This document shows positions 1 to 64,000 of a DNA stretch of 64,000 bases, in pieces (position 1 is the first letter of the stretch; each line of letters starts with the position of its first letter). Below the pieces are notes generated by a model. That model was not told the DNA's origin. It searched no databases and saw nothing but the letters and a program-made list of their open reading frames with translations. The stretch lies in contig NZ_CP088285.1 in assembly GCF_011516645.4 (NCBI RefSeq), positions 4,358,501 through 4,422,500 on the forward strand, read 5' to 3'. Position numbers and translations under genes: made by a program. The stretch is from Bradyrhizobium septentrionale. Its GTDB lineage: Bacteria > Pseudomonadota > Alphaproteobacteria > Rhizobiales > Xanthobacteraceae.

Positions 1-127
1 GGTGTCGTCCTGGCCTTGAGCCGGGACCCATAACCACCGTTCCAGGGAGTGAAAGGGATTATCGCCCCAGCGGAGCAAAACAATTTCCAGTTGGGGTAAT
101 GGGTCCTGGCTTTCGCCAGGACGACAG
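1..127. repeat. Dispersed palindromic repeat, family A (copy 1)
   Basis: The two ends are imperfect inverted repeats: gtcgtcctggc...gggacccataacc at the left and gggtcctggctttcgccaggacgac at the right. The same design, with better arms, occurs at 10102-10225 and 39435-39568. It lies just beyond the prs stop codon and could fold into a long hairpin that ends transcription. No coding potential is seen. Confidence 0.7.
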
Positions 128-139
128 CAAGTATTGACC

Positions 140-1093
<954 letters not shown>

Positions 1094-1271
1094 CGATGCT
1101 TCCCCCCGCGCCTTGCTGGATACGACGTTCAGCATCTCAAGTCCTTACAGAACCGGCGGGTTTTCGGTGCGCGAGGGAATATCAGGGAGGCGGCTTGGCT
1201 GGCAACCCATTAGCCCGCTTTCGCCGCCGTTTTCCTGGGCAAAAACGCCTGTCTCCGGGACATAACGGGGT

Positions 1272-1880
1272 CTAATTGGCGGAATAGCCGAGCGCCACGG
1301 TCTCGGGCTCGGCGGAGGACGGGGCGCTCGCGACGGTCGGCCCGCGGAGCTCCGGGGCCGAGGCGGGCGCCGGGCCGCCATTGATCATGCTGGACAGGCC
1401 GCTGAACCCGGCTTGGGCGATCCTGCGCAGCACCAGATCGTCGGCGGTGGCCCAGGCGTCGCGGCCGGCCTTGCCTGCGGGCTCCTCGCCGGAGAGGCGG
1501 AGGGCGCGTTGCTGATTGCTGTCGTAGACGTCCCACACCCACGCGATCATGGTGCGGCCGCGCACCACCTGTGCCGACAGATAGCTGCGCACGCGGTAAG
1601 CCGCGGCACCCTGGCGCGACACGACCGACAGGCTGCGCAGCTTGGATTCGCTGTCGAGCACGCCCACCATGCGGTCGAACACCTGGGGCGGCGGACCGTC
1701 GATCGATTCGAACGCAACGGTTGCGCCACTCGTCGCCGGTGTGGCCATGGCATAGGAATCGGCCACATTGCCGCCGGCCGCGCATCCACCAAGTGCGCAG
1801 GCGACCGCTAGCCACGTGACGGCGAGCGCGGCGCGCACGGCTGTCCCAGTTTGAAACTGGTGGTTTGACGCTTCCCTCAT
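1272..1880 (-). CDS. Putative lipoprotein of unknown function
   Basis: A 202-aa protein with a charged start, a hydrophobic stretch (AALAVTWLAVACALGG) and a lipobox-like L-G-G-C near residue 33, so it is probably lipidated at that cysteine and anchored in a membrane. The mature part contains VFDRMVGVLDSESKLRSLSV and YRVRSYLSAQVVRG, with a Pro/Ala/Ser-rich C-terminal tail. I do not recognise a named family; similar single-domain lipoproteins are common in Bradyrhizobium. It is transcribed toward prs with a gap of about 180 bp. No enzyme motif is visible. Confidence 0.75.
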   Translation of the reverse strand: MREASNHQFQTGTAVRAALAVTWLAVACALGGCAAGGNVADSYAMATPATSGATVAFESIDGPPPQVFDRMVGVLDSESKLRSLSVVSRQGAAAYRVRSYLSAQVVRGRTMIAWVWDVYDSNQQRALRLSGEEPAGKAGRDAWATADDLVLRRIAQAGFSGLSSMINGGPAPASAPELRGPTVASAPSSAEPETVALGYSAN

Positions 1881-1982
1881 TGCGTCCTGCGATATCGTTA
1901 AAATGGCTTAACGTCTAGGGCAGGACGGCCACAGCCCTTAACCGATCCGGCGGCTGCGCCACGAGGTTTCGGATTTCCTTGC

Positions 1983-2915
1983 TCAGTCAGAGAGATGGTA
2001 CCGCATGGCTGCGGTGATCCAGGCCCATTCCCGGTTCGGGCTCGCGTCCGGCGACTGCCCGCGCATGATGGCGACGAGCTCCCAGTAACGGGCCGCGCGG
2101 TCGTCATGCAGCGCATATTTGCGGCGGATCCAGTTGCGGAATTCCTGGTCGGGTTCGCGTTTCAGCAATCGCGCCGACGTCTCGAGCCAGTCGCGCGCCA
2201 GCGCCTGGCCCGCCTCCGACGTCGGTCCGAGGTCGCGCGCGATGATCTCTTTGGCCCTCGCCAGCACGGTCTCGTTGGCCTGTTGCCAGGCGGCGAGATC
2301 CAGCACGCGGTGATTCCAGACGTCCTCCGCGTTGGCACGGAGGTTGGCGACAAGCGAGGGATCATTGAGCATCTCCGAAAGCTCGATCCAGGCATCGCAT
2401 TGCGCGGGCGTCGGCTCATCGGGCAATTCGGGCACGCTGGTTTCGATCATCTGCCGGACCCAATTCCGGTCGATGTTGATGCCGTCGGACACTTTCTCGA
2501 AAAAGCGTTCGACGACGTTGCGGCGCTCGGCGCGGGACAGCTGGGTCATGGTCAGGTATCTCCTCAGGTCTGCTTCGGTGAGTTGCGGTGAACGCAACGC
2601 AGCCCGCAGGGCCGAGGCGACGCGGCGCTGTGCCGCGATCTCTGCTTCCAGCGTCTCGAGGCGGAGCTTCAGCGCCTCGACCAGCGAGAGCTCCTTGGTC
2701 AGGACCTCACGAATGGCGTCGAGACCGAGCCCCGCATCGCGCAGGCAGCGGATCAGGTCGAGGCGAACCAGTTCGTCGTCGGTGAAGACGCGATAGCCGC
2801 TCGCGGTGCGGCCGGCCGGCGGCAGCAGTCCCTGGTCCGAATAGAAGCGGAGCTTGCGGACACTGATGCCGCTGAGCCGCGCCGCCTCGCCGATGCTGTA
2901 GGTGCGTTGTGTCAT
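1983..2915 (-). CDS. MerR-family transcriptional regulator
   Basis: The first 70 residues are a typical MerR winged helix: YSIGEAARLSGISVRKLRFYSDQGLLPP, then GYRVFTDDEL and LDLIRCLRDAGLGLDAI. A dimerising coiled coil (about residues 75-110, LVEALKLRLETLEAEIAAQRR) follows. The remaining 200 residues form an unusually long helical effector domain without the metal-binding cysteines of CueR/ZntR-type members, so it more likely senses an organic ligand. The total of 310 aa is long for the family. Its target is unknown; it may regulate itself or the divergent region. Confidence 0.9.
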   Translation of the reverse strand: MTQRTYSIGEAARLSGISVRKLRFYSDQGLLPPAGRTASGYRVFTDDELVRLDLIRCLRDAGLGLDAIREVLTKELSLVEALKLRLETLEAEIAAQRRVASALRAALRSPQLTEADLRRYLTMTQLSRAERRNVVERFFEKVSDGINIDRNWVRQMIETSVPELPDEPTPAQCDAWIELSEMLNDPSLVANLRANAEDVWNHRVLDLAAWQQANETVLARAKEIIARDLGPTSEAGQALARDWLETSARLLKREPDQEFRNWIRRKYALHDDRAARYWELVAIMRGQSPDASPNREWAWITAAMRYHLSD

Positions 2916-2988
2916 GCGCCGCTTGTCCGGTCTCCAGCAGGTGGAGAGTCAAGCCGTTATCGCACAGCGACGACTAGAAATGCTCGTC

Positions 2989-3756
2989 TCAGCGTTCCAG
3001 TGCGATGGCGTGAACGTGCCGGCCGTAGTCGGCTTCCTTGCGATGCACCGAGCGGCGGTAGCTGAAGCAGCGTTCGTCGGAATAGGTGTCGATGCCGAGA
3101 TCGTCGATCATCAGCACGCCGGCATTCTCCAGCCGCATCCGGATGAAGCCGGCGAGATCGAACATCGCGTGTCCGTCGCGCTCGCCGGGCAGGAAGAACA
3201 CGCCGTTCTCGGCATCGGCCTCGATGAAGCGCTCGACGAATTCGTTGCCGACCTCGTAGGACTCCTTGCGGATCATCGGCCCGATCGCCGCGACGATGCC
3301 GCCGCGCTCGGCACCGAGCTTTTCCATCGCATCGATGGTCGATTCCAGGATGCCGGTCAGCGCGCCCTTCCAGCCGGCATGCGCCGCGCCGATCACCCGC
3401 GCGTTGGGATCGACGAACAGGATCGGGCCGCAGTCGGCGGTCGTGACCGATATCGCAAGCCCTTCGGTGCGTGTGACGAGCGCGTCCGCCTTCGGGCGCG
3501 GCGCGCCGTTCCACGGGCCGTCCACGACCACGACGTCGGGCGAGTGGACCTGATGCACGCTGATAAGGTGATCCAGCGGGACGCCGAGTTGCGCGGCCAT
3601 CCGCCGCCGGTTCTCCGCGACCCTGGCCGGATCGTCGTTGGAGCCGAGCCCGCCATTGAGGGCGGCATAGATGCCCTCCGAGACGCCGCCCTCGCGCGAG
3701 AAGAAGGCGTGGCGCAGGCCCGGAATGGCCGACAGCAGCGATGATCCCAATGTCAT
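2989..3756 (-). CDS. pgeF: Peptidoglycan editing factor PgeF (YfiH / DUF152, multicopper-oxidase-like fold)
   Basis: A 255-aa DUF152 protein. Members are purine nucleoside phosphorylase/laccase-fold enzymes linked to removal of wrong amino acids from muropeptides. The Zn/Cu-site residues are visible: the His in ISVHQVHS, the Cys in TTADCGPILF and the His in GAAHAGWKGAL. The start codon overlaps the stop of the upstream methyltransferase gene by 4 bp (ATGA), which implies translational coupling. It is the last gene of the minus-strand lgt > MidA-like > pgeF operon, so lipoprotein processing and cell-wall quality control share one transcript. Confidence 0.93.
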   Translation of the reverse strand: MTLGSSLLSAIPGLRHAFFSREGGVSEGIYAALNGGLGSNDDPARVAENRRRMAAQLGVPLDHLISVHQVHSPDVVVVDGPWNGAPRPKADALVTRTEGLAISVTTADCGPILFVDPNARVIGAAHAGWKGALTGILESTIDAMEKLGAERGGIVAAIGPMIRKESYEVGNEFVERFIEADAENGVFFLPGERDGHAMFDLAGFIRMRLENAGVLMIDDLGIDTYSDERCFSYRRSVHRKEADYGRHVHAIALER

Positions 3757-4871
3757 TGTTCGGTCTCGTCAGGCTGATCGCTCAGTCCGGCGATCGAGGT
3801 GAGGCGCGGGTCGGAGATCGCCATCGTCTTGAACATCGAGCCCATCCCGCCGCGCCCGGAATCGGTCAGGCGCTTCAGCGCACCGGCGATGTCGGCGGAC
3901 ATTTCGGGGCTTGCCTTCGCCATCAACCCGGCGGCGCGGGCCTCGACGCCGAGGCGCTTGAGGAAGTCACCCTGCGTCGCCGGCCCGTGGACACGTGCGC
4001 CGACATCCTCGGCGGCCCGCGCCAAGGCCTGGAAATCGACATGCGCCGTGATGTCGGCCTGTCCCGGGTTCTTCAGCGGGTCGGCGAAGCTATGGCGCGC
4101 GATCGCCTGGAAGGTGTCGCCGGCGTCGCTGCGCAGATGGCCGTAATCGATGATCAGCGCGGCGCCGTCCTGGTCACGCACCCGCGTTGCGAGCTTCATG
4201 ATCTCGTTGTCGGGCCGCCATTCGAACACCGCGCCGAGTGGGGCGGCGCGCACCAGCGGCGGCAGCAGCACCTCGAAGTGTGGTGTCGGCTCGGGAGCGG
4301 GAGCGAAATACAGGCTGCCATTGGCATCCATCCCGACCGTGCGCTCGTGCCAGCCGGTCTCGCGGCGGACCATCTGGTGGATCGGCAGCACGTCGAAATA
4401 TTCGTTGGCGAGGATCACCGCCGGCCCTTCGGGCACGCCGTCGATGCTGTCGTGCCAGGTGATGTTGCGCACGCCCGTCAGGGTCTCGTACTGCTTCTCC
4501 CGCAGCACCGGATTGACCTCGACCATGTGGATGCTGAGCGACTGGTAGAGCGGTGGCAGCACGCGAAGCGCCCGAAGCGCGTCGGCCATCATGGTGCCGC
4601 GGCCGGGCCCGAGCTCGATCAGGCGCAGTGTCTCCGGCGAGCCGATCGCGCGCCAGATCGAGGCGCTCCACAGCCCGAGCAGTTCGCCGAACATCTGGCT
4701 GACCTCGGGCGCCGTGGTGAAATCGCCCTCGCGGCCGAGCGGATCGCGCGACAAATAGTAGCCGTACTGCGGATGCATCAGGCACAATTCCATGTAGCGC
4801 CAGACCGGCATCGGCCCGGACAATTTGATCAGCTTCCTGATCTCGTCCAGCAACGGGGAGGGTTCGCTCAC
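3753..4871 (-). CDS. SAM-dependent methyltransferase, MidA / NDUFAF7 family (DUF185)
   Basis: A 372-aa protein of the family that includes the complex I assembly factor NDUFAF7 (MidA), a protein-arginine methyltransferase. Visible features are an N-terminal helical cap (MELCLMHPQYGYYLSRDPLG), the FTTAPEVSQMFGEL motif and the SAM loop IELGPGRGTMMAD, then EVNPVLREKQ and the NEYFDVLPI block. The frame continues upstream to 5012, but the GTG at 4871 with an AAGGAA ribosome site fits better and avoids overlap with lgt. It ends in a 4-bp overlap with pgeF. A complex I target is inferred from the family only. Confidence 0.92.
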   Translation of the reverse strand: MSEPSPLLDEIRKLIKLSGPMPVWRYMELCLMHPQYGYYLSRDPLGREGDFTTAPEVSQMFGELLGLWSASIWRAIGSPETLRLIELGPGRGTMMADALRALRVLPPLYQSLSIHMVEVNPVLREKQYETLTGVRNITWHDSIDGVPEGPAVILANEYFDVLPIHQMVRRETGWHERTVGMDANGSLYFAPAPEPTPHFEVLLPPLVRAAPLGAVFEWRPDNEIMKLATRVRDQDGAALIIDYGHLRSDAGDTFQAIARHSFADPLKNPGQADITAHVDFQALARAAEDVGARVHGPATQGDFLKRLGVEARAAGLMAKASPEMSADIAGALKRLTDSGRGGMGSMFKTMAISDPRLTSIAGLSDQPDETEQ

Positions 4872-4894
4872 GGCGTTCCTTGGATTTAACTTGC

Positions 4895-5737
4895 TTAGGT
4901 TGCAGTCGGGGCCGGTCCGTTCGCCTTGCGACGGACGGAGGCCCTGATGATGATGATGCCTACAATAATCATTGGCACCGACAGCAGCATCCCCATGGTT
5001 AATCCGCCCCACAGGAATCCGAGCTGCGGGTCGGGCTCCCTGAAGTGCTCGCCGATGATGCGGGCAATGCCGTAGATCGTGATGAAGCTGCCGAGGATCA
5101 GGCCGGGCCGCTTCAGCGCCCCCATCCGGATCATGATGGCGAGCGCCACGAACAGCACGATGCCCTCAAGCCCGGCCTCGTAGAGCTGGCTCGGATGCCG
5201 CGGCAGCGGTCCGCCATTGGGGAAGATCATGGCCCAGGGCAGGCTCGCCTCGGCGTGGCGGCCCCACAATTCGCTGTTGATGAAATTGGCGAGCCGGCCG
5301 AGGAACAGCCCGATCGGCGCCACCGCGGTGGTGATGTCGCCGAGCGACAGGATCGAAATGTTGTTGCGGCGGGCAAACAGCATTACCGCGGCGACGCAGC
5401 CGAGGAAGCCGCCGTGGAACGACATGCCGCCCTTCCACAATTCGAGGATCTCGCCCGGATGCGCGATGAAGAACGGCAGGTTGTAGAACAGCACATAGCC
5501 GGTGCGGCCGCCGACGATGATGCCGATCGTGACCCAGAGGATGAAATCGTCGAGCTGCGGCAGCGTGATCGGCGCCGGGCCGCCCCACAGCCGCTCTTTC
5601 TTGATCAGCGACCGGGCATAGATCCAGCCCAGTACGATGCCGACGATATAGGCGAGCGCATACCAGCGGATCACGATCGGCCCGAGCGAGAGCGCAGCGG
5701 GGTTGAACACCGGAAAGTCGATCAGCAGGAATGGCAT
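4895..5737 (-). CDS. lgt: Prolipoprotein diacylglyceryl transferase
   Basis: The integral inner-membrane enzyme that moves diacylglycerol from phosphatidylglycerol to the lipobox cysteine of prolipoproteins, the first step of lipoprotein maturation. The 280-aa protein has seven or so hydrophobic segments, the conserved FHGGFLG motif and the Lgt signature [14 protein letters not shown]. It leads the operon with the MidA-like and pgeF genes, 23 bp upstream of the GTG of the former. The lspA fragment at the window end codes for the later signal peptidase step. Confidence 0.97.
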
Positions 5738-5742
5738 TTTGA

Positions 5743-6000
5743 TCAGAGCGCTTTCGTGTAGACGGCGTAGGGCACGCCGAAGATCGGAGGAACATCATGG
5801 GCCTTGAGGAAGCCCATTCTGAGATACATCGGCAGGGCGACAGTCATGATCGGACTGGTGTGCAGCGCGATGGCGGGCGCGCCGTCGCGCTTTGCCCTTG
5901 CAACGCATTCCGTGCTCAGGGCGCGCCCTAGCCCTTTGCCTCGAAACGCTGGATCGACCACCGAACGCTATCCGCCATCGGCATCCTGCATGCGTTCTAG
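5743..6000 (-). pseudogene. Remnant of a GNAT acetyltransferase
   Basis: The only intact piece is a 72-codon stretch from a GTG at 5961 that reads as the acetyl-CoA-binding half of a GNAT enzyme (VVDPAFRGKGLGRAL, the R-G-x-G-x-G/A loop, then [11 protein letters not shown] at the C-terminus). The same frame continues upstream as LERMQDADGG, then an in-frame TAG, then RSVV. The first beta strands of a GNAT domain are therefore missing or behind the stop, where the dienelactone hydrolase gene ends. The most likely reading is a decaying gene. A short functional protein from the GTG is unlikely because the substrate-binding half is absent. Confidence 0.65.
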
Positions 6001-6728
6001 ACCAGATTGCGGCGATAGAGCGCGAGCAGCCGCTCCCAATGGCGTTCGGCGGCGTCGCGATCATAGACCGGGCGCTTGGGGAAGGCGAAGCCGTGATGGG
6101 TGCCGGGATAGATCTCGACCTCGTTGTTCGAGCCCTTCATGCCGGCCTTGACCTGCTCGATGATCTCCGCGGGCGCGTAGATGTCGGTCTCGGCGCAGGC
6201 GAAATAGAGCTCGGCCTTGGACTTCTGCGCGGCGAGATGCGGGCTGTCGGACTGGTCGGTCGCCAGATGCGTGCCGTAGACCGAGGCGGCGGCCTTGACC
6301 CGATCGGGGAAGTGCGTCGCCGCGTTCACGGCGTAACGTCCGCTCATGCAATAGCCGACGGTGCCGATGATCCTGGTGTTGGCGGCCTTCTGCGTCTCGG
6401 CATAGGCGAGCAGGCCCCTGGTGTCTTCCATGACAAGCGGAATGTTGAGCGAGTGCATCAGCTCGAACATGCGCTTGCGCTCCGGCGATTCCGGATCGGG
6501 ATTGATCGGGCCGAGCTCCATCACGCCGGCGCGGTAATACATGTTGGGCAGCATCACATAATAGCCTGACGTGCCGAGCCGGCGCGCCATGTCGCGCAGC
6601 TCCTCGCGGATCGCCGGCGCATCCATGTAGAAGATGACGACAGGGAAAGGGCCGCCGCGCTCGGGATGGGTGATGAAGGTGGTGGTCTTGCCGTCCTTGG
6701 TCTCGATATCGACGGTCTGCTCGATCAT
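5997..6728 (-). CDS. Dienelactone hydrolase family protein
   Basis: A 243-aa alpha/beta hydrolase of the DLH family. The nucleophile elbow is G-Y-C-M-S-G, with cysteine in the usual serine position as in carboxymethylenebutenolidase. The late Asp (CAETDIYAP) and His (GTHHGFAFP) complete the triad. DLH enzymes open lactone rings in chlorocatechol pathways, but no other genes of such a pathway lie nearby, so the substrate is unknown. It has no signal peptide and is probably cytoplasmic. It is divergent from the ubiK-like gene. Confidence 0.92.
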   Translation of the reverse strand: MIEQTVDIETKDGKTTTFITHPERGGPFPVVIFYMDAPAIREELRDMARRLGTSGYYVMLPNMYYRAGVMELGPINPDPESPERKRMFELMHSLNIPLVMEDTRGLLAYAETQKAANTRIIGTVGYCMSGRYAVNAATHFPDRVKAAASVYGTHLATDQSDSPHLAAQKSKAELYFACAETDIYAPAEIIEQVKAGMKGSNNEVEIYPGTHHGFAFPKRPVYDRDAAERHWERLLALYRRNLV

Positions 6729-6905
6729 GGCGTTTCTGCTCGCGTTATGTGTGCGATTTCTGTTGTGAGTTCATACGATTGCAAGGAAACCGGAACATGA
6801 CAAGGCAAGCTGCCGCAAGGTCTGCCATTCGCGGCGGACTTGAACCGGATGGCGGGGATCGCCATTGTCTTCTGGCAATCCAGTGAACGCGGAGAGTTTT
6901 GCCAG

Positions 6906-7163
6906 ATGACCCAGACCAGCAACCGGTTTTTCGATGAGATCGGCCGTCTGATGAACGATGCCGCCGGCGCTGCCCAGGGCGTCAAGCGCGAGGTCGACAC
7001 CGTCATGCGCAACCAGGCCGAACGCATCCTGCGCGACCTCGACGTGGTCAAGCGCGAGGAATTCGACGCGGTCAAGGACATGGCCCGCCTGGCGCGCGAG
7101 GAGAACGAGGCGCTGAAGGCCCGGATCGCAGCGCTGGAAGCCAAGCTCGGTGGTGCCGGCTAA
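6906..7163 (+). CDS. UbiK-like accessory factor (BMFP / DUF526 family)
   Basis: An 85-aa, mostly helical protein. The conserved N-terminus (NRFFDEIGRLMNDAAGAAQGVKREV) is followed by a C-terminal coiled coil (REEFDAVKDMARLAREENEALKARIAALEAKL), the layout of the BMFP family. Proteobacterial members include UbiK, which assists the ubiquinone-synthesis Ubi complex in aerobic growth, and Brucella membrane fusogenic protein. The frame is open upstream to 6840, but the ATG at 6906 with a GGAGAG site fits the family N-terminus. Confidence 0.85.
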   Translation: MTQTSNRFFDEIGRLMNDAAGAAQGVKREVDTVMRNQAERILRDLDVVKREEFDAVKDMARLAREENEALKARIAALEAKLGGAG

Positions 7164-7172
7164 TTACCTCGC

Positions 7173-7282
7173 GTGTCATGGCCGGGCTCGACCCGGCCAT
7201 CCATCTGCTTCGACAAAGCTGCTTTTTTGATGGATGCCCGGGTCATCTAGCGTGAACACGCGCTTCTGCCCGGGCATGACGA
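7173..7282. repeat. Dispersed palindromic repeat, family B (copy 1)
   Basis: Two small hairpins facing each other: gccgggctcgacccggcc followed by atccat, and the mirror atggat...cccgggcatgacga. It lies between the ubiK-like gene and rplY. Related copies are at 8844-8917 and 31841-31981. It may act as a terminator for the ubiK-like gene. Confidence 0.65.
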
Positions 7283-7447
7283 GTTTGAGAACTCCGCAGA
7301 AAAATCCCTTCATTTCCTTGTCATTTCGGCCCTTTGGGGCTAAAAGCCCGCCACGTCCGCGGCCCCCGCACCCCTGGAGGCTTGCTGTGGACCTGAGCAT
7401 GGGCCGCGCTGCGGCCTTTAACTTTTTAAATACAAGGACTTAACGCT

Positions 7448-8176
7448 ATGGCGACCGTCAAGGAATTGAAGGCGACCGCGCGTCCGAAGAGCGGCAAGGG
7501 GGCCGCCCGGGCAGAGCGTCGCGCCGGGAGAGTTCCCGGAGTGATCTACGGAGACAACCAACCCCCCGTCACCATCTCGGTCGACGATCGTGAACTGCGC
7601 CAGCGCATCCTGGCGGGCCGGTTCCTGACCACGATCTATGACATCGACCTCGAGGGCAAGAAGCACCGCGTGATTCCGCGCGACTTCCACCTCGACCCGG
7701 TGAAGGACTTCCCGCTCCATGTCGACTTCATGCGGCTCGGCGAAGGCGCCACCATCCGCGTCAGCGTGCCGCTGCACATCGTGAACGGCGAAAGCTCGCC
7801 GGGCGTCAAGCGCGGTGGCACCGTCAACATCGTCACCCACACGCTCGACCTCGAGTGCTCGGTCGACAACATCCCGCAATATATCGAGGCCGATGTCGGC
7901 GCGCTTGAGATCAGCTACTCGCTGCATCTCTCCGAGGTCAAGCTGCCCGCGGGGGTGAAGTCGTTGACCCGTGAGGACGCAACGCTGGTCACCATCGTGC
8001 CGCCGTCCGGCTACGCCGAAGAGCAGAAGGCCGCGGCTGCGGCGGCTGCCGGTGGCGCTGCGGCTCCGGCCGCGGGTGCTGCGGCTCCGGCCGCTGCGGC
8101 GGCTCCGGCTGCAGGTGCTGCGGCTCCGGCCGCGGGTGCCAAGGCTCCGGCCGGCGGTGGCGACAAGAAGAAGTAA
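7448..8176 (+). CDS. rplY: 50S ribosomal protein L25 / general stress protein Ctc
   Basis: Binds 5S rRNA in the large subunit. The 242-aa protein has the L25 domain (residues 1-95, starting TVKELKATARPKSGKGAARAERR) and the C-terminal beta domain of the long CTC form (PLHIVNGESSPGVKRGG ... SLHLSEVKLPAGVKSL). It ends in a roughly 45-residue tail of Ala, Pro and Gly with a KKK terminus. The tail is coded by near-repeats of gctgcggctccggcc at about 8035-8150 and is likely disordered and variable between strains. pth follows after 55 bp, a common alphaproteobacterial gene pair. Confidence 0.96.
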   Translation: MATVKELKATARPKSGKGAARAERRAGRVPGVIYGDNQPPVTISVDDRELRQRILAGRFLTTIYDIDLEGKKHRVIPRDFHLDPVKDFPLHVDFMRLGEGATIRVSVPLHIVNGESSPGVKRGGTVNIVTHTLDLECSVDNIPQYIEADVGALEISYSLHLSEVKLPAGVKSLTREDATLVTIVPPSGYAEEQKAAAAAAAGGAAAPAAGAAAPAAAAAPAAGAAAPAAGAKAPAGGGDKKK

Positions 8177-8231
8177 TCGATCAGGTCGGCGCGCCATCGT
8201 CTGATGGCGCACCGACGCGGGATGCCGCGCC

Positions 8232-8837
8232 ATGCGCCTTTTTGTCGGTCTCGGTAATCCCGGCGCGAAATACGCCAGTAACCGGCACAATATCGGTTTC
8301 CTGGCGGTCGACGAGATTGCACGGCGTCATGGTTTCGCACCATGGCGCCGTCGCTTTCAGGGCGAGACGTCGGAAGGCGTGGTCGACCGTGAGAAGGTCG
8401 TGCTGTTGAAGCCGACCACCTACATGAACGATTCCGGGCGCGCGGTGCAGGAAGCGGCGAACTTCTTCAAGCTTGCCCCCTCCGACATCACCGTGTTCCA
8501 GGACGAGCTCGAACTGCCGCCCGGCAAGGTGCGCGTCAAGATCGGCGGCGGGATCGCCGGCCATAACGGGCTGCGCTCGATCTCCGCGCATATCGGCAAC
8601 GAATATCGGCGCGTGCGGATCGGGATCGGTCATCCCGGCGTCAAGGAGCTCGTGCACAGCCACGTGCTGTCGGACTTCGCCAAGAGCGACCGGGCGTGGG
8701 TGGAGGCCTTGGGCCAGGCCATCGCCGACAATGCCGGCCTGCTGGCGACGGGGCACGACGCGTCGTTCGCCAACAAGGTGCATCTGACGATGCAGGCCAA
8801 GGGATTTTTCGACACTAAGGACGAGGGCACGAAGTAG
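8232..8837 (+). CDS. pth: Peptidyl-tRNA hydrolase
   Basis: Releases tRNA from peptidyl-tRNAs that drop off ribosomes. The 201-aa protein shows the whole catalytic set: the Asn in GLGNPGAKY, the His in NRHNIGF, the Asp in [13 protein letters not shown], and the [13 protein letters not shown] segment with the substrate-binding Asn. It lies directly behind rplY and before ychF, so three translation-linked genes are clustered. The start ATG at 8232 gives the family N-terminus [11 protein letters not shown]. Confidence 0.97.
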
Positions 8838-8843
8838 ACCCTC

Positions 8844-8917
8844 GTCGTCGCCGGGCTTGACCCGGCGATCCATTTTCCGAGTGGGATGGATACGCGGGTC
8901 AAGCCCGCGTATGACGA
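8844..8917. repeat. Dispersed palindromic repeat, family B (copy 2)
   Basis: The compact form of family B: cgccgggcttgacccggcg, atccat, a short spacer, atggat, then cgcgggtcaagcccgcg and atgacga. It has two perfect stems and sits between pth and ychF, where it may separate the two transcripts. Confidence 0.7.
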
Positions 8918-8968
8918 CCTCAGTCAATTCAACCGCGCAGCGTGAGCGCGCGAGAGATCGGGACGAAC

Positions 8969-10066
8969 ATGGGATTCAAATGCGGGATCGTCGGGCTGCC
9001 TAACGTCGGCAAGTCGACGCTGTTCAATGCGCTGACCGAGACGGCGGCCGCCCAGGCGGCGAACTATCCGTTCTGCACCATCGAGCCGAATGTCGGCGAG
9101 GTGGCGGTGCCCGATCCGCGGCTGGAGAAGCTGTCGGCGATCGCCAAGTCCGCACAGATCATCCCGACCCGGCTGACCTTCGTCGATATCGCGGGCCTGG
9201 TCCGCGGCGCGTCGCAGGGCGAGGGCCTCGGCAACCAGTTCCTCGCCAACATCCGCGAGGTCGATGCCATCGCCCATGTCGTGCGCTGCTTCGAGGATTC
9301 CGACATCACCCATGTCGAAGGCAAGATCGCGCCGCTCGCCGACATCGAGACCATCGAGACCGAGCTGATGCTGTCCGACCTCGACAGCCTCGAGAAGCGC
9401 GTCGACAACCTCTCGAAGAAGGCCAAGGGCAACGACAAGGAAGCCAAGGAGCAGCTCGAGCTCGTCAACCGCGCGCTGGTGCTGCTGCGCGATGGCAAGC
9501 CGGCGCGCGGGCTGGAGCGCAAGCCGGAGGAGGAGCGTGCGTTCCGCATGCTCGGGCTCCTGACCTCGAAGCCCGTGCTCTATGTCTGCAACGTCGAGGA
9601 AGGCTCGGCGAAGGACGGCAACAATTTCTCGAAGGCTGTGTTCGAACGCGCCAGGCAGGAGGGCGCGGTCGCGGTCGTGATCTCGGCCAAGATCGAATCC
9701 GAGATCGCGACGCTGTCGCGCGAGGAGCGTGTCGACTTCCTGGAGACGCTGGGCCTCGAAGAGGCCGGGCTCGACCGGCTGATCCGCGCCGGCTACCAGC
9801 TGCTCGACCTCATCACCTATTTCACCGTCGGCCCGAAGGAAGCGCGTGCCTGGACCATCGACCGCGGCACCAAGGCACCCGCCGCCGCCGGCGTGATCCA
9901 TACCGATTTCGAGAAGGGCTTTATCCGCGCCGAGACCATTGCGTATGAAGATTATATCGCCGGCAACGGCGAAGCCGGCGCCCGCGATGCCGGCAAGCTG
10001 CGGCTTGAAGGCAAGGACTACGTCGTCGCCGACGGCGACGTCATGCACTTCCGCTTCAATACCTGA
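8969..10066 (+). CDS. ychF: Redox-regulated ATPase YchF (Obg family)
   Basis: A 365-aa Obg-family P-loop protein that prefers ATP over GTP and associates with ribosomes; homologues (OLA1) take part in oxidative-stress responses. The Walker A is GLPNVGKSTLF, the G3 motif is DIAGLVRGASQGEGLGN, and the G4 region reads NVEE instead of NKxD, the known basis of ATP preference. A coiled-coil insert (residues about 130-200) and the C-terminal TGS domain (TYFTVGPKEARAW ... YVVADGDVMHFRF) complete it. A GTG at 8942 is an alternative start, but the ATG at 8969 matches the family. Confidence 0.97.
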   Translation: MGFKCGIVGLPNVGKSTLFNALTETAAAQAANYPFCTIEPNVGEVAVPDPRLEKLSAIAKSAQIIPTRLTFVDIAGLVRGASQGEGLGNQFLANIREVDAIAHVVRCFEDSDITHVEGKIAPLADIETIETELMLSDLDSLEKRVDNLSKKAKGNDKEAKEQLELVNRALVLLRDGKPARGLERKPEEERAFRMLGLLTSKPVLYVCNVEEGSAKDGNNFSKAVFERARQEGAVAVVISAKIESEIATLSREERVDFLETLGLEEAGLDRLIRAGYQLLDLITYFTVGPKEARAWTIDRGTKAPAAAGVIHTDFEKGFIRAETIAYEDYIAGNGEAGARDAGKLRLEGKDYVVADGDVMHFRFNT

Positions 10067-10101
10067 GTTGCGATTTCGAGTGAGCTCCGCACTCTCTTTA
10101 A

Positions 10102-10225
10102 TGTCGTCCCGGCGAAGGCCGGGACCCATAACCACCAACCGTGGTTATGAAGCACGCTGGGGCCCCACCTCGCACAAACAACCACTCCCTGTGGTTATGG
10201 GTCCCGGCTTTCGCCGGGACGACAC
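10102..10225. repeat. Dispersed palindromic repeat, family A (copy 2)
   Basis: Long inverted repeat: gtcgtcccggcgaaggccgggacccataaccac at the left is mirrored by gtggttatgggtcccggctttcgccgggacgac at the right, with a roughly 50-bp centre. This is the best-preserved copy of family A in the window. It lies between the convergent ychF and csoR-like genes and could terminate both. Confidence 0.8.
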
Positions 10226-10293
10226 TGAATGTGAGGCGCCGCCCTCGACTCCGTCGGAAGCGGCGAGGTTAGCGCCCGTAGAAGGGCTGCGCC

Positions 10294-10569
10294 TCACCGA
10301 TCCGCGCGGCCGATCACATCCATCAGCTCGGTGATCTTGCGCCGCTGGTCGGCCTTGTCGCCGGACGAGATCGCATGCTCCACGCAATGCGCCACATGAT
10401 CGCGCAGGACCTCCTCCTCGACGCGTCGCAACGCCGCGCGCGCGGCGGCGATCTGCGTCACCACGTCGATGCAATAGCGGTCGTCCTCGACCATGGCGGC
10501 CAACCCGCGGATCTGACCCTCGATCCGTTTGAGCCGTTTTAAACAGGATGTCTTGACCTCTTCCCTCAT
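10294..10569 (-). CDS. csoR: CsoR/RcnR-family metal-sensing repressor (Cu(I)-type)
   Basis: A small all-helical repressor of about 91 aa, transcribed away from the copper ATPase gene. Counting from an upstream ATG at 10578, the ligand set falls at Cys36 (DDRYC), His61 and Cys65 (RDHVAHC). This is the C-H-C arrangement of copper-sensing CsoR rather than the set of nickel RcnR or formaldehyde FrmR. Because the ATG at 10578 lies inside the proposed operator, the ATG at 10569 (MREEVKTSC) is the better start. It most likely represses itself and the ATPase gene until Cu(I) binds. Confidence 0.9.
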   Translation of the reverse strand: MREEVKTSCLKRLKRIEGQIRGLAAMVEDDRYCIDVVTQIAAARAALRRVEEEVLRDHVAHCVEHAISSGDKADQRRKITELMDVIGRADR

Positions 10570-10577
10570 AGGTCTCA

Positions 10578-10596
10578 TATACCCCCCTAGGGTATA
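10578..10596. promoter_or_regulatory. Putative CsoR operator between csoR and the copper ATPase gene
   Basis: A near-palindrome TATACCC-CCCTA-GGGTATA with a GC-rich core in an AT-rich frame. Such sites (TACCC...GGGTA) are the known operator type of CsoR-family repressors. It lies 40 bp before the ATPase start and at the very start of the regulator, so one dimer-of-dimers could control both directions. Confidence 0.75.
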
Positions 10597-10635
10597 TAAA
10601 TCAAGAGGCCGGGGATACCGGCCGGGAAGAGTCTC

Positions 10636-13029
10636 GTGGCACAGGCAGAGCACGACCATTCGCACGCGGATCACCACCATCATGGCGCGGCCGCGCATTC
10701 CTGCTGCGGCGGCAAGCACGATCACGACGCCGCGCCGGCCGAGGCGGCGTTCGCGATCGATCCGGTGTGCGGCATGAAGGTCAACCCGGCGACCGCCAAG
10801 CACCGCTTCAGCTACAAGGGCGAGGAGTATCTGTTCTGCAGCGGCCGCTGCCGCGAGTGCTTCGAGGCCGAGCCGGAGAAATTCCTGAAGCCGCGCGAGG
10901 TGGAGCCGCCGGCGCCCGCGGGCACGATCTACACCTGCCCGATGCATCCCGAGGTGCGTCAGGTCGGCCCCGGCTCCTGCCCGATCTGCGGCATGGCGCT
11001 CGAGCCCGAGCAGATCTCGCTCGACGACGGGCCGGATCCCGAATTGATCGACATGACGAGGCGGTTCTGGATCGCGCTGGCGCTGACGCTGCCCGTGTTC
11101 GTGCTCGAGATGGGCGGCCATCTCGGGCTGGGACATCTGGTGCCGCAGGACTGGTCGAACTGGATCTCCTTCGTGCTCGCGACGCCGGTCGTGCTGTGGG
11201 CCGGCGCGCCGTTCTTCGTGCGCGGCTGGCAGTCGCTGGTCACGCGCAATCTCAACATGTTCACGCTGATCGCGATGGGTGTCGGCGTCGCCTATGTCTA
11301 TAGCGTGGTCGCCACGCTGGCGCCGCAGCTGTTCCCGCCCGCCTTCCGCGGCATGCATGGCGCGGTCGCGGTGTATTTCGAGGCGGCGGCCGTGATCACG
11401 GTGCTGGTGCTGCTCGGCCAGGTGCTGGAATTGCGCGCCCGCGCCCAGACCTCGGGCGCGATCCGCGCGCTGCTCGGCCTTGCGCCCAAGACCGCGCGGC
11501 GCATCACCGATCACGGCGACGAGGACATCGACATTGACGCGATCAAGGTCGGCGATCGCCTCCGCGTGCGCCCGGGCGAGAAGGTTCCGGTCGACGGCGT
11601 CGTCATCGAGGGCAACGCGGTGATCGACGAATCCATGGTGACGGGTGAATCGATGCCGGTCACGAAGGCCGAGGGTGAGAGCGTGATCGGCGGCACCGTC
11701 AACCGGAGCGGCGGCCTCGTGATGCGTGCCGAGAAGATCGGCCGCGACACCATGCTGTCGCGCATCGTCGACATGGTGGCGAAGGCGCAGCGCTCGCGCG
11801 CGCCGATCCAGCGGCTCGCCGATCGTGTCGCCGGCTGGTTCGTGCCGGCGGTGATCGCCACAGCCGTGCTCGCCTTCATCGCCTGGACAGTGTTCGGTCC
11901 GGAGCCGCGCCTCACCTTTGCGCTGGTCGCCGCCGTCACGGTGCTGATCATCGCCTGCCCCTGCGCGCTCGGGCTGGCAACGCCGATGTCGATCATGGTC
12001 GGCGCCGGCCGTGGCGCGCATTCCGGCATCCTGATCCGCGACGCGCAGGCACTGGAGCGGATGGAGGCGGTCGACACGCTGGTGATCGACAAGACCGGCA
12101 CGCTGACCGAGGGCAAGCCGAAGGTCGTGCGGATCATTGCCGCCGAGGGGTTCGACGAGAGTGATCTGCTGCGCCTTGCCGCCGGCGTCGAGCAGGGCAG
12201 CGAGCATCCGCTGGCGCAGGCGATCATCTCGGCGGCGAAGGAGCGCAGGCTCGCTTCCGCCGCCGTGAGCAACTTCGCCTCGCCGTCCGGCAAGGGTGCG
12301 ACCGGCACGGTCGAGGGCAGGCAGGTTGCACTCGGCAACGCCGTACTGATGGGCGACCTGAAGATCGCGACGGCAGCGCTCGACCAGGCCGCCGAGGCCG
12401 CGCGCCGGGACGGCGCCACTGCGATCTATGTCGCGGTCGATGGCCGCATCGCCGGCGCGATCGCGATTGCCGATCCGGTCAAGGCGTCGGCGGCCAACGC
12501 GCTGCAGGCGCTGCGCAGCGAGGGCCTGCGCATCGTGATGCTGACCGGCGACAATGAGACCACGGCGCGCGCGGTGGCGCGCACGCTTGGCATCGACGAA
12601 ATCGAGGCCGGCGTCCTGCCCGAGCGCAAGAGCGAGGTCGTGCAGCGGCTGCGCGGCGAGGGCCGTGTCGTCGCGATGGCGGGCGACGGCGTCAATGATG
12701 CGCCGGCGCTGGCCGCCGCCGACGTCGGCATCGCGATGGGGGGCGGTACCGATGTCGCGATCGAGAGCGCCGGCATCACGCTGCTCACCGGAGACCTGAT
12801 GGGCCTCGTCCGCGCGCGGCGATTGTCGGTCGGGACCATGCGCAACATCCGCCAGAACCTGGCGTTCGCCTTCGTCTACAACGCCGCCGGCGTGCCGATC
12901 GCGGCCGGCGTGCTGTATCCGCTGTTCGGCATCCTGCTGTCGCCGATCGTCGCCGCCGCGGCGATGGCGCTGTCGTCGGTCAGCGTGATCGGCAACGCGC
13001 TCCGGCTCGCCAGGGTGAAGCTCGATTGA
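10636..13029 (+). CDS. copA: Copper-translocating P1B-type ATPase with His-rich, YHS and heavy-metal-binding N-terminus
   Basis: A 797-aa inner-membrane pump that exports Cu(I). The N-terminus has a His-rich run ([11 protein letters not shown]), a Cys pair, a YHS domain ([11 protein letters not shown] ... [17 protein letters not shown]) and a YTCPMHPEV...CPICGM heavy-metal-binding module. It lacks the usual GMxCxxC ferredoxin-like domain. Core motifs are TGES, the membrane CPC (about residues 441-443), the phosphorylated DKTGT (about 485), the SEHPLAQ His-Pro site and [10 protein letters not shown]. The GTG start at 10636 follows a GGGAAGAG site. This layout is the SilP/CopA-like subgroup; copper specificity is inferred from CPC and the CsoR neighbour. 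Confidence 0.95.
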
Positions 13030-13037
13030 GCATTCTT

Positions 13038-13185
13038 ACCTCGCCCCGCTTGCGGGGAGAGGTCGGATCGCATCGTGAGATGCGATCCGGGTGAGGGGGA
13101 TTCTCCGGGAGTCCGTCTCCCACCATATATGCGGAGACAGCCCCTCACCCCGACCCTCTCCCCGTAAGAACGGGGAGAGGGAGAA
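13038..13185. repeat. Dispersed palindromic repeat, family C (copy 1)
   Basis: A repeat built from ctcgccccgcttgcggggagaggtc, a middle cgcatcg...gatccgggtgagggg, then the mirror cccctcaccccgaccctctcccc...ggggagaggg. Related copies are at 29263-29414 and 44874-45008. It lies between the convergent copA and dapA-like genes. Confidence 0.75.
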
Positions 13186-13191
13186 GAGGCC

Positions 13192-14106
13192 TCACGCCGG
13201 CAGCAGAAGCTGTGCGCGCCGCCCCATCTCCGCATCGAGCCAGGTCGCGAGATCCTCGCTCACCTCCACCATCGGCAGCCGCACCTCGGGGCTGTCGATC
13301 AGCCCCTGCCGCCACAGCCAGTGCTTGGCCGGCGCGGGGCTGGGCTCGGCGAACAACAGCCGGGTCAGGCCGACGACGCTCTGCCAGGCGGCCAGCGCCG
13401 CGTCGCGCTGGCCCTGCTGCAACAGCGTGCGGATCGAGGCGAAAATGTTTGTTTCCAGATGTGCGGACAGCAGGATCGCGCCGTCGGCGCCGTCGGAGAG
13501 CGCATCGAATGTCTGGGCATCCTCGCCGGTCAGCACGCGGAAGCCCGCCGGCCGCCGGCTGAGGAAGTCGATCGACTGCGCGCGGTCGGCGCAGCAATCC
13601 TTCATGCCGGCGATGTTCGGATGTTCGGCAAGCGTCAGCAGCGTCTCGTTGGTCAGGTTCACCGCCGTGCGATAGGGAATGTTGTAGAGCACGATGGGCC
13701 ATGCGGCATGATCGGCGAGCGCGTTGAAGTGCTGCACCAGCCCGCGTTGCGAGGGGCGGGTGTAGTAGGGGCTCGCGATCAGATAGCCGTTGATCGGCCA
13801 GTCGGCGGTGTCATCCAGCACATGCTTCATCCGGGCGGTCGAGGCGCCGGAGAGCCCGAGAACGACCGGCAGATGGCGGGAGCTGGCACTGAGCTCGGCG
13901 AGCACGACGCTCACCAGCCCCTCGAGTTCATCGGTGCTGAGCGCCATGCCTTCACCGGAGGTTGCGCCGAGGATGAAGCCGTCGACAGGGCCGCCGGCGT
14001 AGTGCCGCACGAGGCGGCGCAGCGAGGTGACGTCGAGTTCGCCGTTACGGAACGGCGTGATCAGGGGCAGCCAGAGGCCCTGCAGTTGCTGGTGTAAGTC
14101 AGTCAT
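13192..14106 (-). CDS. 4-hydroxy-tetrahydrodipicolinate synthase (DapA) family protein
   Basis: A 304-aa Schiff-base-forming TIM-barrel aldolase. The lysine is Lys169 (AGMKDCC), the proton-relay tyrosine Tyr141 and the carboxylate-binding Arg146 are in YNIPYRT, and the Thr-Ser pair is in GATSGEG. These match the DapA set (Thr44, Thr45, Tyr133, Arg138, Lys161 in E. coli), and the kept Arg favours DapA over the NanA or KDG-aldolase branches. An AGGAGA site precedes the ATG. It does not sit next to smpB as the main alphaproteobacterial dapA often does, so it may be a second copy. The upstream leader with lysine codons supports a role in lysine or diaminopimelate synthesis. Confidence 0.85.
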   Translation of the reverse strand: MTDLHQQLQGLWLPLITPFRNGELDVTSLRRLVRHYAGGPVDGFILGATSGEGMALSTDELEGLVSVVLAELSASSRHLPVVLGLSGASTARMKHVLDDTADWPINGYLIASPYYTRPSQRGLVQHFNALADHAAWPIVLYNIPYRTAVNLTNETLLTLAEHPNIAGMKDCCADRAQSIDFLSRRPAGFRVLTGEDAQTFDALSDGADGAILLSAHLETNIFASIRTLLQQGQRDAALAAWQSVVGLTRLLFAEPSPAPAKHWLWRQGLIDSPEVRLPMVEVSEDLATWLDAEMGRRAQLLLPA

Positions 14107-14147
14107 GTTCCATCTCCTAAGAGGGCAAAGCCGGAGACGGGACCAAC

Positions 14148-14174
14148 AAAAAACCCCGTCCAGGCGGCGGGGTT
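14148..14174 (-). terminator. Intrinsic terminator in the dapA-like leader (attenuator)
   Basis: On the minus strand the stem AACCCCG / CGGGGTT with a 9-nt loop is followed by six T residues. It lies 42 nt upstream of the dapA-like ATG and downstream of the leader promoter, so it must be read through for the gene to be expressed. Confidence 0.8.
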
Positions 14175-14203
14175 TCGGGATCGGTTTGAATGCGAAGGTG
14201 ATC

Positions 14204-14278
14204 TTATCGCGCGCGATCTCGTGTCCCCGGGAGGGGACCTTTTTTCGACGACAGAGCGGCGCACGAAGTCGTGATCAT
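14204..14278 (-). CDS. Putative leader peptide with tandem Lys codons (24 aa)
   Basis: Codons read MITTSCAALSSKKGPLPG and then TRDRAR-stop. Codons 12 and 13 are AAA AAA, unusual in this high-GC genome where AAG dominates, and they directly abut the first hairpin of the leader (14223-14238). The ATG begins 7 nt downstream of the proposed -10 element, so the mRNA would start at or within a base or two of the A of ATG, as for leaderless trpL of rhizobia. It is inferred to be a sensing peptide rather than a functional protein. Expression is not shown by the sequence alone. Confidence 0.5.
   Translation of the reverse strand: MITTSCAALSSKKGPLPGTRDRAR
14223..14238 (-). promoter_or_regulatory. Leader hairpin 1, competing with the terminator
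   Basis: Stem GTCCCC / GGGGAC with a 4-nt loop, immediately after the two AAA codons on the minus strand. Its 3' arm (CGGGG) is also a perfect match to the CCCCG 5' arm of the terminator, so the two hairpins can exclude each other through a 2:3 antiterminator pairing. A ribosome stalled on the lysine codons would cover the 5' arm. Confidence 0.6.
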
Positions 14279-14284
14279 GGGACA

Positions 14285-14313
14285 ATGATGCTGCGCTGCG
14301 AGGTTGTTGTCAA
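14285..14313 (-). promoter_or_regulatory. Promoter of the dapA-like leader
   Basis: A perfect -35 TTGACA (14308-14313, minus strand), a 17-bp spacer and a -10 CATCAT (14285-14290). The predicted start site is at about 14278, which coincides with the ATG of the leader peptide. Confidence 0.65.
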
Positions 14314-14361
14314 TGCACGCGCTGACCGAGGCGTGCGGCACGTCCCCGTGACGTGCAAACG

Positions 14362-14392
14362 AAAAAAAGCCGGGCTCGAGAGAGCCCGGCTT
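14362..14392 (-). terminator. Intrinsic terminator downstream of the LysR gene
   Basis: Minus-strand stem AAGCCGGGCTC / GAGCCCGGCTT with a short loop, followed by seven T residues. It is a strong terminator that separates the lysR transcript (stop at 14626) from the dapA-like promoter. The 230-nt stretch between the lysR stop and this hairpin is long and could be a 3' UTR or a small RNA. Confidence 0.85.
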
Positions 14393-14474
14393 AAGGTATT
14401 GGCCACGTGAGGCCGACACAATCACCTTCCAAGAGGGATTACTGAACTTCCGCGCCACTGGAGGAGGGGGACAT

Positions 14475-14654
14475 ATGCGCGACGCGACCGCTCAGCGTGT
14501 AAGCAATATGATCCCCATCGGCGCCTTGCAGCAACTATCCAGGTCGCATGTCAGTCATGCGGAGATTCAGGGGCCTCTTGGGGCAGCGCGGCAAGCCCAT
14601 AACCCAGTCCATAAAGGCGGCTTAATCAGGACGGCCAGCGCTGCGCCTTGCTGA
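14475..14654 (+). CDS. Candidate small protein, 59 aa, antisense to the lysR 3' end
   Basis: An ATG follows a very strong ribosome site (GGAGGAGGGGG, spacing 4) in the gap between lysR and the dapA-like gene. The predicted product starts MRDATAQRVSNMIPIGALQQ and ends in TASAAPC; the last ten codons run antisense to the lysR stop region. I recognise no domain, transmembrane segment or signal peptide. The ribosome site is the main support, and a chance open frame cannot be excluded. Confidence 0.35.
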   Translation: MRDATAQRVSNMIPIGALQQLSRSHVSHAEIQGPLGAARQAHNPVHKGGLIRTASAAPC

Positions 14655-15546
14655 CCACGAAGTCGCGGAACACCTGCACACGGGCCACCGTCTTCAGCTC
14701 TTCCGGATAGACGAAGTAGGTGTCGAGCGCGATCGAGTCGGACTCGCCGAACAGCTGCACGAGGTTGTTCTGTTCGACCAGATAGTCCGGCAGCGCGGCG
14801 ATGCCGAGGCCCTGCTGGCAGGCGCGCACGAGGCCCAGGATGTTGTTGACCTTGAAGTAGGGTTCGCGCGGACCGGAGCCGTTGCGGCCGGCATCGATCA
14901 GCCAGCTGCGGTTCTGCAGATGCGGCGGCACCTGCGAGTCGCCGAGCATGATGATGCGGTGCGAGTCGAGATCATCCAGCGTCCGCGGCGTACCGAAGCG
15001 CTTGATGTATTCCGGCGAGCAATAGGCGTGGAAGCCGATCGAGAACAGCTTGCGCTGGATCAGGTCCGGCTGGGTCGGCTTGCGGGTGCGGATCGCGACA
15101 TCAGCCTCGCGCATCGACAGGTCGAGATCCTCGTCGGTGACGATCAGCGAAATCCGGATGTCCGGGTAGAGCGCAACGAACTCGTCGAGCCGCGGGATCA
15201 GCCAGTTGATGCCGAGCGCGGGCGGCGTCGTGATCTTGAGGTCGCCGCTCGGCCGCTCGCGGCTGTCGGTGAGCTTGGCGCGGGCCGCCTGCAACTGCAT
15301 GAACACGTCATGCGCGGTGCGGAACAACAGGTCGCCCTGTTCGGTGAGGATCAGGCCGCGGGCATGGCGGTGAAACAGCGAAACCGAGAGCTCCTGCTCC
15401 AGCGCGCTGACCTGGCGCGAGACCGCCGATTGCGACAGGCCGAGCTGTTCGCCGGCATGCGTGAAGCTGCCAGCCTCAGCCGCTGCGTGAAAGACCTTCA
15501 GCTTGTCCCAATCCATATCTGTAAATCCGTCGCGAGATCGTGCCAT
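14626..15546 (-). CDS. LysR-family regulator, VtlR/LsrB type
   Basis: A 306-aa LysR protein with the winged helix (MDWDKLKVFHAAAEAGSFTHAGEQLGLSQSAVSRQVSAL) and an LTTR effector domain. The sequence and its place directly behind trxB match the alphaproteobacterial VtlR (Brucella) / LsrB (Sinorhizobium, Agrobacterium) group. Those proteins control small RNAs, small membrane proteins and oxidative-stress genes needed in hosts. The ATG at 15546 is 3 nt past the trxB stop, so the genes are co-transcribed; a start at 15516 (MDWDK) is also possible. Orthology is by recognition of sequence and synteny. Confidence 0.9.
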   Translation of the reverse strand: MARSRDGFTDMDWDKLKVFHAAAEAGSFTHAGEQLGLSQSAVSRQVSALEQELSVSLFHRHARGLILTEQGDLLFRTAHDVFMQLQAARAKLTDSRERPSGDLKITTPPALGINWLIPRLDEFVALYPDIRISLIVTDEDLDLSMREADVAIRTRKPTQPDLIQRKLFSIGFHAYCSPEYIKRFGTPRTLDDLDSHRIIMLGDSQVPPHLQNRSWLIDAGRNGSGPREPYFKVNNILGLVRACQQGLGIAALPDYLVEQNNLVQLFGESDSIALDTYFVYPEELKTVARVQVFRDFVVSKAQRWPS

Positions 15547-15548
15547 GA

Positions 15549-16514
15549 TTATTCCGCCGCTGCGCGATCGCTCGCGCGAAGAGCCAGGAAGCGTTCCGCC
15601 TCGAGCGCTGCCATGCAGCCGAGGCCGGCGGCGGTGACCGCCTGCCGGAAGGTTTCGTCCGCCACGTCGCCCGCGGCGAACAGGCCGGGCACCGAGGTCG
15701 CCGTGGAGTTCGGCGCCACCTCGACATAGCCCGACGATTTCAGCTTGATCTGGCCTTTGACGAGCTCGGTCGCCGGCGCATGGCCGATCGCGACGAAGAC
15801 GCCGTCGGTCTTGAGGTCGGTCAGCGCGCCGGTCTTGACGTTCTTCAGCCGCACATGGGTGACCTTGCTCGGATTCTCCGAACCGCAGATCTCATCGATC
15901 GCGGAGTCCCACACCACCTTGATCTTGGGATGCTTGAACAGCCGCTCCTGCAGGATGCGCTCGGCGCGGAACTGGTTGCGGCGATGCACGATGGTGACCT
16001 TCGAGGCGTGGTTGGTCAGGTACAGCGCCTCCTCGACCGCGGTGTTGCCGCCGCCCACCACCACGACCTCCTTGCCGCGGTAGAAGAAGCCGTCGCAGGT
16101 CGCGCAGGCCGACACGCCGCCGCCCTGAAATTTCTCTTCCGAGGGAAGCCCGAGCCAGCGCGCCTGGGCGCCGGTGGCGAGGACGACGGTCTCGGCGAGA
16201 TAGACGTCGCCGGAGTCGCAGGTCAGGCGGAACGGCCGCTGGCCGAGCTCCAGCTTGGTGACGAGGTCGGTGACGATCTTGGTGCCGACATGGGCTGCCT
16301 GCTTCTCCATCTGCTCCATCAGCCAGGGGCCCTGGATCACATCGGCGAAGCCGGGATAGTTTTCCACGTCGGTGGTGATGACGAGCTGCCCGCCCGGCTG
16401 AATGCCCTGGATCAGGATCGGTTCGAGCATCGCGCGCGCCGCGTAGATCGCTGCGGTGTAACCGGCGGGGCCGGACCCGATGATGACGACCTTGGCATGG
16501 GTAGGCGCGGGCAT
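15549..16514 (-). CDS. trxB: Thioredoxin-disulfide reductase
   Basis: An NADPH-dependent flavoenzyme that keeps thioredoxin reduced. The 321-aa protein has the FAD loop IIGSGPAGYTAAIYAARA, the redox-active CATCDG pair in the NADPH domain, the GGGNTAVEEALYL nucleotide loop and the C-terminal FAD motif GLFAAGDVADETFRQAVTAAGLGC. Length and architecture are those of the low-Mr class. It is followed at once by the VtlR/LsrB-type regulator and is divergent from the Lrp/AsnC gene, with 284 bp of shared upstream region. Confidence 0.98.
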   Translation of the reverse strand: MPAPTHAKVVIIGSGPAGYTAAIYAARAMLEPILIQGIQPGGQLVITTDVENYPGFADVIQGPWLMEQMEKQAAHVGTKIVTDLVTKLELGQRPFRLTCDSGDVYLAETVVLATGAQARWLGLPSEEKFQGGGVSACATCDGFFYRGKEVVVVGGGNTAVEEALYLTNHASKVTIVHRRNQFRAERILQERLFKHPKIKVVWDSAIDEICGSENPSKVTHVRLKNVKTGALTDLKTDGVFVAIGHAPATELVKGQIKLKSSGYVEVAPNSTATSVPGLFAAGDVADETFRQAVTAAGLGCMAALEAERFLALRASDRAAAE

Positions 16515-16797
16515 TGTGAGATCCCTCTCTTTTGGGGATTTTGATCAAGGACTTGTGCGGGAAGCGCCCCGGAAACGGTCACGGCGGCGCCAAAAGTGTC
16601 AAATCCAAGTCTAGGATATCTGGGAAGCTATGCAAGATTTGCAATCCATGGCAGCGATTTTTCCCCGGAACTGAAGGTCACATTCGCGAAATCGTGCGCT
16701 GCACGCGCAATAAAATTGCGCAAGGCGGGCTGGCTGCGCTATGAGAGTTGCCGGCAGACCTGCCAAGCCTTCCAAACCCCAGGGGAACTGTAGTCGC

Positions 16798-17277
16798 GTG
16801 TCGAAGAACCTTGACGAGATCGACCTCAAAATCCTCGCCGAGATCCAGGCTGATGGCCGAATCACCAATGTGGAACTGGCCAAACGCGTCGGTATCTCGC
16901 CGCCGCCCTGCCTGCGCAGGGTCCGGGCGCTGGAGGAGGAAGGCTACATCCAGGGATATCGCGGTCTGCTCGATCCGCGCCGCCTCGGCTACGACGTCAC
17001 GGTGTTCGCCTCGGTGCATCTGTCGAGCCAGGCCGATGCCGATCTCCGCGCCTTCGAGAATTTCGTGCGCGCCGAGCCGTTGGTGCGGGAATGCTGGATG
17101 TTGTCGGGCGAGGTTGATTTCATCCTCAAATGCGTCGCCCCCGACATGGCGACGTTCCAGGATTTCGTCACGCACCTGACGGCCGCGCCGCATGTGCGCA
17201 ACGTCAGGACGTCGCTCGTGCTGCACAACTCGAAGTACGAAGCGGCGGTGCCGCTGGGACTGAAGGCGGCGGGTTAG
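16798..17277 (+). CDS. Lrp/AsnC-family transcriptional regulator
   Basis: A 159-aa protein. The winged helix (LDEIDLKILAEIQADGRITNVELAKRVGISPPPCLRRVRALEEEGYI) is followed by the RAM ligand-binding domain (VFASVHLSSQ ... GEVDFILKCVAPDM). It likely binds an amino acid or related small molecule. The GTG at 16798 lies behind an AGGGGAA site; the frame extends upstream but without family similarity. Its targets are unknown; it may act on itself or on divergent trxB. Confidence 0.93.
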   Translation: MSKNLDEIDLKILAEIQADGRITNVELAKRVGISPPPCLRRVRALEEEGYIQGYRGLLDPRRLGYDVTVFASVHLSSQADADLRAFENFVRAEPLVRECWMLSGEVDFILKCVAPDMATFQDFVTHLTAAPHVRNVRTSLVLHNSKYEAAVPLGLKAAG

Positions 17278-17329
17278 CGCCGTGGCGCGTCATTTCGAGG
17301 CGATGCGTTGGCTGGAGCGGAGAGTCTAC

Positions 17330-18532
17330 TCAATTTCGGGCTGTCATCATCGAACCGTTTGCCTCGAATAGTTCAACAGCCCCGGACGGTGAAGTCGCGA
17401 CGTTGAACTCGAGCGGGCCGCAAGTAATCACGCAATAGTCGTAGACCGAGCGCCGGTCGTTTCCCATCAAGAACTGATAGTGCATCTGCATAAAGTTGAA
17501 TCGATGACGCCTGAAGCGGATCGGATCCACCATTGAATGTATTTGGACGCGCCGAATCTTTGGGCGCCCTTCTGAATGGTCTCGACCGATACGTTTCAGC
17601 GTGACGGGGTCGAAGCGATAGAAACTGATTGCGTCATCTCGTGCCTGGTATTCGACCCAGCCGATGGCAGGCGTTCCAGCTACAAGTTGTGCCGCTTCCC
17701 GTATTTGGTGGCCCATCGGATGCAACGAGAATTTGGGAATAGTGGCGCCTATAGTGAGAATGCACAACTTCGGTCCTCGCGTTTCAAGCAGAGGATCCAA
17801 GTTTAGCGCGCGCGCGACCGCCGCTATCGAGAGCGCAGCGCCGAGGGAATGGCCAACAATCAGAATTTCATCAACGTCTGCGGCCCGAGCTTTTCTTGAT
17901 ATCACGGCCGCAAAATCGTTGAGTCGTTCATCAACTTCGCTTCTTCGCCCGTAAAGAAACTGGTGGGAAAAAATAGCGTCGTCGAGAATGTGATTTATCC
18001 GACGCTTGGGTCCAATCCAGAGCACCGCGCTGATGAAGATGGCAAGTGATAGAAAAATGCCAAGCAGCAACTGCTCTACCCAGAATGTAGCGGGTATCGG
18101 CCTGACCACCAGATAGGATAGCCCAGCGCTGCAAAGTGCAATCAACAGCAAACAGCAATATGGAAAGAGGAAGAAGAGAGCATATTTCCAGCTTGCGATC
18201 GCATATCTGAATACTGTTCCGGTCAAGATGAAGTCGAATAGCGCGACCGTGGACTGAACCAGCCGAGGTACCAGCCCGACTCCGGAATCGCGCCGGATGA
18301 GATCGTCCCAGCGGAGCATCTCGAAGGTGATGCAGGTTTTCCAGTTCGGTCCCCATGCTTCCAGGTTGCATGAAGCATTGATTGCAGATGCGTTCGAGAT
18401 TTCCGACAGCCGTGAAGAAGCTCCCCAAATCTTTTCGAAGCTCGACAGCGAGCGGCGCAAGCGTTCAACCTGCTCTTCTGGAGTGATTGGATCGTAACCA
18501 CCAATGTGGAAGACGTGCCGTCGTTGAATCAT
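17330..18532 (-). CDS. Membrane protein with a lipase-type alpha/beta hydrolase domain
   Basis: A 400-aa protein. Two or three hydrophobic helices in the middle (FFLFPYCCLLLIALCSAGLS and LLLGIFLSLAIFISAVLW) precede a C-terminal domain with the nucleophile elbow GHSLGAALS. This is the layout of membrane-tethered lipase/esterase-like proteins, but no exact family is recognised. Base composition is clearly more AT-rich than in the flanking genes and codon use is mixed, which suggests acquired DNA. It stands alone on the minus strand and opens the accessory block. Confidence 0.75.
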   Translation of the reverse strand: MIQRRHVFHIGGYDPITPEEQVERLRRSLSSFEKIWGASSRLSEISNASAINASCNLEAWGPNWKTCITFEMLRWDDLIRRDSGVGLVPRLVQSTVALFDFILTGTVFRYAIASWKYALFFLFPYCCLLLIALCSAGLSYLVVRPIPATFWVEQLLLGIFLSLAIFISAVLWIGPKRRINHILDDAIFSHQFLYGRRSEVDERLNDFAAVISRKARAADVDEILIVGHSLGAALSIAAVARALNLDPLLETRGPKLCILTIGATIPKFSLHPMGHQIREAAQLVAGTPAIGWVEYQARDDAISFYRFDPVTLKRIGRDHSEGRPKIRRVQIHSMVDPIRFRRHRFNFMQMHYQFLMGNDRRSVYDYCVITCGPLEFNVATSPSGAVELFEANGSMMTARN

Positions 18533-18903
18533 CCAGCAACTCGAATCTGCAAACGGATCGATAGTTTACTGGGAAATCTTACGACGCTGATCCTGAAATC
18601 CCAGGTGAACTTGACATGGATCATGCGGATCTCAGCCTACGAATTTACCACTCGATCTGCCTGGTGCACCCATGGAGATTGGCCTTGACTGAAAAAAATG
18701 CGGCTGACGGCTCCAGAATGATAGCCAAGTGACCGCCGGGTGGCGACGAACGGTCGTCGCTTGATCGCTTCTTTCGGTGTGGCAAATCCGTGACAGCCAG
18801 CCAATTGGCGTGCCGCAACACGTTTCCAGCAATGGTTCTTAATTGTCCGATTCCAAAGTCTGATCTAATGCCGCTGGACTTGAGGTTGGCGAGGAATCCA
18901 GAA
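18533..18903. other. Intergenic region between divergent accessory genes
   Basis: About 370 bp between the start of the membrane hydrolase gene and the start of the exported hydrolase gene. I see no convincing small gene, tRNA or strong hairpin here. It must contain both promoters, but no clear -35/-10 pair stands out. Confidence 0.5.
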
Positions 18904-19611
18904 ATGGAGAGATTGCGTTACAGCGCGGCGCTGGTATGCGCCGTCTTGGCGGTTCTTTTTGCGAGCAGCTTGCATTTGAACGGCGCGGCTCAGGCGAGTC
19001 CCGCAATAACCGTTGCAATGAGATCGACCGGTTCGCCCGCTCGACTGCATTCTTCCACGGCGCACGTCTATTTGTTCCGCGGATTATTGAACGTCTTTTC
19101 CTTGGGCATGGACGGCCTTGCCGCCCAGCTGCGAGCGGCTGGCATCGCCGCGGCTGTCGCCAATCACACCCAGTGGCAAAGCGTTGCCGACGACATCGTC
19201 GCAAAATATCGAGCGGGCCAGCGTGGGCCTATCATACTGGTCGGGCACTCTCTTGGTGCGGATGCCGTGATGTCGATGGCGGAGTACCTTGGCCAAATGG
19301 GAGTGCCGGTCGCCTTGGTTGTGCCATTCGACGGAACATCGCCTCACGTGGCGACGGCGAATGTCGCGCGGGTTCTGAATTTGTACAAGAATGAAGGCGT
19401 CCGAATAAGCCGCGGCCCCGGCTTCCGTGGCGAGCTTACAAACTTTTATGTTCGTGATGCAAACGTCAGTCACTTCAACATCGACAAAAGCGCGGTGTTG
19501 CATAGCATGGTCATACGAAAGATCAGGGCGATCGGATCCGCCCGCCCGCGGCAACACCAGAGTCCTTCGAACCTGGTTTTGCCTGCAACCGGAGCTTCCT
19601 CCAATTCCTAG
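18904..19611 (+). CDS. Exported alpha/beta hydrolase (lipase-like)
   Basis: A 235-aa protein with an N-terminal signal peptide (MERLRYSAALVCAVLAVLFA, Ala-rich cleavage region near NGAAQASP). It has a catalytic elbow GHSLGADAVMS, a likely Asp in VPFDGTSPH and a late His in DANVSHFNID. The elbow resembles that of the membrane hydrolase upstream. The frame is open to 18790, but the ATG at 18904 has a GAGGA site and gives the signal peptide. Substrate unknown; probably periplasmic. Confidence 0.75.
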   Translation: MERLRYSAALVCAVLAVLFASSLHLNGAAQASPAITVAMRSTGSPARLHSSTAHVYLFRGLLNVFSLGMDGLAAQLRAAGIAAAVANHTQWQSVADDIVAKYRAGQRGPIILVGHSLGADAVMSMAEYLGQMGVPVALVVPFDGTSPHVATANVARVLNLYKNEGVRISRGPGFRGELTNFYVRDANVSHFNIDKSAVLHSMVIRKIRAIGSARPRQHQSPSNLVLPATGASSNS

Positions 19612-19739
19612 CATGACGTCCAAAAGGCAGTTTGAAGGCGCTGTTCGACGCAATGAGCGGGGCCGGACGTCGCACCTCTGCTGAAGCCCGGTGTCGGTGT
19701 ATATTTTTCTTTAGGCTTCAGCCGGTGAGGCAACTGGTG

Positions 19740-20279
19740 ATGACGTTCAGGAAAGTCTCGATTGCCATAGCCATGTGTATCCTGGCGATCGTGTGCGCCG
19801 CCTTCACAAAGCCGATTCATATCGTGGCGGTCGGCGCAAGCAACACGCAAGGCTGGTACGTCGGGAAGCAGGGCGCTTACCCAGCCAAGTTAGAGGTCCT
19901 GCTGAGAGAGAAGGGCGTCAGTGCGAACGTCATCAATGCCGGCGTTCCCTTCGATACCACGGCCGGCATGCTCAAGCGCATTGATAGCGACGTGCCAAGG
20001 GGAACCGACATCGTCATCCTGCAGCCCGGGGGCAATGACAGGCGTTTCCTTGTTACGAAAGAGCAGCGGGCGGCCAATATCGCGGCGATGGAGCGGCGAT
20101 TGCGTGATCGCGCCATCAAAGTGATCGTGTATGACGAAGAAATTCCTCCACAGTATTACGCTTTCGACTTCATCCATCTCACGGCTGGCGGCCATGCTTT
20201 CATAGCGTCGCGGTTACTCCCGCGCGTGTTGGCGATGATAGACCGGAGAGCCATCGTGGCTTCGCCGCAGGCGAGATAG
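19740..20279 (+). CDS. SGNH/GDSL-type hydrolase, exported
   Basis: A 179-aa protein with a signal peptide (SIAIAMCILAIVCAAF). The SGNH blocks are visible: block I IVAVGASNTQGW (G-A-S in place of G-D-S), block II with NAGVPFDTT, block III LQPGGND and block V DFIHLTAGGH with the catalytic Asp and His. This arrangement resembles TesA/lysophospholipase-L1-like SGNH esterases and acetylxylan-type esterases. The gene lies 128 bp behind the alpha/beta hydrolase in the same orientation. Confidence 0.82.
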   Translation: MTFRKVSIAIAMCILAIVCAAFTKPIHIVAVGASNTQGWYVGKQGAYPAKLEVLLREKGVSANVINAGVPFDTTAGMLKRIDSDVPRGTDIVILQPGGNDRRFLVTKEQRAANIAAMERRLRDRAIKVIVYDEEIPPQYYAFDFIHLTAGGHAFIASRLLPRVLAMIDRRAIVASPQAR

Positions 20280-20323
20280 AAAGAGCTGACACGATCACTG
20301 CCGCCCACCGCGTTGGGTCAACC

Positions 20324-20539
20324 GTGCCAAAAGAGCGAACCCGGCAACGCGTCCGCCTTGGATTCTACCTGTCGCACGGTCAACTTATCGGTGGAAACGA
20401 CCTGCAAGCCCTGTATGATTGCTTCATGTTGGTCGGCAGATCTGTTTCGGTCAAATCTCAGACGCTCGCTAAGGACGGCGCCGTTTCGATGGCCGGCAAG
20501 GATGGCGCGCCAGCGAAACGAGCCCTTGGCCCACGATGA
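20324..20539 (+). CDS. Candidate small protein coupled to the ICMT-like gene
   Basis: A 71-codon frame from a GTG at 20324 whose TGA overlaps the next gene's ATG by 4 bp (ATGA). The predicted product begins MPKERTRQRVRLGFYLSHGQ and has no recognised domain. The overlap is the only support; there is no strong ribosome site and a chance frame is quite possible. Confidence 0.25.
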   Translation: MPKERTRQRVRLGFYLSHGQLIGGNDLQALYDCFMLVGRSVSVKSQTLAKDGAVSMAGKDGAPAKRALGPR

Positions 20540-21120
20540 CGCCTGGCATTGCCAAGTTCGTGTTCGTGATGATGGCGGTTGGTTGGTATCTGATCCGCTA
20601 CCGATACGCGCGTCGTGCTCGCCGTGAAAAGGTCGTGCGGAGCGTCCGCGGTGCTCGCGAGAACACCCTGCTGCTGATATCGCTCACGGGTCTTGGCATT
20701 GTGCCGTTCATCTATGTGGCAACGGCCATACCTCATTTCGCATCGTACGACTTCCAGCCAGCTCAAGCCTGGCTGGGCGTTGTCGTGGCGATCGCAGCGC
20801 TGGTCATGTTCCGGCTAACCCATCGCGCTCTCGGTCGAAACTGGTCGTTAAGCCTCGACGTGCGGGAAAACCATCGCCTGATCACAGACGGGATCTATCG
20901 AAAGATTCGGCACCCCATGTATTCCGCATTCTGGCTTTGGGCTTTCGCTCAGGCATTGCTGTTGCCGAATTTGGTAGCCGGTTTCGCTGGATTGATCGGA
21001 TTTGGGACATTGTTTTTCGGCCGTGTTGCCAGGGAAGAGCAGATGATGCTGGAAACGTTCGGCGACGAGTATCGGGAGTATATGGCCCGGACCGGGCGCA
21101 TTATGCCGAGGTTGTTCTAA
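20536..21120 (+). CDS. Isoprenylcysteine carboxyl methyltransferase (ICMT)-like membrane protein
   Basis: A 194-aa membrane protein with about five hydrophobic segments. The C-terminal signature of the ICMT/PEMT-like family is clear: LITDGIYRKIRHPMYSAFWLWA, followed by RVAREEQMMLETFGDEYREYMART. Bacterial members are SAM-dependent methyltransferases acting on lipid-like or isoprenoid substrates, mostly unknown. It sits in the accessory block between the SGNH hydrolase and the repeat protein. Confidence 0.88.
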   Translation: MTPGIAKFVFVMMAVGWYLIRYRYARRARREKVVRSVRGARENTLLLISLTGLGIVPFIYVATAIPHFASYDFQPAQAWLGVVVAIAALVMFRLTHRALGRNWSLSLDVRENHRLITDGIYRKIRHPMYSAFWLWAFAQALLLPNLVAGFAGLIGFGTLFFGRVAREEQMMLETFGDEYREYMARTGRIMPRLF

Positions 21121-21312
21121 GCCGGCTGTACCAGGTCGGATCTTGCCCGAATCTGCATTCAGATACCGAGGCCAAGCAATCGTCCGTGTCGATTTTGCCA
21201 CATCCGGCAAAGAAACGACCGCACGACCACAACCTTCGGCACAGCGTTAATTACACCGCACCCGTCAGAGGGTATCGTGTTCAGACTCAAGCCTTCCATC
21301 TCGGAGATGACG

Positions 21313-21558
21313 ATGCTGAAGTTTCTGGTTGCTGGAGTTGCAACATTTGGTTTCGTGGCTGCTGCCAGTGCAGCCGACCTCCCTCGTCCGCAGCCGGTCG
21401 CTGTACAGGCTCCGATTGGTAAGGCGCCAATCGGCAAGTACCCGGTCGGCAAGTACCCGGTCGGCAAGTACCCGGTCGGCAAGTACCCGGTCGGCAAGTC
21501 CCCGGTCGGCAAGTACCCGGTCGGCAAGGCTCCGGCCCCGATCGTAACCAAGGGTTAA
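21313..21558 (+). CDS. Small exported protein with KYPVG pentapeptide repeats
   Basis: An 81-aa protein. The signal peptide is MLKFLVAGVATFGFVAAASA, with cleavage likely after ASA and before ADLPRPQ. The mature part is nearly all a five-residue repeat (A/Y/S-P-I/V-G-K), eight units long, ending APAPIVTKG. It carries one Lys per unit and is likely unstructured and strongly basic in the periplasm. A GGAG site lies 6 bp before the ATG at 21313. I know of no function; the regular positive charges suggest binding to an acidic polymer or surface, which is speculation. Confidence 0.75.
   Translation: MLKFLVAGVATFGFVAAASAADLPRPQPVAVQAPIGKAPIGKYPVGKYPVGKYPVGKYPVGKSPVGKYPVGKAPAPIVTKG
21409..21528 (+). 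repeat. Tandem 15-bp repeat, 8 units, inside the pentapeptide-repeat gene
   Basis: The unit is tacccggtcggcaag. Units 3-6 and 8 are identical, unit 7 has tcc for tac, and the first two are diverged (gctccgattggtaag, gcgccaatcggcaag). Near-identity at the DNA level, including third positions, points to recent expansion by slippage. Confidence 0.95.
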
Positions 21559-21644
21559 TCCGAGGATCGCCCGGGCAGCGCATTCCTGCAGTTTTTGCGG
21601 ACGGCGCTGTCTGGGGGATGTCTTGCCCTTGTGAGGGTCTGAAG

Positions 21645-22349
21645 GTGCCAAAATCGAAGCGGACACAGATCGGCCTGCGGCTGCTTGCCGGAATCAGTGT
21701 CGTTGCGGCTTCCGTGACTTTGGAGGTCGGCATCAGTCATGCGCAGCAATTGGCAGCGCAAACGGATCAAGCCCCGCTACAGCAGGAAAAGCCGCGCAAG
21801 CCGTCGTCAAGGTCGGTCGTGGCGGCGGCCGTTGCTGGACCGGGTGCTTCCGTTTCTGGAGCAGACGCGAAACCGGTTCGAAGGTCTGCGGCCAAGGGGC
21901 CGTATTACGTGGACTTTCGTGCCCGAACCGCGGCCTCTTACGGGCATGCGTTCGTTTGGTACGGCAAGACAAGCCAGAAGATGGTCGACGTCGCCGGGCT
22001 GCACCCGGCGGGCGACGTTCTGCCTTATATGCTGGGACATCTGACCTGGGTGCCCTCTGAGACGGGGGCAAGTTACGGCGACCTTGACGTGCAGTATTTG
22101 TTGGCCAGCTATCGCGTGTACTTAAGTGAGGCCGACGCGAAGAAGGTCTTTGCGTATATCAAGCATCTTCAGGCGACCTCACCCCTCTGGAACGCAGAAA
22201 CGACCAATTGCACGGCTTTTATTGGTCGCATAGCCAGCTTCATGGGCTTGAAGACGCCATTCCATTTGCAGAAGCCTGAGGACTACGTAAACCAGTTGAG
22301 AGACATGAACGACGGGCGCCAGACGGTGCAACTCGCTTCCGATCGTTAG
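21645..22349 (+). CDS. Exported protein with His...Cys motifs, possibly DUF4105/papain-like
   Basis: A 234-aa protein with an N-terminal hydrophobic segment (LRLLAGISVVAASVTLEVG), a Pro/Arg/Ser-rich linker and a C-terminal domain. The domain carries SYGHAFVWYGK and then, about 90 residues later, ETTNCTAFIGRIASFMG. The His-before-Cys order and the N-C-T motif resemble circularly permuted papain-like folds such as DUF4105 (Lnb-type). That reading is tentative. The GTG at 21645 has a GAGGG site 8 bp upstream; the frame is open back to 21618. Confidence 0.6.
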   Translation: MPKSKRTQIGLRLLAGISVVAASVTLEVGISHAQQLAAQTDQAPLQQEKPRKPSSRSVVAAAVAGPGASVSGADAKPVRRSAAKGPYYVDFRARTAASYGHAFVWYGKTSQKMVDVAGLHPAGDVLPYMLGHLTWVPSETGASYGDLDVQYLLASYRVYLSEADAKKVFAYIKHLQATSPLWNAETTNCTAFIGRIASFMGLKTPFHLQKPEDYVNQLRDMNDGRQTVQLASDR

Positions 22350-22567
22350 CTTTCTCGCCAAGGACGATCAGGCGCTGTCTGGGCCGGTTGGAAGATCGGG
22401 CCCTGCCGATCTTGCAACGCTCCTCGGGTTGCTCCCATCGCTCTTGGACAGCCTCCTCAGGCTCTCTTGGCTTTATTCCTTCATTGTTCGACGGGATTGC
22501 CGCTGTCGGTCGTATGGCGCCGCCGCGAAGAATCCGTCCCGGCTGAGCGGGACGGATCTCAGCGTTG

Positions 22568-22978
22568 TCACTTCCTGCCCATCGCGGCGTCGACGCTGAT
22601 CGGACCCGGGCCCGAGGTCGCGAGGTAGAGGCAGGCGAAGCAGAACAGGATCGCCGCGGTGCCGTTGTTGAGCAGCGGCAGGAACTGCGGCTCGGCCGGG
22701 TTCTTGAACATGTGGCCGAGGAAGTAGGCGAACGCCATCTCGCCCGACAGGATGAACGCGACCAGCCGCGAGAACAGGCCGATCATCAAGAGCGCGCCGA
22801 GCACCAGTTCGAGCCAGCCCGCAGCCTGGATCAATGGCGGGATATTGGCGAAGTACGCGACCACGGGAAACTTGAAGATCTTGGCGACGCCGTACTGAAA
22901 CAGCAGCAGCCCGGTGATGAACCGGAACAGGCTCAGCACCGTCGGTTGCCATTTGGAGAACATCTGGTCCATTGTCAT
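22568..22978 (-). CDS. DoxX family membrane protein
   Basis: A 136-aa protein with four transmembrane helices and the DoxX pattern: RFITGLLLFQYGVAKIF at the start, GWLELVLGALLMIGLFSRLVAF in the middle and AYFLGHMFKNPAEPQFLPLLNNG. DoxX proteins are linked to quinone- and thiol-related redox processes at the membrane, but most are uncharacterised. The gene is alone on its strand after the accessory block. A hairpin (atccgtcccg...cgggacggat, 22530-22558) just past the stop may end its transcript. Confidence 0.92.
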   Translation of the reverse strand: MTMDQMFSKWQPTVLSLFRFITGLLLFQYGVAKIFKFPVVAYFANIPPLIQAAGWLELVLGALLMIGLFSRLVAFILSGEMAFAYFLGHMFKNPAEPQFLPLLNNGTAAILFCFACLYLATSGPGPISVDAAMGRK

Positions 22979-23160
22979 TTACCCCCTGTTTGACACGCTG
23001 GAACGTGGCACGAAGCGGAAGCGCACGGTGTCCGCCACCAGAGTGTGATGTCAACACCTTGCATCTGGAATCATTCCTCGCGTGATCGAAACCGCGAGCG
23101 CGACAGGGTGACGCGCAGCGACACCTATTGCGGCGCAATCATCAGTCTAATTCCAGTCCC

Positions 23161-23189
23161 CGACATGATTATACTTCATAAACATGTCG
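23161..23189. promoter_or_regulatory. Inverted repeat upstream of the DoxX gene
   Basis: CGACATG-N15-CATGTCG, perfect 7-bp arms around an AT-rich centre, about 180 bp upstream of the DoxX start. The shape fits a dimeric regulator site overlapping a promoter. The regulator is unknown. Confidence 0.4.
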
Positions 23190-23261
23190 CGGCCTCCCTA
23201 GTATGGCGCGCGCCGGCTCTCCACTCACATTGCTGTCAGACGGGCATAAAAACGCGCGCAC

Positions 23262-23293
23262 AAAAAAAGCCGCGTGCAATACGCGGCCTTTTT
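23262..23293. terminator. Bidirectional intrinsic terminator downstream of greA
   Basis: Stem gccgcgt / acgcggc flanked by seven A on the left and five T on the right, so it works on either strand. It lies 22 bp beyond the greA stop. Confidence 0.88.
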
Positions 23294-23314
23294 GCACCAG
23301 TCACTTGAGAGTAA

Positions 23315-23791
23315 CTATCGCCACTCGACCTTGGTGATCTCGTAGGCCTTGGCGCCACCCGGCGCCATTACTTCGACGGTGGCGCCCTTCTTCTTGCCGA
23401 TCAGCGCGCGCGCGAGCGGCGAGGTGATGGAGATGCGGCCCTTCTTGGCGTCGGCCTCGACCTCGCCGACGAGTTGCCACACCGCTTTCTTCTCGGTGTC
23501 CTCATCGATCAGCGTCACGGTCGCACCGAACTTGATGGTGTCGCCTGACAGTTTCGAAATGTCGATGATGTCGGCGCGCGCGAGCTTGTCCTCGAGCTCG
23601 GCGATGCGGCCCTCGTTGTGCGACTGCTCTTCCTTCGCGGCGTGATACTCGGCGTTCTCGGAGAGATCGCCGTGCGAGCGCGCCTCCGCGATGTGTTCGA
23701 TGATGCGCGGACGATCCACCGATTGGCGATGCTTCAACTCGTCCGTCAGCGCGGCGTATCCACCCGCGGTCATCGGAACCTTATCCATCAT
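23315..23791 (-). CDS. greA: Transcription elongation factor GreA
   Basis: Rescues backtracked RNA polymerase by stimulating cleavage of the nascent RNA. The 158-aa protein has the N-terminal coiled coil with the acidic tip region ([19 protein letters not shown]) and the C-terminal FKBP-like domain ([26 protein letters not shown] ... [17 protein letters not shown]). It follows carB on the same strand with about 190 bp between, a neighbour pair common in alphaproteobacteria. Confidence 0.98.
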
Positions 23792-23984
23792 CTTGGTCCT
23801 TCATCGTGCGCACCCGGCGGCGTGCACGAATATCCAGTTCAGCTAACGCAGGAATCAGGGCGCCAACGCGCCCGGAAGCCCAGTGATATTCGGCCCCGCT
23901 AAGGGCCGTGACAACATCCAATCGCGCGGTGAGTTCCAGCCATTCGGCTAATTGACCGCGTCAAGCCTTCAGCCCGGGCAGCGG

Positions 23985-27449
<3,465 letters not shown>

Positions 27450-27477
27450 CAGCTCTCGCGGACTGGATTTTGGGCAC

Positions 27478-27506
27478 AAAAAAAGGGCGCGCTGGTCGCG
27501 CGTCCC
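27478..27506 (-). terminator. Intrinsic terminator 29 nt upstream of carB
   Basis: Minus-strand stem GGGaCGCGC / GCGCGCCC with a 5-nt loop, followed by seven T residues ending at 27478. The carB ATG begins only 28 nt later, so any carB promoter must be upstream of the hairpin. It therefore acts as an attenuator, or as the terminator of the upstream tRNA transcript. A second stem (27516-27534) lies just before it. Confidence 0.7.
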
Positions 27507-27515
27507 TCGGGCCAT

Positions 27516-27534
27516 GCGCTACATCTTGTAGCGC
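27516..27534 (-). promoter_or_regulatory. Leader hairpin upstream of the carB terminator
   Basis: Perfect 7-bp stem GCGCTAC / GTAGCGC with a 5-nt loop, separated from the carB terminator hairpin by about 10 nt. It could be the pause or alternative hairpin of an attenuator. No obvious upstream leader peptide with repeated Arg codons precedes it. Confidence 0.45.
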
Positions 27535-27639
27535 AGGAAGCGCGATCCCTCGCGCGCGGGTGGTCTTTAGACCAGTTTCCGCACCCGCGAAACCCCCAAA
27601 AACGCCCAATCAACCGCGATTCTGGGGGAAATTCCTCAT

Positions 27640-27765
27640 TGGAGGGGTGGCCGGATCGGGGAGGGCGAGGGGCTTGCTGAGGCCCGGCTTCGCCCTGCGG
27701 GCTACGCCGCGGCAGCCTTCGCTAAAGGAGGCTTGCCGAGCCGAAGCTGCGTCAGCAGCGAAGGC
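27640..27765. repeat. Palindromic GC-rich repeat beside the tRNA-like gene
   Basis: A stretch with facing elements cttcgccctgcgggctacgc, cagccttcgctaaagg and cagcagcgaaggctgg. Pieces such as cagccttcgc and gcgaaggctg are inverted copies of each other. Such elements are common beside tRNA genes in Bradyrhizobium relatives. No coding signal is seen. Confidence 0.5.
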
Positions 27766-27841
27766 TGGAGGCCCGGCCTGGATTTGAACCAGGATAAACA
27801 GTGTTGCACCACTGCCGCGTCGACGCTTCCGCCACCGGGCC
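27766..27841 (-). tRNA. tRNA-Cys(GCA)-like gene with non-canonical D and anticodon arms
   Basis: 76 nt with encoded CCA. The acceptor stem GGCCCGG / CCGGGCC is perfect, the discriminator is U73, and the T arm CCTGG-TTCAAAT-CCAGG is perfect. The anticodon stem CAGTG / CACTG closes a 6-nt loop GTGCAA holding anticodon GCA, one base short of the usual seven. The D-loop lacks the conserved GG pair, and two G residues lie between the D and anticodon stems. U73 and GCA are the main cysteinyl-tRNA synthetase identity elements. It may be a divergent functional tRNA-Cys or a degenerating extra copy. Confidence 0.65.
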
Positions 27842-27918
27842 GAGTGGATCATTGCCGATTATTTCAGGGTCGGCCACGTTTACCTTTGGTTAAGGTTAAT
27901 ATTTGGTGCAACCCCTGA

Positions 27919-28608
27919 TCAGTGATGCGCCACGAACGTCATTCGCCACGGATTGTGTCCGATGTTGCGCGGCGCGCGCGTTGCGCTGAACCCCGCGGCG
28001 CCGAGCTTCGCGACCATCTCGTCCTCGCGGTAGCGCTGCAGCCCGATCTTGGTGCGCAACTGCCGGTAATCGGACAGGGCGGTTGAGGCCAGTCCGATCA
28101 AGGCATCGCGCAGGAAGCCGTGGGTCGCCGCAAAGCGCAGCAGCGCCACGACGTCCCTGGGCATGCCGACCTCAGGCCGCAGGATGTCGCCGAGCACGAA
28201 GCGGCCCGTCGGTTTCAGCAGGCGGTGGATCACGTCGAATGCGTTGTCGAGCTCCTGCGGCGTCATGTATTGCGCCACCGAGTTCATCACCACGAGGTCG
28301 ATCGAATCCGCCTCCATGTTCTTCAGATCATCGAGCGAGCGAACGCGGATCCTGGTGTCGTGCGCGAAACGCGCGACCAGGCGCCCGCGGACGCCGGGCG
28401 CCGGCTCCGCCAGATAGAGCCGGGCGCAGGCATTGGCGACCTTGGTGGCCGACAGCGCTTCGCCGCAGGCATAGTCCAGCACCACCGCATCGGGTGAGGT
28501 GATGTAGCCGACGATGTCGTTTGCGATGACCTGGAAATGCAGGTCGCGGTGCAGTCGGCTTGCATAGATCGTATGCGTGGAATCGTAATAATCGATCCAT
28601 TCATCCAT
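27919..28608 (-). CDS. Class I SAM-dependent methyltransferase
   Basis: A 229-aa protein with the Rossmann methyltransferase motifs: motif I VVLDYACGEALSATKVA, the acidic strand LYLAEPAPG, IDLVVMNSVAQYM and the LKPTGRFVLGDIL strand. The N-terminus (MDEWIDYYDSTHTIYASRLHRD) resembles a cap used for small substrates. The substrate is unknown. It lies between the tRNA-like gene and Dps, is divergent from Dps, and has no obvious partner. Confidence 0.82.
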   Translation of the reverse strand: MDEWIDYYDSTHTIYASRLHRDLHFQVIANDIVGYITSPDAVVLDYACGEALSATKVANACARLYLAEPAPGVRGRLVARFAHDTRIRVRSLDDLKNMEADSIDLVVMNSVAQYMTPQELDNAFDVIHRLLKPTGRFVLGDILRPEVGMPRDVVALLRFAATHGFLRDALIGLASTALSDYRQLRTKIGLQRYREDEMVAKLGAAGFSATRAPRNIGHNPWRMTFVAHH

Positions 28609-28732
28609 CGCGTTTGGTATCCGGCAGAACGGGTTCCTGGCCCCAGGAACGGGTGGGCTGATGATGCGTTAGCGGTCCGGCGGCCAATGTTCAATGCGCC
28701 GAAGTAAGGGGTTCCTAACAGGAGGGTCCAAC

Positions 28733-29260
28733 GTGAGCAAAGCCAAGACCGACAAGATCTCTCCCGATCTCGACACGCCGAGCGACCTGCCGCAGGCTGC
28801 GGTGGACACCATCTCGGCCTCGCTCAATACGCTGCTGGCCGACGCCTTCGCGCTTTACCTCAAGACCAAGAATTTCCACTGGCACGTCAGCGGCCGGCAT
28901 TTCCATGATTACCATCTGTTGCTGGACGAGCAGTCGGATGCGATCTTCGCCACCACCGACCAGCTCGCCGAGCGGGTCCGCAAGCTCGGCGGTGCGACGC
29001 TGAAGTCGATCGGCGAGATCGCCAGGCATCAGACCATCAAGGACAATGACGAGGCCTATGTCCCGCCGCGCGAGATGCTGCGCGAGTTGATGGAGGACAA
29101 CAAGCATATGGCGGCTGCGATGCGCAAGGCGCACAAGATCGCCGACGACCACGAGGATTCCGGCACCGCGGGCCTGCTCGAAACCTTCATCGACGAAACC
29201 GAGCGGCGCACCTGGTTCCTGTTCGAGGCAAGCCGCCAGGAAGGCAGCAACGCGGCGTAG
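28733..29260 (+). CDS. dps: Dps-family ferritin-like DNA protection protein
   Basis: A 175-aa dodecamer-forming ferritin. The ferroxidase-site signature is clear: KTKNFHWHVSGRHFHDYHLLLDEQSDAIFATTDQLAERVRKLGG with its His, Asp and Glu ligands. The longer C-terminal helices (EDSGTAGLLETFIDETERRTWFL) are typical. It oxidises Fe(II) with peroxide and protects DNA in stationary phase. A strong AGGAGG site precedes the GTG at 28733, which is preferred over the open frame from 28694. Confidence 0.95.
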   Translation: MSKAKTDKISPDLDTPSDLPQAAVDTISASLNTLLADAFALYLKTKNFHWHVSGRHFHDYHLLLDEQSDAIFATTDQLAERVRKLGGATLKSIGEIARHQTIKDNDEAYVPPREMLRELMEDNKHMAAAMRKAHKIADDHEDSGTAGLLETFIDETERRTWFLFEASRQEGSNAA

Positions 29261-29262
29261 AA

Positions 29263-29414
29263 TTCACCCTCTCCCCCTGTGGGAGAGGGTGGCGCAATCG
29301 AGCGGAGCGAGATGAAACCGGGTGAGGGGTTCTCTCCGCGGAGATAGACCCCTCATCCGGCTCGCATCTATCGATGCGAGCCACCTTCTCCCACAAGGGG
29401 GGAAGGGAAGAGGG
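29263..29414. repeat. Dispersed palindromic repeat, family C (copy 2)
   Basis: caccctctccccctgtgggagagggtgg at the left, gggtgaggggttctctccgcggag in the middle, and cccctcatccgg...ccaccttctcccacaagggggg at the right. It sits between the convergent dps and cupin genes and could terminate both. Confidence 0.75.
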
Positions 29415-29435
29415 TACGCAGCTCTCGTTGAAGCG

Positions 29436-29957
29436 TCACCGCTTCCACAGCCTCACCAGCGGTCCATCCTTGCCCATCACCGGATCGGTCGCGGGGATCG
29501 CGACCTGCGGGATCGTCGTCAACGCCTTGGCGTGGCTCTCCGGCGTCGGCCGTTGCAGATCCATCGGCGGGCCCGGCGGATAGGCGCCGACCACGCTGAA
29601 ATCGTCGCTCGAGGCCAGGCAATGATGCCCGGTGCCGGCCGGCAGGATCGCGACGTCGCCGGCTGTGATCTCCAGCGCTCGGCCGTGCGCGCCGCCGAAT
29701 TGCACGCGCGCGCTGCCGCGGGCGACGCCGAGCGCCTCGTGCACCGTGGCGTGATAATGCGTGAAGTCGTAGACGCCGTTGCGCCACATCGCGCCCCAGC
29801 CATTGCCACCGAACAGCTGCTCGATCGTGGCCTCGGGATTTTTGCTGACGTCGACCGCGCCCCTGTAGACCAGGAACGGCATCGGATTGTTCGGCACCAG
29901 CCCGTCGTCCTGAAAGACAAGGGCGAGGGGGTCAGCATCGGACCTGACGACCGGCAT
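29436..29957 (-). CDS. Cupin-domain protein
   Basis: A 173-aa single cupin. The two cupin motifs can be read as the metal-binding region DFTHYHATVHEALGVARGSARVQFGG and the second motif ITAGDVAILPAGTGHHCL. It may be a small dioxygenase, isomerase or sugar-binding protein; the family alone does not decide. The ATG at 29957 has a GGAG site and is preferred over the open frame from 29999. It follows the enolase-superfamily gene on the same strand after about 65 bp, so the two may be co-transcribed. Confidence 0.85.
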   Translation of the reverse strand: MPVVRSDADPLALVFQDDGLVPNNPMPFLVYRGAVDVSKNPEATIEQLFGGNGWGAMWRNGVYDFTHYHATVHEALGVARGSARVQFGGAHGRALEITAGDVAILPAGTGHHCLASSDDFSVVGAYPPGPPMDLQRPTPESHAKALTTIPQVAIPATDPVMGKDGPLVRLWKR

Positions 29958-30024
29958 GGTGGCGCTCCTTTGACGGGCCGCAGTCTCCGGACAAACCAAG
30001 CCGTCGGTCCGGAAACCGTTCCCG

Positions 30025-31125
30025 CTAGATTTTGAACTTCAGCACCTCGTCCCTGAATCTGAGCCCGTGCCCGGGCCGTTCCGGCGCCGTGATCATGCCG
30101 TTGGCAATCTCCGGCGGATCAACCCAGAGGTCGTCGATCAGCGCCATGTTCTCGCACCAGATGCCGTTCGGAATCGAAGCCAGCAGGTGCACATTGAGTT
30201 CGGGAAACAGATGCGGCGCGATGGTGATGCCGAAGGTGTCCGCGAGCGCTGCGATCTTGCGCAGGTCGGTCATGCCGCCGCGCATCGGATCGGGCTGCAG
30301 GATCGGCAGGCAGGGATTGAGGAAGAACGGCCGCAGATCGTAGCGCGTGAAATGGGTCTCGCCACCGACGACGCGCATGTCGAGCGCCGCCGCGATACGC
30401 TGATAGCCGGCGAAATCGTCCGCCGGCACCGGCTCCTCGAGCCAGTAGATATCGTATTTCTCGAACTTGCGTCCCATCTCGATGGCGACATCGGCGCTCC
30501 AGCCCATGTTGACATCGATCATGATGTCGATGTCGGGCCCGAGCGCCTCGCGCATGCGGCGCACATTGTCGAGGTCTTGCGCGGGCGTGTGAACATGGGC
30601 GACCTGCATCTTGATCGCCTTGTAGCCCTGCTTCACGAAATGCAGCGCCTTCTCGATCATGCCGTCGCCGCCCGCGCCTCGGAAGCAGCCGGAGCCATAG
30701 ATCGGGATTTCGGAGCGATAATGCCCCCACAGCCGGTGCAGCGGCAGGCCGGCGCGTTTCCCCACCGCATCCCACAGCGCGATGTCGAGCGCCGACATCG
30801 CCATCGCGGCGATGCCGCCGCGGCCATAGGTCATCGTCGCCGTCCACAGATCGCGCCAGATCGCCTCGATCGCGGTGGCGTCCTTGCCCTTCACGCGCGG
30901 GATGATGCACTCGTCCAGACAGGCCGCGATCGACTTCATCGCCGGGCGGAACACGAACAGATAGCCCATGCCGGTGATGCCGCCCGCGGTCTCGACCTCG
31001 CAGATCAGGATGTCGCGCGTCTCACCCAGCGCTGCGCCCTTCAGCCAGCGATCATCGGCCCAGGGCAGCCGCAGCATCGTGACACGGATGTCGCGGATGG
31101 TCATGTCTGAGTTGGCTGACATCAT
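30025..31125 (-). CDS. Mandelate racemase / muconate-lactonizing enzyme family protein
   Basis: A 366-aa enolase-superfamily enzyme. Metal ligands are visible as the Asp in MIDVNMGWS, the Glu in WLEEPVPADD and the Glu in VVGGETHFT. A general-base lysine in GYKAIKMQ precedes them, and the His in TIAPHLFPEL matches the His-Asp dyad of the mandelate-racemase subgroup. The second Lys of the usual K-x-K motif is Gln here. Probable reaction: dehydration or epimerisation of an acid sugar, substrate unknown. The start could also be at MTIRDIR (31104). The cupin gene lies directly behind it. Confidence 0.9.
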   Translation of the reverse strand: MMSANSDMTIRDIRVTMLRLPWADDRWLKGAALGETRDILICEVETAGGITGMGYLFVFRPAMKSIAACLDECIIPRVKGKDATAIEAIWRDLWTATMTYGRGGIAAMAMSALDIALWDAVGKRAGLPLHRLWGHYRSEIPIYGSGCFRGAGGDGMIEKALHFVKQGYKAIKMQVAHVHTPAQDLDNVRRMREALGPDIDIMIDVNMGWSADVAIEMGRKFEKYDIYWLEEPVPADDFAGYQRIAAALDMRVVGGETHFTRYDLRPFFLNPCLPILQPDPMRGGMTDLRKIAALADTFGITIAPHLFPELNVHLLASIPNGIWCENMALIDDLWVDPPEIANGMITAPERPGHGLRFRDEVLKFKI

Positions 31126-31276
31126 CGGGCGTTTCCCTTTCTGGCCGGATCAGGTTTGCCTGATCTCGGAGACGGAAACTCAATCACAGAACGCCGGCGC
31201 CAATCCAGCGCTGTTCGTCATGCCTCCAATGCGCCAAGACCTTACGCCGAGACCTTACGCTAAGACGCGATTGCCT

Positions 31277-31774
31277 TCAGCCATTCCTGGGAAGTTCGAA
31301 CACCAGGCAGGTTGCCGTGGCATGTGCGATCAGCTTGCCCCTGTCGCCGGTGATGCGCGCTTCAGCGGTTGCGACGCGACGGCCGGCATTGAGCACCTGG
31401 CCCTCGGTGCGGATCGTCCCGGTGTCCTGGCTCATGCCGCGGACAAAGGAGATCTTGAACTCCAGCGTGGTGTAGCCAAAACCCTTCGGCAGGGTGGTCT
31501 GCACCGCGAGCCCCATCGCGGAATCCAGCAGGATCGCGGCGTAGCCTCCATGCACCGAGCCGATCGGGTTGTAGTGGCGCAGGCCCGGCACGCTGTGGAT
31601 CACGACATGGCCGGTCTCGGCGGTGCAGTCGAACGGGGCGACGTTCTCCATGATCGGCGGCTCCGGCAGGGTGCGGGCGAAGATGCCGCGCACGAAGTCG
31701 AGCCCGGACATCGACGCCATCACATCCAGCGACGAGACACCGTATTCGGGCTTCGGGGCGGCGCTGTCGGTCAT
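31277..31774 (-). CDS. PaaI-family thioesterase (hotdog fold)
   Basis: A 165-aa hotdog-fold protein with the PaaI signature NPIGSVHGGYAAILLDSAMGLAVQTTLPKG, including the catalytic Asp in the long helix. It also has the strand TTLEFKISFVRGMSQDTGTIRTEG. It hydrolyses acyl-CoA thioesters, typically aromatic or short-chain ones. The ATG at 31774 (MTDSAAPKPEYG) with a GGGAA site is preferred over the longer open frame, which runs through a family B repeat. It lies 90 nt downstream of carA's neighbours but in its own transcript. Confidence 0.9.
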   Translation of the reverse strand: MTDSAAPKPEYGVSSLDVMASMSGLDFVRGIFARTLPEPPIMENVAPFDCTAETGHVVIHSVPGLRHYNPIGSVHGGYAAILLDSAMGLAVQTTLPKGFGYTTLEFKISFVRGMSQDTGTIRTEGQVLNAGRRVATAEARITGDRGKLIAHATATCLVFELPRNG

Positions 31775-31840
31775 GTCGGCATTTCCCGTGATTTGATGCG
31801 AAGGCGCGTTGCTCGTCGGTGCTCGGAGCACATGACAGTC

Positions 31841-31981
31841 CGTCATGCCCGGACTTGATCCGGGCATCCATCTTTCTTCAAGGGATGGATTGCCGGGTCC
31901 CGTCTACGCCAAGGCTTCGACGAGGCCAATCGCGCGAGGCGCGCCGAAGCCTAGGCGAAGGCGGCAAGCCCGGCAATGACA
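31841..31981. repeat. Dispersed palindromic repeat, family B (copy 3)
   Basis: cgtcatgcccggacttgatccgggcatccat at the left and ggatggattgccgggtc...gcaagcccggcaatgac at the right. The centre carries an additional arm ccaaggcttcgacgaggcc / gcgccgaagcctaggcg. It lies upstream of the thioesterase and 8 bp beyond the carA stop, so it may act as the carA terminator. Confidence 0.7.
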
Positions 31982-31989
31982 GGTCGCGT

Positions 31990-33183
31990 CTAAGCCGCGG
32001 GCTTGTTCTGCCGCATCAGATCGGCAAAACGCTGGAACAGATAGTGCGAATCGCGCGGGCCGGGCGAGGCCTCGGGGTGGTACTGCACCGAGAACACCGG
32101 CTTGCCGTCGAGCGCGATGCCGCAATTGGAGCCGTCGAACAGCGAGATATGGGTCTGGGTCGTGCCCTTCGGGAGCGTCGCCTGGTCCACCGCGAAGCCG
32201 TGGTTCATTGAGGTGATCTCGACCTTGCCGGTGGTCTCGTCCTTGACCGGGTGGTTGGCGCCATGATGGCCCTGATGCATCTTCATGGTCTTGGCGCCGA
32301 CGGCGAGGCCGAGCATCTGGTGGCCGAGGCAGATGCCGAAGGTCGGTGTGCCCGAATTGATCACTTTCTGGATCACCGGCACCGCATATTTGCCGGTCGC
32401 GGCCGGATCGCCGGGGCCGTTCGACAGGAACACGCCGTCCGGCTTCATCGCCAGGATGTCCTCGGCCGTCGTCGTCGCCGGCACCACGGTCACCTTGCAG
32501 CCGACGCCGGCGAGCAGACGCAGGATGTTGCGCTTGATGCCGTAGTCGATCGCGACCACGTTGAATTCCGGAGCGGTCTGCTGGCCGAAGCCTTTACCCC
32601 ACGCCCAGGGCGTTTCATCCCATGTGAAGCGCTGGCCGGAGGTGACCATCGGCACCAGGTCCATGCCCTCGAGGCCAGGCCATTCGCGCGCCTCTTCCTT
32701 CAGGCCGTGCAGGTCGAATTCGCCGCTCCTGGCATGCGCGATCACGGCGTTGGGCATGCCCTTGGAGCGGATCAGCGCGGTCAGCGCGCGGGTGTCGATG
32801 CCGGAGAGGCCGATGATGCCGCGGGCCTTCAACCACTGGTCGAGGTGGCGGGTGGCGCGGTAGTTCGAAGGATCCGTGATCGCCGAGCGCAGGATCACGC
32901 CGCGCGCACCCGGCGTCGCGGCCATGTTCACCGTCTCGATATCTTCCTCGTTGGTACCGACATTGCCGATATGCGGGAAGGTGAAGGTGATAATCTGGCC
33001 GGCATAGGACGGATCGGTGAGGATCTCCTCATAGCCGGTCATTGCGGTGTTGAAGCAGACCTCGCCAACGGCGTGGCCTTCCGCGCCGAGGCCAAAACCT
33101 TCCAGCACGGTGCCATCGGCGAGCACAAGGAGCGCGGTCGGTTTATGGTCCGGCCAGGCGGGAGCGTTTTCAGGGGTTGTCAT
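31990..33183 (-). CDS. carA: Carbamoyl-phosphate synthase small subunit (glutaminase)
   Basis: Hydrolyses glutamine and passes ammonia to CarB. The 397-aa protein has the CarA N-terminal domain ([45 protein letters not shown]) and a class I glutamine amidotransferase domain. The nucleophile Cys is in [13 protein letters not shown] and the His-Glu pair is in [10 protein letters not shown]. The start at MTTPEN (33183) has an AAAGGG site and is preferred over the open frame to 33207. It is divergent from the hydrolase gene. carB lies 4.5 kb downstream on the same strand. Confidence 0.98.
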
Positions 33184-33259
33184 GAGCCCTTTAAATAGAG
33201 GCCGCACCCTGCGGCGTCAAAGCGAAACGGCGCGGATTCACACGGCAATCCCGGTCGAT

Positions 33260-33288
33260 TTGACAGGCCGGAACGGCCTTTTAATCTA
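33260..33288 (+). promoter_or_regulatory. Candidate promoter of the alpha/beta hydrolase gene
   Basis: TTGACA at 33260-33265, a 17-bp spacer, then AATCTA at 33283-33288, with the start codon about 55 bp downstream. The spacer itself holds a short hairpin (aggccggaacggcct). It lies in the 160-bp region shared with divergent carA. Confidence 0.45.
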
Positions 33289-33343
33289 AAGTTCCCTGAA
33301 GCGGCCATTTGCTTGCCGAAAATGACCCGGACCGGAGCCCCGC

Positions 33344-34045
33344 ATGGACAACACGATGCCGATCCTGCTCGTCCCGGGCCTCATCTGCTCGCCCCGGATT
33401 TTTGCCCCGGTTATCCCGGCGCTGTGGCGGTTCGGGCCGGTCACGGTCGCCAACCACGTCAGGGACGACAATATGGGGGCGATCGCCCGCCGCATCCTGG
33501 CCGAGGCGCCGCCGCGCTTCGCGCTCGCCGGGCACTCGATGGGCGGCTACATCGCCTTCGAGATCATGCGGCAGGCGCCGGAGCGGGTTGCGAAACTGGC
33601 GCTGATGAGCACCCAGGCGAGGGCCGACACGCCGGAAGCGACCGCCCGCCGCCGCGGCATGATCGAGCGGGCGAAGGGCGGCCAGTACCGGAGCGTGGTC
33701 GACGAGCTCTATCCCGGCTTCGTGCATCCGTCGCGGCAGGGCGACGCAAGCCTGCGCCAGATTGTAAACGACATGAGCGAGGACGTCGGCGCCGAGGCCT
33801 TCATCCGCCAGCAAAACGCGGTGCTCGGCCGGCCGGATTCGCGGCCGAGCATGGCCTGGATCAAGTGCCCGACCCTGGTGCTGACGTCAGATACCGACAA
33901 CACCGTTCCGAACGCGCTGTCGGACGAGATGGCCAACGGCATTCCCGGGGCTAAGCTCGTTGTGCTCGCCAATTGCGGTCATCTTCCGCAGTTGGAGCAG
34001 CCGCAGGCCTGCGCCGACGCGCTGGTCGAATGGTTGCGCAACTAG
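33344..34045 (+). CDS. Alpha/beta hydrolase
   Basis: A 233-aa alpha/beta hydrolase. The triad is visible as the Ser in the elbow LAGHSMGGYIAF, the Asp in VLTSDTDNTVPN and the His in NCGHLPQLEQP. The oxyanion region is near LLVPGLICSPR. It is a compact, lid-light member without signal peptide, so cytoplasmic. A CGGAG site precedes the ATG. Substrate unknown; the neighbours do not suggest one. YqeY follows after 58 bp in the same direction. Confidence 0.9.
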   Translation: MDNTMPILLVPGLICSPRIFAPVIPALWRFGPVTVANHVRDDNMGAIARRILAEAPPRFALAGHSMGGYIAFEIMRQAPERVAKLALMSTQARADTPEATARRRGMIERAKGGQYRSVVDELYPGFVHPSRQGDASLRQIVNDMSEDVGAEAFIRQQNAVLGRPDSRPSMAWIKCPTLVLTSDTDNTVPNALSDEMANGIPGAKLVVLANCGHLPQLEQPQACADALVEWLRN

Positions 34046-34103
34046 GTTGTTCAGCAGCTGCAAACTGCCTACATGAGTGAATTGCCAGTTTAAGGACACC
34101 AGG

Positions 34104-34559
34104 ATGCTGCGCGACGACATCAATACTGCGGTCAAGGAAGCGATGAAGGCAAAGGACGAGCGCAAGCTCTCCACGCTGCGCATGGTCAATTCGACCATCA
34201 AGAACGCCGACATCGATGCGCGCGGGCAGGGCAAGCCGCCGCTGTCCGATGCCGACCTCCTCAGCGTGTTGCAGAAAATGATCAAGCAGCGTCAGGAGTC
34301 GGTCGAGCTCTACGACAAGGGTGGCCGCGCCGAGCTCGCCGCGCAGGAGCGTGAGGAGATCGCCGTGATCTCCGCCTATCTGCCGAAGCAGATGTCCGAC
34401 GACGACGTGAAGGCCGCGATCTCGGCCATCATCGCCGAGACCGGTGCCGCCGGGATCAAGGACATGGGCAAGGTGATCGGCGCGTTGAAGGCGAAATACG
34501 CCGGCCAGATGGATTTCGGCAAGGCCAGCGGCCTGGTGAAGGCGGCGCTCGCGGGCTAG
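34104..34559 (+). CDS. GatB/YqeY-domain protein
   Basis: A 151-aa protein made only of the YqeY helical domain found at the C-terminus of GatB (tRNA-dependent amidotransferase). Typical segments are MLRDDINTAVKEAMKAKDERKLSTLRMVNSTIKNADIDARG at the start and AIIAETGAAGIKDMGKVIGALKAKYAGQMDFGKAS near the end. Stand-alone YqeY probably touches tRNA metabolism, but its job is not settled. The ATG at 34104 with an AAGGA site gives the family start. Confidence 0.94.
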   Translation: MLRDDINTAVKEAMKAKDERKLSTLRMVNSTIKNADIDARGQGKPPLSDADLLSVLQKMIKQRQESVELYDKGGRAELAAQEREEIAVISAYLPKQMSDDDVKAAISAIIAETGAAGIKDMGKVIGALKAKYAGQMDFGKASGLVKAALAG

Positions 34560-34680
34560 CCGTTCGTCTCTGCGGCTTGCGGCGCCAGGTGCCGCGGGCC
34601 GGACTACGGGAACCTTTCTGCTTACGGTGCATCTGACGGGCATAACCTCGTGATGACACCGTAGTGGAAAGCATCACTGC

Positions 34681-34794
34681 ATGACCACCCGCGGCGTGCG
34701 CAAGCCGGACACCGATCTCGTCACCAGCCGCATGCTGGGTTGCTTTCGCGACAATGCGTTGACCCGCCAGGAATTCCTCGGAATGGCGGTTTGA
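34681..34794 (+). other. Possible gene remnant, 37 codons
   Basis: A short frame ([20 protein letters not shown], ending RQEFLGMAV) in the 263-bp gap between yqeY and the Rieske-FAD gene. It is too short for a domain and has no clear ribosome site. It may be what is left of a deleted gene, or chance. The rest of the gap shows nothing recognisable. Confidence 0.2.
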
Positions 34795-34821
34795 GGCAGC
34801 ACAGGGCAGTGGAGGAATGAC

Positions 34822-36345
34822 ATGTCCGATCAACAAGCCCCGCCAGCCGGTCCCGATCTCACCCAAGGCGTCACTCTGAGCGAATTCTCCGGCGCGGTCC
34901 TGTTGGGCCATGTCGACGATCAACAGGTGCTTCTGGTGCGCTCGGGAGCCGAGATTTTTGCCATCGACGCCCATTGCAGCCATTATCACGGGCCGCTCGC
35001 CGAGGGCCTCGTCGACGGCGAGATCATCCGCTGCCCGTGGCACCATGCCTGCTTCGATGTGCGAACCGGAGAGGCGAGACATGCGCCGGCCTTCAATCCG
35101 CTCGCGGTCTGGAAGGTTGAGCAACAGGGCGATCGCATTCTCGTGCGCGAGAAGCGCGAGCAGCCGAAACCCCGCGTCAAGGGCCCGGTCGATGCGCCCG
35201 GCAGGATCGTGATTGTCGGCGGAGGCGCGGCAGGGTTTGCCGCTGCCGAGATGCTGCGACGGCAGGATTATCGAGGCAGCATCGTCATGCTGAGCGGCGA
35301 GGCCGCGCCGCCGGTGGATCGGCCGAACCTGTCAAAGGACTTCCTCGCGGGCAGCGCGCCGGAAGACTGGCTGCCGCTGAAGCCGGACAATTTCTATGCT
35401 GACGCGGCGATCGAGCTAAAACTCAGGACCGAGGTCAAGTCGATCGACGCCGGCCGCCGCAATGTCGTGCTCGCCGGCGGCGAAACGATTCCCTATGACC
35501 GGTTGCTGTTGGCGACCGGTGCTGAGCCGGTGCGGTTGCCGATCCCGGGTGCGGACCAGCCCCACGTTCACGTGCTGCGTACCCTCGAAGATTGTCGCGC
35601 GATCATCGCCTCGGCCAGCGGAGCACGCCGCGCGGTTGTGATCGGTGCCAGCTTCATCGGGCTCGAGGTTGCGGCCTCGTTGCGCGCGAGGGAGATCGAG
35701 GTTCACGTGGTCGGGCTGGAACAGCGGCCGATGGAGCGCGTGCTCGGGCCTGACATGGGTGATTTCGTCCGCGCGCTGCACGAAGAGCATGGCGTCGTAT
35801 TCCACCTCGGTGACACCGTGACCGCGATCGCGGGCAAGCGCGCGCGCCTGCAGAGTGGGCCCGTACTCGATGCCGATCTCGTCGTGGTCGGTGTCGGCGT
35901 GAAGCCGCGGCTGGCGCTGGCGGAAGCAGCTGGGCTCGCAATCGATCGCGGCGTGAAAGTGGACGCCTATCTCCAGACCAGTGTGTCCGGCATCTACGCG
36001 GCCGGCGATATCGCGCGCTGGCCCGATCGGCACAGCGGCGAGAATATCCGGGTCGAGCACTGGGTGGTGGCCGAGCGCCAGGGCCAGACCGCCGCGCGGA
36101 ATATGCTTGGGCATCGCGAGGTCTTCGACGCGGTGCCGTTCTTCTGGAGCCAGCATTACGACGTGCCGATCAACTATGTCGGCCACGCCGAACAGTGGGA
36201 CGAGATCGCGGTGGACGGCAGCATTGGCGGGAGGGATTGCGTGCTCCGCTACAAGCGAGGCGGGCGCGTGCTCGCGGTCGCGTCGATCTATCGCGACCTC
36301 GAAAGTCTTAAGGTCGAGGTCGCAATGGAGCGGGCGGCAGCCTGA
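34822..36345 (+). CDS. Rieske [2Fe-2S] and FAD/NAD(P)H oxidoreductase fusion (AIFM3-like)
   Basis: A 507-aa two-module protein. Residues 15-115 are a Rieske domain with ligands Cys52, His54 (HCSHYHG) and Cys71, His74 (CPWHHACFD). Residues about 135-505 are a pyridine nucleotide-disulfide-type reductase: FAD loop VIVGGGAAGFAAAEML, VVIGASFIGLEVAASL for NAD(P)H, and IYAAGDIARWPD. The C-terminal part matches ferredoxin/rubredoxin reductases of aromatic oxygenases. This fusion resembles animal AIFM3 and bacterial Nfl-type proteins. It could pass electrons from NAD(P)H through its own cluster; the acceptor is unknown and no oxygenase gene is adjacent. Confidence 0.92.
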   Translation: MSDQQAPPAGPDLTQGVTLSEFSGAVLLGHVDDQQVLLVRSGAEIFAIDAHCSHYHGPLAEGLVDGEIIRCPWHHACFDVRTGEARHAPAFNPLAVWKVEQQGDRILVREKREQPKPRVKGPVDAPGRIVIVGGGAAGFAAAEMLRRQDYRGSIVMLSGEAAPPVDRPNLSKDFLAGSAPEDWLPLKPDNFYADAAIELKLRTEVKSIDAGRRNVVLAGGETIPYDRLLLATGAEPVRLPIPGADQPHVHVLRTLEDCRAIIASASGARRAVVIGASFIGLEVAASLRAREIEVHVVGLEQRPMERVLGPDMGDFVRALHEEHGVVFHLGDTVTAIAGKRARLQSGPVLDADLVVVGVGVKPRLALAEAAGLAIDRGVKVDAYLQTSVSGIYAAGDIARWPDRHSGENIRVEHWVVAERQGQTAARNMLGHREVFDAVPFFWSQHYDVPINYVGHAEQWDEIAVDGSIGGRDCVLRYKRGGRVLAVASIYRDLESLKVEVAMERAAA

Positions 36346-36402
36346 CCGCGTTCCCCTCAAGGAGGGGTTTGTGGTCTGACGGCGATGGTCTACTCTGTAG
36401 CC

Positions 36403-38013
36403 ATGCTTCAGGAAGCCAAAACCTACGACGAGCTCTATCGCAACTTTCGCTGGGACGTTCCCGCACGCTTCAACATGGCGACCGCCTGCTGCGACCGTCA
36501 TGCGGACGGCACGGGTCGGCTTGCGCTGGTCTATGTCGACGAGGACGGCGGCACCGTGCGCACCTCGTTCGACGCGGTCGCGGAAGCCTCGCGTCGCTTT
36601 GCCAATGTGCTCGCAGCCGATGGCCTGGTGCGCGGCGACCGCGTCGCGGTGTTCCTGTCGCAGTCGCTCGAATTGCCGGTCGCGCATCTCGCGGCATTCC
36701 GCGCCGCGATGATCTCGATCCCGCTGTTCGCGCTGTTCGGTGAGGATGCGCTGGAATTCCGGCTGTCGAACTCGGCAGCCAAAGCCATCATCACCGATGA
36801 GGCCGGCTGGCAGAAGGTCGCAAAGATCCGCGAGCGCCTGCCCGAGCTGAAGAGCGTCTACATCGTCGGCGAAAAGACGCCGGCCGGCACCAAGCCGTTC
36901 TGGGGCGCGATCAGATCGGCGTCTGCTGAATTCACCACAGTCGACACATCGGCCGACGATCCTGCGCTGATCATCTACACCTCGGGCACCACGGGCAATC
37001 CGAAGGGCGCGCTGCATGCGCATCGCGTCGTGCTCGGCCATCTGCCCAATGTCGAGATGTGCCACAACTTTCTGCCGCGGCCGGGTGATTTGATGTGGAC
37101 GCCGGCCGACTGGGCCTGGATCGGCGGCCTGATCAACGGCCTGTTCGCGTTCTGGTACCACGGTATCCCGATGGTCGGTCACCGCGCCCGCAAGTTCGAG
37201 CCGCAGGCGGCGATGCAGATGATGGCCGAGCTCGGCATCCGCAACGTATTCCTGCCGCCGACCGCGCTGAAGCTGATGCGGCAGGCCGATGTGAAGAATT
37301 CGGGCGTCAAGCTGCGCAGCATCTTCACCGGCGGCGAGTCGCTCGGCGGCGAATTGCTTGGCTGGGTGCGCGACACCTTCGGCATCGATGCCCACGAGGT
37401 GTTCGGGCAGACCGAATGCAATCTCGTGATCGGCAGCAACTCCAATCTGTTTCCGATCCGCCCGGGCTCGATGGGCCGCGCCACGCCGGGCTTCGACGTC
37501 CGCATCGTCAACGACAAGGGTGAGGAATTGCCGCGGGGACAGCGCGGCATCATCGGCGTGCGCCAGCCGTGCCCCTGCACCATGATCGAGTACTGGCGCA
37601 ATCCGGAGGCGACGCGTAAGAAATATGCCGGCGAATTTCTTTTGACCGGCGATCTCGGCGTGCAGGATGAGGACGGCTATTTCTGGTACGTCAGCCGCGA
37701 GGACGACGTCATCACGTCAGCCGGCTATCGCGTCGGCCCGTCCGAGATCGAGCACACGCTGATGAAGCATCCGGCGGTCGCGATGTCCGCTGTGGTCGGC
37801 ATCCCCGATCCGATCCGCACCGAATCGATCAAAGCCTGGATCGTGCTTCGCCCGGGCTACGCGCCGAGCGACACGCTGGCGCGCGAGATCCAGGAGTTCG
37901 TCAAGATCCAGCTCGCCGCCCACGAATATCCGCGCTTCGTGCAGTTCGCCGACAGCCTGCCGATGACGGCAACCGGCAAGGTGCTGCGGCGGGAGCTGCG
38001 GGCGCTGGGCTAA
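36403..38013 (+). CDS. Acyl-CoA synthetase (AMP-forming, medium-chain / ACSM-like)
   Basis: A 536-aa adenylate-forming enzyme that activates a carboxylic acid with ATP and CoA. Motifs are the P-loop YTSGTTGNPKGAL, the A5 region EVFGQTECNLV, GDLGVQDEDGYFWYVSREDDVI and the catalytic Lys in TATGKVLRREL. The sequence is of the acetyl/medium-chain ACSM branch. A GTG/ATG 18 bp upstream (36385) is an alternative start. It lies 57 bp behind the Rieske-FAD gene and 18 bp ahead of marR, so the three may form one unit for use of an organic acid. Confidence 0.93.
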   Translation: MLQEAKTYDELYRNFRWDVPARFNMATACCDRHADGTGRLALVYVDEDGGTVRTSFDAVAEASRRFANVLAADGLVRGDRVAVFLSQSLELPVAHLAAFRAAMISIPLFALFGEDALEFRLSNSAAKAIITDEAGWQKVAKIRERLPELKSVYIVGEKTPAGTKPFWGAIRSASAEFTTVDTSADDPALIIYTSGTTGNPKGALHAHRVVLGHLPNVEMCHNFLPRPGDLMWTPADWAWIGGLINGLFAFWYHGIPMVGHRARKFEPQAAMQMMAELGIRNVFLPPTALKLMRQADVKNSGVKLRSIFTGGESLGGELLGWVRDTFGIDAHEVFGQTECNLVIGSNSNLFPIRPGSMGRATPGFDVRIVNDKGEELPRGQRGIIGVRQPCPCTMIEYWRNPEATRKKYAGEFLLTGDLGVQDEDGYFWYVSREDDVITSAGYRVGPSEIEHTLMKHPAVAMSAVVGIPDPIRTESIKAWIVLRPGYAPSDTLAREIQEFVKIQLAAHEYPRFVQFADSLPMTATGKVLRRELRALG

Positions 38014-38031
38014 GTTCGGTTCGGGGGACCA

Positions 38032-38502
38032 ATGAAGAAAGCCGCCACGCGCGCCGCGGGCTTGCATCGCGCCTCGCTCGAGAAGGTCCACGATTTGGAC
38101 GCCGCGCTGGAGCTGATGTATTACGGCTGGCGCGGGATGACGCTGTCGGCCGACCAGTATCTTGCCACGCTTGGCCTGTCGCGCCCGCACCACCGCATTC
38201 TCTACGTCGTTGCGCGACAACCCGACATCTCGATCGGGGCGCTGATCGACGTTCTCGGCATTTCCAAGCAGGCCTTGAACCGGCCGCTCGGCCTGCTGCT
38301 GCAGCGTGAACTCATGACGTCGAAACGGTCGGCGGAGCAGCATCGCTCCAAATTGCTGCGCCTGACGCCGGCCGGACAACGCATCGAGCAGCGCGCATCG
38401 GGCCACGAGCGCAAGGTGATGCGCGAGGCGTTCGATCGTGTCGGCCAGTCCGGCGCCGCCGCCTGGATGGCCGTGATGGAGGCCATCGCCGACAATAGCT
38501 GA
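38032..38502 (+). CDS. MarR-family transcriptional regulator
   Basis: A 156-aa winged-helix protein: RPHHRILYVVARQPDISIGALIDVLGISKQALNRPLGLLLQRELM is the DNA-binding core, followed by a beta wing (LLRLTPAGQRIEQRASG) and a C-terminal dimer helix. It lies 18 bp behind the acyl-CoA synthetase and is probably co-transcribed with it. It may regulate use of the acid that the synthetase activates, perhaps sensing the CoA ester; this is inferred from position. Confidence 0.9.
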   Translation: MKKAATRAAGLHRASLEKVHDLDAALELMYYGWRGMTLSADQYLATLGLSRPHHRILYVVARQPDISIGALIDVLGISKQALNRPLGLLLQRELMTSKRSAEQHRSKLLRLTPAGQRIEQRASGHERKVMREAFDRVGQSGAAAWMAVMEAIADNS

Positions 38503-38583
38503 TCGCGCCTCAGGTCAACTTAGTTGACGGTAGGATCGCGCCATGTCACTCTCCTGCCGGAAGCAGTAGAGGAGGGTGGAGAC

Positions 38584-38952
38584 GTGGGCGAACAGGCAAT
38601 GGATCGGGCGGCCGCCGGACGCTTTGTCGAGGCGTGGTGCGCCAACTGGTGCAAGGTCGATATCGACGCCGTCGTCGCGCACTTCGCCGAAAACGCCGAG
38701 ATGCGCAGCCCCCTGGCGCTCAAATTGACGGATTCCCCCGTGGTTGCCGGCGCGGAGAACATCCGCGCCTACTGGCGCCAGGCTTATGGAAGCATCGAGA
38801 GCGCAGACCTCAAGATCCTGAACTGGAGCTGGGACGACACGATCGCGCGGCTGACGGTGTGGTGGCAATTGGGCGACACGCGCGCCAGCGAGTTCATGGA
38901 CTTCGACCATGCCGGCCGTGTGGTGCGCAGCGAAGCGTTCTACGGAAAATAG
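38584..38952 (+). CDS. SnoaL-like / nuclear-transport-factor-2-fold protein
   Basis: A 122-aa single NTF2-like domain (AAGRFVEAWCANWCKVDIDAVVAHFAENAEMRSPLAL ... DDTIARLTVWWQLGD ... HAGRVVRSEAFYG). Such proteins bind small ligands or catalyse isomerisation, and most are uncharacterised. A GGAGGGTGGAG site precedes the GTG at 38584, preferred over the open frame from 38524. The next gene starts 3 bp after its stop, so they are co-transcribed. Confidence 0.82.
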   Translation: MGEQAMDRAAAGRFVEAWCANWCKVDIDAVVAHFAENAEMRSPLALKLTDSPVVAGAENIRAYWRQAYGSIESADLKILNWSWDDTIARLTVWWQLGDTRASEFMDFDHAGRVVRSEAFYGK

Positions 38953-38954
38953 CC

Positions 38955-39389
38955 ATGCGATTTGCTGACTTCGTCCTGCTGCTCAACGCGCTCTGGTTCG
39001 GCGGCGCATTCATCCAGTTCAGCATTGCCCAGGGCAATACGCTGAAGATCCTGGTGCCGCGGCAGGAGCGTGCAAATCCGATCGCACCAACCTTGTCGGC
39101 CAGCGTGGCGTTCCTCGGCGGGATCAATCTGCCGATCGGCCTGCTGTCGCTGTATCTCCTCGCGGCGAGGCCGCCATTCTTCCAGGCCCGCGACGCGCAG
39201 CTCGCGCTGTTCCTGTTCTTCGCCGCGTGTCACTTCAGCCAGTTCGCCTACAACCTTCCGGTCCTGATGCGCGGCGGACGCGTCGGGGTGGCTTACTGGC
39301 CCGTGTTGACGGGCCCGATGCTGAGGATCTTCGTCATCGATGCGACGCTGTTCGTGGTCAATCTCGTCGTCGGACTCCTGCTCGTATAG
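38955..39389 (+). CDS. Small integral membrane protein of unknown function
   Basis: A 144-aa protein with four predicted helices (FADFVLLLNALWFGGAFIQF, LSASVAFLGGINLPIGLLSLYLL, LALFLFFAACHFSQFAYNLPVL and IFVIDATLFVVNLVVGLLL). I do not recognise a family. It starts 3 nt after the SnoaL-like gene, which makes translational coupling likely. The transcript may end in the family A repeat at 39435-39568. Confidence 0.75.
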   Translation: MRFADFVLLLNALWFGGAFIQFSIAQGNTLKILVPRQERANPIAPTLSASVAFLGGINLPIGLLSLYLLAARPPFFQARDAQLALFLFFAACHFSQFAYNLPVLMRGGRVGVAYWPVLTGPMLRIFVIDATLFVVNLVVGLLLV

Positions 39390-39434
39390 CCATTCACGCG
39401 CGCCATTGCGCGGCGTGGGGGCAACTCTCTCCAC

Positions 39435-39568
39435 CGTCGTCCCGGGCAAGCGAAGCGCGACCCGGGACCCATAACCACAGCTGTCTATTGTTGCGCGACG
39501 CCGTGGCCCCAGCGTGCAGCACCGCGAAGAATGGTGGTTATGGGTCCCTGCTTTCGCAGGGACGACAG
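39435..39568. repeat. Dispersed palindromic repeat, family A (copy 3)
   Basis: cgtcgtcccgg...gacccgggacccataaccaca at the left, mirrored by tggtggttatgggtccctgctttcgcagggacgac at the right. The centre contains gtggccccagcgtgc, matching in inverted form the gctggggcc centre of the copy at 10102-10225, so the middle is also part of the element. Confidence 0.75.
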
Positions 39569-39597
39569 CCGAGTGTGCGACGAGCGCATCGCTCGCC

Positions 39598-40113
39598 TTA
39601 CGTCGGCAGCGCGATTCCCAATTCCTTCAGCGCGGCCATCATGCGTTGCGGGGGCTGCATCGGGATCACCATGGCCTTGCCGGATTCCAGCAGGCTCTTC
39701 AGGCTGGAGAGGATCGCCGGCCAGCCGGTGCGGCCGCCTTCGAGGATGTCGTCGCTGATCGGGCGATCATGCGACTGCAGCAAGGTCAGCTTCACGCCGT
39801 CGCCGGCTGGCACGATCTCGTAGGTGACGAGCGTCGGCCCGAGCTTTTCGACGAGCTGCGGCCAGTTGACGTTGAAGGTGACGGTCAGCCGCTTCAGCGG
39901 ATCGCACTCGATCACCTCGCCCGAGATATGCAGCGCGCCGTCGGGCGTGCGCACGATGTAAGCGCCGCCGACCCGGAGATCGACCTCGACCGCATTGCCG
40001 GAGAAATATTGGCGGCTGAACTCGGCCTGGGTGAGTGCCTGCCACACCTTCTCGGGCGTGGCGGCGATGTAGATCGCATAGACGATCGCCGGCTTGAATT
40101 TATCGATGTTCAT
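39598..40113 (-). CDS. SRPBCC / AHSA1-like protein (paralog 1)
   Basis: A 171-aa protein of the START-like AHSA1 family: it begins with KPAIVYAIYIAATPEKVWQALTQAEFSRQYFSGNAVE and has the conserved GGAYIVRTPDG and the C-terminal helix GWPAILSSLKSLLESGK. These proteins bind hydrophobic ligands in a deep cavity; bacterial functions are mostly unknown. It is the last gene of an ArsR-led operon of three such paralogs, 32 bp behind paralog 2. Confidence 0.9.
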   Translation of the reverse strand: MNIDKFKPAIVYAIYIAATPEKVWQALTQAEFSRQYFSGNAVEVDLRVGGAYIVRTPDGALHISGEVIECDPLKRLTVTFNVNWPQLVEKLGPTLVTYEIVPAGDGVKLTLLQSHDRPISDDILEGGRTGWPAILSSLKSLLESGKAMVIPMQPPQRMMAALKELGIALPT

Positions 40114-40145
40114 GTCCGCGCGTGTCCTTCGATAGATTCTCATGG

Positions 40146-40613
40146 TCACTCGAAGCCCTCGATCCCGAGCGCCTCCGGCGGAACCGGTGACACCTTGCCG
40201 GTCTCGAGCAGGCTCTTGAGCCCGGACAGGATCGCAGGCCAACCCTTGGAGATGGCGCCGAGCAGCTTGCTGCCGGCGGAGAAGCCTTCGTGGGTTACGG
40301 TCAACTTCACGAGACCGCCGAACGGCTGCAGGATGAAGACGACTTTCGTCGCCGGCTCGTCGCGCATGCCGTCGAACAGCTCGTGCTTGAACGTATAAGA
40401 CAGCCGCCGCGGCCGGTCCGCCTCGAGGATCTTGCCGGTGTCGGTGGTCTTGCCACCCATCACCAATGCGAACGGCGAGCCGACCTTCCAATCGGATCGG
40501 ACCTCGGTGTCGAACCAGTATTGCCTGGTGAACGCGCTGTCGGTCAGCGCGTCCCACAGCTTCTCCGGCGTGGTCTCGATATAGGTGACGTAGACGAATT
40601 CCGGCTTGGTCAT
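40146..40613 (-). CDS. SRPBCC / AHSA1-like protein (paralog 2)
   Basis: A 155-aa protein of the same family, beginning MTKPEFVYVTYIETTPEKLWDALTDSAFTRQYW and ending GWPAILSGLKSLLETGKVSPVPPEALGIE. The start ATG overlaps the stop of the disrupted paralog 3 by 4 bp (ATGA); the frame runs further upstream without family similarity. It depends on read-through from upstream, so the IS insertion in paralog 3 probably lowers its expression. Confidence 0.9.
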   Translation of the reverse strand: MTKPEFVYVTYIETTPEKLWDALTDSAFTRQYWFDTEVRSDWKVGSPFALVMGGKTTDTGKILEADRPRRLSYTFKHELFDGMRDEPATKVVFILQPFGGLVKLTVTHEGFSAGSKLLGAISKGWPAILSGLKSLLETGKVSPVPPEALGIEGFE

Positions 40614-40818
40614 CGCGCTTGCTCCGTCGTTGCCTCGTTCTCGTACCAGGGCGCATGCAGCACCCGGCCGCACTCGACGTAGCTCTTCAGGCTCGACAGG
40701 ATCAGCGGCCAACCGAGGCTGATCTTTTCGAGCGCCACGCTGCCGGGTTCGAAGCGGTCATGGATCACCGTGAGCCTGACTTGATCTCTCTGACGTTCCA
40801 GCTCGAAGGTGACGCGTG

Positions 40819-40822
40819 AAGC
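40819..40822. repeat. Target-site duplication AAGC, left copy
   Basis: The 4-bp direct repeat AAGC borders the IS on both sides (here and at 42187-42190). Excision of the IS plus one copy restores the SRPBCC reading frame. Confidence 0.9.
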
Positions 40823-40910
40823 AGAGCTGGCTCCGCAAATTCGGACAGTAGCTTGAGTGGATTTTCTGCCTGACAGCGGCGAGGATTCTTGCCGCGAATC
40901 AGGAGCGAAG

Positions 40911-41216
40911 ATGACGAAGAAGAGCCGCCGGATGCATTCTCCGGCATTCAAGGCGAAGGTTGCTTTGGCTGCGGTCAAAGGCGACAAGACGCTGGCGGAG
41001 CTGGCGCAACTGTTTGATGTTCATCCGAACCAGATCACGATCTGGAAAAACCAGCTCCTGGAAGGCGCCGCCGGCGTGTTTGGGCATGACAAGGCGTCGG
41101 CCGAGACGCCGGTCGATTTGAAGGCGTTACATGCCAAGATCGGCGAGCTGGCGTTGGAAAACGATTTTTTGTCCGGCGCGCTCACCAAGGCGGGCCTGCT
41201 GAGCGCAAAGCGATGA
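40911..41216 (+). CDS. IS3-family transposase OrfA
   Basis: A 101-aa protein with the helix-turn-helix that binds the IS ends (RRMHSPAFKAKVALAAVKGDKTLAELAQLFDVHPNQITIWKNQLLEGA) and a C-terminal leucine-zipper-like helix (ALHAKIGELALENDFLSGAL). An AGGAGCGAAG site precedes the ATG; the frame is open to 40857. A T_TTT_TTG slippery heptamer at 41165-41171 could shift part of the ribosomes into orfB to make the full OrfAB transposase. Confidence 0.95.
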   Translation: MTKKSRRMHSPAFKAKVALAAVKGDKTLAELAQLFDVHPNQITIWKNQLLEGAAGVFGHDKASAETPVDLKALHAKIGELALENDFLSGALTKAGLLSAKR

Positions 41217-42040
41217 TCGACCGCGGTCATGATCTTTCTATCGTGCGCCAGGCGAAGGTCCTGAAGCTGGCTCGCAGCACGGTCTACTATGAACCTCGGC
41301 CAGTTTCGGCCGAGGACCTTGCCTTGATGCGTCGGCTCGATGAGCTGCATCTCGATTATCCCTTCGCGGGAGCGCGTATGCAGCGATCGTTGCTGCGGCG
41401 GGAGGGCGTATACGCCGGTCGCCGCCACATCGCGACGCTGATGAAGCGCATGGGGATCGAGGCGGTCTATCGTCGCCCGAACACGAGTAAGCCGGCACCG
41501 GGTCACAAGATCTACCCGTACCTGTTGCGCGGATTGAAGATCGAGCGGCCCGACCAGGCGTGGGCAATGGACATCACCTACATTCCGATGCGGCGTGGCT
41601 TCGTCTATCTCGCGGCGGTCGTCGATGTGTTCAGCCGACGGGTCCTGGCCCATCGCGTCTCGATCACAATGGAGGCGGCCTTCTGCGTCGAAGCGGTCCA
41701 GGAGGCGTTGGCGAAGCACGGCAGGCCCGAGATTTTCAACACGGACCAGGGCAGCCAGTTCACCAGCCTCGAGTTCACCGATGTGCTGCTGGACGCGAAG
41801 ATCGCCATCAGCATGGACGGCAAGGGCGCCTGGCGCGACAACGTGTTTGTCGAGCGGCTCTGGCGCACGGTCAAATACGAAGAAGTTTATCTCCGCGCCT
41901 ACGACAGCGTGTCCGAGGCGCGAGCGTCAATTGCCAAGTATCTGGCCTTCTACAATCAGGGACGCCCTCACTCGAGCCTTGACGGGCGCACGCCCGACGA
42001 GGCTTACTTCGGCACGCAAGCTATGGTGATGGCCGCATGA
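41213..42040 (+). CDS. IS3-family transposase OrfB (DDE integrase core)
   Basis: A 275-aa protein with the rve integrase core. The catalytic triad is visible as Asp in QAWAMDITYIPM, Asp in FNTDQGSQFTS and Glu in WRDNVFVERLWRTVKYEEVYL. An N-terminal HTH_21-like part (LARSTVYYEPRPVS ... YPFAGARMQRSLLRREG) precedes it. Its ATG overlaps the orfA stop (ATGA) and its frame is -1 relative to orfA, as in IS3 elements that use frameshifting. It looks complete and unbroken. Confidence 0.96.
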   Translation: MIDRGHDLSIVRQAKVLKLARSTVYYEPRPVSAEDLALMRRLDELHLDYPFAGARMQRSLLRREGVYAGRRHIATLMKRMGIEAVYRRPNTSKPAPGHKIYPYLLRGLKIERPDQAWAMDITYIPMRRGFVYLAAVVDVFSRRVLAHRVSITMEAAFCVEAVQEALAKHGRPEIFNTDQGSQFTSLEFTDVLLDAKIAISMDGKGAWRDNVFVERLWRTVKYEEVYLRAYDSVSEARASIAKYLAFYNQGRPHSSLDGRTPDEAYFGTQAMVMAA

Positions 42041-42186
42041 CCGTCGCCGACGATTTTGTCGTCGCTCTGGTCGGGCTACGCCCTCCCGACGCAACGACAA
42101 AATCGTAAGGCCCCGCGTTCAGCATAACCCGGCAGGAATCCACTTAAATCCCGCGGGGCGCTGTCCAAACAACCGGCGCCAGCTCT

Positions 42187-42190
42187 AAGC
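42187..42190. repeat. Target-site duplication AAGC, right copy
   Basis: Matches the left copy at 40819-40822; see the IS entry. Confidence 0.9.
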
Positions 42191-42440
42191 CTTGCCGCCA
42201 TCGGAGCCGTCATGGGCAAGGAACGAATAGGCGAGCCGCCTCGGCGGATCGTATTCGAGCACCTCGCCGGTGATTTCCTTGTTGTGCCGGGGCATCCGGA
42301 TCGCGAATGGCGAGCCGATCTTCCAGTCCGAGACGACGGAGCTGCCGTGCCAGTACTGCTCCGACATTTTCGCGTCGGTCAGCGCGGCGAACACCCTCTC
42401 CGGTGTTGAGGCGATATAGATGGTGTAGACGAATTCCGGC

Positions 42441-42755
42441 TTACTCATCACGCTTCTCCAATTGTCTTTTCAATTCGCTGAGCGCGGCAAGTTTCCCCCG
42501 CTCGAACTTTTTGATCCACCGCTCGCCGATCTGATGGATCGGAACCGGGTTGAGGTAATGCAGCTTCTCGCGGCCATGCCTGATCGTGGTGACGAGGTTG
42601 GCCTCCTCGAGAATCACAAGGTGCTTGGTGACGGCCTGACGCGTCATGTCGAGGCCGTCGCAGAGCTCACTGAGCGTCTGCCCGTTCTGATCGTGAAGCC
42701 GGTCAAGCAGCGTCCGCCGTGAGGCATCCGCGAGGGCTTTGAAGACTTCATCCAT
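42441..42755 (-). CDS. ArsR-family transcriptional regulator
   Basis: A 104-aa winged-helix protein (MDEVFKALADASRRTLLDRL ... SELCDGLDMTRQAVTKHLVILEEANLV) without the Cys metal sites of ArsR/SmtB, so a non-metal subgroup. It is typical of the ArsR + AHSA1-like gene pairs seen in many bacteria. The start at MDEVFKAL (42755) is preferred over 42773. It heads the operon arsR > SRPBCC-3 (disrupted) > SRPBCC-2 > SRPBCC-1 and overlaps SRPBCC-3 by 8 bp. It is divergent from the LVIVD-repeat gene. Confidence 0.92.
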   Translation of the reverse strand: MDEVFKALADASRRTLLDRLHDQNGQTLSELCDGLDMTRQAVTKHLVILEEANLVTTIRHGREKLHYLNPVPIHQIGERWIKKFERGKLAALSELKRQLEKRDE

Positions 42756-42875
42756 GGGTCGAATAATAGGCAACTAAATGGTTGCATGTCAAGAGCGTGT
42801 GTTTGGGCGGTCATTTCGCCGTGCTATCGTCACCGACAGCCAACGCAGATTGGCAGGGAATACGGGGTGGTGCGC

Positions 42876-44318
42876 ATGGGTGGTCGCGTTACGGCAGTTT
42901 GCTGCACGTTCTTTCTTGTCCTGCTCGCAAATGCTGCGGGCGCCCAGCAGCCGAAGATCGGCGACCCGCCCGAAGCCTCCAACATGAGGCTGGTTGGAAC
43001 CAGCGATTTGCAGGCGCGCAGCGCCTATCAGCCGACCATCCATCATCAGGGCGACAGGTGGATCGCCTATATCGGCCATCACGGCGGCACCGACGACATT
43101 CCCGATCCGGTCAATCCGATGACCGGCAAGGCCGAGCCGAACGGCACCTCGATCGTCGACGTCACCGATCCCGCGCATCCGAAATATCTGCGGCACATTC
43201 CGGGGCAGGAGGGCAAATATGAATCCGGCGGTGCGCAGATGGTGCGGATCTGCGACGGCAAGGATCTGCCGAAGGGTGATCGCAACGCGGTCTACATGCT
43301 GCGCACCTTCGGCAGCGAGGCGCATGAGATCTGGAACGTCGCCGATCCCGCCAATCCGGTGCTGGTGACCCGGATCGGCGGGCTGAAGGACACCCACAAG
43401 AATTTTTGGGAATGTGGCACCGGCATCGCCTTCCTGGTGTCGGGCGCGCCGGACTGGCGCATCCGGCGGATGACGCAGATCTACGATCTCTCCGATCCCG
43501 CGCAGCCCAGGAAGATCAGGGATTTTGGTCTGCCCGGGCAGGAGCCCGGCGCCACCGGCGCGGTGCCGACCGAATTGCACGGGCCGATCTCGACCGGACC
43601 GAAGGGCAACCGCGTCTATTTCGGCTACGGCACCAACAAGGGCGGCTTCCTGCAGATCGTCGACCGCGACAAGCTGTTGAACGGGCCGAAGGAGCCGACG
43701 CCGGACAATCTGAAATTCCCGGAGATCGCGCGGATGCCGCTGTCGGCAATGAACGGCGCGCATACGGTGTTTCCGATGCCGGACATGCCGATCGCCGAGT
43801 TCGCGCACGACAAGGACGGCAAGACCCGCGACATCGTGATGATCGTCGACGAGGCGATCCAGAACGAGTGCGGCGAGGCGCGGCAGATGGTGTGGTTCGC
43901 CGACATTACCACCGAAACGCGGCCGATGCTGATTTCGAGCTACACCGTGCCGGAAGCCTCCGGCGCGTTCTGCGAGCGCGGCGGCCGGTTCGGCTCGCAT
44001 TCGTCGAACGAGAGCATGGCTCCGGTCTATTACAAGAAGCTGGCCTTCATCGCCTTCTTCAACGCCGGCGTCCGCGCGCTCGACATCCGCGATCCCTATC
44101 ACCCCAAGGAAGTCGGCTATTTCATCCCGTCGATCACATTGGCGACCGACAAGCGCTGCGTCACCATCGACGGCAAGGAGCGCTGCAAGGTCGCGATCCA
44201 GACCAACAATGTCGAAACCGATGAGCGCGGCTATATCTACGCGGTCGACCGCGCCAACACCGGCCTGCACATCCTCGAACTGACCGGCGAGGCGCGCGCC
44301 ATCGCCGGTCTGCCGTGA
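42876..44318 (+). CDS. Exported LVIVD-repeat protein
   Basis: A 480-aa protein with a signal peptide (GGRVTAVCCTFFLVLLANAAGA). It has beta-propeller-like repeats built around the pattern ...-D-x-x-D-P-x-x-P: SIVDVTDPAHPKYL, IWNVADPANPVLV, IYDLSDPAQPRKI and ALDIRDPYHPKEV. The LVIVD family is periplasmic or surface-exposed and of unknown function. The next gene overlaps its stop by 4 bp. The ATG at 42876 has a GGGGTGG site; the frame is open further upstream without similarity. Confidence 0.88.
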   Translation: MGGRVTAVCCTFFLVLLANAAGAQQPKIGDPPEASNMRLVGTSDLQARSAYQPTIHHQGDRWIAYIGHHGGTDDIPDPVNPMTGKAEPNGTSIVDVTDPAHPKYLRHIPGQEGKYESGGAQMVRICDGKDLPKGDRNAVYMLRTFGSEAHEIWNVADPANPVLVTRIGGLKDTHKNFWECGTGIAFLVSGAPDWRIRRMTQIYDLSDPAQPRKIRDFGLPGQEPGATGAVPTELHGPISTGPKGNRVYFGYGTNKGGFLQIVDRDKLLNGPKEPTPDNLKFPEIARMPLSAMNGAHTVFPMPDMPIAEFAHDKDGKTRDIVMIVDEAIQNECGEARQMVWFADITTETRPMLISSYTVPEASGAFCERGGRFGSHSSNESMAPVYYKKLAFIAFFNAGVRALDIRDPYHPKEVGYFIPSITLATDKRCVTIDGKERCKVAIQTNNVETDERGYIYAVDRANTGLHILELTGEARAIAGLP

Positions 44319-44857
44319 GCGCGATTATGCGCCGGTGGCCGATCATCGCGGCGATGTTCCTGGCGCTCGGCTGCCTCTCGGCCGTAGCCGGCTACGAGAT
44401 GGCGCCGTCGCGGGCTGCCGCGTGGCGCGAGATCGCATGGCCGTTCCCGCGCGACGGCTGGCCCGCCGGCCGCGCTTTCCGTTGCGGCACGGCGGAGTGC
44501 GGCACTGAGGTCGAGGTTTATCTCAGGCCAAAGCTCGGCTTCTGCAACTGCGACAGCGGCGTCGCCGATGACGACGAGGTCGATCGCGTTTCCGATGTCG
44601 ACATGATCAGCCCGCGCTTCGTGCCGCTGAATGCGGGCGATGTCGTTGATGTCGCCGATATGTCCGGGCGGATCAGGGCCTATGATCTCGACGGTACGCG
44701 CACCGCGATCGGCCTCGCGGCCTCGCATCGCTGCGATCTCATGGCGGTGGCGGCGCAGGGCAGGGGTGACGTCGCGCGGGTGCGGCAAGCGGTGCTGACA
44801 TTTCTGCAGTCTCGCGAGATGAAAACGTGGATGACGGCCGCGGTGGAAGGCCGTTGA
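44315..44857 (+). CDS. Exported protein of unknown function with a conserved cysteine cluster
   Basis: A 180-aa protein starting at a GTG that overlaps the stop of the LVIVD gene (GTGA). The hydrophobic N-terminus (WPIIAAMFLALGCLSAVAGYEM) suggests export or anchoring. The cysteine pattern AFRCGTAECGTEVEVYLRPKLGFCNCDSG looks like a disulfide or metal cluster. The coupling implies it works with the LVIVD protein in the periplasm. I recognise no family. Confidence 0.75.
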   Translation: MSAIMRRWPIIAAMFLALGCLSAVAGYEMAPSRAAAWREIAWPFPRDGWPAGRAFRCGTAECGTEVEVYLRPKLGFCNCDSGVADDDEVDRVSDVDMISPRFVPLNAGDVVDVADMSGRIRAYDLDGTRTAIGLAASHRCDLMAVAAQGRGDVARVRQAVLTFLQSREMKTWMTAAVEGR

Positions 44858-44873
44858 GTTGGAGCTGGCTCTT

Positions 44874-45008
44874 CACCTCTCCTGCCTGCGGGGAGAGGTC
44901 GCATCGCGCTTGCGATCCGGGTGAGGGGGTACAGGTCTAACGACTCGCACCGCCTCGCGGATGGAGCCCTCACCCCAACCCTCTCCCCGCGAAAAGCGGG
45001 GAGAGGGA
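44874..45008. repeat. Dispersed palindromic repeat, family C (copy 3)
   Basis: cacctctcctgcctgcggggagaggtcgcatcgcgc at the left and ccctcaccccaaccctctccccgcgaaaagcggggagaggg at the right. It sits between the LVIVD-associated gene and the LysE gene. Confidence 0.75.
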
Positions 45009-45071
45009 ACAGACCGCTTCCATGTTCGCTTCTTGCATGCATAATGTAGCAACGAACAAAACGAGCCCCCC

Positions 45072-45689
45072 ATGTCCCTGCAAGCCTATTTCGCCTTCGT
45101 CGCCGCCTGCATGGCGCTGGCGCTGTTGCCCGGTCCGATTGTCACGATGGTGATCGCCAACGGCCTGCGCTACGGCACGCGTGCTGCGCTCACCAATGTG
45201 CTGGGCGCGCAGGTCGGGCTCGCGATCGTGATCGGCATCGTCGCGGTCGGCCTGACCTCGCTGATGGCGACGATGGGGTACTGGTTCGACTGGGTGCGCT
45301 TTGCCGGCGCGGCCTATCTGGTCTGGCTCGGCATCAAGCTGATCCGCTCCCCGGTCGAGGGCGTCGGCACCGACGAGACGCCGCCACCGCCGCGCGGCGG
45401 CTTCTTCCTGCAGGGCTTTCTGGTGCTGCTCTCGAACCCGAAAGTCCTGGTGTTCTTCGGCGCTTTCATTCCGCAGTTCATGGACATGGACAAACCGCAC
45501 ATTCCGCAGGTCGCGCTGCTCGGCGTCACCTTCATGGCAACCGCCGTGCTGACCGACGCGGCCTACGCGCTGGCGGCCGGCCGCGCCCGAAAGTTCTTCT
45601 CCAAGGAGCGGACGCGGCTGATGTCGCGCATCTCCGGCGGCTTCATGATCGGTGGCGGCATCTGGCTGGCGCTGACCCGGGCCCGATAG
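45072..45689 (+). CDS. LysE-family translocator
   Basis: A 205-aa membrane protein with six hydrophobic helices and the LysE/RhtB signature near the start (ACMALALLPGPIVTMVIANGLRYGTRAALTNVLGAQVG) and the conserved LVWLGIKLIRSP and LLSNPKVLVFFGAFIPQFMD segments. Family members export amino acids such as lysine, arginine, homoserine or threonine by proton antiport. The substrate here is not predictable from sequence. Confidence 0.93.
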   Translation: MSLQAYFAFVAACMALALLPGPIVTMVIANGLRYGTRAALTNVLGAQVGLAIVIGIVAVGLTSLMATMGYWFDWVRFAGAAYLVWLGIKLIRSPVEGVGTDETPPPPRGGFFLQGFLVLLSNPKVLVFFGAFIPQFMDMDKPHIPQVALLGVTFMATAVLTDAAYALAAGRARKFFSKERTRLMSRISGGFMIGGGIWLALTRAR

Positions 45690-45764
45690 ACCCCGCCGGC
45701 TGGTTGAACCCTTCACAGGGGTGGCGCGTCAAACCGGCGCTGCCTCCGATGAAGGATCCTTCCC

Positions 45765-46748
45765 GTGCCCGATTTGCCCTGGCTTGTTTATGCGATGCTG
45801 CTCGCGCCGCTCGGGCTGATCCTGATCGCCGCCGTCGTCAAGACCTGGCAGGTGCGCGAGGCGAGGGGCTGGCCGGACACGTCCGGCAAGGTCGTGACCG
45901 CGACCGCGGAGGTACGTGAGGTCAGGGTCTCCGACGATGAGCGCGAGGACGGCTATCGGATGGAGCAGCGCAACTTCGCCAACGTGGTCTACGAGTACCA
46001 GGTGGACGGCAGGAAGTTGCGCAATAACCGCGTCAGCATCGGCGAGGACCTCGGCAATTTCCAGGTTGCGGAGACACTGGCGAAATATCCGGCCGGCAGC
46101 ATCGTGACCGTCTACTACAATCCGCGACATCCCGATCAGGCGGTGCTGGAGCGTGACTTGCCGAAGGGCATCTGGGGATGTCTGGGCATCGGCAGTGCGA
46201 TCGTGCTCGCGATCGTGTTCGGCTCGGCTTTCGGTCTCAACCGGATCCACGATGTTGTCTCGCGCCACATGGCGCGGCCCGACTTGTCGGGGATGGTGAT
46301 CGGCTTCGGTGCGTTCGGCTTCGTCGTCGGGCTGTTTGCGCTCGCCGTGCGTCGGCAGGCGTCGATGGCGAGCCACTGGCCGGTGGTATCAGGCATTATC
46401 CGTGTGTCCGAGATGGAGGAGTATCGTGGCGCTGCCCCCGATGGCGACGGGCGCGGGATGGAGATGTTCGGCAAGCGCGTGTCCTACACTTACACCTACG
46501 AGAACGTCAGCTACACCAACGAATGCGCGCGGGTCGGCGCGGAGTCCGCTGCGAGCTCGAACAAGTTGCTGCAGCGCCTGATGTCGCGCTACCAGGATGG
46601 CGCCGCCGTCGAGGTCCATGTCAATCCCGCCAATCCCGCCGAAGCGTCGCTCGACGCGCGCGGCGACGGCCGGCTCGCCTGGGTGCTGTGGACCATCGCA
46701 GGACTCTTTTTCGCGGCCGCGCTGTTTGCTGCCACCCGTGGCGGCTAG
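45765..46748 (+). CDS. DUF3592-domain membrane protein
   Basis: A 327-aa protein with a hydrophobic N-terminus, one or two further membrane helices (GCLGIGSAIVLAIVFGSAFGL, MVIGFGAFGFVVGLFALAV and a C-terminal helix WVLWTIAGLFFAAALFAA). Two DUF3592-like segments contain VVYEYQVDGRKLRNNRVSIG ... VTVYYNPRHPDQAVLE and VSYTYTYENVSYTNECARVG ... VEVHVNPANPAEASLD. The duplication is internal. Function unknown. A GTG start follows an AAGGA site. It converges with the FAD-subunit gene, overlapping by 4 bp at the 3' ends. Confidence 0.85.
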   Translation: MPDLPWLVYAMLLAPLGLILIAAVVKTWQVREARGWPDTSGKVVTATAEVREVRVSDDEREDGYRMEQRNFANVVYEYQVDGRKLRNNRVSIGEDLGNFQVAETLAKYPAGSIVTVYYNPRHPDQAVLERDLPKGIWGCLGIGSAIVLAIVFGSAFGLNRIHDVVSRHMARPDLSGMVIGFGAFGFVVGLFALAVRRQASMASHWPVVSGIIRVSEMEEYRGAAPDGDGRGMEMFGKRVSYTYTYENVSYTNECARVGAESAASSNKLLQRLMSRYQDGAAVEVHVNPANPAEASLDARGDGRLAWVLWTIAGLFFAAALFAATRGG

Positions 46749-47686
46749 CGCGCGGTCTCGTTGACGTTGAGCGTCCGCTCCATCACATCGCGCAGCAAAC
46801 CGACCAGCAAATCAAGCTTGTATCCTGTCATCGGCAGCGGCTTCGCGCCTGATGTCGCGAGCTCCGCGGCTTGCGCGATCGTCGCTGCGTTGGCGGGCTT
46901 GCCCCGCAGTGCCGCCTCGCATGCCGCAAGCCGCAGCGGCACCGGAGCGATGCCGCCGGCGGCGATATAAACTTGCTGGAATGCACCGCCTGAGATCACG
47001 GTTCGTACGCAGATCTCGACCAGCGGCCATTCCGCATGCGAGCGGCTGATGGCGCGCTTGTAGAGCGCGCGTTCGCCGGCCAGCGGGGCGGGGAGCTCGA
47101 TCCGCTCGATCCGTTCGCCTGCCGCAAGCAAATTGTCGGCCGTGCCGTTGCTGCCGTTGCCGAGCAGGTCGGAGATCGACAATCCGCTGCGCCGGTCCGT
47201 GGTGACCTTCGCATCATAGGCCAACAGCGCCATCGCCATGGTCGACGGATGCGGCGCCACGCAAGGGCCGAGATCGAACGCGACGTGATAGAGATGGTTG
47301 CCCGATCGCGCCGGGCAGTCGGAGCCGCCCTTCTTGAGACAGGCGATCTGCGGATTGCGGAAATACCAGCAGCGCGAACGTTGCGCGAGGTTGCCGCCGA
47401 GCGTCGCCATGTGCCGGATCTGCGGCGTGGCCAGGCCCTGTGCGGCCGCGGCGATGCCGGGATAGGCCTGGGCCAGTCGCCCGTCGGATGCGATGGTTGC
47501 GATCGCGGTCAGGGCGCCGATGCGTGCCGAGCCGTCGGCGTTCCACGCGATTCCGATCGTATCGGGACTGGCGGCGAGATCGATGATCGTGCCGCACGAC
47601 AGGCCGCTGCGGCGGCGCTCCGACAGGTCGGTGCCGGCGGCACGGAATTCGGGCGCGAACATTGCCTCTGCGGTTGCGGCACTCAT
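46745..47686 (-). CDS. FAD-binding subunit of a xanthine-dehydrogenase-type molybdenum hydroxylase
   Basis: A 313-aa CoxM/CutM-like flavoprotein. The FAD motif SGLSCGTIIDLAAS... and GALTAIATIASDGRLAQAYPGIAAAAQGLATPQIRHMATLGGNLAQRSRCWYF are characteristic; the C-terminal CO_deh_flav_C domain follows. It carries FAD that accepts electrons from the Fe-S clusters of the fused subunit upstream. The ATG overlaps the stop of that gene by 4 bp (ATGA), making translational coupling certain in design. It converges with the DUF3592 gene. Confidence 0.9.
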   Translation of the reverse strand: MSAATAEAMFAPEFRAAGTDLSERRRSGLSCGTIIDLAASPDTIGIAWNADGSARIGALTAIATIASDGRLAQAYPGIAAAAQGLATPQIRHMATLGGNLAQRSRCWYFRNPQIACLKKGGSDCPARSGNHLYHVAFDLGPCVAPHPSTMAMALLAYDAKVTTDRRSGLSISDLLGNGSNGTADNLLAAGERIERIELPAPLAGERALYKRAISRSHAEWPLVEICVRTVISGGAFQQVYIAAGGIAPVPLRLAACEAALRGKPANAATIAQAAELATSGAKPLPMTGYKLDLLVGLLRDVMERTLNVNETAR

Positions 47687-50364
47687 GCGGCAGCCCTCCC
47701 TTTCAGCGCGGCGACGATGCGGTCGGGCCGGATCGGAATCTCGGTGAGGCGGACGCCGATCGCATTGTGGATCGCGTTGGCGACCGCCGCCGAGGTCGGC
47801 ACCGTCGACGCTTCGCCGATGCCGACGCTGTTGCCGAGCACATGGTCGAAGCCGGCCTCGTCGAAATGGACATCGATCTCGGGCGTGTCGGCGATGCCCG
47901 GGATGCGATAATCCTCCATTCCCGCGGTCAGGACGTCGCCGCTGGTCGGATCCAGCTCGCGTGCCTCATAGAGCGCGTAGCCAAGCCCCTGGATCACCGC
48001 GCCGCAAGCCTGGCTGTGCGCCAGCGCTGGTGCTGCGATCTTGCCGACCGCAATGCCGGTATGCACGTTGAGCACGCGGACATGGCCGAGCCAGGTGTCG
48101 ACCTCGACCTCGATCACCTGCACCGAGCTCGGCACGCCGGCGCCGACCGCGATGTTCGAGAAGCGGCGCATCATCCAGCCGAACACAAATCCCATCAGGC
48201 CGACTTCGCGCAGCGGCGAGCGGATGCCGGGCGCCGTGTTCTTGCCATCCTCGCCGCGGGTCTCCGTGACAGCGATGTCGGGCGAGCGCGCGATCAGCTC
48301 GCGCCAGGGCGCGTTCGAGCCGGGCGCAGGCTTTCGTGTGGCCTGATCGAGGATGGCGGCCTTCAGCTTCCGCACCGCCTGCAGCGTCGGCGGCAGCACG
48401 GAGGCGGTGACGCGGCTGCCGCCGGAGCCGGGCCCCTCGGGCAGCGACGAATCGCCGATCCGCACCTCGATGTCGCCGGGTTCGAGATCGAACTCGCGCG
48501 CGATCGTGTCGGCAAGCACGCTGCGGGTGCCGGTGCCGATGTCCTGCGTCGCGGTGCTGGCGACGATGCGGCCGGCCTTGACCGCGACCTCGACCTTCAC
48601 ATTGGGCTGCCACAGATAGAGCCAGTAGCCCGTCGCCACCCCAATGCCGCGGCGATAGCGCCCGTTCTGCGCCGGCCTGCGATTGCGCCAGATCTCGAGC
48701 CCGGATGCCCAGTCGTAGAGCCGCTGACGGTTGGGATCGGGATCCCAGCGCTTGCGCAGCGCGATCGGATCGACGTTGAGCCGGAGCGCGGCCTCGTCGA
48801 TCGCCTGCTCCACCGCGAACGCCATCGGCGGACCGCCGGGGCCGCGGAAGGCGGCGCCGGGCGGCAGGTTGCTGATGACGTCGAAATCCGAGAGGTCCTT
48901 GGCTTCGGCCGGATAGATCAGTCGCGCCAGGCCCGCGATCGTCGAGTTGGTCGCCGCACCCGTATCGGCATGCGCGGTGACGGAGAGCGCTTTCAATCCG
49001 CCCCGCTCGGAGGGGAGCAGCGCGACCTTCAGTTCCGCGGCCGGCCGATAGCCGGCGACGGAAAGCTCTTCCTGTCGATCGTAGGCGACCCGTACCGGCG
49101 CCTTGGCCTCGCGCGCGAGCTCGATCGCGGCGATCGTCTCGACGCCGAGGCTGGCCTTCGATCCGAAGCCGCCGCCGACGTGATCGGCGATCACGCGGAC
49201 CTTGTCGTGACCGAGCTTGTAGCGCTTTGCGATCTGTTCCTTCAGGTGAAAGACTTGTTGCGTTGAGGCGTGCAGGGTCAGCCGGTCGCCGTCGAAGCGC
49301 GCCACCGCGGCGTGCGGCTCGAGACATGCGTGCTGTTGCGTGGCGGTGCGGAAGGTCGCTTCGACGAGCAGCCGGTTGTTGGCCTGGCGCGCCTCGTCGA
49401 CCCAGTTGCGGGCCTTCTTGGCGCGTGTCGAGAACACCGCGGTCGGCCCGCGGATGTTCTGTTTCCACGGCGCCGGCCCGCCGGCCGCTTCCGAGACGTT
49501 GCCGGCTCGCTTGCGGCTTGCCTTGTCGAACACCACAGGCGCGTCATCCTTGCGTCCCGCGTCGAGCCCGATCACCGCGGGCAGGCGTTCGCTGGTCAGC
49601 TTGATCGCGGCGAGTGCGGCATGCGCGGTCCTGCGGTCCGGGGCGGCAACCGCCGCAATCGGCTCGCCGACATAGCGCACGATGCGGTCGTCGCCGAGTA
49701 GCGATACCGCGGTGACGCCGGAGAGCGCCCGCGCCGGAGCCAGATCAAGCGCGGTGATGCGGGCATGCGCCTCGCGTGAGCGCAGGATCACGCCCTCGAG
49801 CTGGCCATCATGGTTGATATCGACGGTGTACTTTGCCGCGCCCGTCACCTTGTCGCGCGCCTCGATGCGGGGCGCTGTGACATTGTCGCCGTCGAAACGG
49901 CCGGCGCAGGCATCCGCCACCGCGCGAAAAATCCCGTCATAGGCGCCGCAGCGGCAGAGATGGCCGGACAGCGCCACGCCGATCTCCTCGCGCGAGGGCA
50001 CGGCCGTCCCCTTGGTCGCACGCCAGCGGTCGCAGAACGCGGTCGCTTCCACGATGAAGCCCGGCGTGCAGAAGCCGCATTGCAGCGCGTCATGCGCCAT
50101 GAACGCCTTCTGCACCGGATGTAGCGTTGCGGCGCCGATGCCTTCCACCGTCGTCACCGATTTGCCGGCGGCGGCGTGCGCCGGCATCAGGCAGCTTGCG
50201 ACCGGCGCGCCGTCGACCAGCACCGTGCAGGCGCCACAGACGCCGGCGCCGCACACCAGCTTGGTGCCGGTGAGCTTGAGCTGGTCGCGCACGACGTCGA
50301 TCAATAGCGCGTCGGGATCGTCGGGCAGGGATTCAACGCGGCCGTTGATGGTCGTCGTCGTCAT
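47683..50364 (-). CDS. Fused [2Fe-2S] and molybdopterin-binding subunit of a xanthine-dehydrogenase-family enzyme
   Basis: An 893-aa protein in which the small Fe-S subunit and the large catalytic subunit, usually separate genes, are joined. The plant-type cluster ligands are Cys38, Cys43, Cys46 and Cys58 and the second cluster's are Cys96, Cys99, Cys137 and Cys139. From about residue 165 the aldehyde-oxidase/xanthine-dehydrogenase domains follow, with GGGFGSKA, GPGSGGSRVTAS and the late catalytic Glu in GIGEASTVP. Substrate unknown (N-heterocycle, aldehyde or aromatic). It is the middle gene of TetR > this > FAD subunit, each overlapping by 4 bp. Confidence 0.93.
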   Translation of the reverse strand: MTTTTINGRVESLPDDPDALLIDVVRDQLKLTGTKLVCGAGVCGACTVLVDGAPVASCLMPAHAAAGKSVTTVEGIGAATLHPVQKAFMAHDALQCGFCTPGFIVEATAFCDRWRATKGTAVPSREEIGVALSGHLCRCGAYDGIFRAVADACAGRFDGDNVTAPRIEARDKVTGAAKYTVDINHDGQLEGVILRSREAHARITALDLAPARALSGVTAVSLLGDDRIVRYVGEPIAAVAAPDRRTAHAALAAIKLTSERLPAVIGLDAGRKDDAPVVFDKASRKRAGNVSEAAGGPAPWKQNIRGPTAVFSTRAKKARNWVDEARQANNRLLVEATFRTATQQHACLEPHAAVARFDGDRLTLHASTQQVFHLKEQIAKRYKLGHDKVRVIADHVGGGFGSKASLGVETIAAIELAREAKAPVRVAYDRQEELSVAGYRPAAELKVALLPSERGGLKALSVTAHADTGAATNSTIAGLARLIYPAEAKDLSDFDVISNLPPGAAFRGPGGPPMAFAVEQAIDEAALRLNVDPIALRKRWDPDPNRQRLYDWASGLEIWRNRRPAQNGRYRRGIGVATGYWLYLWQPNVKVEVAVKAGRIVASTATQDIGTGTRSVLADTIAREFDLEPGDIEVRIGDSSLPEGPGSGGSRVTASVLPPTLQAVRKLKAAILDQATRKPAPGSNAPWRELIARSPDIAVTETRGEDGKNTAPGIRSPLREVGLMGFVFGWMMRRFSNIAVGAGVPSSVQVIEVEVDTWLGHVRVLNVHTGIAVGKIAAPALAHSQACGAVIQGLGYALYEARELDPTSGDVLTAGMEDYRIPGIADTPEIDVHFDEAGFDHVLGNSVGIGEASTVPTSAAVANAIHNAIGVRLTEIPIRPDRIVAALKGRAAA

Positions 50365-51047
50365 GGATGTCCTCCTGTCTTCCTGCGTGTCGGCTTTTGG
50401 CTGATCGCCGCCTTCTTGACGGGCGGCCTCTCGGATTTCGGCAAGGATTTTGGCAAGGATTTCGGCAAGGCGCCCGCGCAGAGCGTCCGCACCATCATCG
50501 CCATGTCCTTCAGGAACGCATCGGCCGGCTGCATCGCCGGGTACTGCGACTTCGATGCGTACATCGCCATTTCGACCAGCCGGGCGAATTCGGCCGGCGA
50601 CAGGCCCTGCGGCAGCACAAGCTGCTGCTTGCGCACGATCCGTGAGATCGTCGCGACCATGCTCTCCGCATAGCGCGCGGCATAGGTCTGGTAGAGGTCG
50701 CGCGCGTGCACGAGGTGCTCGGAATACAGCTCCTCGAGATGCGGCGAGCCGTCCAGCGACGCAATCATGGTCGACATCCGCGCGATCATGCCTGCGGCAA
50801 GAATGTCGCCGAGATCGCCGCCCGTCGTCTCCGCCTCGGCAACAGCGGCGTCCTCGGCCGCGATCGCGGACTCATGTACGCGCTCGATCACGGCACGGAA
50901 CAGCGCTTCCTTCGATTCGAAATGGTGATAGAGCGCCTGCCGCGTCAGGCCGGCCGCTTCGGCGACCTGCTCGATCGAAGAACGGCGAAAGCCGTGCCGG
51001 CGGAACACCAGCATCGTGGCATCGAGAATGCGGGTCTTCGGTCCCAT
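50361..51047 (-). CDS. TetR/AcrR-family transcriptional regulator
   Basis: A 228-aa protein with the TetR helix-turn-helix (ATMLVFRRHGFRRSSIEQVAEAAGLTRQALYHHFESKEALFRAV) and a ligand-binding C-terminal domain. The C-terminus is extended by a KSLPKSLPKSERPPVKK tail coded by a short 12-bp tandem repeat at about 50440-50475. Its stop overlaps the start of the molybdenum hydroxylase gene. It probably represses its own operon through the inverted repeat at 51057-51081 and responds to the enzyme's substrate. Confidence 0.92.
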   Translation of the reverse strand: MGPKTRILDATMLVFRRHGFRRSSIEQVAEAAGLTRQALYHHFESKEALFRAVIERVHESAIAAEDAAVAEAETTGGDLGDILAAGMIARMSTMIASLDGSPHLEELYSEHLVHARDLYQTYAARYAESMVATISRIVRKQQLVLPQGLSPAEFARLVEMAMYASKSQYPAMQPADAFLKDMAMMVRTLCAGALPKSLPKSLPKSERPPVKKAAISQKPTRRKTGGHP

Positions 51048-51056
51048 TTGACGATT

Positions 51057-51081
51057 TTGACAAATATAGACGAACTGTCAA
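51057..51081. promoter_or_regulatory. Putative TetR operator upstream of the molybdenum-hydroxylase operon
   Basis: TTGACA-N13-TGTCAA, a palindrome just upstream of the TetR start. A wider pair ATTTGAC (51046-51052) and GTCAAAT (51077-51083) overlaps it. On the minus strand the right arm is also a perfect -35 TTGACA, so a bound dimer would cover the promoter. Confidence 0.55.
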
Positions 51082-51243
51082 ATCGCGATCTGGTGAGGGT
51101 GGTGCTGGAGCCCCTGATCACCATTCCGCGAGGCCACCACGCCGCACGCGCCGGTGTGAACCGCATCACGGATGGTCGCGTCCAAGAAACGTAGAGCTTG
51201 GTAAAGGCGAGCCTGCTCGCCCGGAGCTTGCGAGGACACGGAC

Positions 51244-51477
51244 ATGGCCCAGGTCTATTTTCATTGCTCGAACACGCGGGGGGTGTTGATGGATCGCCGC
51301 GGCACCCCGGTGACCAGCCTTTCCGAGGCCTGTGAGGCGGCGACCTGCATGATGCGATCCCTGGTTGCGACCGCCAGCCTGGAAGACTGGCGCGACTGGG
51401 CCGTGCATGTCAGCGACGAGTCCGGCGACGAGATCGTCATCCTGTCCTTCGCATCCGTTCTCGGCAAACCACACTGA
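51244..51477 (+). CDS. DUF6894-family small protein
   Basis: A 77-aa protein beginning MAQVYFHCSNTRGVLMDRRG and ending DWAVHVSDESGDEIVILSFASVLG, the conserved pattern of DUF6894 proteins that are numerous in Bradyrhizobium and relatives. Function unknown. The next small gene starts 9 bp after its stop, so the two are probably co-transcribed. Confidence 0.85.
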   Translation: MAQVYFHCSNTRGVLMDRRGTPVTSLSEACEAATCMMRSLVATASLEDWRDWAVHVSDESGDEIVILSFASVLGKPH

Positions 51478-51486
51478 GAGGGCGCC

Positions 51487-51666
51487 ATGCCGTCGCTGCA
51501 GCCAGCATTGCTGCTCTTTCGCCGCGGCCTGCACGCGATCACGACCGGCTGGCAGAATCTGATCGACCGAATTCGCGATCCCTACCGGCCGGAGCGTCAC
51601 TACATGTGCGGGCCGGGCCCCAAATGGCATGCCAAGCATGCCGTTCAAGCCGCCCCGGCCGGTTGA
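51487..51666 (+). CDS. Small basic protein (59 aa)
   Basis: Starts ATG at 51487, 9 bp after the DUF6894 stop, with a GAGAGGG site. The product (MPSLQPALLLFRRGLHAITT ... YRPERHYMCGPGPKWHAKHA) is rich in Arg, His and Trp. It has no recognised domain. Spacing and ribosome site support it as a real gene of the same transcript. Confidence 0.55.
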   Translation: MPSLQPALLLFRRGLHAITTGWQNLIDRIRDPYRPERHYMCGPGPKWHAKHAVQAAPAG

Positions 51667-51678
51667 ACGCGGACCGGT

Positions 51679-52617
51679 TCAGCTCTCGCTTTTCGCAGGG
51701 CGATGCGTCTCGCGGCGCCACACCGCCGGGCTGACGCCGATCACGGCCGAAAACACCCGCGTGAAATGGCTCTGATTGGCAAAGCCGGCCGAAATCGCGA
51801 TCTCGGACAGCGAAAGGTCGCGCACCGCCATCAATTGCTTGGCCGCCGTCACCCGCTGCTGCAGCAGCCATTGGTGCGGCGGCAGGCCGGTGGAGATGCG
51901 GAAGGCGCGCGAGAAGTGGCTGACCGAGAGGCCGAACTCGGCCGCGATCTGCTTCAGCGGGATTTTTCCGCCGAGGTCGGCTTCGAGCCTTTCGCACGCT
52001 TGCCTCGCTTGCCAGGCGGCCAGGCCTCCGCGGGTCGGTGCGGTGATGCTCCGCAGTCCGCCATAGGTCTGTGCGACGTGTGCGGTGAAGGCGAGCATCA
52101 TGTGATCGATGAACAGTTGGTTGGTTTCCTCGGGCCGGCGCAATGCTTCAAGCAGCGAAGCGCCGAGATGGCGGACGATGGCGTCGTCATGGCCGATTCC
52201 GGGCTGATAAGCCAGTTCATGGATGCGTGGCGCGCCGGCCTGCCTGGCGATGTCGTCGAGCGCCGAGCGCGGCAGATAGAAAAAGATCGAGTGGAACGGC
52301 TTGTCGATCACATAACGCGGATCGCGCTTCAGGTCGTACAGGTAGGTTGCGCCGCTGCGGATATCCGACTTGATGACGCACCGGCCGCGTTCCCAGCACT
52401 CGCAGTCCGGGTAATCGCGAAACTTGAGGCTGAGGAGATAGGCATCGTCGGCGGGCAGCGACCCGGACAGGTCGCGCACCGGGTTGTCGTTCCGCGTCTC
52501 GGTGACCGCGAGTTCGGCACTGCGCAGCGTGCGCGTGATCAGCGAGGGCGCTTCCGCCAATTGCAGCGGCTGCCCGAGCCTCCGTCCGTAGACGCCTGCC
52601 TGTGCCATATCGATCAA
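51679..52617 (-). CDS. AraC-family transcriptional regulator
   Basis: A 312-aa protein. The C-terminal 100 residues hold two helix-turn-helix units: LKQIAAEFGLSVSHFSRAFRISTGLPPHQWLLQQRVTAAKQLM and LSLSEIAISAGFANQSHFTRVFSAVIGVSPAVWRRE. The N-terminal domain (about 190 residues) is likely a ligand or dimerisation domain with no clear fold call. It is divergent from the second AraC gene, so the two may regulate each other or the same target. Confidence 0.92.
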   Translation of the reverse strand: MIDMAQAGVYGRRLGQPLQLAEAPSLITRTLRSAELAVTETRNDNPVRDLSGSLPADDAYLLSLKFRDYPDCECWERGRCVIKSDIRSGATYLYDLKRDPRYVIDKPFHSIFFYLPRSALDDIARQAGAPRIHELAYQPGIGHDDAIVRHLGASLLEALRRPEETNQLFIDHMMLAFTAHVAQTYGGLRSITAPTRGGLAAWQARQACERLEADLGGKIPLKQIAAEFGLSVSHFSRAFRISTGLPPHQWLLQQRVTAAKQLMAVRDLSLSEIAISAGFANQSHFTRVFSAVIGVSPAVWRRETHRPAKSES

Positions 52618-52946
52618 GTCCGACTGTGATGGGTGACCTGGGATACCGTCACCGTCATCCCGCGTGGTCGTGGCTTATTATCCGGATTGCTGCGGTGCCG
52701 TCCAGTTCCTCACGCGATGATGAACGCCCCGCTGCGTCGATCATGACGATGCAATTCCGGAACGAATTCAATTGCTTTGGTTCGCTCGACCTTGCCGGAC
52801 ACAAGATGTCGCACCGGCGCGCTCGCAACAGAATTAGATAAAGCATGGCCGTTTCAGGAAAGACATCCAAACTGCGTGGCGCTTAGGTCCCGCCGACAGT
52901 TCCGTACCTCATCGGTCCATTGACCCTGCCCGCAGGGAGGTAGCGC
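52618..52946. other. Divergent intergenic region between two AraC genes
   Basis: 330 bp with no convincing gene. It must hold both promoters. AT-richer stretches such as gaattcaattgctttgg (52760-52780) and aacagaattagataaagc (52828-52846) could be promoter elements, but no clear -35/-10 pair or repeat stands out. A GGGAGG site lies before the second AraC start. Confidence 0.5.
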
Positions 52947-53924
52947 ATGAGCTTTCAAACGCGAGCACAGGTCATGACTAAGCCGATCCTGCACGATGCT
53001 TCGCGGGATTCGTCCGCCGCATCCGATGCCAAGCCGCCCGAGACGCCGGTCGGCCCGCGCGCTCCGGCAGACCAGGAGATGGCCCGTGTGCTCCACACGC
53101 GGCCGCTGCGCATCGCGGCCGACCCGTCGAGCGGCGCGTTCGCCTATTGGAAGCACGAGGCCCTGCACGACGTCGTCCGGCCGATGGTCGATCACGTCAT
53201 CATGACCTATCCCGCCGGCTCGCAGCAGCTCGAGCGGCGCACCGGCAAGGTGGCTTCGATCGGAACGGCGCGTTCCGGCGTCGTGACGATCATTCCGGCC
53301 GGCTCGACCTCGCGATGGGACATCCACCAGTCGATGCATGTCGTTCAGCTCTATCTTCCGCATGCGACGCTGCAGCGCGTGGCCGGCGAAGCCGACACCG
53401 CCGCGCCCGGCGATCTCCTGGAGCGCACCGCGCATCCCGATCCCATCACATCGCGATTGCTGTTGAGCGCAGCCGACGCTCTCGACGGCAGCCAGGCGCT
53501 GGATGCGCTGTTCAGGCACCAGCTGACCGATCTTCTGGCGAACCGCTTGCTGTCGGCGCATGCCGGCGCGCCTGCCATGCTGCAGGCGACCATGGGAGGG
53601 TTGTCGCCGACCGCGCTGCGCCGCGCCGTCGAGCGGTTGCGCTCGGACAGCGATGCGGACGTCTCGCTTGCGGCGCTGGCCATGGACGCCGGCCTGTCGC
53701 GCTTTCACTTCTGCCGTGCCTTCAAGGAGAGCACCGGGCTCTCGCCGCATGCCTGGCTGCGCCAGCACCGGCTCGAGCAGGCCATGAACATGCTGCGCGA
53801 CACCGACGCATCCGTCGTCTCGATCGCGGCGGCGCTAGGCTACAGCTCGCAGACGGCGTTCGCCGCCGCGTTCAGGAAGCTGACCGGCGAAACCCCGAGC
53901 GATTGGCGGCGCCGTCTGCGGTAG
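52947..53924 (+). CDS. AraC-family transcriptional regulator
   Basis: A 325-aa protein. The C-terminal domain has both helix-turn-helix units: VSLAALAMDAGLSRFHFCRAFKESTGLSPHAWLRQHRLEQAMNML and ASVVSIAAALGYSSQTAFAAAFRKLTGETPSDWRRR. The N-terminal 200 residues read as a ligand-binding region (VDHVIMTYPAGSQQLERRTG). It lies upstream of the ketone-body-type genes and may control them; the 650-bp gap between it and the oxidoreductase contains a repeat and a short gene. Confidence 0.92.
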   Translation: MSFQTRAQVMTKPILHDASRDSSAASDAKPPETPVGPRAPADQEMARVLHTRPLRIAADPSSGAFAYWKHEALHDVVRPMVDHVIMTYPAGSQQLERRTGKVASIGTARSGVVTIIPAGSTSRWDIHQSMHVVQLYLPHATLQRVAGEADTAAPGDLLERTAHPDPITSRLLLSAADALDGSQALDALFRHQLTDLLANRLLSAHAGAPAMLQATMGGLSPTALRRAVERLRSDSDADVSLAALAMDAGLSRFHFCRAFKESTGLSPHAWLRQHRLEQAMNMLRDTDASVVSIAAALGYSSQTAFAAAFRKLTGETPSDWRRRLR

Positions 53925-54027
53925 AGCGTTTTCGAGCGAAGTGGACGCCGGTTCGCGTGAAGAAAACGCGTCAAAACAAGAGGCTAGAGCTTCGGTTCTG
54001 ATTTAATCAGAACCGAAAATGCTCTAG
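53922..54027. repeat. Dispersed repeat, family D
   Basis: tagagcgttttcgagcgaagtggacgccggttcgcgtgaagaaaacgcgtcaaaac, then a palindrome agagcttcggttctgattt / aatcagaaccgaaaatgctct. This pattern is a familiar dispersed element in Bradyrhizobium genomes. It begins inside the stop codon of the AraC gene and may act as its terminator. Confidence 0.7.
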
Positions 54028-54124
54028 CAGCAATCGCTCTTCAGGTCGGGCAATCGCTCTGGGGCACCGACAAGCTCAATTCGCTAGATCACCGTGGCAC
54101 CCACGCCAACAACGGAGACAAGCG

Positions 54125-54460
54125 ATGGCCTGGAAGGATTTCGGCAGCTCCCTCGCAATCACGCGGCGACGCCGGGCCGTCGCGACCGCACTGATGTACG
54201 GGCTGACGCTCACCGTCCGCTTCACCACGGCAACCGGCGACGATGCCGACGCCACGGCGCAGGCCGCTCACGGCGTCGATCCCATGACCTCGGTGATGAT
54301 CAATAATGCGGCTCAGGCAGTCACCCGGGACCTGCTTCCGGGCGCCGCGCAGCCGATCTCCTTTCACCGCGGTTCGCTGCCCGGCGCGCGCGGCTGTCGG
54401 GCGGCGTGTGGGCCGGCGCTGCGCTCGCCGTTCGTATCGGGCTGCGCCGCCCGTCAATAG
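54125..54460 (+). CDS. Hypothetical protein
   Basis: A 111-aa product starting MAWKDFGSSLAITRRRRAVA with a CGGAGA site 8 bp upstream. It has a weak hydrophobic segment (ATALMYGLTLTVRF) and is otherwise low-complexity, with several Cys near the end (GARGCRAACGPAL). I recognise no family. It lies in the gap between the AraC gene and the FAD oxidoreductase, in the same direction. It could be spurious. Confidence 0.45.
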   Translation: MAWKDFGSSLAITRRRRAVATALMYGLTLTVRFTTATGDDADATAQAAHGVDPMTSVMINNAAQAVTRDLLPGAAQPISFHRGSLPGARGCRAACGPALRSPFVSGCAARQ

Positions 54461-54577
54461 GCACTCACTTTCGTTTCACAACTTCGCGTCGCAACTCGCG
54501 ACAGGTTTGACCGTCAGCGGCAAGCGGCGGCGGCGACGCGCGGACATCAGAGACTGTCAACCCAGAGGAGATATCCC

Positions 54578-55783
54578 ATGCGACTGGTCATCATCGGCGC
54601 CGGCTTTGCCGGCATGTACGCCGCACTTTCCGCAGCCCGCCTGCGCGACATCAAGGGCGTTTCGCCCGAGCAGCTCGAGATCGCGCTGGTCGCGCCGGAG
54701 CCGACTTTGGTGGTCCGCCCGCGGCTCTACGAGCCAAAGCCGGAGACGCTGACCGCGCCGCTGCTCGACGTCTTCAACGCGATCGACGTCGTCTATGTGC
54801 AGGGCAGCGCCGAGGCCGTCGACACCAAGGCGCGCACCGTGCAGATCGTCACCGCCAAGGACGCACGCAAGACGCTGCCTTACGATCGGCTGGTGGTTGC
54901 GACCGGCAGCCGGCTGTTCCGCCCGAACGTGCCCGGCCTTGCCGAGCATGCCTTCAGCGTCGACAGTCTCGAGGACGCGATCGCGCTCGACCGTCATCTG
55001 CATGGTCTCGCCAAGCAGCCGGCCTCGGTGGCGCGCGACACCGTGGTCGTTGCCGGCGGCGGCTTCACCGGCATCGAGGCCGCGACCGAGATGCCGGCGC
55101 GGCTCAAGGAGATTCTCGGCAACGACGCCAGGCCGCGCGTCATCATCGTCGAGCGCAACGCTGCGATTGCGCCCGACATGGGCGAGGAGCCGCGTCCGAT
55201 CATCGAGGAGGCGATGCGCAAGCTCGGCGTCGAGGGCCGCTTCGGCGCCGGCGTCGCCGAGGTCACCAAGTCCGGCGTCACGCTGTCCAGCGGCGAGCAT
55301 ATCGAGGCCGCGACCGTGGTCTGGGCGGCGGGCATCCGCGCCGCGCCGCTGACCGCGCAGATCCCGGCCGAGCGCGACAATTCCGGCCGGCTGCTGGTCG
55401 ACCGCGATTTGCGCGTGCCGGCGGTCGCAGGCGTGTTCGCCACCGGCGATGCGGCGCGTGCGGCATGCGACGATGATGGCAACTACGCGCTGATGTCATG
55501 CCAGCACGCCACGCGGATGGGCGCCTTTGCCGGCAACAACGCCGCCGCCGAACTGCTCGGCGTCCCGACCAAGCCGTATCACCAGAAGGCCTATGTCACC
55601 TGCCTCGATCTCGGCGAGGCCGGCGCGCTGTTCACCCGCGGCTGGGAGCGCAAGGTCGAGATGGTCGGCGACGTCGCCAAGAAGACCAAGCGGGAGATCA
55701 ACACCGTCTGGATCTATCCGCCCCGCGCCGAGCGCGCCGCCGCGCTCGCATCCGCCGATCCGGAGCACGTCACCGAAGTCTAA
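54578..55783 (+). CDS. NAD(P)/FAD-dependent oxidoreductase (type II NADH-dehydrogenase-like)
   Basis: A 401-aa flavoprotein with two Rossmann domains: FAD loop LVIIGAGFAGMYAALSA at the start and VVVAGGGFTGIEAATEMP for NAD(P)H, plus GVFATGDAARAACDDDG near the C-terminus. It belongs to the Ndh/FIF-type pyridine nucleotide-disulfide group. It probably reoxidises NAD(P)H by passing electrons to a quinone. It begins a run of four genes in one direction (gaps 73, 33 and 43 bp) with acetoacetate decarboxylase, the patatin-like gene and 3-hydroxybutyrate dehydrogenase. Confidence 0.9.
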   Translation: MRLVIIGAGFAGMYAALSAARLRDIKGVSPEQLEIALVAPEPTLVVRPRLYEPKPETLTAPLLDVFNAIDVVYVQGSAEAVDTKARTVQIVTAKDARKTLPYDRLVVATGSRLFRPNVPGLAEHAFSVDSLEDAIALDRHLHGLAKQPASVARDTVVVAGGGFTGIEAATEMPARLKEILGNDARPRVIIVERNAAIAPDMGEEPRPIIEEAMRKLGVEGRFGAGVAEVTKSGVTLSSGEHIEAATVVWAAGIRAAPLTAQIPAERDNSGRLLVDRDLRVPAVAGVFATGDAARAACDDDGNYALMSCQHATRMGAFAGNNAAAELLGVPTKPYHQKAYVTCLDLGEAGALFTRGWERKVEMVGDVAKKTKREINTVWIYPPRAERAAALASADPEHVTEV

Positions 55784-55856
55784 GGCTCTCCCGACATCGG
55801 CCGCGCCCTGAAGGGGGCGCGGCCACCCGCGACCGCCATATCTGGAGCTCACCAAA

Positions 55857-56651
55857 GTGAAACACGAGACCGTGCGTACATCGTCGTTCGCGATGCCGCT
55901 GACCAGTCCGGCCTTTCCTCCCGGGCCGTACCGCTTCGTCAACCGCGAGTACTTCATCATCCAGTACCGGACCGATCCCGACGCGCTGCGCCGCGTGGTG
56001 CCTGAGCCGCTGCAGCTGACCGATCCGGTGGTGAACTACGAGTTCATCCGCATGCCGGATTCGACCGGCTTCGGCGACTACACCGAGAGCGGCCAGGTCA
56101 TTCCGGTGTCGTACAAGGGTCAGCTCGGCGGCTTCACCCATCAGATGTTCCTCAACGATCATCCGCCGATCGCGGGCGGGCGTGAACTGTGGGGCTTTCC
56201 CAAGAAGCTGGCGCAGCCGAAGCTGGAGGTCGAGATCGACACGCTGGTCGGCACCCTGAAGTACGGTTCGGTGCGGATCGCGACCGGAACCATGGGCTAC
56301 AAGCACCGTGCGCTCGACATCGCAGCCGAGGCCCAAAAGCTCGCCGCGCCGAATTTCCTGCTCAAGATCATTCCGCATGTCGACGGCACGCCGCGCATCT
56401 GCGAGCTGGTGCGCTACCACCTCGAGGACATCACGGTGAAGGGGGCCTGGACCGGACCGGCTGCGCTCGACCTGTACTCGCATGCGCTGGCGCCCGTCGC
56501 CGAGCTGCCGGTGCTGGAGATTCTCTCCGCCAAGCACATCCTTGCCGACCTCACGCTGGGGCTTGGCGGCGTGGTGCACGACTATCTCGCCACGAGCCAG
56601 GCGACACCGCATCGCGGCGGCGACGTCTTGACCGCTGCGAATGCCGGCTGA
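55857..56651 (+). CDS. adc: Acetoacetate decarboxylase
   Basis: A 264-aa Adc-family enzyme that forms a Schiff base with acetoacetate and releases acetone and CO2. The catalytic lysine is in [19 protein letters not shown], the family's active-site motif. The N-terminal part ([21 protein letters not shown]) and the C-terminal core (HPDG-like [22 protein letters not shown]) also match. It is inserted between the flavoprotein and the patatin-like gene and starts at a GTG. The combination with 3-hydroxybutyrate dehydrogenase suggests a ketone-body role. Confidence 0.93.
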
Positions 56652-56684
56652 CCGGCCCCAACCCGTCCATCAGGAGATCCAGCA

Positions 56685-57860
56685 ATGCTGAACGTGATGC
56701 GCGAGCAGATCAATCCGCTGTCGCAGCAGACCAGGTCGCTGCCCTACGATGTCGTGGCGCTGGTGCTACAGGGCGGCGGCGCGCTCGGCGCCTACCAGGC
56801 CGGCGTCTATCAAGGCCTGCACGAGGCGGGCATCCGGCCGAACTGGCTCGCCGGCATCTCGATCGGCGCGCTCAACGCCGCGATCATCGCCGGCTCGCCC
56901 GAGGGAGAGCGCGTCGAGCGGTTGCGCAAATTCTGGGAAGGCATCTGTGCCGCGTCGGTGGAATGGCCGGCCGGCGAGGGGCTCGCCAATGCCCTGCCGT
57001 TCGCCTTCGACATGCGATCGGCGCACAATGCGCTGGCGGCGATGCGTGCCTTGCTCCAGGGGCAGCCCGGCTTCTTCAAGCCGCGCTTCCCGCCGCCGTT
57101 CCTGTCGCCATTCTCAGGCGCCGCCGCGACAAGCTTCTACGACACCTCCGCATTGCGCCAGACGCTTGAGCAGCTCGTCGACTTCGATCGGCTGAACTCG
57201 GGCGAGGTGCGCGTCAGCGTCGGCGCGGTCAACGTGCGCACCGGCAACCTGACCTATTTCGACACCGCCGAGCGCCGGCTCGGACCGAAGCACTTCATGG
57301 CGTCGGGCGCGCTGCCGCCGGGCTTTCCAGCGGTCGAGGTCGACGGCGAGCACTATTGGGATGGCGGCGTGGTTTCGAACACGCCCTTGTCCCGCGTGTT
57401 GTCGAGCGAGCCGCGCGATACGCTGACCTTCCAGATCGATCTGTGGTCGGCGAAGGGCCGTGTGCCCAACGACCTGATGGAGGTATCGAGCCGGCAGAAG
57501 GACATCCAGTACTCCAGCCGCACCCGCGCCATCACCGATCAGGCGCTGCGAATGCAGAAGATGCGTCAGGCGTTGCAGCGGACGCTCGCACTGCTGCCGG
57601 AGAGCGCCAGGCAGGATCCGGAAATTCGCGAGATCGCCGAGATGGCCCGCCATCGCTCCTGCAACATCATTCATCTGATCTACCAGTCCAAGGTCCACGA
57701 GCGTCACTCCAAGGACTACGAGTTCGGGCTGAGCGCGATGCGCGCGCACTGGCAAAGCGGGTTGGAGGATATCCGCCGCACGCTGGCGGACCCGAGCCGC
57801 CTCGACCGGCCGGCGCCCGAGCGCGGCATCGTCACCCACGACATCCACCGCCGCGACTGA
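56685..57860 (+). CDS. Patatin-like phospholipase-family hydrolase
   Basis: A 391-aa patatin-fold serine hydrolase. The catalytic dyad is Ser in the elbow GISIGALNAA and Asp in the DGG motif YWDGGVVSNTP; the oxyanion loop is GGGALGAYQAGVY. The C-terminal region is a family-typical helical part. Some patatin-fold enzymes act as intracellular polyhydroxybutyrate depolymerases, and this gene lies next to 3-hydroxybutyrate dehydrogenase and acetoacetate decarboxylase. A role as polymer depolymerase or esterase feeding 3-hydroxybutyrate is inferred from that context. Confidence 0.9.
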   Translation: MLNVMREQINPLSQQTRSLPYDVVALVLQGGGALGAYQAGVYQGLHEAGIRPNWLAGISIGALNAAIIAGSPEGERVERLRKFWEGICAASVEWPAGEGLANALPFAFDMRSAHNALAAMRALLQGQPGFFKPRFPPPFLSPFSGAAATSFYDTSALRQTLEQLVDFDRLNSGEVRVSVGAVNVRTGNLTYFDTAERRLGPKHFMASGALPPGFPAVEVDGEHYWDGGVVSNTPLSRVLSSEPRDTLTFQIDLWSAKGRVPNDLMEVSSRQKDIQYSSRTRAITDQALRMQKMRQALQRTLALLPESARQDPEIREIAEMARHRSCNIIHLIYQSKVHERHSKDYEFGLSAMRAHWQSGLEDIRRTLADPSRLDRPAPERGIVTHDIHRRD

Positions 57861-57903
57861 GTTGCGGCGCCTCACATCCTCACAGCATCGAAAGGAAATT
57901 GCC

Positions 57904-58686
57904 ATGTTGAAAGGCAAGGTTGCCATCGTCACCGGATCGACCAGCGGCATCGGGCTCGGCATTGCCAGGGAGCTCGCCAGACTGCGCGCAGACATCGTCT
58001 TGAACGGTTTTGGTGACGCCAATGAAATCGAGGCGATCCGCAGCGGCATCGAACGCGAGCATGGCGTGCGCGTCAGCTACGACGGCGCCGACATGTCGAA
58101 GGAAGATGCCGTGCGCGGCCTGGTCACCGCGACGGTTGCCAAGTTCGGCCGCCTCGATATCGTCGTGAACAATGCCGGCATCCAGTTCACCGCGCCGGTC
58201 GAGGAATTTCCGGCCGCCCGCTGGAATGCCATCCTGGCGATCAATTTGTCGGCTGCATTCCACAGCATTGCCGCCGCAGTGCCGCAGATGAAGAAGCAGC
58301 GCTGGGGCCGTATCGTCAACATCGCCTCCGCCCACGGCCTCGTCGGGTCGACGCACAAGGCGGCCTATGTCGCGGCCAAGCACGGTCTGATCGGCCTGAC
58401 CAAGGTGGTAGGCCTGGAGACCGCCGGCAGCGGCGTGACCTGCAATGCGGTTTGTCCCGGCTGGGTGCGCACGCCGCTGGTCGACAAGCAGATCAACGAC
58501 ATCGCCGCGGAGCGCGGCATCAGCCAGCAGGATGCTGCGAGGGATATGCTCGCCGAAAAGCAGCCGTCGCTCGAGTTCGTCTCTCCGGCGCAGCTTGGCG
58601 GCACTGTCGCCTTCCTGTGCTCGGGCGCCGCCGACCAGATCACGGGAACCGCGATCTCGGTCGATGGCGGCTGGACGGCGCGGTAG
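57904..58686 (+). CDS. bdhA: 3-hydroxybutyrate dehydrogenase (SDR family)
   Basis: A 260-aa short-chain dehydrogenase: cofactor loop VTGSTSGIGLGIARELAR, NNAG motif, catalytic Ser in NIASAHGLVGS, Tyr-x-x-x-Lys in AAYVAAKHG and the C-terminal IDGGWTAR-like end. The sequence CNAVCPGWVRTPLVDKQI and KQPSLEFV are typical of the 3-hydroxybutyrate dehydrogenase group, which interconverts 3-hydroxybutyrate and acetoacetate with NAD. The start at MLKGKVAIVTG (57904) has an AAGGAAA site. It is the last gene of the four-gene run. Confidence 0.92.
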   Translation: MLKGKVAIVTGSTSGIGLGIARELARLRADIVLNGFGDANEIEAIRSGIEREHGVRVSYDGADMSKEDAVRGLVTATVAKFGRLDIVVNNAGIQFTAPVEEFPAARWNAILAINLSAAFHSIAAAVPQMKKQRWGRIVNIASAHGLVGSTHKAAYVAAKHGLIGLTKVVGLETAGSGVTCNAVCPGWVRTPLVDKQINDIAAERGISQQDAARDMLAEKQPSLEFVSPAQLGGTVAFLCSGAADQITGTAISVDGGWTAR

Positions 58687-58702
58687 CGCATGGCCATCGC
58701 CC

Positions 58703-59434
58703 ATGTCACTGTTCGCCAGAGGCTTGCTCGCCTTCCAAGGGCCGGATGATTCCGCCGATGACGCCATGGAGCTGTCGCGCATGGAGGCGCGACTGCCGGC
58801 TTTGCTCAGCGTGATCGCCGGAATGGTCGACTGCACCGGCTTTTTCACGCTGGGCCACATCTTCACGGCTCATGTGACCGGCAACCTCGTGCTGGCAGCG
58901 GGCGTTGCCGTCGACGGCGGCTCATTCCATTGGGCGCAGTTGTTGACCATCCCGGTCTTCATGCTGGCGCTGGCAACCGTCTGGCTGATTGCCCGCGCAT
59001 CACGCTTGCACGGTGCAAGACTGGTGCGGCTATTGCTGCTGGTTCAGTTTCTGATCCTTGCGGCGTTGCTGGCCTTCAGCATCATCGCCAGGCCGTCCTC
59101 CGATCCGGCCGGATGGTTGGCGGGCACGGCGGCGATGATGGCGGTGTCCGCCATGGCCTGTCAGTACGCGCTCCTGCGCCTCGCCGTGCGGGGCGCGATC
59201 TCGACCGCCGTGATGACCGGCAATCTGGCCAATGCCGTCTTGTCGGTGATGGACTTGCTTTCGGTCCGTCATCCCCTGCTGCCGCGTGATGCGACGCCGT
59301 TGAAGCATTCGCTTGGCCGCTTGGCCGGGTTCCTTCTGGGCTGTGTGATCGTCGCGGCGGTGGTTTCGCTGGCCGGAGATTGGACCTGGTCGCTACCCGC
59401 GGCACTGGCGTGCGCTGCGATCGCGGTGCGGTAG
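58703..59434 (+). CDS. YoaK-family (DUF1275) membrane protein
   Basis: A roughly 240-aa protein with six hydrophobic helices. The N-terminal signature MEARLPALLSVIAGMVDCTGFFTLGHIFTAHVTGNLVLAAG is typical of DUF1275/YoaK. Internal starts at 58766 and 58781 are possible; the 58781 ATG has the best ribosome site. It may be a small-molecule transporter of unknown substrate. It is separate from the preceding 3-hydroxybutyrate dehydrogenase but only 16 bp away, so co-transcription is likely. Confidence 0.85.
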   Translation: MSLFARGLLAFQGPDDSADDAMELSRMEARLPALLSVIAGMVDCTGFFTLGHIFTAHVTGNLVLAAGVAVDGGSFHWAQLLTIPVFMLALATVWLIARASRLHGARLVRLLLLVQFLILAALLAFSIIARPSSDPAGWLAGTAAMMAVSAMACQYALLRLAVRGAISTAVMTGNLANAVLSVMDLLSVRHPLLPRDATPLKHSLGRLAGFLLGCVIVAAVVSLAGDWTWSLPAALACAAIAVR

Positions 59435-59492
59435 CGCGGTCAGAAATCTGCGTGGGCGGTCTTGTCCGCCCACGCAGCCCGCGGCAGGCTGT

Positions 59493-60590
59493 TCAGGTGA
59501 TCGCGATCGGGCAGCCGTTGCTTCCCGTGGCGCCCTTGATCGGCGCCGGCGCGAAGCAATAGACGAACTGGTACTTCTTGGCGGCGATCAGCTCGTCGAA
59601 GATCAGGTTCTCGTGGTTATGGATGCCGTGCTTGGTCTGCAACTCGGCATGCACCGCGAAGGCGAGCGATTTGTCGGGATTGGGCACCACCTCGACCGCC
59701 CAGGTGTCGGCACCGGTCAAGGCGAGGTCCTTCTCGACCACCCACTTCGCGGCGTCGAGACCGATGCCCGGCTCGCCACTGTTGAAGCGGTCATTGTTCT
59801 TCATCCACAGCGAGCCCCAGCCGGTGTGGAACATGATCGCGTCGCCGGGCTTGATGTCGCTCTCATTGATGTTCTGCTTCTGCAGCGCCGCCTTGATGTC
59901 GGCGGTGGTGATCTCCTGGCCGGCGTCCATCATCCCGCCCTTGAGCGCGACCATGTCGACGAGATGCGCGCGGGTGAACAGCGGCTTGAGCTTCTCGACG
60001 CCGAGCTTCTTGAGACCGTAGGCGTCGCTGATCTCGAGCGCAGTGTGGCCGTTGTAGAAACGCATCTCGCTCTTGTCGCCGTCCTTGCCGAGCTGGATGC
60101 CAATGTGGCCGAGACCGTCGAACTGCGTACCGGTCTGGCCGATCTCGGTGGAGAGGAATTCGTCGTGGTAGACCAGCTTGTTGTCGCCGAACGGGCCGCC
60201 GGTCGGGCCGCCCGGGATGCGCAGCGTGAACGCACGCGGCCCGAACAGCGGCATGCCGCCCTCGTAGACGCGGCCGATCTTGTAGATCTTGCCGTCCTTG
60301 ATCCATTTCGCCGTGTCGAGCACCTTCTCCGGCGTGATGTGGTTGGATGCACCGGCCTCGTCGTCCGCGCCCCATTTCGAGGGCCACCACGGCTTGTCGG
60401 TGCCCTTCGGCATCGCGGTCGGGGTTTGCGCCTGGGCTGCGGTGATCGGTGCAAGCGAGAACTTGCCATGCATCGCGCCGGCAAGCGTTGCACCTGCTGC
60501 GCCGGCAAGGCCCGCCGTGCGCAACAGGGTCCGGCGATCGGTCGTGACCGGCCCGTTGTTCGGTTCGTCGCTCCTGACGTCGTCGTCCAT
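59493..60590 (-). CDS. Cyclase-family protein (kynurenine-formamidase-like fold) with Tat signal
   Basis: A 365-aa protein. The twin-arginine motif DRRTLLRTAGLAG near residue 19 and a hydrophobic stretch predict Tat export. The mature part is the cyclase/KynB fold with TEIGQTGTQFDGLGHIG in place of the usual His-x-Gly-Thr-His-x-Asp metal site: two metal-binding histidines are Gln here, Asp and the last His are kept. A GGGAGGGAAAGC site precedes the ATG at 60590. The frame runs upstream to 61295 only by chance. It is divergent from the CobW gene. Confidence 0.87.
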   Translation of the reverse strand: MDDDVRSDEPNNGPVTTDRRTLLRTAGLAGAAGATLAGAMHGKFSLAPITAAQAQTPTAMPKGTDKPWWPSKWGADDEAGASNHITPEKVLDTAKWIKDGKIYKIGRVYEGGMPLFGPRAFTLRIPGGPTGGPFGDNKLVYHDEFLSTEIGQTGTQFDGLGHIGIQLGKDGDKSEMRFYNGHTALEISDAYGLKKLGVEKLKPLFTRAHLVDMVALKGGMMDAGQEITTADIKAALQKQNINESDIKPGDAIMFHTGWGSLWMKNNDRFNSGEPGIGLDAAKWVVEKDLALTGADTWAVEVVPNPDKSLAFAVHAELQTKHGIHNHENLIFDELIAAKKYQFVYCFAPAPIKGATGSNGCPIAIT

Positions 60591-60704
60591 GCTTTCCCTC
60601 CCAGGTTGCGCCCGCGGTTTCGGGCTTGAAATTTGTTTTCGGCATGCTCCTCCTCGGTTAGGCTGTTGTCCAGCGACAAAACGATGACGGTGGGACGCGT
60701 ATCG

Positions 60705-61769
60705 ATGAGCCTGTTCGAGAACGACAAGTCCGCCGATCGGCTGCCGGTGTCGGTCATCACCGGCTTTCTCGGCAGCGGCAAGACGACGCTGCTCAACCAT
60801 CTGTTGCGTCACGAGGCGATGAGCGACAGCGCCGTCGTGATCAACGAATATGGCGAGGTCGCGCTCGATCATCTGCTCGTCGAACGCGTCGATGGCGAGG
60901 TTGCCGTGCTCGCGAGCGGTTGTATTTGCTGCACAATCCGCAGCGATCTCGAGGAGACGCTGCGCGCGCTGCTGGTGCGGCGCGATCGCGGCGAGGTGCC
61001 GCCGTTCCGGCGGATTTTGGTCGAGACCACGGGGCTGGCCGATCCCGCGCCGATCGTGCAGCTCCTGCTCAACAATCCGCTGGTGTCGCATTTCCTGCGG
61101 CTCGATGCGGTCGTGACGACGGTCGATGCTGCCAACGCCGACCGCCAGCTCGATCGGCAATATGAAGCAGTGAAACAGGTGGCGCTGGCCGACCGTCTGC
61201 TGATCACCAAAGGCGATTTGGTCAATGACATTGACGCATTGGAGGCGCGGCTCCACCGCCTTAATCCGGCGGCGAGGATCGAGCGCGTGGCGCACGGCGA
61301 GATCGATCCCTCCAGGCTATTCGGTGCTGCCCTGGTCGATCCCGAAAAGAAGACGGCTGACGTCGAGCGCTGGCTCAACGAGCAAGCCTTTGCGGGACCT
61401 TGCGAGGAAGGGCATGGGCACGCCGCACATGATCATCACGATCACGACGGCCATCACAGCCATGATGCCGCGATCACGAGCTTTGTGCTCGCGTTCGACG
61501 CGCCGCTCGACTGGATGGCGGTTTCACAGTGGCTCGCCTATCTGCGCAACGCGCGCGGCGAGGATTTGTTGCGGGTCAAGGGCATCCTCAACCTGCATGG
61601 CGAGGCGGCGCCGGTCGCGATCCACGGCGTGCACCATATCTTCCACCCGCCGGTCGCGCTCGCCAAATGGCCCGATGCCGATCGCCGCTCGCGCATCGTG
61701 TTCATCACCCGCGGCATCACGCGCCACGAGGTGATGGCGCTGTGGGAAGCGGGCCGCGTGCCGGCGTGA
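60705..61769 (+). CDS. CobW/G3E-family metal chaperone GTPase
   Basis: A 354-aa GTPase: Walker A TGFLGSGKTTLLNHLL, the metal-binding C-x-C-C motif in LASGCICCTIRSDLEE, the ETTGLADPAP switch and TKGDLV for guanine binding. A His-rich linker (EEGHGHAAHDHHDHDGHHSHD) precedes the C-terminal CobW_C domain. It likely supplies zinc or cobalt to a client protein. The start could also be at 60684. It is divergent from the Tat-exported cyclase gene, whose product might be a client; this is a guess. Confidence 0.93.
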   Translation: MSLFENDKSADRLPVSVITGFLGSGKTTLLNHLLRHEAMSDSAVVINEYGEVALDHLLVERVDGEVAVLASGCICCTIRSDLEETLRALLVRRDRGEVPPFRRILVETTGLADPAPIVQLLLNNPLVSHFLRLDAVVTTVDAANADRQLDRQYEAVKQVALADRLLITKGDLVNDIDALEARLHRLNPAARIERVAHGEIDPSRLFGAALVDPEKKTADVERWLNEQAFAGPCEEGHGHAAHDHHDHDGHHSHDAAITSFVLAFDAPLDWMAVSQWLAYLRNARGEDLLRVKGILNLHGEAAPVAIHGVHHIFHPPVALAKWPDADRRSRIVFITRGITRHEVMALWEAGRVPA

Positions 61770-62002
61770 GGCTCCGCCGGTCGCGTGCCGCGCAGCGGAA
61801 CACGATTTGGAACGATCCTTAGAATCGGTCGAAAAAATCCGAGGCGCATTGTCGCGGTTTTACTGCGCACGCGTTGCGAGCCCGCAACACGATCAACGAT
61901 AAGTCCAACACTGGACGAGTTCTAATTCCCAAGCGGCCGTACGCATCCTTCGTCGTGGTAGTGACGGCGAGGCAAAGCGTACCTGGAATTAGGCGACGGA
62001 AA

Positions 62003-63166
62003 TTGACTGCGACCACCACTTCCCTGCGGCGATGGGGCGCCGTCCACAAATGGACCAGCCTGATCTGCACACTGTTCATGCTGCTGTTGTGCATCACCGG
62101 CCTGCCGCTGATCTTCCATGAAGAGATCGATGATCTCCTGCACAACCAGGTCAAGCCGGCCGAGGTGTCGGCAGGCACGCCGCCGGCCAATCTTGACCAT
62201 CTGCTTGGCAACGCGCTGGCGCGGGCGCCGGGCAAGGTGCCGCACTTCCTGATCTGGGATCGCGACGAACCCGGCGCGATGTGGGTCAGTGTCGGTCCGA
62301 CGATCGATGCCGATCCGACCAACAACCTCTTGATCCGGATGGACACGCATAGCGGCGCCTATCTCGATTCCCCCGATGTGACCGGCCGCTTCACCTACAT
62401 CATGCTGAAGCTGCACACCGACATGTTCGCGGGCTTGCCCGGAAAGCTGTTCCTCGGATTGATGGGGATCCTGTTCTGCATCGCGATCGTTTCCGGCATC
62501 GTGGTCTATGCGCCATCGATGCGGAAGCTGCGTTTCGGCGCCTATCGTGCGCAGCGCACCCGCGTCGTGCGCTGGCTCGACGTCCACAATCTCGCCGGCA
62601 TCCTGCTGGTCGCCTGGACGCTGGTCGTCGGCTTCACCGGGGTCATCAACACCTGGGCCGATCTGGTCGTGAAGATGTGGCAATTCGGCCAGCTCGCCGA
62701 AATGACCGCGCAGTATCGCGACCGGCCGGTGCCGTCGAAACTGACCTCGCTGAATGCGGCGGTTGAGGTGGCCAAGCATGCGGTGCCCGGAATGACGCCG
62801 AGCTTCGTCGCGTTCCCAGGCACGACCTTCAGCAGCAAGAGCCATTACGCGGTCTTCCTGCGCGGCGATACGCCGCTGACCTCACGACTGCTGAAGCCGG
62901 CGCTGATCGATGCGGAAACCGGCAAGCCGACCGACAGCCGCGACATGCCCTGGTATGTGACGACGCTGTTCGTCTCGCAGCCGCTGCATTTCGGCGACTA
63001 TGGCGGCATGCCGCTCAAGATCGTCTGGGCGCTGCTCGATGTCCTGACCATCTTCATCCTCGTGACCGGCGTCTATCTGTGGTGGCGCCGCCGCAAGGCG
63101 GGCGTGAGCCAGGAGCGCGCCATCGGCAACGCCGCCTCCATCGACAACCCCGCATTGTCGTCCTGA
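62003..63166 (+). CDS. PepSY-domain membrane protein
   Basis: A 387-aa protein of the PepSY-TM family: helices near residues 15-35 (AVHKWTSLICTLFMLLLCITGLPLIFHEE), about 140-165 (GKLFLGLMGILFCIAIVSGIVVYAP), about 185-205 and near the C-terminus (IVWALLDVLTIFILVTGVYLWWRRR), with periplasmic PepSY parts between. Such proteins often take part in siderophore or ferric reduction. The likely start is a TTG at 62003; the open frame continues upstream to 61874. A small membrane protein gene follows after 7 bp. Confidence 0.85.
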   Translation: MTATTTSLRRWGAVHKWTSLICTLFMLLLCITGLPLIFHEEIDDLLHNQVKPAEVSAGTPPANLDHLLGNALARAPGKVPHFLIWDRDEPGAMWVSVGPTIDADPTNNLLIRMDTHSGAYLDSPDVTGRFTYIMLKLHTDMFAGLPGKLFLGLMGILFCIAIVSGIVVYAPSMRKLRFGAYRAQRTRVVRWLDVHNLAGILLVAWTLVVGFTGVINTWADLVVKMWQFGQLAEMTAQYRDRPVPSKLTSLNAAVEVAKHAVPGMTPSFVAFPGTTFSSKSHYAVFLRGDTPLTSRLLKPALIDAETGKPTDSRDMPWYVTTLFVSQPLHFGDYGGMPLKIVWALLDVLTIFILVTGVYLWWRRRKAGVSQERAIGNAASIDNPALSS

Positions 63167-63173
63167 TATCAGC

Positions 63174-63356
63174 ATGGTCTCACGTCGTTCATTGACCCAG
63201 ATCTTTGCCGCGCCGCTTGTCATCGCAATCGTGAGCACGGTGGGCTTGATCAGCGCGCTTGTCGGCGACGGTGTGTGGGATGCCGTCTCCTGGGTGGGGC
63301 TGGGCCTGCCGGTGTTGCTGTATCTGGTGTTCATCTGGCGGCGCCAGCCGAATTGA
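63174..63356 (+). CDS. Small two-helix membrane protein
   Basis: A 60-aa protein with two hydrophobic helices (IFAAPLVIAIVSTVGLISALVG and VSWVGLGLPVLLYLVFIW) and a basic tail. It starts 7 bp after the PepSY stop and probably works with it; such small partners next to PepSY proteins are common in iron-uptake loci. Function unknown. Confidence 0.75.
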   Translation: MVSRRSLTQIFAAPLVIAIVSTVGLISALVGDGVWDAVSWVGLGLPVLLYLVFIWRRQPN

Positions 63357-63444
63357 TCAGGCTCGGCCTGATCGCTGCTCGAAGCGATGGGCGGCCAAGT
63401 TCAATCGGAATATGCGCATCTCTGTGGTGTTCTCAACCGCCGAG

Positions 63445-63675
63445 ATGTGTAAGAAATCCAAAAAGCAATCGCCACCGCGCAAGTGCCTGGCCTGCGGCGT
63501 CGCGCCGGTGAAAGCGCCACAGATCATCTGCCACGGTTGCGTCGGTACGGCCGCCGCGATCGAGGCGGTCCGTAAATCCAGGGTCGCGCCGGCCTCGGCC
63601 AAGAAGCGCAGGACAGCATCGGACCGACGCTCACCGAAAAAACGGCGGCTTCATCCGCGGCAGCCAGGCACGTAG
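63445..63675 (+). CDS. Small protein with a zinc-ribbon-like Cys pattern
   Basis: A 76-aa product with C-x-x-C at CLACGVAPVK and C-x-x-C at IICHGCVG, spaced like a zinc ribbon, followed by a Lys/Arg-rich tail (KKRRTASDRRSPKKRR). The frame is open further upstream, with other starts at 63412 and 63259. No family is recognised. It could be a nucleic-acid-binding small protein or a chance frame. Confidence 0.45.
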   Translation: MCKKSKKQSPPRKCLACGVAPVKAPQIICHGCVGTAAAIEAVRKSRVAPASAKKRRTASDRRSPKKRRLHPRQPGT

Positions 63676-63682
63676 TCAAAGA

Positions 63683-64000
63683 TCAGTTAGCGGGATCGCG
63701 CTCCCGGTCCGCGTAGACGTCAGGCGTCTCCAGATATGGGGATACCAAGGCAGCGATGGCGCCGCTCGTTATGGCCGCATCAGCGAGGTTGAATATGGCG
63801 AACGACCAATCTTTATAAGAAACGTGAACGAAGTCGATCACCGAACCGATTCGGGCGCGATCCAACATATTGCCGAGCGCCCCGCCAATGATCAGAGTGA
63901 GGCCAATTGCCAGGACTGGCTTGCCGGAAGGTACGCGAGCGAGCCACCAACCGAGCAGCCCAGAGGCTAGAGCAGACAGGCCGACCAGCGGCCAGCGCTG
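63683..64000 (-). CDS. lspA: Signal peptidase II, 3' part (gene runs off the window)
   Basis: The visible 105 codons are the C-terminal part of LspA, the inner-membrane aspartyl protease that cleaves prolipoprotein signal peptides. Both catalytic Asp motifs are present: GGALGNMLDRARIGSVIDFV and FAIFNLADAAITSGAIAA. The 5' end lies beyond 64000. A frame beginning at MLDRAR (63868) is internal and not the true start. Confidence 0.92.
   Translation of the reverse strand, partial: QRWPLVGLSALASGLLGWWLARVPSGKPVLAIGLTLIIGGALGNMLDRARIGSVIDFVHVSYKDWSFAIFNLADAAITSGAIAALVSPYLETPDVYADRERDPAN

Follow-up and report, generated by a model that had tools for sequence, protein, structure and literature searches.

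The closest described systems are the trp attenuators of E. coli, S. meliloti and B. japonicum (trpL/peTrpL), in which a short leader frame places tandem control codons before segment 1, the 1:2, 2:3 and 3:4 pairings exclude one another and an intrinsic terminator is present. The leader analysed here, from Bradyrhizobium septentrionale, is alike in all these respects. The trp attenuators carry Trp codons and control trpE, whereas lysine codons and a paralogue of dihydrodipicolinate synthase (DHDPS) are found here, and a further segment 5, able by prediction to pair with the Shine-Dalgarno region, is a feature of this leader unlike the trp attenuators. Rhizobial trp leaders are described as leaderless in S. 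meliloti (PMC7298713, PMC10117765). In the same organism a leader peptide named SEP5, with six Thr and three Lys codons, is proposed in the 5'-UTR of a gene called aspartate dehydrogenase (PMC10117765). By its description in that text, SEP5 resembles the leader studied here in being proposed for a rhizobium, in having Lys codons in its frame and in concerning the aspartate amino-acid family. It differs in its mixed Thr/Lys codons and in its gene. The lysine riboswitch (L box, RF00168) shares the lysine-dependent control of lysine genes, but it binds lysine directly, unlike the leader-frame feature reported here. For the lysine genes of V. natriegens, the consulted text of a 2026 paper describes control by a riboswitch and by ArgP as well as a thr leader, but no lysine leader (PMC12925634).

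The initial annotation of this locus knew of no lysine-codon attenuator of dapA in this group of bacteria, and no lysine-codon attenuator of dapA was found in the titles and abstracts searched, most subscription journals being outside reach. The terms dapA, attenuat-, lysine and leader peptide gave no hit when the main text of the B. japonicum start-site map (PMC4842269) was searched by word. The analysis indicates that a ribosome-mediated transcription attenuator with lysine codons very probably controls a second DHDPS gene of this genome. The feature is real and its reading as an attenuator is supported, on wholly computational grounds; pending experiment, the leader is placed among the trp-type attenuators, lysine being the new amino acid.

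Organization of the locus

The window is the whole stretch of 64,000 nucleotides that was analysed. The promoter TTGACA-N17-CATCAT, the frame of 24 codons in which codons 12-13 read AAA AAA, hairpin 1, the peptide stop and the terminator, all named in the initial annotation, were located on inspection of the sequence at the places given there, within 14313-14107 of the minus strand. The features are as follows.

14308-14313, minus strand: -35 box TTGACA (sequence)
Between TTGACA and CATCAT, minus strand: spacer of 17 nt from -35 to -10 (sequence)
14285-14290, minus strand: -10 box CATCAT (sequence)
14204-14278, minus strand: leader ORF of 24 codons, MITTSCAALSSKKGPLPGTRDRAR and stop, predicted to be leaderless (ATG at the predicted +1)
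14276-14278 and 14204-14206, minus strand: leader ATG and leader stop TAA
14240-14245, minus strand: control codons AAA AAA, Lys12 and Lys13 (conservation)
14233-14238, minus strand: segment 1, 5' arm of hairpin 1, GTCCCC
14223-14228, minus strand: 3' arm of hairpin 1, GGGGAC
14223-14229, minus strand: segment 2, CGGGGAC, 3' arm of hairpin 1 or lower antiterminator strand (CGGGG at 14225-14229)
14214-14218, minus strand: 5' strand of the second antiterminator helix, GATCG (predicted folds, shuffles, half-swaps)
14179-14183, minus strand: 3' strand of the second antiterminator helix, CGATC (predicted folds, shuffles, half-swaps)
14168-14172, minus strand: segment 3, CCCCG, 5' arm of the terminator or antiterminator partner of segment 2
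14148-14158, minus strand: segment 4, CGGGG (14154-14158), and T6 (14148-14153) of the intrinsic terminator
14133-14140, minus strand: segment 5, CCGTCTCC, complementary to the Shine-Dalgarno region of the dapA-like gene and partly to segment 4
14110-14117, minus strand: Shine-Dalgarno region GGAGATGG, predicted to be paired with segment 5
13192-14106, minus strand: putatively regulated gene, DHDPS-family paralogue of 304 aa (TIGR00674, PF00701, residue comparison)

The intrinsic terminator precedes the structural gene, as seen in the sequence and the alignment. The order of terminator and ATG was given correctly in the initial annotation, but the distance is 41 nt between the last T and the dapA-like ATG at 14106, and not 42 nt. 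Upstream of the leader are found a LysR-type regulator gene (14626-15546) and trxB, and the gene order lysR, leader, dapA-like is kept in all 30 loci fetched.

A second conserved RNA-like element occupies 14362-14541 of the minus strand, in the interval that separates lysR from the promoter of the dapA-like gene. It holds GTGTCGGCCTCACGTGGCCAATACCT exactly in 28 of 30 loci, has its own terminator at its end and is possibly a small RNA gene. For the leader locus itself, an AbcR-type small RNA, an idea which arose from the lysR-trxB neighbourhood in other rhizobia, was rejected; only sub-threshold Rfam matches were obtained and the reading frame explains the data better.

A lysine-binding riboswitch would suit the position upstream of a gene of lysine-pathway type and the presence of a terminator. 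However, no Rfam family matched at gathering score in the window, the leader and the 14362-14541 element included. The RF00168 covariance model gave no match in any of the 61 genomes examined from the order, as against matches in 4 of 14 control genomes, and the conserved feature is a reading frame. The riboswitch is thus given almost no credence as compared with the attenuator.

The putatively regulated gene and its product

The initial annotation assigned the gene to the dapA family, which was correct as to the family; the gene is, however, a paralogue and not the best dapA of the genome. PF00701 matches the product, whose TIGR00674 score of 204.8 bits falls just below the cut-off of 206.15, and the genome has two genes above this cut-off (354.5 and 250.8 bits). 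With the first covariance model the leader was absent near either of these higher-scoring dapA genes. The closest PDB relatives of the product by sequence are solved DHDPS chains.

The product retains the DHDPS catalytic residues, which we take to be T44, T45, Y107, Y133, R138 and K161 (E. coli numbering), with Ser at T45. The positions presumed to form the lysine site of E. coli DHDPS (S48, A49, H53, H56, N80, E84 and Y106) are occupied by G, M, T, L, A, R and Y, so that six of seven are lost. In the one gene of the genome set beside it, the best DapA, the same positions hold S, P, H, H, N, E and Y. As the catalytic residues are kept and the lysine site is apparently lost, we may reasonably infer a lysine-insensitive DHDPS isozyme under Lys-tRNA control. 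Control through codons and an apparently lost allosteric site for lysine would then come together in one isozyme.

Conservation and distribution of the leader

The feature goes beyond chance. The 224-nt stretch holding it was matched in 35 of 36 Bradyrhizobium genomes, the source genome included, and 24 genomes from other families gave no blastn match. G006 (93% complete), the one Bradyrhizobium genome that misses the leader, is also without a close copy of the gene, its best protein match having 32% identity. Most of the loci that were not recruited by protein came from searches with the leader or its models, and the 32 loci recruited by protein alone are therefore the sole unbiased test of presence. 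The leader was found in 31 of these 32 Bradyrhizobium loci; the remaining one, L072, has ACG in place of the leader ATG. The survey of all 112 loci, which allowed only 33-36 nt between the -35 box and the ATG, gave 99 with the leader, L072 with the gene and no leader ATG, and 12 without the gene (other leaders, chance matches or, for L127, a contig end). The leader ORF is hence present in 99 of 100 gene-holding loci and 95 leaders are distinct. Some loci are the same genome taken twice, for which the counts of distinct leaders allow.

Covariance models, the first built from 39 leaders and a wider one from 34, revealed leaders upstream of the orthologue in another eight genera belonging to the family (g49, g44, g52, g69, g30, g50, g37 and g54). 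The wider model matched 19 of 297 genomes of the order at E 1e-4, comprising nine of Bradyrhizobium, seven from five other families with a dapA-like gene downstream and three other leaders, two of them before thrS-like genes and one before an AsnRS-like gene. The other 278 genomes gave no match at this threshold, a count of leader matches taken irrespective of whether the gene is present. The sets A1, A2 and A3 used below are 39 leaders chosen for diversity out of 62 loci, in which rows L045, L067 and L068 are short of their first 1-3 bases and L066 has 8 extra.

Leader frame and lysine codons

The distance from the first T of the -35 box to the leader ATG was 35 nt in all 55 loci fitting a pattern that allowed 31-41 nt, 7 of the 62 loci lying outside the pattern. 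We infer a transcription start at or very near the leader ATG. The leaders were anchored at a Lys with Gly six codons later, which fits 93 of the 95 distinct leaders; L118 has the Lys and an Arg (CGG) at codon +6, and in L049 Glu (GAA) replaces the anchored Lys.

Conservation of the Lys codons in relatives was one of the checks suggested in the initial annotation. Codon 0, six codons ahead of the hairpin codon, is AAA in 94 of the 95 distinct leaders and in all seven leaders from five other families; codon +1 is AAA in 82 and codon +6 is GGG in 94 of the 95. AAA is a minority codon in the neighbourhood, accounting for 3 of the 30 Lys codons in the dapA-like, lysR and trxB genes. The rest of the peptide mostly drifts between genera while AAA stays. 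The residues at the Lys position vary between genera (KYR, KNR, KHR, KDR, KRR, KSK, KVKK, KSKK, KAKAK), those of other families are SKKF, KLKR, SKKP, SKKS and SKQ, and several genera have a single Lys codon (KY, KN, KH, KD, KR, KQ). The small number of Lys codons, only two, had been named as the weak point of the proposal. For a count of two this weakness is mild, because B. japonicum peTrpL is described with two Trp codons (PMC7298713) and some relatives have KVKK, KSKK or KAKAK; other relatives, however, have only a single Lys.

The distance from the ATG to the Lys codon takes four values, 27, 30, 33 and 45 nt, all in phase, and the distance from the stop to the terminator ranges from 22 to 35 nt with every phase represented. 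As the ATG is fixed from the -35 box and is in phase with the Lys codon, while the stop and the terminator stand in all phases, I take this as a sign that selection maintains a lysine codon that is translated and set at a constant position. The Lys is in frame partly by construction because it was sought in the translation; what counts is the ATG at fixed distance in phase with the Lys codon, and not the frame of the Lys alone.

The AAAAAA could instead be an unstructured A-rich stretch serving processing or protein binding, the terminator merely yielding a small RNA with no amino-acid sensing. The invariance of AAAAAAG in the 39 leaders of A1 is in accordance with this, as is the second conserved RNA-like element, with its own terminator, directly upstream. 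However, distant leaders either keep one AAA amid changed neighbours (GAT AAA TAC, ATG AAA CAC) or have several AAA at codon spacing (GCG AAA GCG AAA); in both cases the frame is that of the ATG and the hairpin codon follows six codons later. A bare A-rich tract does not need such frame-keeping, and this explanation is considered very unlikely.

The leader ORFs end in RAR (61) or CAR (20) among the 95, mostly via GCGCGC before the stop. These 81 endings, together with the good conservation of the leader peptide inside Bradyrhizobium, would suit an arrest peptide, a nascent chain that itself halts the ribosome in response to a ligand, with the Lys codons there by coincidence. Among other genera and families, though, little is kept beyond the Lys and an Arg-rich C-terminus (MINRAAHRNDKYRASIGAGDARAR, MRSFTKAKAKASNIRGPETIRLR, MILACFISMKLKRLPIVGTEDRCAL), which renders an arrest peptide highly improbable and leaves a stall at the lysine codons as the preferred reading. 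A C-terminal tail of the RAR/CAR type was found in other leaders too, and it pairs with TCGTGCGC near the start in some free-RNA folds.

Predicted stall-dependent folding of the switch

A stalled ribosome was placed at every codon in turn, and the RNA lying free ahead of it was folded as it would be before segment 4 has been transcribed. When codon 0 occupied the A-site, the 2:3 antiterminator had P>0.5 in 93 of the 95 leaders (an effect first seen in 39 leaders), with 92 at codon -1, 92 at +1 and 89 at +2. The number dropped to 2 at codon +3 and 0 beyond, and only 4 of the 95 passed this level without a ribosome. Stalls at codons -8 to -2 gave 28 to 50 of 95, so that the effect has a sharp limit towards downstream codons and only a partial one towards upstream codons. 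Folding in L100 and L102 is poor with the stall at codon 0 (P 0.25). The seven leaders of other families gave P(2:3) of 0.96 to 1.00 at codon 0, 0 to 0.01 in free RNA and 0.21 to 1.00 with a stall five codons upstream. A switch-like profile was obtained for 86 of 95 native leaders as against 7 of 475 shuffles, in which the leader was shuffled upstream of segment 3. The upstream stalls and the partly constructed frame argument each weaken the case for the attenuator slightly.

The E. coli trpL control in a like scan gave 1.00 at codons 8 to 13, a range that takes in both Trp codons, as against 0.09 in free RNA, a stall profile similar to that of the dapA-like leaders, thereby supporting the trpL-type logic that had been proposed. 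In the source genome itself a strict trpL pattern gave no match and a loose one gave five, of which two were inspected and neither was a leader.

The 1:2, 2:3 and 3:4 pairings are predicted to be mutually exclusive, and with segment 4 absent a stall at the control codons is predicted to favour 2:3. The exclusion of the hairpin 1 3' arm and the terminator 5' arm, as described in the initial annotation, agrees with the complementarity of CGGGG (14225-14229) in segment 2 to CCCCG (14168-14172) in segment 3 and with the 2:3 pairing at codon 0. In hairpin 1 the outer U-A pair shows 4 changes on both sides and is broken in 7 of the 39 leaders, and the inner three pairs are nearly invariant.

Once segment 4 is included and folding is taken to full equilibrium, the terminator prevails at every stall position in 35 or 36 of the 36 leaders fitting a strict pattern, and it also prevails in E. 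coli trpL (0.98-1.00). Equilibrium folding with the whole terminator was therefore rejected as a model of the switch, as no useful stall effect was obtained, and folding before segment 4 was used in its place. Since the terminator wins at equilibrium as it does in trpL, the switch must be kinetic, with folding following transcription. The blocking of the terminator by a stalled ribosome, as claimed earlier, is thus predicted for folding ahead of segment 4 (93 of 95) and not for full equilibrium.

Predicted second antiterminator helix

The minimum-energy folds revealed that CGGGG:CCCCG is continued past an internal loop by a second helix. The 2:3 pairing had been proposed correctly in the initial annotation, but this second helix had been missed. 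Its letters depend on the group of leaders, being GAUCG:CGAUC in one group and, in another, UCGG opposite CCGA with A-U pairs close by, as judged by eye. The enclosed antiterminator stretch was more stable than the shuffle mean in all 39 leaders, 31 of them below z -1, with a mean z of -1.7. When halves were swapped between the two groups, which were split by a motif rule, the summed energy was higher than native in 308 of 324 pairs. Over all 708 pairs differing on both sides the native combination had the lower energy in 528 and the higher in 134, with 46 ties; among ten leaders viewed singly, L016, L028 and L029 show no preference for the native partner. RNAalifold, which is column-based, did not recover the second helix on the MAFFT alignment. 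As the swap groups share much history, the support for a predicted second antiterminator helix is moderate.

Proposed mechanism

RNA polymerase would start at or near the leader ATG. With ample Lys-tRNA the ribosome would clear codons 12-13, and either hairpin 1 or the ribosome itself would separate segment 2 from segment 3. With segment 2 unavailable, the terminator would form and transcription would end about 130 nt in. When Lys-tRNA is scarce, the ribosome would stall with AAA in its A-site and cover segment 1. While segment 4 is still to be transcribed, segment 2 and GATCG could then form helices with segment 3 and CGATC. This predicted antiterminator would block the terminator and the dapA-like gene would be transcribed, presumably in dependence on lysine. 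If true, the lysine-specific case joins amino-acid sensing by stalled ribosomes, and it suggests a route for sensing lysine shortage in an order in which RF00168 was matched in none of 61 genomes.

Segment 5 and the Shine-Dalgarno region

The complementarity of segment 5 to the Shine-Dalgarno region is conserved. CCGTCTCC pairs with this region with a mean P of 0.92 in 94 leaders, L054 having been left out as it has no GGAG. With segment 3 engaged by segment 2 and the Shine-Dalgarno region still untranscribed, the mean 4:5 pairing is 0.98 (94 of 94 leaders), as compared with 0.11 (10 of 94) in free RNA. At equilibrium with 2:3 kept, only 9 of 94 leaders had their Shine-Dalgarno region freed by over 0.2, and a translational switch at equilibrium was rejected on this account. 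In a swap test of segment 5 against the Shine-Dalgarno region the native energy was lower in 1398, tied in 530 and higher in 1192 of 3120 cases, and covariation was not demonstrated.

It is speculated that masking of the Shine-Dalgarno region by segment 5 may form a second, translational layer of control. Segment 5 would hide the Shine-Dalgarno region in leaky read-through RNA, and segment 4 might hold segment 5 for a time once the antiterminator forms. A wider proposal can be made only tentatively and is rather doubtful as a whole: a family of lysine-codon attenuators in several families of the order, acting at the two levels of terminator and segment 5 masking on a DHDPS isozyme without lysine feedback, with lysine sensed via Lys-tRNA and not by the enzyme.

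Leaders of similar build before other genes

The build of the leader, with an ATG at about the predicted +1, an Arg/Ala-rich tail and a terminator, recurs before thrS-like, asd-like and other genes. This recurrence opens a set of candidate attenuators for testing.

The downstream genes of these leaders were assigned by eye. A Thr-codon leader (MNKLFSAASTTTATADGGSPAGCAR in the source genome) stands before a gene resembling threonyl-tRNA synthetase in L103/L162, which is the source genome, and in L150, L151 and L163. Leaders rich in Thr and Lys (MITATKRTTKTTKPSGASGGVRA in the source genome) stand before an asd-like gene in L192 (source genome), L110, L111, L161 and L186. L152 has a leader with three Asn codons (MSSLPAHMVNNNGPSGVVDAVRA) before a gene like asparaginyl- or aspartyl-tRNA synthetase. 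In L108, L109, L112 and L153-L160 a conserved leader of similar build (for example MIKSSRTFNRNHMTRFGWAVGGVAR) precedes a small gene, which in L154, L157 and L160 resembles a DUF1127 protein.
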